34,402 nucleotides of DNA from a virus, in the IMG/VR virus record IMGVR_UViG_3300009164_000193, positions 1 through 34,402 of that record. One strand, given 5' to 3'. The translations under genes were made by a program, and so were the position numbers. Below, in pieces: positions 1 through 34,402 of this stretch (position 1 is its first letter; each line of letters begins with the position of its first letter). The notes under the pieces are model-generated. The model did not search any database and was not told where the DNA came from. It was given only the letters and a program-made list of their open reading frames with translations.

Positions 1-1256
1 ATTGCAATTGCACCAGACATTGTGCCACCAGTAAGATCTAGCTTTAATGCATTAGCAGTGTCTACATAGCCTTTAGTAGCAGCATCTCCAGTAAGTGTGG
101 GAGTACCTAATCCAGTAATTTTGAACGTACCCATTGCAATAGCACCAGCCATAGTACCACCAGCAAGTGCTAGTTTAGTTGCAAGGGAGTTGGTAACTGT
201 TGTAGAGAAACTTGCGTCATTACCTAAAGCAGCAGCAAGCTCATTAAGAGTGTCTAATGCACCGGGAGCAGAATTAACAAGATTGCTAATTGCAGTATCA
301 ACGTATGTTTTTGTAGCAGCATCTGCATTATTTGTTGGTGTTCCTAATCCGGTAATTTTAAACGTACCCATTGCAATAGCACCGGACATAGTGCCGCCGG
401 AAAGATTTAACTTAAGGTTATCAGCAGCATCAACGTATGTCTTTGTAGTAGCATCTGTACCATTAACTGGAGCAGAAAGCCCAGTGATTGTACCGGCAGA
501 GCCACTAGTCATATCTAATGTGCCATTAATGACTACATCATTAAAGGAAGAAGAGCCAACAGTGGCTGTTACGTTTCCAGCTAAATCACCAGTGACGTTA
601 CCACTAACAGCACCAGTATGTGTTCCGCTAGTGTTTCCAGTGACGTTACCAGTTAAAGCGCCAGTAAAGCCAGCAGTGGCTGTAATTGTAGTGCCTCTAA
701 CAGTTGTTGCTGTAGTAGCACCAATAGTAGTATTATTAATTGTTCCAGCACTAATTGCTGCTGAAGCAATAGTGGCAGCAGTATTTACTGTTAAATTAGC
801 AAATGTACCATCAGCAGCAGTTGTTGCTCCAATAGTGGTGTTGTTAATTGTACCGCCACTAATTGTTGCTGATGCCGCAGAAAGACTTGCTATTGTTGCT
901 GTGCCAGCAAGAAAAAGGTCTTTAAATTTAAGAGCACCAGTTCCTAAACTAAATACGTTGTCAGTAAGTGGATTTAAGACATTCTGAGCAAGTCTAACTT
1001 GTTCAGAAGCTGCGCTAGACACACTAACAAAGAAACCAAGTCTATTATTTACACTGTCTACTACAACTTTATTGCGAGCATTAGTATCAGAGATTAAAGA
1101 AACATAAGCCCCTTCAGCAGCAGTGCCATCATGCTTATGACCAGTTGCTTGAGCAAAAGCATCTCTAAGAGCATTATATTCATTGTTAATTGGTGCAGCA
1201 CGAACAATAGCTGAAGGCACTATACTTGCTGCGGATTGTCTTACATAACCAGCCAC
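1..1256 (-). CDS. Tail fibre-like protein, 3' end cut by the window
   Basis: Reading leftward from a GTG at 1256-1254, the frame stays open to the window edge, about 418 codons. AAGGAG lies 7 bases before the GTG. The N-terminus reads MAGYVRQSAAS, then a segment with GHKHDG that is common near the start of environmental phage tail fibres. From about residue 120 the protein is Ala/Thr/Gly/Asn-rich and repetitive, with units such as NLSGGTMSGAIAMGTFKITG followed by GTPT and a DAATKTYVD motif. Such repeats are known from fibres that fold as trimeric beta structures, and the C-terminus, not seen here, would carry receptor binding. It is the last visible gene of the minus-strand structural module, just after the nozzle-like gene. 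The repeats also leave a long antisense open frame at 97-987 that I do not accept as a gene. Function is inferred from composition and position. Confidence 0.75.
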   Translation of the reverse strand, partial: MAGYVRQSAASIVPSAIVRAAPINNEYNALRDAFAQATGHKHDGTAAEGAYVSLISDTNARNKVVVDSVNNRLGFFVSVSSAASEQVRLAQNVLNPLTDNVFSLGTGALKFKDLFLAGTATIASLSAASATISGGTINNTTIGATTAADGTFANLTVNTAATIASAAISAGTINNTTIGATTATTVRGTTITATAGFTGALTGNVTGNTSGTHTGAVSGNVTGDLAGNVTATVGSSSFNDVVINGTLDMTSGSAGTITGLSAPVNGTDATTKTYVDAADNLKLNLSGGTMSGAIAMGTFKITGLGTPTNNADAATKTYVDTAISNLVNSAPGALDTLNELAAALGNDASFSTTVTNSLATKLALAGGTMAGAIAMGTFKITGLGTPTLTGDAATKGYVDTANALKLDLTGGTMSGAIA

Positions 1257-1266
1257 GATGTTCTCC

Positions 1267-2832
1267 TTATCGCCTATCGTTCATTGAGAAATTCAAAACA
1301 AATCCTTGAATGGTGTGACTAGCACTAATGTCATTAGTCACATAAGAAAGTGCAATTGAAAAACCACTACCATTCATATTTGTTTTTCTTACTGGTGTTG
1401 GATTACCATCAAATATTGCTTCTGCGTCATATAAAGCTTCATTATAATAAGCAGCAGCACCCACAGTAGTAATGCTAAAATTAGAAGGATTCCATACTTC
1501 TACTCTGTCTGTTGTACCAAAATCATACGATACAGCAAAGACAATATTATTAAGTCCTTCACCCCTTAAAAATGTAGTTACATTATAAAAGTTTTTTCTT
1601 ACAGTGGGGTCTTCCATATAATAATATGGAGTTTGATAAACGCTTAATATTTCAGTATTATCAAAACTAGTACCGTCTTCTTGTAGAAAAACTTTACCAT
1701 CTGCATTTCCATGAATGGTAAATTCTTGAGAGTTTATATATCCACTGTCAGCACAAGTGGCCGGTATACCAAAAAGCAAACTATATTCAAAACCAAAACC
1801 AGCTTCTGTTTGTCTAATACCACCTAGTATACCATATGTGCCATCATCTGGAATAAAAAATCTAAATTGTGATTTTTTTCTAATTACTACAGAAGACAGA
1901 GTTTCAACATCAACAGCAGAAGTTATAAGTTCTTGTAAAATAGCATTAATAGTAGATTGAATTCTTTTAGAAATAGTTTGAAGTTCTACACCGTCGTTAT
2001 TAGCAGTACCAGAGATTGGTCTAAATCCATCTGGCCCTAAAAATAAAAGATTGCCGCCAAGTTCAAGAACACTATCTGGTACTACACAACCTAAATTCTT
2101 TGTTACTTCTACAAGCATAAAGTCAGTGATGCTTGTACCAGTAATTTTTTTAATTATATTTTTACCAAATACATACAAGTCATCTCTAAACTGTTTAAGT
2201 TGTACAATATCAAAGCCAACATTAATAACTCCAGAGCCATTAGCTGGACTATAGTTAGTTTCATCAAGAGGAGAAGAAAAGTAAAGATTGTATGGGTCTG
2301 TTGGGTCGCCACCTAAAAACATGTGGTTTTTAAATTCAGCAGCATACTTAGGAGAATTTGGAGCGTTAGTATCTGTTATTTGTGTATATGTTGTGCCGTC
2401 ATAAATGGCAGCAGGATTAATACCGTCTACCAGTAATACTTTTTTAGAGGCCCATGTATATTTTATAAATCTTACTTTCTTTACACCCGTCATTGTCACT
2501 GTGCCGGGAGTAGTAATTGCAGACCATGTACTGCTAGAGTTTACCCATTTATAAAAATAATTTGTACCTGCTGAAGGAGCGCGACAAGCAAAAATGCTGT
2601 CATTTAGTCCCTCAATAACTGCTACTCCTAATACCTTTCCAGTGCCGGTTACAGTGCCGTAAGCATTAGAATATCCGCTAATACGCCTATATCCACCACC
2701 ACTAATAGATGGTTCATAATTAATAAGTTGTATTGCGCTACCGGGAGCAACTTCTGGCTGAGCAAGTAAATCCCTGTTGGTATCTAACCCACCAACACAA
2801 TTCACTTTAAACCCACTGATTCTATCAGCCAC
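1267..2832 (-). CDS. Putative tail nozzle / P22 gp10-like virion protein
   Basis: 521 residues. The N-terminus reads FKVNCVGGLDTNRD, followed by a segment containing INYEPSISGGGYRRISGY. An opening of this kind, where a virion protein lists its gene's target and then repeats beta-strand segments, is typical of proteins that build the lower part of the podovirus tail tube. The body is rich in Gly, Thr, Asn and aromatic residues with no membrane segment, as expected for beta-propeller-like tail proteins. It directly follows the adaptor gene: its ATG at 2832 shares a base with that gene's stop. The adaptor then nozzle then fibre order matches podoviruses of the P22/SU10 plan. The assignment rests on context and overall character more than on a diagnostic motif; a generic tail protein is the alternative. 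Confidence 0.55.
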   Translation of the reverse strand: MADRISGFKVNCVGGLDTNRDLLAQPEVAPGSAIQLINYEPSISGGGYRRISGYSNAYGTVTGTGKVLGVAVIEGLNDSIFACRAPSAGTNYFYKWVNSSSTWSAITTPGTVTMTGVKKVRFIKYTWASKKVLLVDGINPAAIYDGTTYTQITDTNAPNSPKYAAEFKNHMFLGGDPTDPYNLYFSSPLDETNYSPANGSGVINVGFDIVQLKQFRDDLYVFGKNIIKKITGTSITDFMLVEVTKNLGCVVPDSVLELGGNLLFLGPDGFRPISGTANNDGVELQTISKRIQSTINAILQELITSAVDVETLSSVVIRKKSQFRFFIPDDGTYGILGGIRQTEAGFGFEYSLLFGIPATCADSGYINSQEFTIHGNADGKVFLQEDGTSFDNTEILSVYQTPYYYMEDPTVRKNFYNVTTFLRGEGLNNIVFAVSYDFGTTDRVEVWNPSNFSITTVGAAAYYNEALYDAEAIFDGNPTPVRKTNMNGSGFSIALSYVTNDISASHTIQGFVLNFSMNDRR

Positions 2833-3542
2833 TACATCACCCTAAGAGAGACATACGATCTTGTAATAGCGGTAGATTGTACACTAATTGGTTCATCAAG
2901 AAGAAGTCTTCTCATAGATCTAATTCCTTGATCAAACTTTTCAGCATGGATGTTAGCACTTTGTTCATTAGATCTAAATAACATCATGTATGCCATTGCA
3001 CCATCAATAATAACATTCTTAAATCTATCTGGAATTATACAAACATCTGTATAAAGCACTAAATCATCAGGAAAAGACCAGTATTTATATTCCACTTCAT
3101 ATGGATTTAAAGGAAGAGGACTTACACCAAATTTGCTTTCTTGTGTTTGATAGACATAAACTGGAGGAGCGTAGCCGCCAGTGCCAGCATTGTCATCTAT
3201 AGGTCTACGTTGTTCTGTGTAGTAATCAAATGTAATAAGTTTAAGCTTGCCGGGACTGTTGTTATATGTTGTAGATTTTTTTAAATAAAAGCTGTCCCAA
3301 TCAACGCTAGAAGTTGCTGTTGGAAAAGCATAAGTGCCTGTTCCAACAGTTAATGTTTGTGTGTATGTTACAAGTGTAAACGGCCATTCTTGAGCAGAAT
3401 GAAGAATTTCCCTAATAGCTGAATTAATAGCGTCTTTAGCCAATGCTTGAATATTTTTAGCATTAGCTAAGTCTGTACTATCCATTGTTACTTCGTTAAG
3501 TCTACGAAGCAATTCATTAGTTAGAGAAAGATAGGTAGCCAT
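2832..3542 (-). CDS. Head-tail adaptor protein, SU10 adaptor-like
   Basis: 236 residues. The start, MATYLSLTNELLRRLNEV, is the helical opening usual in phage adaptor proteins of the SU10 type, which form a ring between the portal and the tail nozzle. An early helical region (to about residue 50, with AINSAIREILHS) is followed by a beta-rich middle with YKYWSFPDDL, and a helical end with MAYMMLFRSNEQSANIH, matching the usual adaptor plan. It sits between the capsid genes and the nozzle-like gene. A terminator-like hairpin precedes it, so it may depend on read-through or on its own promoter. Only a weak ribosome binding site is visible. Family assignment is from recognition of the pattern; no search was run. 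Confidence 0.72.
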   Translation of the reverse strand: MATYLSLTNELLRRLNEVTMDSTDLANAKNIQALAKDAINSAIREILHSAQEWPFTLVTYTQTLTVGTGTYAFPTATSSVDWDSFYLKKSTTYNNSPGKLKLITFDYYTEQRRPIDDNAGTGGYAPPVYVYQTQESKFGVSPLPLNPYEVEYKYWSFPDDLVLYTDVCIIPDRFKNVIIDGAMAYMMLFRSNEQSANIHAEKFDQGIRSMRRLLLDEPISVQSTAITRSYVSLRVM

Positions 3543-3550
3543 AACACCCT

Positions 3551-3590
3551 ACAAAAATAAAGGGGCAACACCATTTCTGATGCTGCCCCT
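3551..3590 (-). terminator. Intrinsic terminator after the capsid genes
   Basis: On the minus strand, 3590-3579 pairs with 3572-3561 in a 12-bp stem (two G-U pairs, core AGGGGCA/TGCCCCT) around a 6-nt AGAAAT loop. TTATTTTTGT follows directly. It lies just past the stop of the putative decoration gene and before the adaptor gene, so it would end or thin capsid transcripts. It is the best intrinsic terminator in the minus-strand module. Confidence 0.85.
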
Positions 3591-3604
3591 GTTACTAGCT
3601 TACA

Positions 3605-4105
3605 TTAAGCAAGCTGATCGCGGTCAACTGACAGACCCAAGATTTCTCTACGGTCTTGAACATCGCAAATAACAGCGAAGACGCGGATCTTACCTACACT
3701 TAGCGTGGTGGTTTCAGTAACCAACAGCAAGTCCAAGGTGTCAGCAGCTTTAGTCACAATAGGATAACCGGCAGTAGCTGGGGTGGCATAGTCACCCACA
3801 GCAAGAGAGCCAGTCACACCAAAAGCAGACACATAAGCAGCAGCCGTTACACCAGTAACACCCAAGCTCACCGTGCAGTTACCCGTTACAGCACTGATAA
3901 TTTCAAAGCCAGCAGACAGCACAACGGATTGTGCAGGAATCTGAAGAGCTTCGATCACATCAGCAGCAGCCAAAGCACTGCCTTTTGCCGTAACAGCAGC
4001 AGCCAAATCAATGACGTTTTCTACAACATAAGGCATTTGACGAATACCGCGTGAAGGATGCGTACCTGCTCCAACGGCATTTGAGAGAGTGGAAATCGTT
4101 GCCAT
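3605..4105 (-). CDS. Putative head decoration or capsid-associated protein
   Basis: 166 residues, starting 15 bases after AAGGAG in the sequence context AAGGAGAACATAAATG, directly downstream of the major capsid gene and ahead of the terminator. Composition is Ala/Val/Thr-rich with short beta-prone runs (for example ADTLDLLLVTETTTLSVGKI at about 120-140). No cysteine pattern or membrane segment suggests an enzyme. Small genes at this site in phage genomes often encode decoration or capsid-stabilising proteins, and sharing the highly expressed capsid transcript supports that. I recognise no diagnostic family motif, so the role is inferred from position, size and composition. Confidence 0.5.
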   Translation of the reverse strand: MATISTLSNAVGAGTHPSRGIRQMPYVVENVIDLAAAVTAKGSALAAADVIEALQIPAQSVVLSAGFEIISAVTGNCTVSLGVTGVTAAAYVSAFGVTGSLAVGDYATPATAGYPIVTKAADTLDLLLVTETTTLSVGKIRVFAVICDVQDRREILGLSVDRDQLA

Positions 4106-4116
4106 TTATGTTCTCC

Positions 4117-5187
4117 TTAAGCAGCGTTATACTTAGCAGTGACAATGCCTTCAGGACGCAAAATCTTGCGACCATAAAGATGCATACCACGCACAATGTC
4201 AGCAAAGCTGTCAGGATCACGATAGGTTTCAGTCTTGGTGATTTGCTGAGCAGTTGCAATAGCACTGTCATGACCAGCAACCATTACACCAAAGTTGGAG
4301 TTTTGGTTAGCAGTACCCGTAGTGGCTGGACCCGTTCCCAATTTAGGAAGGTTATTAGAAACATATACACGGAAGCCGTGCAGATTGTTAATAATCAAAC
4401 CATTTTGTAGACCTTCTCCACCAAACAAGCCATTCAAAAGACGGCTATCTTCGTCTTTAAGAAGCTCAACAAACACTGGATCAACAACAAGCCAGCGCCC
4501 TTGCGTGTCAACAAACTGTTGATCAAGCAGACGGCTCATCCGTGCAATAACTTGCAATGGAGTTGCGGTTGAAGTAGAAGCAGCAGTAGCTCCGGGCAAA
4601 CGTGGTGACAATGGGATTGAATGGTCGCCAGCAGAAGCAGTGGTAATGTTACCAAAGTCGCTTTTCTTCAATTTCATTGTTGAAAGCAATTCGTCTGAGC
4701 CAGCAGTGGTAATTGCTTTAGTACCGGGATAAGTGGTGCGAGCAGTGTCAGGATTGACATGCTTAGCAGACTGGTAGTAACCCGACAAATAGCCAAGAAC
4801 GTCTTGGTCATACTGGTCACGCAAACGATAGGCTGCACGATCAGAAGCCATTTGCATGAAATTAACATGCGAATGTGCTGCTTCAATATCGTCAATCTTG
4901 AATGCGTAGTAGTTAGCTTGGTCAACAACCAGCGTAAAGTCTTCGTCAGTTAGGTCTTGTGCAGTAATTTGCGTACCGCGAGCATACGTCGTGACAGAAA
5001 CTTCTGGTTCTTTGATGATTTTAACGCTATCGCCCATGTTAGCGATTTCGCCAAAATAATCACTGTTGGTGATGTCTTCAACAGTCGAAGCTTTGCGGAA
5101 CGCAAGCTGGACTTTTTTACTGTAGATTACAGGACTAAAATTACCATTAGGTAGGTTATTATATCCTGTGGCCTTTGGAAATGCCAT
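4117..5187 (-). CDS. Major capsid protein
   Basis: 356 residues, of the length usual for an HK97-fold coat protein without a protease domain. The N-terminus (MAFPKATGYNNLPNGNFSPV) leads into YSKKVQLAFRKASTVEDITN, a motif seen in many podovirus coat proteins. A central segment has DQANYYAFKIDDIE, and the C-terminal end has a loop with YRDPDSFADIVRG and HLYGRKILRPEG. It follows the scaffold gene and precedes the putative decoration gene, the standard head-assembly order. AGGAG lies 9 bases before the ATG. A 218-bp spacer with three inverted repeats precedes it, so expression is probably set separately from the scaffold. The capsid call is confident; the subfamily is not. Confidence 0.9.
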   Translation of the reverse strand: MAFPKATGYNNLPNGNFSPVIYSKKVQLAFRKASTVEDITNSDYFGEIANMGDSVKIIKEPEVSVTTYARGTQITAQDLTDEDFTLVVDQANYYAFKIDDIEAAHSHVNFMQMASDRAAYRLRDQYDQDVLGYLSGYYQSAKHVNPDTARTTYPGTKAITTAGSDELLSTMKLKKSDFGNITTASAGDHSIPLSPRLPGATAASTSTATPLQVIARMSRLLDQQFVDTQGRWLVVDPVFVELLKDEDSRLLNGLFGGEGLQNGLIINNLHGFRVYVSNNLPKLGTGPATTGTANQNSNFGVMVAGHDSAIATAQQITKTETYRDPDSFADIVRGMHLYGRKILRPEGIVTAKYNAA

Positions 5188-5405
5188 GATAGTTCTCCTA
5201 TAGTGTAGGCATAAATTAATACGCTCAACTTTCTACAGGGGCTGTGTTATCTAGGTGTAACGCTAAAGCGTTAGGCTAGAAAAGAACAGGTGTCTCTGAA
5301 TTTTGTTTTGTGCGTTGTACAAATAACGTAACTGAAGGTAGGTAAACCGGCTCCAGTTACGTTGATGAAAAGAGATATAACAATATTTTGTTGTTATGTC
5401 AATAC
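5188..5405 (-). promoter_or_regulatory. Capsid gene leader with stacked hairpins
   Basis: This spacer, scaffold stop to capsid start, holds three inverted repeats. 5377-5383/5391-5397 (ATAACAA/TTGTTAT) is followed on the minus strand by ATATCTCTTTT and may be a weak terminator for the scaffold transcript. 5325-5334/5354-5363 is a perfect 10-bp pair, AACGTAACTG/CAGTTACGTT, with a 19-nt loop. 5258-5264/5267-5273 (TAACGCT/AGCGTTA, 2-nt loop) is flanked by matching CTAG arms at 5251-5254 and 5276-5279. Just before the capsid start the minus strand reads CACTATAGGAG, matching the 3' half of a T7-class promoter, but the other half does not match. A dedicated capsid promoter or RNA-processing site is plausible, not shown. 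Confidence 0.5.
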
Positions 5406-6254
5406 TTAACGAGCCGCTCCGCTCAAATCATATACAAATTTACCAGAAGCTTGTGCTTTTTGAATATCTTCCATAGCAGCTTCAAATTGCTTAGAAGACA
5501 TTTTAGCCACTTGAGATTCGTAAATAACTCCTTCAAGACTGCTCTCATCTGGAGTTGATCTATTTCCTCTAGTAACTATACTTTTAGCCGCTTCTTTGTA
5601 GTCAGATGTTTTTTTCTTGCCTATGCCCTTGTCTGCTTTGTACAAGTCAATAGCTCTGGCAGCAGAGCGAGCGTCGTTATCATTATCATAAAGAGCATTT
5701 TGAATCCATTGTGGTTGTTCCTCTACCCATGTATGAAAATCATCTGAATTACGAATGTTATCAAAGTCTGGGTGGAGTTTCATAAGCTCCATTTCTGCTT
5801 TGCTTCTAACTGTTTCTTTTTCTCTTTCATCCAAAGCGCGAAGACGTTCTTCAATGCTGGCAGATTGTTCTTTAGCTTTTTTAATTGCAATGGTTTCTAC
5901 AATTTTAGCTACGTCTGGATATGTTTCTGCCCAAGCAGCAAGTTCTTCTTCACTTTTAGGAAGTTGAATTTGTTGTTCAGTTGATTGTTGAAGTTGTTTA
6001 TTTAAGTCATCAATTTGACGCTTAAGTTTGTTTTCTTGTTCTTGAGCATGTCTACGAAGATCGCCATAACGCTTCTTAAATGTTTTTTCTTCAGCGTCTT
6101 GTGGCTCTTGTTCTTGCTCTTCTTGTTCTGGAACATTTCCTTTTTCCAAAACAGCAATTTCTGCTTCTTCTTGTTCAATGCGTTCTTTATTGGCATTTCT
6201 TTTACCAAATGCGGAAGCAACTGTTTTCTGTTCTTGTTCGATTACCATTTCCAT
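5406..6254 (-). CDS. Scaffolding protein
   Basis: 282 residues, strongly acidic and charged. The first ~80 residues are Glu/Gln-rich (for example NVPEQEEQEQEPQDAEEKTF at about 55-74). A predicted coiled coil follows with many Lys/Glu heptads (LKRQIDDLNKQLQQSTEQQI). The middle has the pattern ETYPDVAKIVETIAIKKAKE, often seen in phage scaffolds, and then a helical segment with MELMKLHPDFDNI. Scaffolds guide procapsid assembly and leave the mature head. The position directly before the capsid gene fits. A possible pseudoknot (6295-6340) lies 41 bases before its ATG. Identification is by composition and context, which are strong for this role. Confidence 0.85.
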   Translation of the reverse strand: MEMVIEQEQKTVASAFGKRNANKERIEQEEAEIAVLEKGNVPEQEEQEQEPQDAEEKTFKKRYGDLRRHAQEQENKLKRQIDDLNKQLQQSTEQQIQLPKSEEELAAWAETYPDVAKIVETIAIKKAKEQSASIEERLRALDEREKETVRSKAEMELMKLHPDFDNIRNSDDFHTWVEEQPQWIQNALYDNDNDARSAARAIDLYKADKGIGKKKTSDYKEAAKSIVTRGNRSTPDESSLEGVIYESQVAKMSSKQFEAAMEDIQKAQASGKFVYDLSGAAR

Positions 6255-6294
6255 AAAAGTCCTTAAAGTTGGGCTGCACTTGCAGGTCGCAAAT

Positions 6295-6340
6295 GACGAA
6301 GATTATTATTAAACATTTAACTGGCTTCGTCAACAGTTAA
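6295..6340 (-). other. Candidate H-type RNA pseudoknot overlapping a stop codon
   Basis: On the minus strand, TTAACTG (6340-6334), TT, GACGAAG (6331-6325), C, CAGTTAA (6323-6317), a 15-nt AU-rich loop, CTTCGTC (6301-6295). Stem 1 pairs TTAACTG with CAGTTAA (7 bp); stem 2 pairs GACGAAG with CTTCGTC (7 bp). The order is S1-L1(2 nt)-S2-1 nt-S1'-L3(15 nt)-S2', the classical H-type geometry, with loop lengths suited to 7-bp stems. The upstream gene's TAA stop (6339-6337) lies inside the first stem. It could affect ribosome transit, termination or scaffold initiation. Confidence 0.5.
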
Positions 6341-8121
6341 ATTGATTTGTATCCAGTAGGTACAGGTAGTAAAGATGTTTGGTTAATGTAGGGAATGTAT
6401 GTAGTGAGTCCTCCTTCATTTTGCATTTTTTGCATTCTAAACCCTTTAATTGGGGCGTTTGCATAAGTTGCTTTTGCTGAAGATGTTGGAGTAGTTATTG
6501 TTTTGTTTGTAGAATCTAAAGCTGAACCAGCCGCAGCTACACCTGCAACTGCTGTTCCAATTTTTACAATGTTTTCTCCAGAGATAGTAGCTTTTGAAGA
6601 AGGAGTACCAAGTATATTAGATGTAGTTTCATTTAATTGAGAAGTGCCTAAAGTTCCTCCCAATCCTTTATTTACACCAGTAACATCCAAAGTTGCTACA
6701 TTACCAATAGACGTATTTCCCATAATATTAGAAGCGCCACTACCAATTTCTCCCAACATTCCACCGTATGTGTTGGTAGCACCTAAATCAGTAACATTAC
6801 CAAGAGTTGTATTTCCCATAATATTACTTACACCACTTCCGACATCTCCCAACATTCCTTCTTGTGTAGTTGGTGTAAACGTAGAGGCAGTAGTTGTTTT
6901 TCCCGGCATAAAAGCTTCTTTACTAAAGGGTTCAAACAATTCATTTGTTTGATCATTTATAGAAGAAACAGTAGTAGTTCCTGCACCAGTAAGAGCCGCA
7001 TTTGTTTGATCGTTTACAGTAGTAATTTTACTAAGGGGATTATCAACTGCAAATGTTTCTACACCTAACGCTTTAGCTAAAGCATCTGTATTTTCAGGAG
7101 CAGATGTTAAAGTTGTTGGTGTTATTTCAAATGAACTTTTAAAAGGATTTACTTCTTCAATTGGAGCAGCACCAGCACTTCCTGTACCAATAGGGGCTTT
7201 TGCCGTGTATCCTTTAAAAGCTCCTCCTAACGCACCCAAAGTGACATCTTGATCGCCAGCTACAGCACCCAATGCTCCTTGAAGACTACCTGCTAATGTG
7301 TCTGCTACTTTTCCACTAACTCCTGTAATTGATTCAAAAAGTTTACCAGCATCTGTTTTAGAAACAAAAGGACTAACATCCGGGCCTAATCCTTGTAAAG
7401 CCAAATCTTGTTGAGCCAAATTAGCAGAATTAGCAATATCTGCAAATTCACTAATACCAAAAGTTACAGCAGAAGGGGCAACAGCTTTTAACACATCGCT
7501 AAAATTATTAATGTTACCAGCAAGGCTTTGCATACCAAGATTAAGAGCAGCAGAACCAACGGCTTCAGCAGCAGCAGCACTGGCTCCCGCGCCTAGCATA
7601 CTTCCCCCCACAGCCGCCCCAGCACCAGTAGCTATTAATGCAACAGCAAGAATAGGCATAATAGGAGCTATTGCTTCTTGAAAAGCCCCAAATCCAGATT
7701 TATTGTAACTTTGTATTGGTAAAACAATAGAACTACCGTCTGCTTGTTTTATTGCTTGTAAATTATATTCAGAATACCCGTCGCCTCTTCCTTCAGAAGC
7801 AAATTTATAACCGGGAATTACTTGATCTGTTTTTTTATTAAAATATTCTGGTACTGTTTCTTCGGGGATGTAAGTATAGGATTCATCGCTTCCTGATGCA
7901 TATCCCGGTTTTATTGCGTCTCTCACACCAATATCTCTTAAATCAGATACACCATAATTTGTAGCTAAAGCAGTGGCAATATTTGTAATGTGTGTATCAG
8001 CATCTAATGGTGATCTATTTTTATAAATGTCAGTACCGGCTTTTGTGCCAATAGCTTGCAAACCCCCAAGCTGAGCGCGAAGGGTGTCAATATTCTTTTG
8101 AATATCTACATTATTACTCAT
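6337..8121 (-). CDS. Putative internal virion (ejection) protein
   Basis: 594 residues. No catalytic family recognised. Residues ~145-190 form a long hydrophobic Ala/Gly run (PIMPILAVALIATGAGAAVG, then a second such stretch), able to span or disturb a membrane. The C-terminal half is Thr/Ser/Gly-rich with an imperfect ~30-residue tandem repeat beginning GMLGDVGSGVSNIMGN and GMLGEIGSGASNIMGN. A shorter repeat, NDQTN, occurs twice before it. It lies between the portal-side small genes and the scaffold. In podoviruses proteins at this site that mix hydrophobic and repeat segments can be ejection proteins that help DNA cross the cell envelope. That role is inferred; the hydrophobic run and repeats are seen directly. 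It overlaps the upstream gene by 8 bases. Confidence 0.5.
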   Translation of the reverse strand: MSNNVDIQKNIDTLRAQLGGLQAIGTKAGTDIYKNRSPLDADTHITNIATALATNYGVSDLRDIGVRDAIKPGYASGSDESYTYIPEETVPEYFNKKTDQVIPGYKFASEGRGDGYSEYNLQAIKQADGSSIVLPIQSYNKSGFGAFQEAIAPIMPILAVALIATGAGAAVGGSMLGAGASAAAAEAVGSAALNLGMQSLAGNINNFSDVLKAVAPSAVTFGISEFADIANSANLAQQDLALQGLGPDVSPFVSKTDAGKLFESITGVSGKVADTLAGSLQGALGAVAGDQDVTLGALGGAFKGYTAKAPIGTGSAGAAPIEEVNPFKSSFEITPTTLTSAPENTDALAKALGVETFAVDNPLSKITTVNDQTNAALTGAGTTTVSSINDQTNELFEPFSKEAFMPGKTTTASTFTPTTQEGMLGDVGSGVSNIMGNTTLGNVTDLGATNTYGGMLGEIGSGASNIMGNTSIGNVATLDVTGVNKGLGGTLGTSQLNETTSNILGTPSSKATISGENIVKIGTAVAGVAAAGSALDSTNKTITTPTSSAKATYANAPIKGFRMQKMQNEGGLTTYIPYINQTSLLPVPTGYKSI

Positions 8122-8482
8122 TGTTTAAAACCTTATCCACTTCAGAAGAAAACATTTCATCATCCATTTCTTCTTCTCCATGTAAAGCTTCTGGATTATC
8201 CACTTCATCAGAATTACCCATTTGACCGATATCGTTCATGCGCTGCAACCCTCTCTTTGCCATGTCACGAATTTCCATTAGTTTTTCTAAACCAATGTAA
8301 CGAACAACATCAGCAGGAAATACAAACTCCCCTTCGCTAAGTTTTGCATCAACATCATCTCTCACTTCTTTTTGAAGAGCGCCGGGAGGAACATCATTAC
8401 CACTGGTTTTATCTACAGTACCACCATCTTGTTTAAGACCACCAGCTTTAAAAAGATTTTTGCTTTGTTTAATTGCATCCAT
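8114..8482 (-). CDS. Conserved phage protein with EGEFVFPADVVRY motif
   Basis: 122 residues. The core has DAKLSEGEFVFPADVVRYIG followed by LEKLMEIRDMAKRGLQRM, a combination I recognise from small genes next to portal and scaffold genes in many environmental podoviruses; no experimental role is known to me. The N-terminus is Lys/Gly-rich (KAGGLKQDGGTVDK), resembling the KGG-V motif in other small genes of this module, and the C-terminus is strongly acidic. It overlaps the preceding 71-aa gene by 14 bases and the following gene by 8, so all three are probably translationally coupled. A head-completion or structural role is plausible. Confidence 0.6.
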   Translation of the reverse strand: MDAIKQSKNLFKAGGLKQDGGTVDKTSGNDVPPGALQKEVRDDVDAKLSEGEFVFPADVVRYIGLEKLMEIRDMAKRGLQRMNDIGQMGNSDEVDNPEALHGEEEMDDEMFSSEVDKVLNNE

Positions 8483-8684
8483 TTACAACATCCTTAAGAT
8501 TTTGAAACTGTCTAAGCGTTGCTAATGCGCCTTGAGCTTTGTGTAGTTCTGCAACATTATTTGTTTGTTCCATAACTTTGTGTTGTCTATCAATGTAAAA
8601 AGCAACAAGATCAGAAAACACTTCCCATTGAGGAGTGGAATTAACAAACGGTTTAAGTTTTTGGTACTGCTCTGCATTAAACAT
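8469..8684 (-). CDS. Small phage protein between portal and head genes
   Basis: 71 residues. Reads MFNAEQYQKLKPFVNSTPQW, then a mostly helical stretch with VFSDLVAFYIDRQHKVMEQ and a helical end. No recognised domain. The ATG is only 5 bases after the portal stop, with no good ribosome binding site, so translation probably continues from the portal. Small helical proteins at this site are common in T7-like and related phages, usually unnamed. Conserved gene order and tight packing argue that it is real. Function unknown. Confidence 0.55.
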   Translation of the reverse strand: MFNAEQYQKLKPFVNSTPQWEVFSDLVAFYIDRQHKVMEQTNNVAELHKAQGALATLRQFQNLKDVVNGCN

Positions 8685-8689
8685 TTATA

Positions 8690-10813
8690 TTAGCCTTGTG
8701 GTGGTGCTGGTGGTGCTGCCGGTGGAGGAGCGCCTTGTGGAGCGGCTGAGAATCCTTGTTCTCCGGGCACAGGAGCGGCTCCAACACCAATGTTGCCACC
8801 ACCCCCTCCAGACATGTCAGCGACTGATGGTGGGCCTCCTACCCCTTGTGGGGGAGTAGCTCCAGCAGGAGGTGCTGGCGGCTGTGTCTGCCGCAAGATT
8901 TCTGCCTGTCGCATTGCCTCGTCCATATTGTTTGTAACTTTGTCTGGGTCCAAATCCATTGCTTTTGCAATTTCTCTAATGATATACGGAAACTTAGCAA
9001 ATGGCATAAGAGAAGGACTACTAGCAATTTGTAAGAATTGCATAAGCCGTTGACTTCTCACTTCATTTGCCATCAAGCTTTCTGTACCTCTAGCATTAAT
9101 TTCCAAATCGCCTTTGATGGTTTGATCAAAGTCAAATTGCATATTAAAACTAAAGAATGCTTTTCCAATTGGTGAAAGCAAGTAGTCATCAAAGTTTTTA
9201 ATAACTGTCTTTATGCTACCGCCAGCGGCATTCATCAACATACTAATACCAGATGCTGTTCTACCTACACCACTTACACCTGTCTGTCCATGTGCGAAGG
9301 AAGGCATACCTGTTGATTCATCAGCCAATTGCCTAGCTTTATCAAAAAGCTGCAAATTTTCTTGCGAAACATTAGGAAACTTTGTTCCAAAAATAGCCTG
9401 TCCCGGTGCGCCACCTTGTCTTCTAAACACTTTGCCGGGAAACACTTGCATGTCTTGACCCGGAACCAAATTGGTTTCATCTACTTCAAAAACCAAATTA
9501 CCAGAAAGAACAGCATTATCTACAGCCATACGCATAAACCCATTCATTAGGGTTTGGGTGTCTTCCATATTCTCTGCAATGCCAACACCAGCAAGTGAAT
9601 ATGGATTAAGTTCATACGGAACAGCGTAATAAGGAATCTTTGCTGGTTTAAACGGGTTAAGTACAAATCTGATGATTTTTCCATTACAAAACCAAATGTT
9701 TGCTTGAAGTTCTTCTAGCTCTTGATATTCATCTGGAATATTAATGTCATTTTCTTCCAGCAAGTCAATATCAATATTGCCCCAATACTCTAGCACTTCA
9801 AATCTATCAACCCCAAAATTGGGCTGGTAGTCGCGGATATCGTCCTCCCAATACTTCTTAACATAGCCTTCGCCTTGTTCGATAATGTTGTCGATGACAT
9901 TGGCTCTGAAGAAGGGGCGACGTTTAAGAGCGCGAAGTTGGGTCCGACTAAGCTTATGTCTTTCAATGACGTATTGGCAGTTTTCAGTGTTGTTTGTGTC
10001 CGGGTCCCAATAGAAGTTCCATATACTGACATGCGAAGCTTCTGGCACTGTCTTGATACTAGGATTGTATTTACCATCCTCACCCCATCTTGGATATTCT
10101 TTATTTGTTGCAAACGGTCCTTTCATAACGCCAGTGCCAAACAAAGCACATTCAAAAGCCGCTGCTCTCAAATGTTTAGTTGCTCCGCTTTCATCTAGCT
10201 GGTCATGAATTTTCTTTTCCATTTTCTTTGCAGCAACCATTGCAGGATAGAAAGTTGCTGCTGTTGGCGTAGATCCAATACCTTCTTTAAGATTGGGAAT
10301 GTCTCCCAAATCTTCTTTAAGCGATCCCAAAAGGGTTTCCAATTGATCAAGACCAAACCCTGCGCCAATACCGGCGCTTCCTTCTTCTCCAAAAGGGATT
10401 TCAGTTGGAGATGTAGGAGCCGGTGGTTGATTGGTAGGGGCTTCTTTTGGATCAAAATGAACAGCCTCAACAACGCCTTCTGGAAGGACAGATGGATCTA
10501 CACTAAGAGGAAATTTATTGTTTGCAAAAAGAACATCTACAATTTGACCATAAGCAGCCAATACTTTTGTCTTGGTCACTTTAATAAATACACGAGATTT
10601 TTCAGTTTCAGTGAATTGAACATCAGAACTATAAATACCACGATAATTGCGATAGGCTCGCAACCACCTGTCTTCGTCTTTACGTCTGCTTTCTTCAGCT
10701 TTGCTATATCTTTGTTCAACAAAACTAATAACACTTTGAGCTTCTGGTGTAGCAAAAGACCCATCAGAAATATCATCTAGGGCCAATTGTTTATCAGTCA
10801 TCATATCTGCCAT
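8690..10813 (-). CDS. Portal protein
   Basis: 707 residues, the usual size for a podovirus portal. The N-terminal region has EESRRKDEDRWLRAYRNYRG, common in phage portals, followed by FIKVTKTKVLAAYGQIVDVL. A mid-protein region carries FYWDPDTNNTENCQYVIERH and NFGVDRFEVLEYWGNI. The helical region near residue 500-560 has MPSFAHGQTGVSGVGRTASG and SMLMNAAGGSIKTVIKNFDD, a portal pattern in the same place relative to the C-terminus. The tail is Pro/Gly/Ala-rich and probably disordered. The portal forms the dodecameric ring at the packaging vertex and docks terminase. It follows the terminase gene, with AGGAATAAATA before the ATG. Confidence 0.92.
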   Translation of the reverse strand: MADMMTDKQLALDDISDGSFATPEAQSVISFVEQRYSKAEESRRKDEDRWLRAYRNYRGIYSSDVQFTETEKSRVFIKVTKTKVLAAYGQIVDVLFANNKFPLSVDPSVLPEGVVEAVHFDPKEAPTNQPPAPTSPTEIPFGEEGSAGIGAGFGLDQLETLLGSLKEDLGDIPNLKEGIGSTPTAATFYPAMVAAKKMEKKIHDQLDESGATKHLRAAAFECALFGTGVMKGPFATNKEYPRWGEDGKYNPSIKTVPEASHVSIWNFYWDPDTNNTENCQYVIERHKLSRTQLRALKRRPFFRANVIDNIIEQGEGYVKKYWEDDIRDYQPNFGVDRFEVLEYWGNIDIDLLEENDINIPDEYQELEELQANIWFCNGKIIRFVLNPFKPAKIPYYAVPYELNPYSLAGVGIAENMEDTQTLMNGFMRMAVDNAVLSGNLVFEVDETNLVPGQDMQVFPGKVFRRQGGAPGQAIFGTKFPNVSQENLQLFDKARQLADESTGMPSFAHGQTGVSGVGRTASGISMLMNAAGGSIKTVIKNFDDYLLSPIGKAFFSFNMQFDFDQTIKGDLEINARGTESLMANEVRSQRLMQFLQIASSPSLMPFAKFPYIIREIAKAMDLDPDKVTNNMDEAMRQAEILRQTQPPAPPAGATPPQGVGGPPSVADMSGGGGGNIGVGAAPVPGEQGFSAAPQGAPPPAAPPAPPQG

Positions 10814-10822
10814 TATTTATTC

Positions 10823-12409
10823 CTAATATCCAAATGTAGCATCTGCAATTCGCATTCCAGAACCTCTAGAAGCTAAAGGATCATAGTCCCACAAACTACT
10901 TCTAGGTCTACTCATAATTCCATAACGTAATGCATCATACAAATGATCTTCAGCATGCGTATCAATATCTTCTGGATTCTTTTTATCTAACGGAAGTATT
11001 GGTAATTGTGCAATAATATTTGTGCAATTACTTGTTATAACCATTCGCGGTTCTTCTGTAAACGGATCGAGTTGTAAACGCCTATGCAATTCATTCTTTC
11101 CACTAACTCTACTACCAGCACTTCTATCAGACGGTCGCCATCTACAACCCTCTAATATCATTTGTTCTGCCAATGAGGGACCAGTGTCTCCTCTTTTATG
11201 CCAACAACTGCTATCTAATACACCATATCTAATAGTGCCGTCGTTTTCTTCTGCTCTCAATACCATATGGGCAAGGTCTTTTGCCAATACTTTTCTGACA
11301 TATAACTCTCTATATACCACAAGTTGTTCAGAAGGGGACACGGCAAACCACACAACAGCACTGAAACTCCCGTAACCATAATCGCACGAACGAAACTTTG
11401 TCCAATTTTTAGGTATGTCGAAAGGGGATACAACATGTATTTGCCTATTAAATTCAGGAAATGCCGCTCCTTCAGCAACATCCCAATTACCTTCTAGTAA
11501 TTGTTTTCTTTGATATTCTGGAAGAGACAACAACATTGTCTCATAATCACCGCTCTCAGCCAAGTAAGGATTATCAATCAACATTGCAGGTATAAACCTA
11601 CGTTTAAACAGCGGCAATCCTTCTTTTGAATGTCCAACAGGATATTGTAGTGTTGACCCACTTTCAATATCTGTTGCCCAAAAAGATTTACCAGCCGGTG
11701 CTGGATCAATAAACATCTTTTTAACCCATGAATGGCCGGGACCACCGGGGTTAGTTGTTGCTCGCATGAAAATAGGCAAATCACTAGCGGGAGTACGCAA
11801 GCGAGAACGCATATAATTCCATGCAAACGGAGTAGACCACTGCGTTAATTCGTCAAAACCAATCCAGCTAAACGCCAATCCCTGATATCGAAGTACATCC
11901 TCGTCTCTATCTAGGTATGACATCCACAACCTTGCACCAGATGGCGCTTGCCATTGCATTTTTCTTTCGCTCCACTTAATACCGGGGTATATTTGTGGAT
12001 ACATTTCTTGGCTTTTCCAGATAAGTTCTCTTAGTTCCTCTGTTGTATGGCGTAAGAGAAGGCCAGAAAATTGAGGGTGGCCCAAGTAACGTAAAGGGTC
12101 AGCCAACATTGCATATGACTTACCGCCCCCTGCTGCACCACCATATAACACTTCTCTTTCATTAGCTGCCAAGAATGATGTTTGCGGTCCTGCGTTGGGT
12201 TTAAAGATGACATTTTGTGTTTGCTCTTGCTCTTTAATGCTCTCTGGTTGGATCGAAACTATTGATGGCTTTCCAGATGTCTGATTCAAAGAACTCTGGC
12301 GGTTTTGTACCAATTCTTTCTTCGTACTGTTCCGCTTTCTGGAGGGCTTTTTGATATTTTCGGGCAATGTTGCGGTACGTTGCAGACTTTCTTTTGTGGG
12401 ATTGCTCAC
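10823..12409 (-). CDS. terL: Terminase large subunit
   Basis: 528 residues. Walker A is GAAGGGKS at 91-98 and Walker B is SWIGFDE at 181-187; TTNPGG at 219-224 fits the coupling motif. The C-terminal nuclease domain shows DYGYGSFSAVV with an acidic residue near 343, LDSS near 399, and a late acidic patch with HAEDHLYDAL. This is the packaging motor: it cuts concatemers and drives DNA into the head through the portal. The 5' end overlaps the 148-aa HTH gene by 176 bases. The GTG at 12409 is the longest start; the region before residue ~65 looks poorly conserved, so a later start such as a TTG at about residue 33 is possible. The domain core is clear. Confidence 0.95.
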   Translation of the reverse strand: MSNPTKESLQRTATLPENIKKPSRKRNSTKKELVQNRQSSLNQTSGKPSIVSIQPESIKEQEQTQNVIFKPNAGPQTSFLAANEREVLYGGAAGGGKSYAMLADPLRYLGHPQFSGLLLRHTTEELRELIWKSQEMYPQIYPGIKWSERKMQWQAPSGARLWMSYLDRDEDVLRYQGLAFSWIGFDELTQWSTPFAWNYMRSRLRTPASDLPIFMRATTNPGGPGHSWVKKMFIDPAPAGKSFWATDIESGSTLQYPVGHSKEGLPLFKRRFIPAMLIDNPYLAESGDYETMLLSLPEYQRKQLLEGNWDVAEGAAFPEFNRQIHVVSPFDIPKNWTKFRSCDYGYGSFSAVVWFAVSPSEQLVVYRELYVRKVLAKDLAHMVLRAEENDGTIRYGVLDSSCWHKRGDTGPSLAEQMILEGCRWRPSDRSAGSRVSGKNELHRRLQLDPFTEEPRMVITSNCTNIIAQLPILPLDKKNPEDIDTHAEDHLYDALRYGIMSRPRSSLWDYDPLASRGSGMRIADATFGY

Positions 12410-12680
12410 TTTTTATTCTTTTTGATAAGCCAACATGGGAAATAGGGCGACCAGTTAGTGTTGTTAGCCAATTAGCTACTTCCCGTAATGAATATTGCTT
12501 TAAATGTTTCTTTGCTTGTTCCAAAGCCTCAAGTTCTGAAGAAATTGGAAGCAACCATTCATCATCTTTATGTTCAACTCTGTAACCAAATGGAATTGTC
12601 CTGCTAATTCTTGGTATTTTAACGTATTCTTTGTTTTTAGGTTGGGGCAATATCCACTTCCCCAGTCCTCGCTCAGCCAT
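12234..12680 (-). CDS. HTH protein upstream of terminase (possible second small subunit)
   Basis: 148 residues with AAGGAG 5 bases before the ATG. The start MAERGLGKWILPQPKNKEYV and the following RISRTIPFGY are recognisable from a family found next to phage terminases. A helix-turn-helix-like segment lies at about 80-110 (SLREVANWLTTLTGRPISHV, GLSKRIKSE), followed by a basic helix ending KYQKALQKAEQYEERIG. DNA-binding HTH proteins here can serve as terminase small subunits or packaging regulators. The gene just upstream (12689-13057) also looks like a small subunit, so only one may have that job. The 3' end overlaps terL by 176 bases, an unusually long coding overlap. Confidence 0.7.
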   Translation of the reverse strand: MAERGLGKWILPQPKNKEYVKIPRISRTIPFGYRVEHKDDEWLLPISSELEALEQAKKHLKQYSLREVANWLTTLTGRPISHVGLSKRIKSEQSHKRKSATYRNIARKYQKALQKAEQYEERIGTKPPEFFESDIWKAINSFDPTREH

Positions 12681-12688
12681 AACACTCC

Positions 12689-13057
12689 TTAGTCTTCTGA
12701 AACATCCTTAGTTGGCAATATCATAACACCATTGGTGCTTTCAACTTGCACTTTTTCTGTTTTAGTAAAGCCAGCCCTGTCTAGCATGTCTTTAGCAGCG
12801 TTAAGCTTCTCTTTAATTCCCAATTCTGTAGGAGAAACAATACCGCTAACAATTGCTGCTGCTGCTCTAGGCGCATTCATAGCAATGTATAGTTGTGTAG
12901 CTTCAGCAATTTCATCTTTCAAACCGCTAACAACTTCTCTGGTGCTGTAGTCTTGAGTATATCCAGCAAGTTGTTTAGCAATTAGAGGATTGCCGCCAGC
13001 TTCATCAAACAATACGGAGAGAAACTTTTTTTGTTTCTCATTAAGTTCTCTAGCCAT
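12689..13057 (-). CDS. Terminase small subunit-like protein
   Basis: 122 residues. Opens MARELNEKQKKFLSVLFDEA, followed by IAKQLAGYTQDYSTREVV; this pattern (LNEKQ, then a helical GYS/GYT-type motif) is one I know from phage terminase small subunits, where an N-terminal HTH binds packaging-site DNA. The C-terminus has KLNAAKDMLDRAGFTKTEKV then a beta-like NGVMILP. It lies two genes before terL with a strong ribosome binding site (AAAGGAATG). It overlaps the 61-aa gene before it by 8 bases. Assignment to the small subunit is by pattern and location; the 148-aa HTH gene is the main rival. Confidence 0.7.
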   Translation of the reverse strand: MARELNEKQKKFLSVLFDEAGGNPLIAKQLAGYTQDYSTREVVSGLKDEIAEATQLYIAMNAPRAAAAIVSGIVSPTELGIKEKLNAAKDMLDRAGFTKTEKVQVESTNGVMILPTKDVSED

Positions 13058-13235
13058 TTTTCATTCCTTTAAGCGTGATAGCAAGCCTTGCGCGTTTAGC
13101 AGTTTTTCCACCACCTTTTGCAGCTTTTTCGAGAAGTTTTGTAGGAATTGTTTCATCTTTTTTCATTTTTAAAGTTTTACGCAAAGCACCGGGTTTTTCG
13201 ATAGCGTCTTCAATCCAATTTTTTTTAGTAGCCAT
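13050..13235 (-). CDS. Small basic phage protein
   Basis: 61 residues, about one third Lys/Arg. Reads MATKKNWIEDAIEKPGALRK, then TLKMKKDETIPTKLLEKAAK and a basic end. I recognise the style (KKNWI...KPGALR...IP) from short genes next to terminase in many marine and freshwater phages; it is never named. The charge suggests nucleic acid contact, perhaps in packaging. AAGGAAAG precedes the ATG. The 8-base overlap with the small-subunit gene indicates coupled translation. Role inferred. Confidence 0.6.
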   Translation of the reverse strand: MATKKNWIEDAIEKPGALRKTLKMKKDETIPTKLLEKAAKGGGKTAKRARLAITLKGMKNG

Positions 13236-13244
13236 TTTCTTTCC

Positions 13245-13580
13245 TTAATTAACCACAGAATATTCTTCTTGAACGCGAAGAGTAATATTAACAGAACTAT
13301 TTGCACTAGCCAATCCTTTAAGTTTATCTCCTGCTTGAAGAATAAGAGGATCTGTAATTTGAATGGTGGTGTTAGCTGGTAATACACTATTATAAAACAT
13401 GCTATATGTTACAGCGTCTGTTGCTGAATACCACTGCAAAGTGAATGTAACACTACTACTAGTAACATTACTAATAATAATAGAGTCCATATGAGAAATA
13501 AAACTATTAGGAATAGAATAGATGTCTTGACTAGATGTAGTCAATACTTTTCCTAGTGTTCTGTCGCGTAATGATGACAT
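13245..13580 (-). CDS. Predicted beta-rich virion protein
   Basis: 111 residues, Ser/Thr/Val-rich, with alternating hydrophobic residues (DSIIISNVTSSSVTFTLQWY) that suggest a small beta-sandwich. No signal peptide and no catalytic motif. It follows the 417-aa virion protein with 2 bases between stop and ATG, and a GTAGG sequence before the ATG may serve as a weak ribosome binding site. Proteins of this look are common among accessory virion components that bind at the tail or head surface. I cannot name a family; its gene order and composition suggest a structural role. Confidence 0.5.
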   Translation of the reverse strand: MSSLRDRTLGKVLTTSSQDIYSIPNSFISHMDSIIISNVTSSSVTFTLQWYSATDAVTYSMFYNSVLPANTTIQITDPLILQAGDKLKGLASANSSVNITLRVQEEYSVVN

Positions 13581-13582
13581 AA

Positions 13583-14836
13583 TTACCTACTAATTTCTTC
13601 CCAATCCATCGACCCATAAACAGGTTGACCAGAACTCCCTCCTGCCACTACCAAAGCAAGTTCATATGGAGTAGAAGTAAAATAATTTCTTTCTAGTTGA
13701 AATGAAAACAAAGATTCTTTTAAAATATCTACAGATGATGTTGATTGATTACTACTAGAAAAATAACCACTAGCCAATACTCTACCAGAAGTAGTAAGTC
13801 CAGTACCAGTTATATTATATTCTACACTGCTATTAGCTCCAGCACTAACCCACGTACCACTAGTAGTAGTTGGATTACTTTGTACTTGCCAATTATAGTT
13901 ATTACTATTACCTCCACCCATAATACTAATTGCTGTAAGAATAATAATAGCATCAAGCCTAGCTGATTTAAGACGTAAGCTTACAACAGGAAGAAAAGCG
14001 CCACTAGCTAACGTACTTCTAGAAGTTGTTATAGGAGTGCCGATAGCTTGTTGAAGTCCTCTAAGTTCGTAGCCTCCTTCAGAAATAACAGTGGAACAAA
14101 CTTGCTTTAATGTGCTGCTACTTGCTGTAGTACCAATGTTGGTCATTTCATAACGCAAAGGCAACGAAGCAGTGGTAATGTATGTCGTAGTTACAAGATT
14201 AGCATGGTGAAAATTATGCGCTGGAACAAATACTCCATCAATAACAAATCCCATTCTAACAGTGCCAAGCCCTAACCATTCCATGTCCGAATATAAAATT
14301 TGAGCTTTAGACAAGTCTAATGTAATTTTAGAAGGACCAGTACCATCAAGTTTATCTTGATTCCAATCTGCTTGCGCTACTCTGGTATTTACAACAGAAC
14401 TAGTGACAATGCTTCTTTCTACAAGATAAACATTGCTGCCTTCTCTTTCTAAATAAAAACCATTATCATTACCAAAATATCCCACTCTTTGTCTTAAGTT
14501 TGTTTTAGCAGCACCCATGACAAATGTATTCATATTGAGTAAGCTTTTTCCGGGCTGATAAGCAAATACCCGAACAGTTTCTCTTATGATTTGATTACCG
14601 TTAACTGTACCAACAGAAAGATTTACAACTCCTTCATTTGCTGAAAAAGAAGAACTAGCCGTTCCTGTAATACTTTCAACCCACAATCCGTTATCTGCGT
14701 ATCTATGAGATGAATCAAATAGAGTGAAAGCTTCTGAAATTCTAAGCCTTCCAAAAGCATCGCTGCTAGTGGAAGGAAGCTTTACATTTACAGCAGTGGT
14801 ATTGCTACTACCTAACTCAGGGTATACAGTAATCAT
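13583..14836 (-). CDS. Conserved virion structural protein (DAFGRLRISE type)
   Basis: 417 residues. Contains SDAFGRLRISEAFTLFDSSH near the start, followed by RETVRVFAYQPGKSLLNMNT and the block AKTNLRQRVGYFGNDNGFYL. Further on it has GTVRMGFVIDGVFVPAHNFH and then LPLRYEMTN. This sequence set is widespread in environmental phage genomes, in structural regions, but has no experimentally named function that I know. The second half is Ser/Thr/Gly-rich and beta-prone. It probably forms part of a tail or head-surface structure. The ATG follows the previous stop directly (TAAATG) with no own ribosome binding site, so it is probably translated by reinitiation. Confidence 0.65.
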   Translation of the reverse strand: MITVYPELGSSNTTAVNVKLPSTSSDAFGRLRISEAFTLFDSSHRYADNGLWVESITGTASSSFSANEGVVNLSVGTVNGNQIIRETVRVFAYQPGKSLLNMNTFVMGAAKTNLRQRVGYFGNDNGFYLEREGSNVYLVERSIVTSSVVNTRVAQADWNQDKLDGTGPSKITLDLSKAQILYSDMEWLGLGTVRMGFVIDGVFVPAHNFHHANLVTTTYITTASLPLRYEMTNIGTTASSSTLKQVCSTVISEGGYELRGLQQAIGTPITTSRSTLASGAFLPVVSLRLKSARLDAIIILTAISIMGGGNSNNYNWQVQSNPTTTSGTWVSAGANSSVEYNITGTGLTTSGRVLASGYFSSSNQSTSSVDILKESLFSFQLERNYFTSTPYELALVVAGGSSGQPVYGSMDWEEISR

Positions 14837-15442
14837 TTAGACAAACTTATTAATAATACCTTTCATAGGCTTTTTCTTTACAGCACCACCTTTAGCCATT
14901 CCAAGCCCCATTCTTTTTGCTTCTTCTCCAGATAACTGTCTTGCACCAACACTTGTACCGGCTGTTGCTTGTTGAGCATTAGCTTTATTAAAATTATTCA
15001 ACATAGCAGTTTGTTGTTTAATGCTTTGTCTAGCATTCATTGGTTGACCAGTATCACCACCAAAAGCCATTTTCTTTTCCTTTTTTTCTACTTTCATTGG
15101 CTCTTTCTTTTCATGCTTCATCATAGCAGCTTTAGAAGGATATGTTTCTTTACCACCATACTCGCTGATGGCTGTTCCTACTTTTCCACCTTTAGCCATT
15201 TTCTTTGTTGGAGAAAGACCAATCATAACAGCCATTGCTGGCTTTGCTTTTGCTGATACTTTTCCACCTTTAGCCATATTCAAGCCTTCTTTCATTTTCA
15301 TCTTCTCATAACCAGAGCGTTCAATCTCGTTTGCCCTGTCCAGATAAGTGTTTCTAACAGCTTGAGGAAGAGTTTTATCTTCAGCAGCTTTCCTAAGCTC
15401 AGCAATTTTCTGAGCATCAGTTTTCTTTTCGCCAACAGCCAT
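14837..15442 (-). CDS. Lysine/glycine-rich protein with repeated MAKGGKV motif
   Basis: 201 residues with a high Lys content. The short motif MAKGG recurs: NMAKGGKV near residue 56, KMAKGGKV near 83, KMAFGGDT near 131 and GMAKGGAV near 185. The N-terminus is helical (KIAELRKAAEDKTLPQAV). The same K-G-G-x-V pattern is present in the next genes at 15465, 15806 and 16604. Such proteins recur in phage structural modules but no function is known to me; binding to DNA or virion subunits, or proteolytic processing, are possible. AAGGAGATAGAA precedes the ATG. Function unknown. Confidence 0.55.
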   Translation of the reverse strand: MAVGEKKTDAQKIAELRKAAEDKTLPQAVRNTYLDRANEIERSGYEKMKMKEGLNMAKGGKVSAKAKPAMAVMIGLSPTKKMAKGGKVGTAISEYGGKETYPSKAAMMKHEKKEPMKVEKKEKKMAFGGDTGQPMNARQSIKQQTAMLNNFNKANAQQATAGTSVGARQLSGEEAKRMGLGMAKGGAVKKKPMKGIINKFV

Positions 15443-15464
15443 TTCTATCTCCTTAAAAAGACTT

Positions 15465-15809
15465 TTATTTCTTAGCTTTTTGCGCTGGCTTTACTGAAGC
15501 ACCGCAATTAGCATACACAACACCACCTTTCCGATATTTCTTTTCTTCAGCTTCTTTCATTTCCTTTATTGTCTTAGGAAAATCTGCTGGTCTTTCTTTA
15601 GCTTTTTTTTCTTCAGCCTCTCTCATTTCCTTTATTGTCTTAGGAAAATCTTCTGGGCGTTTACTAGCTTCCATAACACTACCTCCTTTGTTAAGCCTTG
15701 AATGAGGCTCCACCATATTGATTGGAGGAATAAACGTATTATGAACTTCTGCTCCCATAATGGGAGGATCTTTGTTTATTTTTTTCAATTGTTGTTTTGT
15801 TAGTTTCAT
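15465..15809 (-). CDS. Small protein with a tandem 22-residue repeat
   Basis: 114 residues. Two near-identical charged repeats lie side by side: RPEDFPKTIKEMREAEEKK and RPADFPKTIKEMKEAEEKK. Flanking both are KGG motifs (NKGGSVM and YRKGGVVYANCG), as in its neighbours. The helical, acidic-basic repeat suggests oligomer formation or a docking site. Its ATG overlaps the stop of the upstream 260-aa gene by the ATGA junction (15806-15809). No family recognised. Confidence 0.5.
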   Translation of the reverse strand: MKLTKQQLKKINKDPPIMGAEVHNTFIPPINMVEPHSRLNKGGSVMEASKRPEDFPKTIKEMREAEEKKAKERPADFPKTIKEMKEAEEKKYRKGGVVYANCGASVKPAQKAKK

Positions 15810-16585
15810 TTGGCTTTTTTTATAAATTTACCCATATCAATAGAGTTATATTGCATTGAATGAGAAACTCTATTTCCATTATGAGATTTTACCATTCCAC
15901 CCTTAGCCATTTTTTCTTTGGTGTTGTAGTCTCTACCTTCAAAAGAGAAAGTGTCTTTACCTTTTTCTTTTGCACTTGCAAATGCTTCTCTAAAAGCAGA
16001 AGCACTTTTAGTATCTGGTTCATAAACAGGGTAGTCTTTTTTATTTACCCTTTCGTCGCTGCCTTTGCCTTCTTCTTTTTTAACGTCTCTAATAGCACCA
16101 TCAATTAGTTTAGACAATTTACTTTTACTATATTCAGAAAGCTCAGCTTTAGTGTGTCCAACAAGAGCAAGCTTATCAATAACATCACCAGCAACAGCAT
16201 CTACAAACTTACCACCAATGCCAGTCTTTTCTTCAATGTAGTCGCCAATAGTAACACCTGCTTCAAAAGCCGTTCCTAGCAACGCACCGCGACTAAGGAG
16301 CCTTGTTGCTGCCCTACCACCTGCTCGCTGTTGTGCGGTGCGCGTGAGGTCATTAGTGCCTGTTGGAGACAATCCTGTACCAACTCTTTGCATGTCTCTA
16401 CCAACAGAAGTTTCAAAATTTTCTCTTAGCGAAGGCAAAGCCCTAGCAGCATTACTTTGACCGGGAGAACGATTGGCAAAACGCTGACCAGCTTGTTCGT
16501 CTACGTTTCTTTGAACGCCTTTCTCAGCACCAAAGATTGTTTCATCTCCACCACTACCACCACCTGTGGGTCTACGAGTTGCCAT
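15806..16585 (-). CDS. Putative virion-associated protein (AFREAFASA motif)
   Basis: About 259 residues from the second of two adjacent ATGs (16585); AAGGAG lies 5 bases before it and only 2 before the first (16588). The N-terminal part is Gly/Arg/Ser-rich and probably disordered (RRPTGGGSGGDETIFG). The middle has a helical segment with LLSRGALLGTAFEAGVTIGD, which is mildly hydrophobic. The C-terminal segment has AFREAFASAKEKGKDTFSFE then GRDYNTKEK, a motif I know from other phage structural genes without a named role, followed by MAKGGMV. The gene precedes the tandem-repeat gene by ATGA overlap. An internal or accessory virion role is likely by context. Confidence 0.5.
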   Translation of the reverse strand: MATRRPTGGGSGGDETIFGAEKGVQRNVDEQAGQRFANRSPGQSNAARALPSLRENFETSVGRDMQRVGTGLSPTGTNDLTRTAQQRAGGRAATRLLSRGALLGTAFEAGVTIGDYIEEKTGIGGKFVDAVAGDVIDKLALVGHTKAELSEYSKSKLSKLIDGAIRDVKKEEGKGSDERVNKKDYPVYEPDTKSASAFREAFASAKEKGKDTFSFEGRDYNTKEKMAKGGMVKSHNGNRVSHSMQYNSIDMGKFIKKAK

Positions 16586-16603
16586 CATTACTCCTTAAAT
16601 GAC

Positions 16604-16909
16604 TTATTTACCAAATGTTTTCTTCTGCGAAGCTGGAGGTTGTTTAACATCTCCACCTTTCTTCCAAAGCTGTTTGTCAGCCCAATATGCTGCTGACATC
16701 TTGCCTTTGGCTATGTTTTTTCCATGTCTACTTTTAAAAGCTGCTCTAGCTTCTGGGCTGTAGTTATGTCCCATTGAGGAATCGCCAAAGTGAATGAGTT
16801 TAATTTGCTCACCATCTTTTGCTAACACCATACCAACCTTCCCTTCGCGGTCAGATTTGATTGGCTTGTTATAACCCGGAAACGTCTTACCGTGGTAGTC
16901 AATTGGCAT
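16604..16909 (-). CDS. Conserved small phage protein (HFGDSSMG motif)
   Basis: 101 residues. The core IKLIHFGDSSMGHNYSPEAR followed by AAFKSRHGKNIAKGKMSAAY matches a family seen in many environmental phage genomes (a FGD motif, then R-A-A-F-K-S-R-H). Relatives often carry cysteines near the final WADKQLW; none is seen here, so any metal-binding by those cysteines is absent. The last residues contain KKGGDV, the KGG motif of this module. AAGGGGA lies before the ATG. Function unknown. Confidence 0.6.
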   Translation of the reverse strand: MPIDYHGKTFPGYNKPIKSDREGKVGMVLAKDGEQIKLIHFGDSSMGHNYSPEARAAFKSRHGKNIAKGKMSAAYWADKQLWKKGGDVKQPPASQKKTFGK

Positions 16910-16947
16910 ATAAAAGTCCCCTTTTTTCTATAACAAAAAAAAACTTA

Positions 16948-17220
16948 TTACAAGTCTTTTCCCAAATAAACATGTCTTTGTTCTCGCCAGCCTTCTAACC
17001 GCATGGCTTCTTCTACAACATTTAAAGGAAAGAAATAACCACTCTTACTTTCCAGTGCAGCTCTAACAAAATAAACATCACTATGTGGTAGATGTATTTT
17101 TGTTTCTTTTCCTTCATGTAATAGTTTATATGCTTCTGAAACAACAGAATATGGAAAAACAAAAGCTTCTCCTGTTTGTTCTACTTCTTTTCTTGTTCTA
17201 AATATTTTTTGTTGTTCCAT
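16948..17220 (-). CDS. Unrecognised small protein at the head of the minus module
   Basis: 90 residues, mixed helix and strand, with basic and acidic residues spread evenly (MEQQKIFRTRKEVEQTGEAF, FPYSVVSEAYKLLHEGKETK). No family recognised and no membrane segment. It is the first gene on the minus strand after the noncoding hub. No clear ribosome binding site precedes the ATG, which makes the start less certain. The spacer after its stop is A/T-rich. Its position suggests it is transcribed first in the structural operon. Confidence 0.45.
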   Translation of the reverse strand: MEQQKIFRTRKEVEQTGEAFVFPYSVVSEAYKLLHEGKETKIHLPHSDVYFVRAALESKSGYFFPLNVVEEAMRLEGWREQRHVYLGKDL

Positions 17221-17259
17221 TATAATGATCTATGTAGGTTGCTGTCAGCGTAACATCAG

Positions 17260-17289
17260 CATATAAAAATGTATAAAATAATTATTCAA
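17260..17289 (-). promoter_or_regulatory. Candidate sigma70 promoter for the structural module
   Basis: On the minus strand TTGAAT (17289-17284) and TATATG (17265-17260) are 18 bases apart, 40 bases before the first minus-strand gene. The spacing fits a housekeeping promoter. AT-rich surroundings make chance matches common, so the call is weak. Confidence 0.3.
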
Positions 17290-17307
17290 TTTTACAGAAT
17301 GATATTG

Positions 17308-17326
17308 TCTACATCAACTATGTAGA
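17308..17326. repeat. Perfect 7-bp inverted repeat TCTACAT/ATGTAGA
   Basis: TCTACAT (17308-17314) and ATGTAGA (17320-17326) pair with a 5-nt spacer, CAACT. CTATGTAG also occurs at about 17230. An operator or hairpin in the leader of the structural transcript is possible; this is a small signal alone. Confidence 0.4.
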
Positions 17327-17437
17327 TGTTATAGTAAAAAGAAAGGGATGTGTAGTAAAGACTTTCCAGAATGTCTCATTTATACAACAAAAGCAATAGA
17401 TATGTGTTTTCCAAATAAGAATCGTTCTCATCTTCAT

Positions 17438-17453
17438 TGTTTCACATGAAACA
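17438..17453. other. parS-like ParB-binding site (one mismatch)
   Basis: TGTTTCACATGAAACA matches the chromosomal parS consensus TGTTTCACGTGAAACA at 15 of 16 positions. The single change, G to A at position 9, leaves 7-bp arms TGTTTCA/TGAAACA perfectly paired around a CA centre. ParB-type centromere proteins bind parS and spread. No ParA or ParB gene is seen in the window, so if functional it would use a host ParB or a phage gene elsewhere. Confidence 0.55.
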
Positions 17454-17523
17454 TTTTGTTGTGTTGCCGACCATATACACACTAGCAAAAATACAAAGTG
17501 GTTAACAGGTCAATTTTACCCTT

Positions 17524-17545
17524 CTGTGTACGATGGCATACACAG
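17524..17545. repeat. Inverted repeat CTGTGTA-N8-TACACAG
   Basis: CTGTGTA (17524-17530) and TACACAG (17539-17545) are perfect 7-bp arms with an 8-bp centre, CGATGGCA. The spacing fits a dimeric repressor operator as well as an RNA hairpin. It lies between the parS-like site and the ATAAC array. Confidence 0.4.
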
Positions 17546-17592
17546 CTAACGCACCATCCCCCGGTGGCCCACGCAGGGTCATATCAGAAGCT

Positions 17593-17734
17593 ATAACGAC
17601 TCGTACCAGAATTAATAACGACTAGTTATGCGCCCAATAACTATCATCGGGAAAAGTATTATTATTGGCGGCATAACGATTTTAGCGGTAATAACTATAA
17701 TGCCAAAAATAACTATAATGAAACTGATAACGAT
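17593..17734 (+). repeat. Phased array of seven ATAACKAY repeats (iteron-like)
   Basis: Seven same-direction copies of ATAAC(G/T)A(C/T) begin at 17593, 17615, 17637, 17673, 17691, 17709 and 17727. The spacings are 22, 22, 36 (twice 18), 18, 18 and 18 bases, so copies lie on a regular helical pitch. One reverse copy sits at 17622-17629. Some copies extend into ACTATAATG, which includes a TATAAT. The array could be an origin, a binding site for an initiator or repressor, or a cluster of promoters. Confidence 0.5.
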
Positions 17735-17820
17735 GCTATAGATTATTGTAATAAAATTGTCATAATAGGAAATATAATGATGTGATTACAAAGCCTAAAG
17801 GTGGTATATAATTCAATCAT

Positions 17821-18019
17821 TATAAAAAGCATAAGTAACTATCACGCAATTGCCTAGAAAACAATCTATAAAAAGCATATCCCCCATTGCATAGTGGCTG
17901 ATAAAGATTCAATGAAGACAAACCACCCAATAACATAAAGTTTATGTCGCTATTGCATAAAACTATCACGACAAAGCCATAAAGACTATTTAAAGCTTTT
18001 ATGTAATAAAGATTTAATG
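17821..18019. repeat. Scattered direct repeats in the control region
   Basis: Three pairs: TATAAAAAGCATA (17821-17833 and 17867-17879), AACTATCACG (17837-17846 and 17961-17970) and ATAAAGATTYAATG (17901-17914 and 18006-18019). The distances are 46, 124 and 105 bases, so they are dispersed copies, not a tandem array. They may be binding sites or decayed duplications. Confidence 0.4.
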
Positions 18020-18052
18020 CATTGAATAATACTGTAAAGATATACAGTAAAA

Positions 18053-18135
18053 ACGGCAATCTACCGGCAACCGGCAAAATCTACCATACCGGCAAGCTTT
18101 GCCGCTATCGTCACGGCATCGATTGCCGCTATCGT
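18053..18135. repeat. CCGGCAA / TTGCCGCTATCGT repeat cluster
   Basis: ACCGGCAA occurs at 18063-18070, 18070-18077 and 18088-18095, with a related ACGGCAA at 18053-18059. TTGCCGCTATCGT occurs at 18099-18111 and 18123-18135. CGGCAA at 18090-18095 can pair with TTGCCG at 18099-18104, with a 3-base loop. This is the most GC-rich part of the control region and could bind a protein in several copies. Confidence 0.45.
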
Positions 18136-18347
18136 TCTATAAAGTAGAAGCTTCCCACGGTAGCATGCGGGTTCCAGAGCATGCCAGCGCTGGCACGTTA
18201 TCTGCTATATAGTAACTGCCGAAAGGCTACCGCTTTGACTTCCCGGCTAGTGACTGGGAAATAGTGCGAGACTCGATTGAATTAGATTGCCGCATTAATA
18301 ATGCCAGCGTTTAATTCCGGTAGATTAATACCGTTAGGATTAATCGG

Positions 18348-18454
18348 AAAGTAAAAACATTTACTTTTCATTGTTGCGATGACATAGAGCGAGCTAATAG
18401 ACTGTTACGCTATGTCATTTTATCCAATGCATGTTATCAATTAGCATGCATTGG
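18348..18454 (+). promoter_or_regulatory. Three consecutive hairpins before the plus-strand operon
   Basis: AAAGTAAA/TTTACTTT (18348-18355/18360-18367) has an 8-bp stem and 4-nt loop. ATGACATAG/CTATGTCAT (18379-18387/18410-18418) has a 9-bp stem, a 22-nt loop and is followed by TTTTAT. CCAATGCATG/CATGCATTGG (18424-18433/18445-18454) has a perfect 10-bp stem and 11-nt loop. They lie 53-159 bases before the first plus gene. They may form a structured leader, a terminator or operators. Confidence 0.45.
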
Positions 18455-18506
18455 CGGTGTTTATAGGCTACCGTAAAATGCTTATAATTGATTCGGAGAA
18501 TATATC

Positions 18507-18683
18507 ATGGAAAACAAACCAGAAGTAATCATCCTTCTAAAAGCAATGGTTAAAAGAGGGATGATTGATAACCCTGCAATGAAACGTCAGATTCATTACA
18601 TCTATAATGAATACTGCGAGAATAAAACATTGAAACCCGGACGCCAATTGATTCTTAATAACATCGTAAAGCTTTTTTATTAA
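18507..18683 (+). CDS. Small first gene of the plus-strand operon
   Basis: 58 residues. Begins MENKPEVIILLKAMVKRGMI, then a helical, basic stretch with KRQIHYIYNEYCENKTLKPG. No recognised domain. GGAG lies 8 bases before the ATG, and the next gene starts 14 bases after the stop. As the leading gene it may be an early protein acting on host or promoter, but that is only position-based. A TATAAT at 18483 is close upstream, but its predicted start would remove the ribosome binding site, so I do not rely on it. Confidence 0.55.
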   Translation: MENKPEVIILLKAMVKRGMIDNPAMKRQIHYIYNEYCENKTLKPGRQLILNNIVKLFY

Positions 18684-18697
18684 TCGGAAATTTTATT

Positions 18698-19456
18698 ATG
18701 CAAACTCAATTCAAAACTCTGCTCTCTATTGATTCCAATGCAAAAACCGTTAAGGGTCAAGACATTGGGTTTTTAACTGGCATTCTTTACATGGCTCCCG
18801 CTGATTTATCTGGAAAGAATGTTTGTGCAATGGCAGAAAAGGCAAAATGCAAAGCGCCTTGTTTGTTTTTTGCTGGTCGCGGTGCTATGTCAAATGTTCA
18901 AATTGCTCGCATGAAAAAGACTGAATTGTTTTTCAGCGACCGCAATTACTTTATGCAATGTCTGGTTGAAGACATTTGCAAGCTTGTCAAAAAGGCTCGC
19001 AAAAAGAATTTGATTCCGTTGGTGCGATTGAATGGCACTAGCGATATCAAATACGAAAACATTAGTTTCACTGATGTTTGCGGTACGTTTTACAATAATA
19101 TAATGGAAGCGTTTCCCGGCGTTCAATTCTACGATTACACTAAGCTTTGCAATCGTCGCAATATCCCTGCTAATTACGATTTGACATTCTCTTATTCGGG
19201 TGTTGAAGAGTTTAGTCCATATGTTGCAAAGGCAATTCAATCAGGCATGCGGATTGCCGTTGTATTCAAAACGCAAGCAAGCATACCCACTATGTTTATG
19301 GGTATGCAATGCGTGGACGGTGACAATTCTGATGTGCGTCATTTAGATGACAAAGGCGTTGTCATTGCATTGTATGCAAAAGGCAAAGCAAAGACTGATA
19401 CCAGTGGTTTTGTTGTAGATATGGCAAAGGTTTTCCCTATTGCCATTGCCGCTTAA
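18698..19456 (+). CDS. GP88-like early phage protein
   Basis: 252 residues. The N-terminal part has KTLLSIDSNAKTVKGQDIGF, then LTGILYMAPADLSGKNVCAM, a pattern I know from the GP88 family of mycobacteriophage-type proteins. Cysteines at about 43, 51 and 55 (NVCAMAEKAKCKAPC) precede an AGRG motif, and a later LVRLNGTSDIKYE is the family's most recognisable block. The C-terminus carries VDGDNSDVRHLDD. The biochemical function of this family is unknown to me; the cysteine cluster could bind a metal. The ATG follows TAATCGGAAATTTTATT. The stop is followed at once by a 52-nt hairpin element. Confidence 0.7.
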   Translation: MQTQFKTLLSIDSNAKTVKGQDIGFLTGILYMAPADLSGKNVCAMAEKAKCKAPCLFFAGRGAMSNVQIARMKKTELFFSDRNYFMQCLVEDICKLVKKARKKNLIPLVRLNGTSDIKYENISFTDVCGTFYNNIMEAFPGVQFYDYTKLCNRRNIPANYDLTFSYSGVEEFSPYVAKAIQSGMRIAVVFKTQASIPTMFMGMQCVDGDNSDVRHLDDKGVVIALYAKGKAKTDTSGFVVDMAKVFPIAIAA

Positions 19457-19506
19457 AGCTTCAATGAATGGGCCGTTAGCAATAACGGCTCATTAGTGGG
19501 CGCTTT
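19455..19506 (+). ncRNA. 52-nt structured element, copy 1
   Basis: Starts inside the stop codon of the GP88-like gene (TAAAGC). It reads AAAGCTTCAATGAATGGG at the 5' side, a 16-base core, and CTCATTAGTGGGCGCTTT at the 3' side. AATGGGCCGTTA (19467-19478) pairs with TAACGGCTCATT (19483-19494) in a 12-bp stem (one G-U) capped by the GNRA loop GCAA. AAAGC can also pair with GCTTT at the ends. It has a same-length partner at 20931-20982. Confidence 0.6.
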
Positions 19507-19533
19507 ACTTTTTGTTTCTTTTCGGAGTTTATT

Positions 19534-20133
19534 ATGCAACAAGTCGAAATGTTGAAAAATGTTTTCCAAAAACTATCACAATCGGATCAAAACTTCGCGC
19601 AATCCCTGATTGACGGTTTTACTAAATACAATCGTTTGTCAGATAAACAACTCTATTGGGTTGATGTACTAACCAAGCGAGCCAATGGTGCAAAGCCAAT
19701 GGCATCAACTGAATTGGTTTCCGTTGTCGAAATTAAAAACCTTTTCGCTAAAGCCAGCAAGTCTTTAAAGCGAATGAAAATAAGACTTAAGACAACATTT
19801 AATCAAAATGTTGTTTTCACAATTGCTGGCGAGCGTAGTAAGTATGCTGGTCAAGTAATGATTACTGACGGTGGGCCATTCGGAGATAATATCTATTTTG
19901 GCAAAATTGACATGGAAGGTAATTTGCTAAAGACTGGGCGTTGTGATGACAATGTATTGGAATTGATCAAAGAGTTTGCCAATGATCCAGCCGAAACAGC
20001 CGGTAAATACGGTCGATTAACTGGCAATTGCTGTTTTTGCATGCGCGGTTTGGATGATGAAAGAAGTGTTTCAGTAGGTTATGGGCCGGTATGCGCTAAT
20101 CATTATGGTTTACCTTGGGGAGAAAAGCAATGA
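19534..20133 (+). CDS. DUF6011-like protein with C-terminal zinc-binding motif
   Basis: 199 residues. The C-terminal 35 residues have GKYGRLTGNCCFCMRGLDDE and then SVSVGYGPVCANHYGLPW, matching the DUF6011 pattern in which Cys pairs bind zinc. The middle has a beta-like block (FTIAGERSKYAGQVMITDGG). The N-terminus is helical. DUF6011 has no established function; the zinc motif suggests contact with nucleic acid or protein. It starts 27 bases after hairpin copy 1, with CGGAGTTTATT before the ATG. The stop shares the TGA of an ATGA junction with the next gene. Confidence 0.7.
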   Translation: MQQVEMLKNVFQKLSQSDQNFAQSLIDGFTKYNRLSDKQLYWVDVLTKRANGAKPMASTELVSVVEIKNLFAKASKSLKRMKIRLKTTFNQNVVFTIAGERSKYAGQVMITDGGPFGDNIYFGKIDMEGNLLKTGRCDDNVLELIKEFANDPAETAGKYGRLTGNCCFCMRGLDDERSVSVGYGPVCANHYGLPWGEKQ

Positions 20134-20330
20134 GTTTACGTTTAAAGTTTACATTTAAAAGCGACGACGAATCCCTTGTAGCTAAAGTTTATAGGGACAA
20201 CGAATGGGATGAATGGCGAGTTAAATTCTATCTCGATGGAATTCATCAAACCCTTTGCGATCATCATACCGATTGCGTTGATGATGCAAAAAACACCGCA
20301 TTAATTATTCTTGAAAGGGGCATGGTATGA
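20130..20330 (+). CDS. Small unrecognised phage protein
   Basis: 66 residues from ATG 20130, chosen because GGGGAGAAAAGCA precedes it and it overlaps the previous stop by ATGA. Reads MSLRLKFTFKSDDESLVAKV, then RDNEWDEWRVKFYLDGIHQT. Charged and beta-prone, no membrane segment. It also ends in ATGA into the next gene. A later, non-overlapping start is unlikely. Function unknown. Confidence 0.55.
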   Translation: MSLRLKFTFKSDDESLVAKVYRDNEWDEWRVKFYLDGIHQTLCDHHTDCVDDAKNTALIILERGMV

Positions 20331-20620
20331 AGCTTTATATCTACACACAATACGCTGAGAATTACGGATATCGTTGGAAATTCAAAGGTGGTAATGATTA
20401 TTTCATTCCATGCGGTCAAAGCATTACACCCGCAAGGGCTTATGCAATGGTTCAGTTGGCGAAAGCCAAAATTGAATATAAAAACGACGAAGCATCTGAG
20501 ACAATTATCGGATTTGAAATTGTCGAGGATGACTTTCAAACGGATTTTGTCCGTAGTCAATTAGAGCATGACGGTAAAATTGATTTCCCGACAAAAACTA
20601 TTTCAGTTAGTTTATTTTAA
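20327..20620 (+). CDS. Conserved phage protein of unknown function (YTQYAENYG)
   Basis: 97 residues. Reads MKLYIYTQYAENYGYRWKFK then GGNDYFIPCG; openings with YTQY-ENYG and a following GG-Y are known to me from other phage genomes without named role. The middle is helical (ARAYAMVQLAKAKIEYKN). Overlaps the previous gene at ATGA (20327-20330). A single cysteine is present. No enzymatic motif is visible. Confidence 0.5.
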   Translation: MKLYIYTQYAENYGYRWKFKGGNDYFIPCGQSITPARAYAMVQLAKAKIEYKNDEASETIIGFEIVEDDFQTDFVRSQLEHDGKIDFPTKTISVSLF

Positions 20621-20629
20621 GGAGACATT

Positions 20630-20719
20630 ATGTCAGACACTGAATTAATTATATCGGTGGTTGTTTTTGTTGTTGTATTCATTGGCAAATGTTATGCCAT
20701 TTCTAAACTGGGAGAATGA
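20630..20719 (+). CDS. 29-residue membrane peptide
   Basis: Reads MSDTELIISVVVFVVVFIGK and ends CYAISKLGE. A hydrophobic run of about 12 residues (IISVVVFVVVFIG) with charged ends suggests one membrane-spanning helix. AAGGAGACATT lies 7 bases before the ATG, so translation is well supported for so short a frame. It resembles other tiny membrane peptides in early phage operons; such peptides can alter the host envelope, but this one is unassigned. The next gene uses GGGAG inside its coding end. Confidence 0.55.
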   Translation: MSDTELIISVVVFVVVFIGKCYAISKLGE

Positions 20720-20722
20720 AAT

Positions 20723-20932
20723 ATGAATGAATTTGAATTGTTGGTTAAGGCCGTTGTCAAACGTCAAATGGCAAGAGATGGCGCTAGTCATTTAGATGCT
20801 CAAGCATTTACTGTTGGGTATTTAGCGGCTTTTGTTAGTGATAACCTAATTGAACGGGCAAAACCCGCTGAACGAAAGCGTATGCAAAAGGAAATACTTG
20901 ACCGATTGGATACAGTGTTATCCAGTCGATAA
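20723..20932 (+). CDS. Small helical early protein
   Basis: 69 residues, with GGGAG 7 bases before its ATG. Reads MNEFELLVKAVVKRQMARDG, then a mildly hydrophobic helix and a basic C-terminus (ERKRMQKEILDRLDTVLSSR). Helical and basic, no family recognised. Its TAA stop overlaps the first bases of hairpin copy 2, as in the GP88-like gene before copy 1. Function unknown. Confidence 0.5.
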   Translation: MNEFELLVKAVVKRQMARDGASHLDAQAFTVGYLAAFVSDNLIERAKPAERKRMQKEILDRLDTVLSSR

Positions 20933-20982
20933 AGCCTCAATGAATGGGAAAGTGTAAAAGCTTTCCCATTGGTGGATGCTTT
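20931..20982 (+). ncRNA. 52-nt structured element, copy 2
   Basis: Starts at the stop of the preceding gene. Reads AAAGCCTCAATGAATGGG, a 16-base core, and CCCATTGGTGGATGCTTT. AATGGGAAAG (20943-20952) pairs perfectly with CTTTCCCATT (20961-20970). Flanks match copy 1 in 17 of 18 and 14 of 18 positions, but the core is different and still self-complementary. Covariation with equal length suggests selection on the RNA fold. It ends 25 bases before the metallopeptidase ATG. Confidence 0.6.
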
Positions 20983-21007
20983 GTTTAACCTTGCCGGAGA
21001 TTTTATT

Positions 21008-21517
21008 ATGGCACAATCAGATCGCACCATTTACGCTCGCATTAAAGCTTCGCCACAAGTATTGTATGCGTACAATACAAATTACAAAGAGCGTGTCCTT
21101 TATCGCGGCATTCTTTTCAATGCAATGTTGCGGGAATTTCACACACTATTAGACTTCGACAAAGACGTTACAATCAGGCTTTGTAAAATTAAAAGTCGAA
21201 GCGTTAGCGGTCGCTATTTTTCCAAAACTAAAGTGGTGGAATTGGAATATACAAATTGCATGGCAGAAATGACTGAATGGCTTGCCCATGAATTAGTCCA
21301 TGCGGAGCAATACCACACTAAAAAGCTTGAAGCTGTTTGGGTTGCTGGTAAAGGCTGGAAACAGACTTGGAATGGCAAAGTTTGCAATAACAAAGGCACA
21401 ACATATACTGCCTATCGCAATCAGCCGTGGGAACAAGAAGCATTTTCCCGTCAAAAGAAATTAGCAGACACTGTGTTTAATCGTTTGGTTAAACAGGGAT
21501 ATAAACTGGAGGCATAA
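21008..21517 (+). CDS. Phage zincin metallopeptidase-like protein
   Basis: 169 residues from ATG 21008, preferred to a GTG at 20969 that lies inside the hairpin element; GGAG is 10 bases upstream. Residues near 100 have EWLAHELVHAEQYH, a clear HExxH zinc site, and PWEQEAFSRQ about 40 residues later supplies a candidate third ligand Glu. This layout is that of a minimal gluzincin-like fold. A protease acting on host proteins during early infection would be consistent, but substrate is unknown. The strand after the site has KTRWKQTW-type basic residues. Metal-binding is inferred from motif alone. Confidence 0.6.
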   Translation: MAQSDRTIYARIKASPQVLYAYNTNYKERVLYRGILFNAMLREFHTLLDFDKDVTIRLCKIKSRSVSGRYFSKTKVVELEYTNCMAEMTEWLAHELVHAEQYHTKKLEAVWVAGKGWKQTWNGKVCNNKGTTYTAYRNQPWEQEAFSRQKKLADTVFNRLVKQGYKLEA

Positions 21518-21518
21518 A

Positions 21519-21668
21519 ATTAAAAAGAGAAAACGTAAATTGACAAAGCCCGATGCCAGAGCGCATTGGGTTTTGTTTCATAAGGCTTCGCCGTTCAAGC
21601 CTAAAAAGACTGGCAAAAAGGATGTCTTTAAATTTAAAGGGAAAGATGATGATGCAGATAGAAGTTAA
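21519..21668 (+). CDS. Small basic protein with a non-ATG start
   Basis: The frame is open from the codon after GGAGG (21508-21512). An ATT at 21519 lies 6 bases after GGAGG and yields 49 residues (MKKRKRKLTKPDARAHWVLF if ATT is read as Met). A TTG at 21540 gives 42. The product is about one third Lys/Arg, like small basic phage proteins. It overlaps the next gene in another frame by 20 bases. ATT starts are rare, so the exact start is unsure, but the basic composition and the strong ribosome site argue that the frame is used. Confidence 0.45.
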   Translation: MKKRKRKLTKPDARAHWVLFHKASPFKPKKTGKKDVFKFKGKDDDADRS

Positions 21669-21831
21669 AATCAAAAACGTGTATGGCAATGAACGCATTT
21701 ATCCAGTGTGTACAAACGCTAAACTGTTTTGCAATTTGACCAAAACAGAGACAATAACTTTCCAGTCATTGGATGTTATCAAAGCATTGGGTTATAAGAT
21801 TGTTGTAGTTCAGGAGCAATGGCAGCTATGA
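21649..21831 (+). CDS. Conserved small phage protein (IYPVC...KTETIT)
   Basis: 60 residues. Three ATGs are adjacent (21646, 21649 and 21652); the middle one is chosen because GGGAAAG precedes it. Reads MMQIEVKIKNVYGNERIYPV, then CTNAKLFCNLTKTETITFQS. The combination of KNVYGNERIYPVC and a later LDVIKALGY is one I know from short genes in many phage genomes, of unknown role. It overlaps the next gene by ATGA. A regulatory or host-binding role is possible. Confidence 0.6.
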   Translation: MMQIEVKIKNVYGNERIYPVCTNAKLFCNLTKTETITFQSLDVIKALGYKIVVVQEQWQL

Positions 21832-21935
21832 AAAAGATTATACTTGAAGAAGTATTGACGGGCATTATGTTTTTTCTCACGTTGATAATGGCAATTGTCA
21901 ACATGTTTTTAATCATGCAGATATTGGATAAATGA
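21828..21935 (+). CDS. 35-residue single-pass membrane protein
   Basis: Reads MKKIILEEVLTGIMFFLTLI, then MAIVNMFLIMQILDK. A hydrophobic helix of about 20 residues follows a short basic N-terminus. Translation starts within the stop of the previous gene (ATGA) and ends with an ATGA into the next. Too short for a holin call without further evidence. Function unknown. Confidence 0.45.
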   Translation: MKKIILEEVLTGIMFFLTLIMAIVNMFLIMQILDK

Positions 21936-22132
21936 TGAAATACATTAGCGCATTGGAATACGCCAACAAAGAATTGGAAGAAAAGCAAAAAAACTATCAT
22001 CAAAGACTAGAGGAATTCAAAGCCCATCTTTATTCCGATAAGTTTAAAAACGATGACAACAGCGACCGCAAAGACTGGATTGCTGTTGCTGATGTATTGC
22101 GGTGGATTGATTACATCAAATGGGGGAATTAA
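21932..22132 (+). CDS. Small helical protein of unknown function
   Basis: 66 residues. Begins MMKYISALEYANKELEEKQK, an amphipathic charged helix, then a short acid/basic middle and AVADVLRWIDYIKWGN at the end. No recognised domain; a possible coiled coil covers residues 8-30. Translation starts in an ATGA junction. A role in oligomer formation is speculative. Confidence 0.45.
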   Translation: MMKYISALEYANKELEEKQKNYHQRLEEFKAHLYSDKFKNDDNSDRKDWIAVADVLRWIDYIKWGN

Positions 22133-22133
22133 A

Positions 22134-22334
22134 ATGAACACACAATTCAGAACATTAGCGCGTAAAGCAATGGTTGAACGTGCATCTGGATTTAGAGAAT
22201 TCGATGCTAATCTATTTGCTGAATTGATTGTGAAAGAATGTTGCCAAATGATGGTAGATTTGGAAAAGCAATACCCTGCCAATCTTACGGTATTGGAGAT
22301 TAAAAAGCATTTTGGAGTTAACGATGACCAATAA
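22134..22334 (+). CDS. Small early protein, paralogue 1 of a tandem pair
   Basis: 66 residues from ATG 22134, one base past the previous stop. GGGGG lies 8 bases before the ATG. Contains FDANLFAELIVKECCQMM and ends EIKKHFGVNDDQ. The next gene has the same plan: FDAIMFARLLLVEAF and EKHFGIKL. The segment ELIVKECC...HFGV is a pattern I know from other phage genomes. The pair probably arose by duplication. Function unknown. Confidence 0.55.
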   Translation: MNTQFRTLARKAMVERASGFREFDANLFAELIVKECCQMMVDLEKQYPANLTVLEIKKHFGVNDDQ

Positions 22335-22545
22335 AATTAAACACTACGCATATCTGACGGGTGTTATTAATAAGAAAAACCCAACTGAAGAGGAAAGTTT
22401 CGATGCAATAATGTTTGCTCGATTGTTATTGGTAGAAGCTTTCTACAATGGGAATAAAAGCGCCAAAGAGTTTGAGAAACACTTTGGAATTAAATTGTTT
22501 GTAACTACAGAGGATGATGATAATGCAGTATCAGAAAGCATTTGA
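22324..22545 (+). CDS. Small early protein, paralogue 2 of a tandem pair
   Basis: 73 residues from ATG 22324; the start overlaps the preceding stop by 11 bases. Reads MTNKIKHYAYLTGVINKKNP, then FDAIMFARLLLVEAFYNGNK and EFEKHFGIKL, which aligns with its neighbour. The C-terminus is acidic (TEDDDNAV). No catalytic motif. Differences from paralogue 1 in the middle suggest the copies have separated. Function unknown. Confidence 0.5.
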   Translation: MTNKIKHYAYLTGVINKKNPTEEESFDAIMFARLLLVEAFYNGNKSAKEFEKHFGIKLFVTTEDDDNAVSESI

Positions 22546-22771
22546 TATTTGGGCAATGCCAAGTTCTTTTTATAAATTTATCCAGCCCGGACAATGGGTC
22601 TATGCTGGTGATAAGAGCAATATCGGTAGGTTTTATGGTGTAAAGAATACCGGCGTTGTGGTGGTTGCTTGGTTAAACAATGCTCGCAAGCATAAAAAAC
22701 CAAGCGAATATTTTAAAACTATCCATACTTTTGCAGGAGCAAAGCATGTCCCTCGCTACCATATTCTTTGA
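22523..22771 (+). CDS. Small unrecognised protein (WVYAGDKSNIGRFYG)
   Basis: 82 residues from ATG 22523, with AGAGG 8 bases upstream. The core IQPGQWVYAGDKSNIGRFYG is followed by a run of valines (VKNTGVVVVAWLNNARKHKK), a beta-strand pattern. The overlap with the previous gene is 23 bases. Its look is that of a small beta-barrel or SH3-like fold, but that is a guess. No named family. Confidence 0.45.
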   Translation: MQYQKAFDIWAMPSSFYKFIQPGQWVYAGDKSNIGRFYGVKNTGVVVVAWLNNARKHKKPSEYFKTIHTFAGAKHVPRYHIL

Positions 22772-22928
22772 GGAAAACTTCGACAAAGACATTCATATTG
22801 AATTGGAATGTATTGTCGCTGGTCTTAAAGTTGTTGAAGGCTTTGGAAAGGTTTCATACATCTTTCCTGATGGCTCTGCCATCACTATGTCAAACGTAAC
22901 ATTTGTGGAGGATTTAAATGCTGAATGA
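22746..22928 (+). CDS. Small unrecognised acidic protein
   Basis: 60 residues from ATG 22746, with AGGAGCAAAGC directly before it. Reads MSLATIFFEENFDKDIHIEL, then a beta-rich middle and an end containing AITMSNVTFVEDLNAE. It overlaps the previous gene by 26 bases and the following one by 11. A domain cannot be named. Overlaps on both sides indicate a compact operon. Confidence 0.45.
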   Translation: MSLATIFFEENFDKDIHIELECIVAGLKVVEGFGKVSYIFPDGSAITMSNVTFVEDLNAE

Positions 22929-23076
22929 TGACTTCATCAAGGCTTTGGAAGAAGCCAAAAAGAAATATGAAAGTTGCAACCATGTTTGGAAATTTGACGT
23001 TAACTTAGGTCGATGTTATAATCAATATAAATGCACCAAGTGTGGTGCGATAGATCGCGTTGATAGTGGTGATTGA
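22918..23076 (+). CDS. Small zinc-ribbon protein
   Basis: 52 residues, GGAGG 5 bases before the ATG. Contains ESCNHVWKFDVNLGRCYNQY followed by KCTKCGAIDRVDSGD. C-N-H and C-x2-C pairs with a KCxKCG knuckle fit a short zinc ribbon. Similar peptides are found in phage early regions. It may bind nucleic acid or a protein; the motif is seen, the role is inferred. After its stop is an 18-base T-rich stretch before the DUF932 gene. Confidence 0.55.
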   Translation: MLNDDFIKALEEAKKKYESCNHVWKFDVNLGRCYNQYKCTKCGAIDRVDSGD

Positions 23077-23121
23077 AAAGTTATAGTTTGTTTTTTTTTT
23101 ATTTTTTATCCGGAGATTTTT

Positions 23122-23964
23122 ATGTTTACTACCCCTACCCTACCCGCTTCCCTTGACTTTACCCCTGTCCGCGAGCCTGTTACTCGCAATGGTAATGTTG
23201 TGCCTAATATGTTCTGGGTTATAAACCCTCTCAATGATGCAATCATTGGTGATGGTAAATCCCGGCATGCTGTTACCAATTACACCACTATGTGGGATAG
23301 TCTTTGGGATGGTTTGAAACAATCAACCCTCGATCTTTCTAATGCAGTTGTCAAAGCTGATGCAATTGGCAATGGTGCGGCAATGCGAGCAGAGATTGTA
23401 TTGCCCAATCACAACTTTGAAAAGCGTTTGGGTGAAGCCGCTCAAATGAAGATTGTTATTTCTGATTCGCATGATCAAACTGTTCGACGCCAAGTAAAAG
23501 CAATGATTATGCGTTTGGCTTGTCTCAATGGCATGATTAGTGCTAAGGAAAACATTGGCTTTGCTCAAAAGCATACGACAATGAATGATCCTGAATTGAT
23601 TGGCACAATTGCCAGTGGTTGGTTACCTAAACTGGAATCTGACGCAGACCTAATGCGTGAGATGGTTTCAATTCCAATCGGAAAAGATTTGGCTGTAGAG
23701 TTCTATCGTGAACATGTTGCCAAATACAAAACCAATACTGGTCTTGTAAAGATCAATGAGAAAATGCTTGAACGCATTGTGGCTATTCACAATAGCTACG
23801 AAATGGGCAACAATGCATATCGTGTTTATAACACGCTAACGCATATGTCAACTCACGTTGATAAAGCTCGCGGTGAAAGCGATGATGGTCGCAAACGTCT
23901 TCGCATTGAGCAAGACATTGAAGCTGTTATTCGCGGTCCTTTTGCTGAATTGCTTGCACATTAA
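23122..23964 (+). CDS. DUF932-family phage protein
   Basis: 280 residues. The sequence matches the DUF932 (phage/plasmid-like) family: an N-terminal segment with REPVTRNGNVVPNMFWVINP, then ISDSHDQTVRRQVKAMIMRL and the family-typical LACLNGMISAKENIGFAQKH. The C-terminal half is helical with SHVDKARGESDDGRKRLRIE-like charge. Members are common in phages and plasmids; no established activity is known to me. CCGGAGATTTTT precedes the ATG. A 9-bp hairpin follows the stop. Its place between small early genes and the ADP-ribosylhydrolase suggests expression early in infection. Confidence 0.75.
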   Translation: MFTTPTLPASLDFTPVREPVTRNGNVVPNMFWVINPLNDAIIGDGKSRHAVTNYTTMWDSLWDGLKQSTLDLSNAVVKADAIGNGAAMRAEIVLPNHNFEKRLGEAAQMKIVISDSHDQTVRRQVKAMIMRLACLNGMISAKENIGFAQKHTTMNDPELIGTIASGWLPKLESDADLMREMVSIPIGKDLAVEFYREHVAKYKTNTGLVKINEKMLERIVAIHNSYEMGNNAYRVYNTLTHMSTHVDKARGESDDGRKRLRIEQDIEAVIRGPFAELLAH

Positions 23965-23971
23965 TTAAACC

Positions 23972-24000
23972 GGAAAGCCGTGACATTGTTGCGGCTTTCC
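23972..24000 (+). terminator. Hairpin after DUF932, possible attenuator
   Basis: GGAAAGCCG (23972-23980) pairs perfectly with CGGCTTTCC (23992-24000) around an 11-nt loop. It begins 7 bases past the stop. No U tract follows (CCACTTTAAAGG), so it is not a classic terminator; mRNA 3' stabilisation or processing is as likely. Confidence 0.4.
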
Positions 24001-24020
24001 CCACTTTAAAGGAAAAGACA

Positions 24021-24176
24021 ATGGCTCCATACATTTTACATTGGAAGTTTGAAAGCGGAAATGCCTATTGGAAAACATTTGAATCCATGTGGGAAATGCA
24101 CCACTTTATTGATAGCTGTGGCCTTTATAGCCATCCTTATATCGTTAGCGTGGAGATGAAAGAAAATGAAGGGTGA
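24021..24176 (+). CDS. Small unrecognised protein
   Basis: 51 residues. Reads MAPYILHWKFESGNAYWKTF, then ESMWEMHHFIDSCGLYSHPY. Rich in aromatic residues and His. AAAGGAAAAGACA precedes the ATG. It overlaps the next small gene by 11 bases. No domain recognised; a short open frame, so confidence is limited to the ribosome site and its fit into the gene chain. Confidence 0.45.
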   Translation: MAPYILHWKFESGNAYWKTFESMWEMHHFIDSCGLYSHPYIVSVEMKENEG

Positions 24177-24303
24177 TAATCCACAAGACTTAGCACAAAG
24201 ACGCAAGCAATTAAAGCGCATAGAAATATGGCTTGCCGCTTTCATAAAGAAAGCATATCCACATCCTTTTAATATTGCAGGAATAACTAATGACGTTAGA
24301 TGA
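24166..24303 (+). CDS. Small basic protein before the ADP-ribosylhydrolase
   Basis: 45 residues from ATG 24166. Begins MKGDNPQDLAQRRKQLKRIE, a basic helix, then WLAAFIKKAYPHPFNIAG. It overlaps the previous gene by 11 bases and the next by 14, so its frame is a link in the chain. No named family. The alternative is that the region is only a spacer; the overlap and ribosome-site pattern (AAAGAAA only) make this weak. Confidence 0.35.
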   Translation: MKGDNPQDLAQRRKQLKRIEIWLAAFIKKAYPHPFNIAGITNDVR

Positions 24304-25123
24304 ATCTATGGGTTGTTTTATTGGTGGTGCTATTGGTGATGCATTGGGAGGGCCTGTAGAGTTTAAAACTGGAGGCTCTTTCCCACTTGTTACTGAAATG
24401 ATTGGTGGTGGTGCTTTTAATTTAGCTATTGGTGAATGGACAGACGATACAGCAATGGCGATATGCATTGCTGACGCTTATATCAAATCACGGCGATTTA
24501 ATTCTTCTGCTATTGTACACAATTTCCAATTGTGGTTGGATAATGGAAGCTTTGGAACTAGAGATCATTGTTTTGATGTAGGCGTTACTACGCACAATAG
24601 TTTGTTTAATGCAACCGAAAGGCGTCCTTATGCCGGGGAGAATGTCAAAGATGCTTCTGGTAATGGTTCTATTATGCGTTCCGCACCTATTGCCATATTC
24701 AATTGGAGAAATCCTTATGACGCGGTTGCTGATGGTATTGCATGCTCTTTAATCACTCATGGTAATACTGACACAATTCGTTACATGACAGCATGGATGG
24801 CAGAATTGTTAGAAGGAAAGCAAATAGAACAATTCTATCGGCTTCGCCCATATAACTTTAGGCAAGAGAACGGAAAGGGTTCTATTATGTATGCATACAA
24901 TAGAGCATGGGATTGTGTTTTGTCTACAAGTTCTTTTGAAGAAGCTGTTGTCAAAGCCGTTAATTTTGGTGATGACGCTGATACCGTTGGTGCTGTTACA
25001 GGCATTCTTGCTGGTAGAATATATGGATACAAAAACATTCCACAACGCTGGCTTGATAAACTATTTCAGCTAAAATATCTAGAGAGGATTACTCGCATTT
25101 TACATTCTATAGGACATCTATGA
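24290..25123 (+). CDS. ADP-ribosylglycohydrolase (DraG/ARH family)
   Basis: 277 residues, full length for the family. GAIGDALGGPVEF at 13-25 and TDDTA at 51-55 form the N-terminal metal-binding half; GNGSIMRSAPI at 124-134 follows; GDDADTVGAVTG at 227-238 forms the C-terminal metal site. These Asp/Thr motifs bind the two Mg or Mn ions that cleave ADP-ribose from modified residues. Every hallmark motif is intact, so activity is likely. Phages carry such enzymes to reverse or control ADP-ribosylation in infected cells; a role against host ADP-ribosylating defence is possible. GCAGGAATAACTA precedes the ATG; ATGA links it to the next gene. Confidence 0.9.
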   Translation: MTLDESMGCFIGGAIGDALGGPVEFKTGGSFPLVTEMIGGGAFNLAIGEWTDDTAMAICIADAYIKSRRFNSSAIVHNFQLWLDNGSFGTRDHCFDVGVTTHNSLFNATERRPYAGENVKDASGNGSIMRSAPIAIFNWRNPYDAVADGIACSLITHGNTDTIRYMTAWMAELLEGKQIEQFYRLRPYNFRQENGKGSIMYAYNRAWDCVLSTSSFEEAVVKAVNFGDDADTVGAVTGILAGRIYGYKNIPQRWLDKLFQLKYLERITRILHSIGHL

Positions 25124-25323
25124 ATCAACTTAAAGACAATAAAGGAAACACTTGGAATCCTTATGTATTAGGCTATGAATCAGAAGGAATGCATTTTGGT
25201 ATTGTTTTTTATGCAATATCAAAAGAGCATGCCTCATTGGTTTTGGAAGACATCAAAGACACAGGACAATTAGTGGGTGAAATTAAAAAGCGCCCAATCG
25301 AAGATGATAGTTCTGCGTTATGA
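25120..25323 (+). CDS. Small unrecognised protein upstream of the recombinase
   Basis: 67 residues. Reads MNQLKDNKGNTWNPYVLGYE, then a beta-rich middle (GIVFYAISKEHASLVLEDIK) and a charged end. Linked on both sides by ATGA overlaps, to the ADP-ribosylhydrolase and to the recombinase. Family not recognised. A small accessory factor of the recombinase is conceivable from position only; there is no HTH or other excisionase-like feature. Confidence 0.5.
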   Translation: MNQLKDNKGNTWNPYVLGYESEGMHFGIVFYAISKEHASLVLEDIKDTGQLVGEIKKRPIEDDSSAL

Positions 25324-26192
25324 AAGTGTCTAGACTTATTACTAATTACCTACTTTCTGATACATATAAAAATCTTTCTCCTAAGACTCAAAATGATTAT
25401 GTATTTTATTTATCTAAATGGTATTCACCAGAACTTTTAGATAGAGCAATATCCACAATCAAAACATCTGAGTGGCAAAGTCTTTATGATGATTTGTGTA
25501 TAAACACACCATCATTGGCAATACACACTTTGGCTACATGGAGAACGGTTTTTAGATATGCTGTTGGTAAAGGCTATTTAAAAACTAACACTTTGAGAGA
25601 AGTCGTTAGGAAGCCCTACAAGCGTCGATCAGTATGTTGGACTAGGGAAGATATTAGCAAGTTCTTAAACGTCGCCTATAGCCGGTTTGAGGGCCGTTCT
25701 ATAGGGCTTATGGTACAGATGGCTCATGAGTGGGGACAAAGAGTTGGGGATTTGAGAGTTTTGCAGTGGGATAATTATTGTCTACAAACAGGAGTGGTTA
25801 CAATACCCAAAACAAAAAGAAAAGAAGCAACAACCATACCATCAAGTAAGCAATTGATGGAAATGCTTAGTAAACAATATGAAGACTACGGATGGCAAAA
25901 ATATGTAGTACCATCTGCTAAACCTGACAAAGAAGGAGGTTTATTACCTTATACAGCCGTTCGCATCTCTCAAATTGCAAATAAAATAAAGGAAGCCGCT
26001 GGTGTTGCGCCAGAACTACAGATTTCAGATTTAAAGCGCACTGCCTTGACAGAGATGCTAGAGTACGGAATCCCGCTACACAATATCATGTCAATAACAG
26101 GACATTCTAGTCCTTACGCATTAAATCCTTATATTAAACATTCATTAGCATTGTCATCAGAAGCAATGCGAATGAGAAAATTAATTGAATAA
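25320..26192 (+). CDS. Tyrosine recombinase with altered box II
   Basis: 290 residues. The N-terminal 100 residues resemble a core-binding domain (NYLLSDTYKNLSPKTQNDYV). The catalytic domain has box I Arg141 (GQRVGDLRVLQWDNY), a beta-hairpin Lys near 166, His262 (ITGHSS) and Tyr271 in NPYIKH. Box II, usually H-x-L-R, reads SDLKRT here (236-241): Ser replaces the His and Lys replaces the catalytic Arg, though an Arg follows at 240. The gene is embedded between other operon genes, not next to an obvious att site. It may integrate the phage or resolve multimers; activity is uncertain given the changes. Confidence 0.8.
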   Translation: MKVSRLITNYLLSDTYKNLSPKTQNDYVFYLSKWYSPELLDRAISTIKTSEWQSLYDDLCINTPSLAIHTLATWRTVFRYAVGKGYLKTNTLREVVRKPYKRRSVCWTREDISKFLNVAYSRFEGRSIGLMVQMAHEWGQRVGDLRVLQWDNYCLQTGVVTIPKTKRKEATTIPSSKQLMEMLSKQYEDYGWQKYVVPSAKPDKEGGLLPYTAVRISQIANKIKEAAGVAPELQISDLKRTALTEMLEYGIPLHNIMSITGHSSPYALNPYIKHSLALSSEAMRMRKLIE

Positions 26193-26196
26193 TTTT

Positions 26197-27783
26197 ATGT
26201 TTATACAAACGCATCAACCTTGTAGTCATTGCGGCTCTAGCGATGGTAGAGCCATTAATACTGATGGAAGTAGTAAATGTTTTGTTTGCAACGTATTTAC
26301 TATTGGAAATTCAGAAGCTGTTCAACAACCTAATAGGAAAAAACCTATGTCAGCATTACGTTATGAGAAAGGTATTTCAGTTTCAATTGCTGATCGCAGA
26401 ATAACAAAAGCATCAGCAGAACGCTATGGTGTTGTAAGAGAAAACAACGCATACATTTTTCCTTATTACAATAACAGCAATGCCATTGTCGCTGTAAAGT
26501 ATCGGGAAATTGCAGAAAAGAAATTCACTATTGATGGTGAATGGGCAGATGGTTTATTGTTTGGTCAACAATTGTTTCCCGCTGGTGGAAAATACATCAC
26601 CATTGTAGAAGGTGAGATGGATGCATTGGCATGCTTTCAAATGACAGGAAGCAAATATCCTTGTGTTTCTATTCGCAATGGTGTTGCATCAGCAATTAAA
26701 GACTGCAAGAAACAATACGAATATCTTAACAGCTTTGAAACCATTGTTGTTTGTTTCGATGGTGATGAGGTAGGTATTAAAGCTTCAAGAGAAGTTGCTG
26801 AATTGTTCGGAAGCAAAGCAAAAGTATTTAAACACCTGCCGGAGTATAAAGATGCATCCGATTGGCTCAAGGATAGTAAAGAAGCTTCGTTCGTCCAGCG
26901 TTGGTGGAGTAGTGAGCAATATGTTCCTGATGGTATCGTGTGTGGCAGTAGCCTATGGGATGCTATTGCTAAGCCGGTGGCTCCAGCAGATTGTCTATAT
27001 CCTTGGGTTGGATTGAATAACCTGACATACGGCATTCGCAAGGGTGAATTGGTTTGTGTTACCGCTGGTTCTGGATTGGGTAAGAGTCAAACATTGAAAG
27101 AAATTGTTTGGCATTTGCTTCAGCATACAGAAGATAAGATTGGCTTGATGTTTCTTGAGGAGAGCGTAAAGAAAACATCTTTGTCTTTAATGTCACTGGC
27201 GGCTAACATGCCATTGCATCTACCAGATGTTGTTGTCAATGATGAAGAAAAGCGTAATGCTTTTGATGTTACATTAGGAACAGATAGAATTTATTTGTTT
27301 GACCACTTTGGTAGTACATCAATTGATAACATCATTAGTCGTGTTCGTTACATGGCAAAAGCCCTTGATTGTAAATATGTATTTGTCGATCATATTTCAA
27401 TCATCATCTCTGCTCAAGAGAACGGAGATGAGCGTAAAGCAATTGATGAGATCATGACTAAGCTTCGTATGTTGGTACAAGAGACTAACATTGCTCTCAT
27501 TATTGTTTCCCATTTAAAGCGTCCAGCAGACAAGGGGCATGAAGAAGGTGCAGTTACGTCATTGGCTCAATTGCGTGGTAGCGGTTCCATTGCTCAGCTA
27601 TCTGATATGGTTATTGGTTTGGAACGGAATGGTCAAGCACCTGATGAACAAACACGCAATCTCACGCATGTCAGAGTATTGAAGAATAGATATAGCGGAA
27701 CCACTGGACCCGCATGCCAATTGCTTTACAATAAACACACAGGGAGAATGCTGGAATATATTGAGGAAGAACCCGCTCTTTGA
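26197..27783 (+). CDS. T7 gp4-like primase-helicase
   Basis: 528 residues from ATG 26197 (a TTG at 26185 would add four). A zinc motif opens the protein: CSHC then CFVC within 30 residues, as in primases. The TOPRIM region follows with ITIVEGEMDALACFQM and VVCFDGDEVGIKAS. The helicase domain has Walker A GSGLGKS at 291-297, followed by a box with CKYVFVDHISIIISAQ, and ends SGTTGPACQLLYN. It combines primase and hexameric 5'-3' helicase, which unwinds the fork and primes lagging-strand DNA. It sits beside the polymerase, the T7 arrangement. No good ribosome binding site is visible at either start. Confidence 0.92.
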   Translation: MFIQTHQPCSHCGSSDGRAINTDGSSKCFVCNVFTIGNSEAVQQPNRKKPMSALRYEKGISVSIADRRITKASAERYGVVRENNAYIFPYYNNSNAIVAVKYREIAEKKFTIDGEWADGLLFGQQLFPAGGKYITIVEGEMDALACFQMTGSKYPCVSIRNGVASAIKDCKKQYEYLNSFETIVVCFDGDEVGIKASREVAELFGSKAKVFKHLPEYKDASDWLKDSKEASFVQRWWSSEQYVPDGIVCGSSLWDAIAKPVAPADCLYPWVGLNNLTYGIRKGELVCVTAGSGLGKSQTLKEIVWHLLQHTEDKIGLMFLEESVKKTSLSLMSLAANMPLHLPDVVVNDEEKRNAFDVTLGTDRIYLFDHFGSTSIDNIISRVRYMAKALDCKYVFVDHISIIISAQENGDERKAIDEIMTKLRMLVQETNIALIIVSHLKRPADKGHEEGAVTSLAQLRGSGSIAQLSDMVIGLERNGQAPDEQTRNLTHVRVLKNRYSGTTGPACQLLYNKHTGRMLEYIEEEPAL

Positions 27784-27820
27784 TTTAGTTTTTTAAACCC
27801 TTTTCTATAGAGATCAGTAG

Positions 27821-29527
27821 ATGATATTCTTAGATATTGAAACAAACCTCGCCCATGACAAGATTTGGCTTTGCGTCACTTATGACTCCCGCAAAGACAA
27901 ACTTATGCGTTGGCTTTCCCCTACTGGATTACAGGAATACCTAAATGATGTATCAGTGTGCGGGCATAATATTATTGGGTTCGATGCTCCTGTTCTTAGT
28001 CGTGTGTGGAATGTCACCATTCCAGATGAACTTTTGGTTGACACTCTTGTCATGGCTAGGCTTTATAAGCCTGACATTGATTCCATCATGGTGGATGGAA
28101 AACAAGAAAAGCATTCGTTAGCAGGATGGGGTGCTAGACTTGGGCATGCTAAAGGAAACTTCACTGATTTCGATAGCGGCTTTAGCGAAGAGATGTACAC
28201 TTATTGTGTGCAAGACGTAAACGTCACTTACGAACTATTCAATCATCTCCAAGTTGAGATGAAGAAGTTTGCCCAACAAAGTATTAATTGGGAACATGAC
28301 GTTGCAGTCATCTGCAATAGGATGCAAAACAATGGGTTTGCTTTTGATGAGCAGAAAGCCATGACATTGCAAGCACAATTGTCTGGGCGCATGGCTGACA
28401 TTGAAAACAAAATGCAAGAGGTATTCCCTCCCATTGTTGAGCAACGTATTTCAGAGAAGACTGGCAAGCCTTTGAAGGACAAAACCACTGTCTTTAACCC
28501 CGGTAGTCGCCAACAGATTGCGGATCGCCTACAGGGGCTGGGAGTAGTGTTTTCAAAGCATACTGAGAAGGGTTCCATCATTGTCGATGAAGCAGTGTTA
28601 GAGACAATTGATTTGCCAGAAGCAAAGCTAGTGTCTGAATATCTTATGCTTCAGAAACGTGTTGCTCAAATCAATAGCTGGCTTGAATTGGTTGGTAAAG
28701 ACGGTCGCATTCATGGACGCATTATTACTAATGGTGCTGTTACAGGACGCTGTAGTCACCATAGCCCCAATCTAGCTCAAGTACCCGCTGTTGGTAGTCC
28801 TTATGGAGCAGAATGCCGTGAAATGTTTATTGTCCCCAAAAGAAAAAGTCTTGTTGGTGTTGACTTGTCTGGTATTGAGCTTCGATGTCTTTCTCATTAT
28901 ATGCAGGATCGTGATTGGCAGTTAGAGCTTTTAACTGGCGACATTCATTGGCGTAATGCTCAGAGCTTTGGTCTTATCCCTAAAGGCACTGTCAAGGATG
29001 AGCATAACAGCGAGCATAAGAAAGCTAGGAACATCACCAAGACTTTGACATATGCCATGCTATATGGCGCTGGCCCTGCAAAGATTGCATCTACTATTGG
29101 TGTAACCACTGGGAAAGCAAGGACACTAATCGACAACTTCCTTACCAATACACCAGCATTGGTCAAGCTTAAGTCTAAGATTGCATCCACTATAGAAAAG
29201 AACGGTACATTGCCGGGGCTTGACGGTAGGCAATTGTGGATAAGAAGCCAGCATGCGGCGTTGAATACTTTGCTTCAATCAGCAGGAGCTATTATTGCCA
29301 AACAGTGGCTCATAAAAGCAACACTGTTGTTGAAGGTTAAAGGTATCGATGCTAAACTTGTGGCTTTCGTACATGACGAAACGCAGTGGGAAGTTTCTGA
29401 AGCTGATGCTGATGAGGCTATGCAAACAATCATCCATGCGGCAAGTCTAGCGGGGAATACTTTACAATTTCGTTGTCCAGTTGAAGCGGAAGGGAAGATT
29501 GGTAACAACTGGCGTGAATGTCACTGA
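27821..29527 (+). CDS. T7-like family A DNA polymerase
   Basis: 568 residues. Exonuclease motif I is IFLDIETNL at the N-terminus; motif II NIIGFDAPVL and motif III YCVQDVNVTYEL follow, so proofreading is predicted. Polymerase motif A is DLSGIELR at 348-355, motif B RNITKTLTYAMLYG at 403-416, and motif C HDE at 518-520. The thumb lies between about 280 and 345. It is shorter than T7 gp5 (704 residues), with all active-site motifs kept. It follows the primase-helicase by 37 bases and precedes the ssDNA-binding protein. A separate processivity factor, such as host thioredoxin in T7, cannot be judged from sequence. Confidence 0.94.
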   Translation: MIFLDIETNLAHDKIWLCVTYDSRKDKLMRWLSPTGLQEYLNDVSVCGHNIIGFDAPVLSRVWNVTIPDELLVDTLVMARLYKPDIDSIMVDGKQEKHSLAGWGARLGHAKGNFTDFDSGFSEEMYTYCVQDVNVTYELFNHLQVEMKKFAQQSINWEHDVAVICNRMQNNGFAFDEQKAMTLQAQLSGRMADIENKMQEVFPPIVEQRISEKTGKPLKDKTTVFNPGSRQQIADRLQGLGVVFSKHTEKGSIIVDEAVLETIDLPEAKLVSEYLMLQKRVAQINSWLELVGKDGRIHGRIITNGAVTGRCSHHSPNLAQVPAVGSPYGAECREMFIVPKRKSLVGVDLSGIELRCLSHYMQDRDWQLELLTGDIHWRNAQSFGLIPKGTVKDEHNSEHKKARNITKTLTYAMLYGAGPAKIASTIGVTTGKARTLIDNFLTNTPALVKLKSKIASTIEKNGTLPGLDGRQLWIRSQHAALNTLLQSAGAIIAKQWLIKATLLLKVKGIDAKLVAFVHDETQWEVSEADADEAMQTIIHAASLAGNTLQFRCPVEAEGKIGNNWRECH

Positions 29528-29567
29528 CGTAACTAGTGAATTTTCTTTTAACCTTGTGGAGTTTATT

Positions 29568-29978
29568 ATGTCTAACGACAAACAGCGTGTGAAAATTGCT
29601 TGTGATATTTTTTGGGCACAATTGAGCAAGCCTAACGAAATGTCAGGTAAGTATCAGGTTAACCTTTGCAATCTTTCTGAAGCTGCTGTTGCGGCATTGG
29701 AAGGGATGGGCGTTAGTGTTTCTAGCCGTGAAGACAAAGCAGAGATGGGTAATTACGTTACCTGTAAGTCTGCCAATCCTATCCGCGCTTATGATGCTGA
29801 TGGTATTGAAATTACTGGCAACATTGGTAACAATAGCAAAGGTAGGGCAGTTGTTTCTAGTTACGAATGGAAGTATAAAAACAAGAAAGGAGTTAGCCCC
29901 TCTCTTGTTAAGCTTGTCGTAACTGAATTGATTGAGTACGGTGTTGAAGCCGTTGAAGATGAAGAGGTGGTATTGTGA
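29568..29978 (+). CDS. ssDNA-binding protein, gp2.5-like
   Basis: 136 residues from ATG 29568 (GGAG 9 bases upstream). Contains RVKIACDIFWAQLSKPNEMS, then GKYQVNLCNLSEAAVAALEG and the block SYEWKYKNKKGVSPSLVKL. This arrangement is known from T7-like phage ssDNA-binding proteins in environmental genomes. The acidic C-terminal end (VEDEEVVL) is usual for such proteins and contacts partner enzymes. It coats single strands during replication. It is directly after the polymerase and ahead of the 5' nuclease. The stop overlaps the next gene (GTGA). Confidence 0.82.
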   Translation: MSNDKQRVKIACDIFWAQLSKPNEMSGKYQVNLCNLSEAAVAALEGMGVSVSSREDKAEMGNYVTCKSANPIRAYDADGIEITGNIGNNSKGRAVVSSYEWKYKNKKGVSPSLVKLVVTELIEYGVEAVEDEEVVL

Positions 29979-30184
29979 ATGATGAATTGTTTAAGTTTGA
30001 ATTGACCGAAGCTCAAGTTGTTTTGATCTTAGCTGGCTTGTCTAAACTTCCTCTTGAACAATCTTTTGATTTGTTTTCCGCTATTCGCGGTGCGGCAATT
30101 CAAAAGCAACAAAGTAAAAATGCACCCAAACCAATGGGTGAATTGTTTGATGAAGAGGAATCTAAAATAGGAATGACTGAATAA
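29975..30184 (+). CDS. Small protein between ssDNA-binding protein and nuclease
   Basis: 69 residues from GTG 29975; the start overlaps the previous stop (GTGA). Reads FKFELTEAQVVLILAGLSKL then PLEQSFDLFSAIRGAAIQKQ and an acidic end. A short helical protein of this form (LTxxQ...GLxxLP) is known to me from T7-like replication operons, unnamed. The next gene starts in the ATG that overlaps its TAA. A role as a small replication accessory is plausible. Confidence 0.5.
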   Translation: MNDELFKFELTEAQVVLILAGLSKLPLEQSFDLFSAIRGAAIQKQQSKNAPKPMGELFDEEESKIGMTE

Positions 30185-30867
30185 TGATCGCTCTTCTGGA
30201 CTCCGATATAATTGCATATCGAATTTCCTTTGCATGCAAAGATGATGATTTGGTAACAGCCCTTTCAACTTTGGATGTATACATTGCAGATATTCTTTTA
30301 TTAGGAGTTCCAGAAGTAACAGATTTTAAGTTGTTCTTAACAGGTAAAGGCAATTTCCGAAAAGAGATTGCCGTTACCGCTGAATACAAAGGCAATAGAA
30401 AAGATATTGAAAAACCCCATCACCTTGAAGCAATTAGATCTTTTTTAATTGAACATTGGGGAGCAATAGTTTCTATTGGACAAGAAGCAGATGATGACAT
30501 AGCTATAGCTGCTACCACTATTGGTGAAGAAGGTTGTGTCATTGTTTCTTTAGATAAAGATTTAGATCAAATATCTGGTCATCATTACAACTTTGTAAAG
30601 AAGACTAAATATTATATAGATAAACCAACCGCTGTATTAAATTTCTATAAACAAATATTAACTGGTGATACAGCAGATAATATTATAGGTATTAAAGGTA
30701 TTGGTCCAGCTAAAGCCGCAAAGCTATTAGCAGATTGTACTAATGAAAAAGAATTGTATCAGGCGTGTATTGATGCATATGAAGGTGACATAAATCGTGT
30801 GCATGAAAATGCACAACTACTTTATCTACTAAGAAAGGAAAATGAAAAATGGACCAACCCACTTTGA
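30184..30867 (+). CDS. 5'-3' exonuclease / flap endonuclease-like
   Basis: 227 residues. The N-terminal MIALLDSDIIAYRISF supplies the first acidic residues. Further acidic motifs are GQEADDDIAIAA near 100, VSLDKDLDQI near 120 and GDTADNIIGIKGIGPAKAAK near 160-180; the last includes the helix-hairpin-helix (H3TH) that grips DNA. This is the FEN/PIN fold 5' nuclease, like T7 gp6 or T5 exonuclease, removing primers and processing ends. It is short for the family but keeps all acidic groups. It starts in the stop of the previous gene and overlaps the next gene by 19 bases. Confidence 0.85.
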   Translation: MIALLDSDIIAYRISFACKDDDLVTALSTLDVYIADILLLGVPEVTDFKLFLTGKGNFRKEIAVTAEYKGNRKDIEKPHHLEAIRSFLIEHWGAIVSIGQEADDDIAIAATTIGEEGCVIVSLDKDLDQISGHHYNFVKKTKYYIDKPTAVLNFYKQILTGDTADNIIGIKGIGPAKAAKLLADCTNEKELYQACIDAYEGDINRVHENAQLLYLLRKENEKWTNPL

Positions 30868-31175
30868 AGACAGAACCCAATGACGTATGTATTGTGTTAC
30901 GTCCTACTAATTATAGTGATAATTGGGATGGGGAATTTGAGGTGATCATTGGAACAGTAGAAAATAAAATGTCTGAAGAAGACGCAGATAGTCTTCTCAA
31001 TACAGCCATGCTTATGGCAACTGTTATTCCTTTAATGGACTCAGATGAGCGAGCCGCTAAAATTATTGAACGCTTCTTTCATAAGTTTTATGAAGAAAGC
31101 GAGAATGTCGAATTTGGTTATGATGAACCAACTAAACTAACCCAACGCACTAAAACTGTAGGGGGTAAACATTGA
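30849..31175 (+). CDS. Unrecognised acidic phage protein
   Basis: 108 residues. Reads MDQPTLKTEPNDVCIVLRPT, then NYSDNWDGEFEVIIGTVENK and a helical end. Acidic and mixed; no motif. Overlaps the 5' nuclease by 19 bases, and its TGA overlaps the next gene's start by TTGA. Expression with replication genes suggests a link to DNA metabolism, without further support. Confidence 0.5.
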   Translation: MDQPTLKTEPNDVCIVLRPTNYSDNWDGEFEVIIGTVENKMSEEDADSLLNTAMLMATVIPLMDSDERAAKIIERFFHKFYEESENVEFGYDEPTKLTQRTKTVGGKH

Positions 31176-31429
31176 ATATTGAAGAGACACTAAAAGATAG
31201 GGGATCTCTTTATGGTAATTACGAAACCCTTGCTACTACAGCACAACAATTAAAAGACGTTGTGCGAATGGGTGCGAATTATGATAGTTTGTCGATGCCA
31301 ATGAAAGAAAGTGTTGATATGATTTGTCACAAGATTGCTCGCATTGTGAATGGAGGCCAGCCGCAAGAGATTGATCATTGGCATGACATAGCTGGTTATG
31401 CGAAGCTTGTTGAAGATATTCTTTATTAA
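31172..31429 (+). CDS. DUF6378-like protein
   Basis: 85 residues from TTG 31172, with GGGGGT upstream; overlap with the previous stop is TTGA. Reads NIEETLKDRGSLYGNYETLA, then SMPMKESVDMICHKIARIVN and a C-terminal DHWHDIAGYAKLVEDILY. This matches DUF6378 (RGSxYG...MK-ES-xMIxxKIxRIxNG...DxWxDIAGYAxL), common in phages with unknown function. Histidines in HWHDIAGYA may bind metal. Context with ThyX and NrdA hints at nucleotide metabolism; no direct evidence. Confidence 0.72.
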   Translation: MNIEETLKDRGSLYGNYETLATTAQQLKDVVRMGANYDSLSMPMKESVDMICHKIARIVNGGQPQEIDHWHDIAGYAKLVEDILY

Positions 31430-31439
31430 AGGAAACTAA

Positions 31440-31637
31440 ATGATTACTATTACTACTGAATTGGAAATTGCTATTCCTAAGTCTGAAATTCCTGCTGGCT
31501 TGCTTGCAGATGAAGAAGTGTTACATGAAGCTATAGTGGAAGCTTTGTCACAAGCTTTTGCTGGTTTGGGCGCAACCGACGATGATGTAGTAATTACATA
31601 TCTTGACATCGAAGGTTTGCATGACGAAGAAGACTAG
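31440..31637 (+). CDS. Small acidic protein
   Basis: 65 residues. Reads MITITTELEIAIPKSEIPAG, then LLADEEVLHEAIVEALSQAF and an acidic tail. Half of the charged residues are Glu/Asp. AAGGAAACTAA precedes the ATG. Overlaps the HNH gene by 17 bases. No family recognised. A DNA-mimic role is possible because of the charge, but there is no further sign. Confidence 0.45.
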   Translation: MITITTELEIAIPKSEIPAGLLADEEVLHEAIVEALSQAFAGLGATDDDVVITYLDIEGLHDEED

Positions 31638-32001
31638 AAATAGTGGTCAATGGACTGAAGCAAGGTGGAGAAGCTTTATTGTCTCTGCCTTGCGAATGGC
31701 ATCAAGACGCTGGCCTGTAAAGTTTGATGTATTGAAGAAGGCTAGTGTTGGAAGGAAAGTTAATCCAAAAACAGGAAAGCTTGCACTACATTATCAATGC
31801 GCTAAATGTACAAAAACATTTGTTGGATTGGACGTACAAGTAGACCATATCATTCCTGTTGTAGGTAAAGAGGGATTCGTTAGTTGGGACGAATATGTAG
31901 AGCGTATGTTCTGTGAAGCTAATAACTTCCAGATTTTGTGCAAGCCGTGTCATAAATTAAAAACTGATACGGAAAAACTTAGGAGAAAGAAAAATGGTTG
32001 A
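31621..32001 (+). CDS. HNH endonuclease-like protein
   Basis: 126 residues from ATG 31621 (GAAGG 6 bases upstream). The N-terminus is basic (MTKKTRNSGQWTEARWRSFI). CAKC at about 66-69 and CKPCHK near 108-113 supply two cysteine pairs; VDHIIPVVG between them carries the HNH active-site His. WDEYVERMFCEANNFQILCK is a block I know from phage HNH proteins. HNH nucleases cut DNA; in phages they act in packaging, recombination or as free-standing homing-type enzymes. The genomic place among replication genes does not decide. The final gene overlap with the next ATG is 8 bases. Confidence 0.8.
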   Translation: MTKKTRNSGQWTEARWRSFIVSALRMASRRWPVKFDVLKKASVGRKVNPKTGKLALHYQCAKCTKTFVGLDVQVDHIIPVVGKEGFVSWDEYVERMFCEANNFQILCKPCHKLKTDTEKLRRKKNG

Positions 32002-32401
32002 TGGAAAAATTGAACTTGTAACTTTGATTGAACACGAGGATGGTAGCGCCACTTGTTCATTCACCTGTAATGATGAAGCTCGCGCTGGCCTTACCAAAGT
32101 TGGTCTTATTTCTTTACTTAAAAGTGCTTGTCCTAACAAAGGACTAACTGACGAAGAAATTGATGAAATTGTTGTCAATGTTCTTCAGCAGACGTATGAG
32201 CGTTGTATTGAACTTCCTGTTGTAGATGGTTATAAACATCCAGAAGATGTAGAAATTGATGACGCTGTTGCGTCAGCATGCTACACTTTGCTTTACTACT
32301 TCATGCCTCACTCAGAAGCTGAACAATACTTTACTCAGTTGTTCGCAGAAGATGAAGAAGAGCTTCCAGAAGAGAATCAACTACAGGAAAACAATGTCTA
32401 A
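31994..32401 (+). CDS. Unrecognised phage protein (HEDGSATC)
   Basis: 135 residues. Reads MVDGKIELVTLIEHEDGSAT then CSFTCNDEARAGLTKVGLIS and a long acidic helical remainder. The opening is of a kind I have seen in small phage proteins, of unknown function. The end is strongly acidic (AEDEEELPEENQ). It overlaps the HNH gene by 8 bases and the ThyX gene by 8. No catalytic motif found. Confidence 0.5.
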   Translation: MVDGKIELVTLIEHEDGSATCSFTCNDEARAGLTKVGLISLLKSACPNKGLTDEEIDEIVVNVLQQTYERCIELPVVDGYKHPEDVEIDDAVASACYTLLYYFMPHSEAEQYFTQLFAEDEEELPEENQLQENNV

Positions 32402-33014
32402 AGTTAAATTGATTTGGGCAACCCCGGATGCTGAAAATCTTATTGCTTATATGGCAAGGGTTTCTAATCCGGGGAACCAAGACAATAAAGACACTGCTCC
32501 TAAACTCCTAAAGTATTTGATTGACAACAAACATTGGTCACCTTTCGAGATGGTCAATGTTTGTATGGAGATTGAGACTACCCGCGACATTGCTAGACAA
32601 ATGTTGCGGCATAGGAGTTTTAGCTTCCAAGAGTTTAGTCAACGCTATGCAATTGCAAGCGAGTCAGAGTTTTCTCAACCTCGCTTGCAAGATTGGAAGA
32701 ATAGACAAAACTCTATTGAAGTGGAAGACAGGGAACTCCATCGTTATTGGTGGAGCCTACAACAGACGGTGCTGTCCACTTCGCTAGACGCTTATCATCA
32801 GGCACTAGATAATGGCATTGCAAAAGAAGTTGCTAGGAAGGTGTTGCCAGAAGGTATAATGTTGTCTAGGCTTTATATGAATGGTACACTTCGTAGTTGG
32901 CTTCATTACCTCGATGTTAGATGCGACAAGGCAACGCAGAAAGAACATAGGGATGTTGCTGATAAATGCAAGGTTGTTATTGAAAGTCTCTTCCCTTCTT
33001 TGTTTAAGGAATAA
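32394..33014 (+). CDS. thyX: Flavin-dependent thymidylate synthase ThyX
   Basis: 206 residues from ATG 32394 (CAGGAAAACA upstream). The ThyX signature RHRSFSFQEFSQRY is present (RHR, seven residues, S), and MNGTLRSWLHYLDVRCDKAT near the C-terminus matches the late conserved block with a substrate-binding Arg. ThyX makes dTMP from dUMP with methylene-tetrahydrofolate, NADPH and FAD. Length is within the family range. It overlaps the upstream gene and is followed by NrdA after a small gene, a common nucleotide-supply cluster in phages. It would help make DNA precursors during replication. Confidence 0.95.
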   Translation: MSKVKLIWATPDAENLIAYMARVSNPGNQDNKDTAPKLLKYLIDNKHWSPFEMVNVCMEIETTRDIARQMLRHRSFSFQEFSQRYAIASESEFSQPRLQDWKNRQNSIEVEDRELHRYWWSLQQTVLSTSLDAYHQALDNGIAKEVARKVLPEGIMLSRLYMNGTLRSWLHYLDVRCDKATQKEHRDVADKCKVVIESLFPSLFKE

Positions 33015-33018
33015 AATA

Positions 33019-33213
33019 GTGGACACTACTAACTGGAAATTCTGTTCAGAAGATTCTGAAGGTAATATTTTTAATGCGTCTATCAATCTACCATTTGATG
33101 CTGGATGGTCTGATGTTCTTGAACGATTTGTTTTGTTTTTGTCAACGGTTTATGGCTACGATATTTCTGGAAAGATGCAACAGGAGCCGATCACTCCCTT
33201 TACACAAAAATAA
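33019..33213 (+). CDS. Small conserved phage protein between thyX and nrdA
   Basis: 64 residues from GTG 33019 (AAGGA upstream). Reads MDTTNWKFCSEDSEGNIFNA then SINLPFDAGWSDVLERFVLF and LSTVYGYDISGKMQQEP. The pattern (WKF...LP-DA-W-DVL--FV-FLS-VYGYDI) is known to me from phage genomes near nucleotide genes, without named role. A terminator follows, so thyX transcription may end here. Confidence 0.6.
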   Translation: MDTTNWKFCSEDSEGNIFNASINLPFDAGWSDVLERFVLFLSTVYGYDISGKMQQEPITPFTQK

Positions 33214-33239
33214 TAAACGCATATACCAACCAACCTCAA

Positions 33240-33269
33240 AGGGGAAAGACTTTTCTTTCCTCTTTTTTT
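33240..33269 (+). terminator. Intrinsic terminator before nrdA
   Basis: AGGGGAAAG (33240-33248) pairs with CTTTCCTCT (33255-33263), one G-U, with a 6-nt loop and a run of Ts (33262-33269). It lies between the small gene's stop and the nrdA start. It would partly separate nrdA expression from the operon, unless antiterminated. Confidence 0.75.
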
Positions 33270-33284
33270 ATCTCTGGAGATTTC

Positions 33285-34402
33285 ATGAATATTGATTACA
33301 CACGCGATGCTTTGTTTGATAAGTTGGGTATGCAGAGGCTTAAAGAAAGCTACATGCGAGATGACGAGACAAGTCCCCAAGAAAGGTTTGCGTTTGTTTC
33401 TAAAATGTTTTCTTCTTCAAACGAACATGCACAGAGGCTTTATGACTATAGCAGCAAACATTGGCTCTCTTATTCTACTCCTATCCTTAGTTTTGGTAGG
33501 TCTAAGCGCGGTCTTCCCATTTCATGTTTTCTCAATTATATCGACGATAGTGCCGAAGGATTGGTGGACAACCTATCTGAAACCAATTGGCTTAGTATGT
33601 TTGGCGGTGGCGTTGGTGTCCACGTTGGTATTCGTAATAGTGATGACAAATCCACTGGAGTAATGCCACATTTAAAAATTTATGACGCTTCGTCATTGGC
33701 ATATCGTCAAGGAAGAACCCGTCGCGGATCTTATGCCGCTTATCTGGATATCAGTCACCCTGACATCATTTCTTTTTTGGAAATGAGAAAGCCCACTGGT
33801 GATCAAAACATTCGTACACCAAATCTTCATCATGGAATTAATCTTTCTGATGACTTCATGAAGCTTATTGAAGCATGCATGAAAGATGAAAATACTAATG
33901 ATGATTGGGAACTAAGGAACCCTGCCACTGGAAAGGTAGTGGAAGTTGTCTCTGCTAAATATCTATGGCAGAAAATCCTTGAACTCCGTATGCAAACCGG
34001 GGAACCCTATCTCATCTTCATTGATACGGCAAATAAGAAATTGCCTTATTGGTTGCAAATGGAAAGCCTTGCCATCAATGGTAGCAATCTCTGTACTGAA
34101 ATCTTTTTACCTACAAATGAAGAGCGTACAGCAGTGTGCTGTCTTTCCTCGCTCAATCTGGAATATTACGAAGATTGGAAAGACAATGATCTGTTCATTC
34201 TAGATGTAATGGAAATGCTGGACAATGTATTGCAATATTTTATTGACAATGCACCTGACACTATTAGTAGAGCTAAGTTTTCGGCAATGCGTGAGCGAGA
34301 CATTGGCATTGGTGCTTTAGGTTTTCATGCTTATTTGCAAAAGAAAGGCGTAGCATTTGACAGTGTGTTGGCTAAGATTATGAACAAAGAAATCTTTAAG
34401 CA
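33285..34402 (+). CDS. nrdA: Ribonucleotide reductase large subunit, 3' end cut
   Basis: 372 complete codons and open to the window edge. Class I-type active-site residues are present: Cys81 (LPISCFL), the radical motif N268-x-C270-x-E272 (NLCTEI) and Cys285 (AVCCLSSLNL). FGGGVGVHVG near residue 107 is a substrate-binding loop. It begins directly in the catalytic barrel with no N-terminal ATP-cone, so dATP inhibition is unlikely. It makes deoxynucleotides from host ribonucleotides. GGAG lies 6 bases before the ATG. The small subunit should lie beyond the right edge. Confidence 0.93.
   Translation, partial: MNIDYTRDALFDKLGMQRLKESYMRDDETSPQERFAFVSKMFSSSNEHAQRLYDYSSKHWLSYSTPILSFGRSKRGLPISCFLNYIDDSAEGLVDNLSETNWLSMFGGGVGVHVGIRNSDDKSTGVMPHLKIYDASSLAYRQGRTRRGSYAAYLDISHPDIISFLEMRKPTGDQNIRTPNLHHGINLSDDFMKLIEACMKDENTNDDWELRNPATGKVVEVVSAKYLWQKILELRMQTGEPYLIFIDTANKKLPYWLQMESLAINGSNLCTEIFLPTNEERTAVCCLSSLNLEYYEDWKDNDLFILDVMEMLDNVLQYFIDNAPDTISRAKFSAMRERDIGIGALGFHAYLQKKGVAFDSVLAKIMNKEIFK

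Follow-up and report, generated by a model that had tools for sequence, protein, structure and literature searches.

A covarying hairpin family at gene boundaries of gp88-carrying phages, and its possible part in mRNA processing

The described RNA elements closest to those considered here are the RNase III sites of the T7 early mRNAs (R0.3, R0.5, R1, R1.1, and R1.3), which are intergenic and consist of conserved flanks (CUCAAGG...CCUUUAUGAU) around a variable apex, the loop being GCAA in two of them, R0.3 and R1.1. The RNA of site R1.1, which measures 60 nt and contains a 4/5 internal loop, is cut in the maturation and protection of T7 mRNAs; for RNase III itself, a stem of 12 bp capped by a tetraloop suffices (PMC6121014; PMC8708148). 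Intergenic phage hammerheads, for their part, have been reported in PaP3 and Bcep176 (PMC3088659), whereas the exchange of such modules in equivalent slots does not figure in the portion of the literature covered.

The DNA that we analyzed—hereafter the window—is the whole of a 34,402-nucleotide virus record (IMG/VR IMGVR_UViG_3300009164_000193), in which two elements lie at gene boundaries of a rightward operon (Table 1), a scan of the entire 34-kb record yielding no copies beyond these. The initial annotation had pointed out their equal length of 52 nt and common register at a TAA, a start codon 25–27 bases further on, and a CGGAG ribosome site, all of which we could confirm: the last two bases of the upstream stop codon are the first two of each element, the distance from the end of the element to the ATG is 27 nt for element 1 and 25 nt for element 2, and the SD regions read TTCGGAG and GCCGGAG, respectively. 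The conservation noted in the outer 18 bases likewise held (17 of 18 matching on the 5' side, 14 of 18 on the 3' side), as did the differing yet self-complementary 16-base middles (CCGTTAGCAATAACGG in element 1, AAAGTGTAAAAGCTTT in element 2) and the suggestion that AAAGC...GCTTT closes the outer stem, which pairing forms part of P1 in both elements. That architecture can be refined in two respects: the upper stem, P2, reaches beyond the 16-nt middle alone to 12 bp including AATGGG, and the lower stem comprises 8 positions together with a 4x4 near-paired segment. The product of the gene downstream of element 2 may be metalloprotease-like, to judge by its HELVH motif only.

Table 1. Positions of the window elements and their neighbours, and of the hammerheads and GCG/CAG hairpins in other gp88 loci.
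Feature	Sequence	Position	Strand	Remarks
gp88-family gene (PF17338)	Window	18698–19456	+	Upstream neighbour of element 1
TAA stop of gene upstream of element 1	Window	19454–19456	+	
Element 1	Window	19455–19506	+	Slot between gp88 gene and DUF6011 gene; 80.4 bits
Element 1, parts	Window			P1 AAAGC-U-UC / GG-C-GCUUU; near-paired AAUG/AGUG; P2 AAUGGGCCGUUA / UAACGGCUCAUU; GCAA loop
DUF6011-domain gene (PF19474)	Window	19534–20133	+	Downstream neighbour of element 1; SD CGGAG ahead
69-aa gene	Window	20723–20932	+	Upstream neighbour of element 2
TAA stop of gene upstream of element 2	Window	20930–20932	+	
Element 2	Window	20931–20982	+	Slot before HELVH-motif protein gene; 70.6 bits
Element 2, parts	Window			P1 AAAGC-C-UC / GA-U-GCUUU; AAUG/GGUG; P2 AAUGGGAAAG(U) / (G)CUUUCCCAUU; loop GUAAAA
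169-aa gene with HELVH motif	Window	21008–21517	+	Downstream neighbour of element 2; SD CGGAG ahead
Hammerhead array/copies	L246	470–3239		Between small genes around gp88
Hammerhead array/copies	L248	4602–6524		Between small genes around gp88
Hammerhead array/copies	L252	6331–6684		Between small genes around gp88
Hammerhead array/copies	L290	5864–5915		Between small genes around gp88
GCG/CAG hairpins	L252	5726, 6037, 7467, 7755		Model R3
GCG/CAG hairpin	L246	2689		Model R3
GCG/CAG hairpin	L251	5719		Model R3
GCG/CAG hairpin	L253	5740		Model R3
GCG/CAG hairpin	L238	8529		Model R3
GCG/CAG hairpin	L294	1531		Model R3
GCG/CAG hairpin, weaker	L255	1515		Model R3
GCG/CAG hairpin, weaker	L258	1833		Model R3

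Taken alone, each element folds into one long hairpin (-24.0 kcal/mol for element 1, -25.5 kcal/mol for element 2), with z-scores of -5.7 and -6.9, respectively, against dinucleotide shuffles. With longer flanks these z-scores drop to -1.8 and -3.6; in that context element 2 retains the whole hairpin, and the minimum-energy fold of element 1 retains P2 and exchanges P1 for a competing pairing with the flanks. The hairpin family consists of the 12-bp upper stem, in most cases capped by a GCAA loop, atop a lower stem that has conserved mismatches at fixed places, in the order C-G, A•G, A-U, an invariant U•G, and S•N. Over nine distinct sequences 95% of the cells are paired, which proportion falls to about 40% upon sliding the pairing register; compensatory double-sided changes occur in 11 of the 21 pairs, and eight pairs are invariant. 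None of 500 shuffles did as well as the real alignment, the covariation score being 0.411 vs 0.208 in the shuffles. Because the MAFFT alignment shifts P2 of L436_1 and L424_1, pairs 21-34, 23-32, and 25-30 of those two copies are scored as broken, though they close by hand. When the pairing is written out by hand, the hairpin spans 23–24 pair positions, with a mismatch at position 6 in eight of the nine sequences (pyrimidine-pyrimidine in all eight), an A-G at position 9 in 9/9, a U-G at position 11 that is invariant (9/9), and a mismatch at position 12 in 7/9; the core CAAUS / NGUGG is nearly invariant, P2 and parts of P1 varying freely. G-U pairs, which the complementary strand could not form, account for 24 of the 214 cells, and those pairs, the invariant U•G included, show that selection acts on RNA of the strand that the flanking genes are read from, and disfavour an antisense or a DNA reading. 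The earlier proposal of selection on RNA structure, made from two copies, is thus supported by the covariation of nine sequences together with the sense-strand G-U pairs.

At least five related viral contigs carry the element, in one or two copies per contig, the nine different sequences including those of the window. The 58-kb contig L001/G001 has the same two elements with identical sequence, its flanking genes being 89–98% identical to those of the window and both intergenic gaps 100%. Both elements are also present in L099, where element 1 differs by one change, and element 2 has its apex replaced by AAUAAGUCGUUA-GCAA-UAGCGGCUUAUU, which apex is fully paired though the gap is only 79% identical. 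L100 has one element, upstream of gp88, with P1 and P2 both different, and two elements apiece are present in L424 and L436, the first in front of gp88 and the second in the third of the slots described below. Model R2 retrieved 11 copies in six virus records (E 1e-12 to 1e-17), which copies are its own building sequences and others identical to them, and scored 59–78 bits on the sense vs 26–39 bits on the reverse strand. A covariance-model search of homologous phages had been suggested as a check, and within the clade it met with no case of unconserved stems. Models R1 and R2 gave no significant match in 80 other gp88 loci, so that the element looks clade-restricted and, among the matches listed, confined to one clade of freshwater phages; R2 likewise found no match in 399 genomes of one order, in a search run without a positive control. 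The pattern AAAGCNTCANTGAATGG occurred in 95 stretches of viral contigs, the stems being absent in all but the known relative, and in 14 places in bacterial genomes, with the stems in none. That no named RNA family fits, as the initial annotation held, agrees with the 0 Rfam matches in the window at the gathering threshold and with the absence of any hit at either element at relaxed thresholds; the covariation-supported RNA family added here is new to Rfam. In more distant gp88 phages the element is absent, and some of the slots hold other structures. One such locus, L238 (MW202701), has at 9342–9395, after gp88, a long but different hairpin in which GTGGGG lies close to the 3' arm; this hairpin was recovered by neither R1 nor R2 and is possibly a diverged member of the family.

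Within the clade the element occupies three slots: before gp88 (slot 1), between gp88 and the next gene (slot 2), and, farther down, ahead of the HELVH gene (slot 3), in place of which gene L424 has one that is ASCH-like, as named from its sequence. All copies overlap a stop codon or lie at most 5 nt from one, and stand 11–35 nt ahead of the next ATG. U-tracts (GUUUUCUUUUUUG, GUUUUUUUUG, GCUUUACUUUUUG) come after the copies in slots 1 and 2, and because of these tracts the main rival explanation—though in our estimation an unlikely one—is an intrinsic terminator or attenuator that would tune expression down the operon by means of a hairpin and a U-rich stretch. Intrinsic terminators share with the element a stable hairpin and A-rich/U-rich ends, all members having an A-rich 5' arm and a U-rich 3' arm in P1; furthermore, slot 2 of L100, L424, and L436 holds, instead of the element, a terminator-like hairpin (AGCCGTTAGCAATAACGGCT-TTTCTTTTTT), namely GCCGTTA-GCAA-TAACGGC plus a U-tract, whose apex is that of element 1. 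The slot 3 copies, however, all lack a U-tract (GCUUUGUUUAACC, GCUUUAAGGAAAU), so that the combination of hairpin and U run is missing there and present only in part in slots 1 and 2, and a hairpin of 24 positions, with its conserved core and long, mismatched lower stem, does not resemble a terminator. A terminator scan, moreover, did not call the full element: at element 1 it reported nothing but an alternative hairpin of 5 bp, and over the region it made as many calls as expected by chance.

Inspection of the intergenic gaps next to gp88 in homologous loci, followed by a core scan, brought to light type I hammerheads in metagenomic phages—four in L246, five in L248, two in L252, and one in L290—with complete cores and a 6-bp stem I, up to five of them in a row; core-scan matches in L043 and L154 look like chance. 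The Rfam model Hammerhead_1 matched the L252 copies with E=2e-5, two bits below the curated cut-off, and the L246 hammerheads gave weaker matches to hammerhead models, well below the Rfam cut-off. A second, unrelated hairpin family with a GCG/CAG core has 11 of 17 pairs covarying; four of its members occur in the L252 operon with two hammerheads between them, and one in the L246 operon along with four hammerheads. This family resembles the window element in its order of P1, small conserved internal segment, and P2, in its strong covariation, and in its overlap with stop codons, and differs from it in the core, in the clade, and in co-occurring with hammerheads. The hammerheads lie about 10 nt or less from the stop codon, where one is identified, and mostly some 20–26 nt before the next start; indeed, all three kinds of structure are for the most part spaced alike relative to stop and start codons, except for a few GCG/CAG and hammerhead copies that are 54–61 nt from the next ATG or have no clear stop or start assignment. 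The slot geometry of the hammerheads is thus that of the window element, but their core is absent from it and the phages that carry them are others; no genome turned up that combines a window-type element with a hammerhead, the GCG/CAG hairpins alone co-occurring with the latter, and the equivalence of the slots therefore rests on position. Hammerheads are, as a class, self-cutting RNAs, and cutting of the transcript at gene boundaries is therefore probable in some, at least, of these phages.

Among the functions that the initial annotation had offered—leader, processing site, or protein target—the processing site appears to fit best, in view of the slot geometry, the T7 precedent, and the hammerheads in equivalent slots. 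We propose, with no more than moderate confidence, that the element is an intergenic mRNA-processing site working like the T7 RNase III sites and probably cut by the host RNase III, a kind of function that by our comparison would be already known from T7. As do the T7 sites, the element stands between genes, is repeated in the operon, joins an upper stem through an interruption to a lower paired part, combines conserved flanks with a variable apex, and has the ribosome site of the next gene just beyond; gene order and strand place it close after a stop in a polycistronic operon, and its 23–24 positions, with mismatches at 6, 9, and 12, make a hairpin of about two helical turns. On the strength of this anatomy, which comes without a ribozyme core, an RNase III-type site is favoured. 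The lower part, though, is nearly symmetrical and regularly mismatched where T7 has the 4/5 internal loop, the start overlaps a stop codon, and the sequence is different, with neither CUCAAGG...CCUUUAUGAU nor the same core; we therefore file the element as working like the T7 sites and not as a member of them.

Under the proposed mechanism both elements would be copies of one family of cis-acting hairpins, located where cistrons adjoin in the rightward early transcript. Just past the stop codon the long transcript would form a duplex of some 24 pair positions, in or near whose mismatched lower part a host endonuclease, most probably RNase III, would cut; the upstream message would keep a stable, usually GNRA-capped hairpin as its 3' end, and the downstream gene would gain a short leader of a few tens of nucleotides with its ribosome site free, which changes might affect message stability and translation. 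Against cleavage of this kind stand the terminator-like hairpin in the place of the element in slot 2 of three contigs, the mere two copies in the window—fewer than in T7—and the replacement of P1 of element 1 in the longer-context minimum-energy fold. In addition, RNase III does not need a conserved sequence, so that the CAAU/GUGG core has no evident reason to be so strict unless it is read by a protein.

The near-invariance of CAAUS/NGUGG amid a freely changing P2 and parts of P1 in fact resembles a footprint, and the slot is directly upstream of the SD, as would suit a translational operator or stabiliser to which a protein of phage or host binds with no cleavage. We regard this reading as rather improbable: the SD lies outside the hairpin, no candidate protein was identified, and the downstream genes differ (DUF6011, HELVH protein, gp88, and ASCH-like in L424), which diversity makes a single operator logic less natural.

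Still more doubtful is an antitermination element of the nut, put, or rrn-boxB kind, as repeated sense-strand hairpins with a conserved internal segment within a long operon might suggest. The GCG/CAG model matched one host site, L472 (G226:C11:17538-17578), apparently within a bacterial 16S–23S rRNA spacer; the hairpin of that type found there has a tRNA-Ala-like 3' end on one side and a boxA-like TGCTCTTTAACAA on the other, and is possibly a boxB or a processing hairpin to which those of the phages bear a resemblance. That match, however, belongs to the other hairpin family and was not reproduced in other genome assemblies, and nothing resembling boxA is conserved downstream of the window-type elements.

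We consider a new small self-cleaving ribozyme very unlikely: the slots hold hammerheads in related phages, and a conserved mismatched core does sit between two variable stems, but that near-paired core is very small, neither a second loop nor a pseudoknot was seen, and no Rfam ribozyme model matches. A hammerhead identity was rejected, the core CUGANGA ... GAAA ... UH with three stems being absent from the window in a core scan and Rfam giving none at the elements. A DNA-level element—a mobile cassette boundary, or a recombination or replication site—is scarcely credible: in its favour, L424 keeps the element in slot 3 while the surrounding genes differ, but the sense-strand G-U pairs, one of them invariant, favour RNA over a cruciform, the reverse strand scores far lower with the model, and a PeSL cassette of promoter plus stem-loop can be set aside because no + strand sigma-70-like site, the one type sought, lies between element and start codon.

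To return to the preferred processing reading, related phages appear to give the same cutting job to hammerheads in the same position. The surprising part is that unrelated RNA modules, ribozymes included, would be exchanged in equivalent gene-boundary slots, as their positions suggest. An extension of this idea, which we advance as speculation of low probability, is that the gp88-group phages follow a general scheme of exchangeable RNA-cutting modules at gene boundaries, the window element being a third, undescribed module and possibly a new self-cleaving RNA. The old question of the purpose of bacterial hammerheads may thereby become testable as mRNA processing between cistrons, with the natural replacements as controls.

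Other features of the window deserve mention in their own right. Near the start of the rightward operon a stable hairpin, CCAATGCATG...CATGCATTGG, followed by CGGTGTTTATAGG, occupies 18424–18454, and L100 has a similar one with a changed stem. A 14-bp hairpin (ACAAAGCCCGATGC / GCATTGGGTTTTGT) lies at 21536–21590, stop-proximal and directly past the HELVH-protein gene, and a phage ADP-ribosylglycohydrolase gene (PF03747, E 2e-56) extends over 24290–25123.
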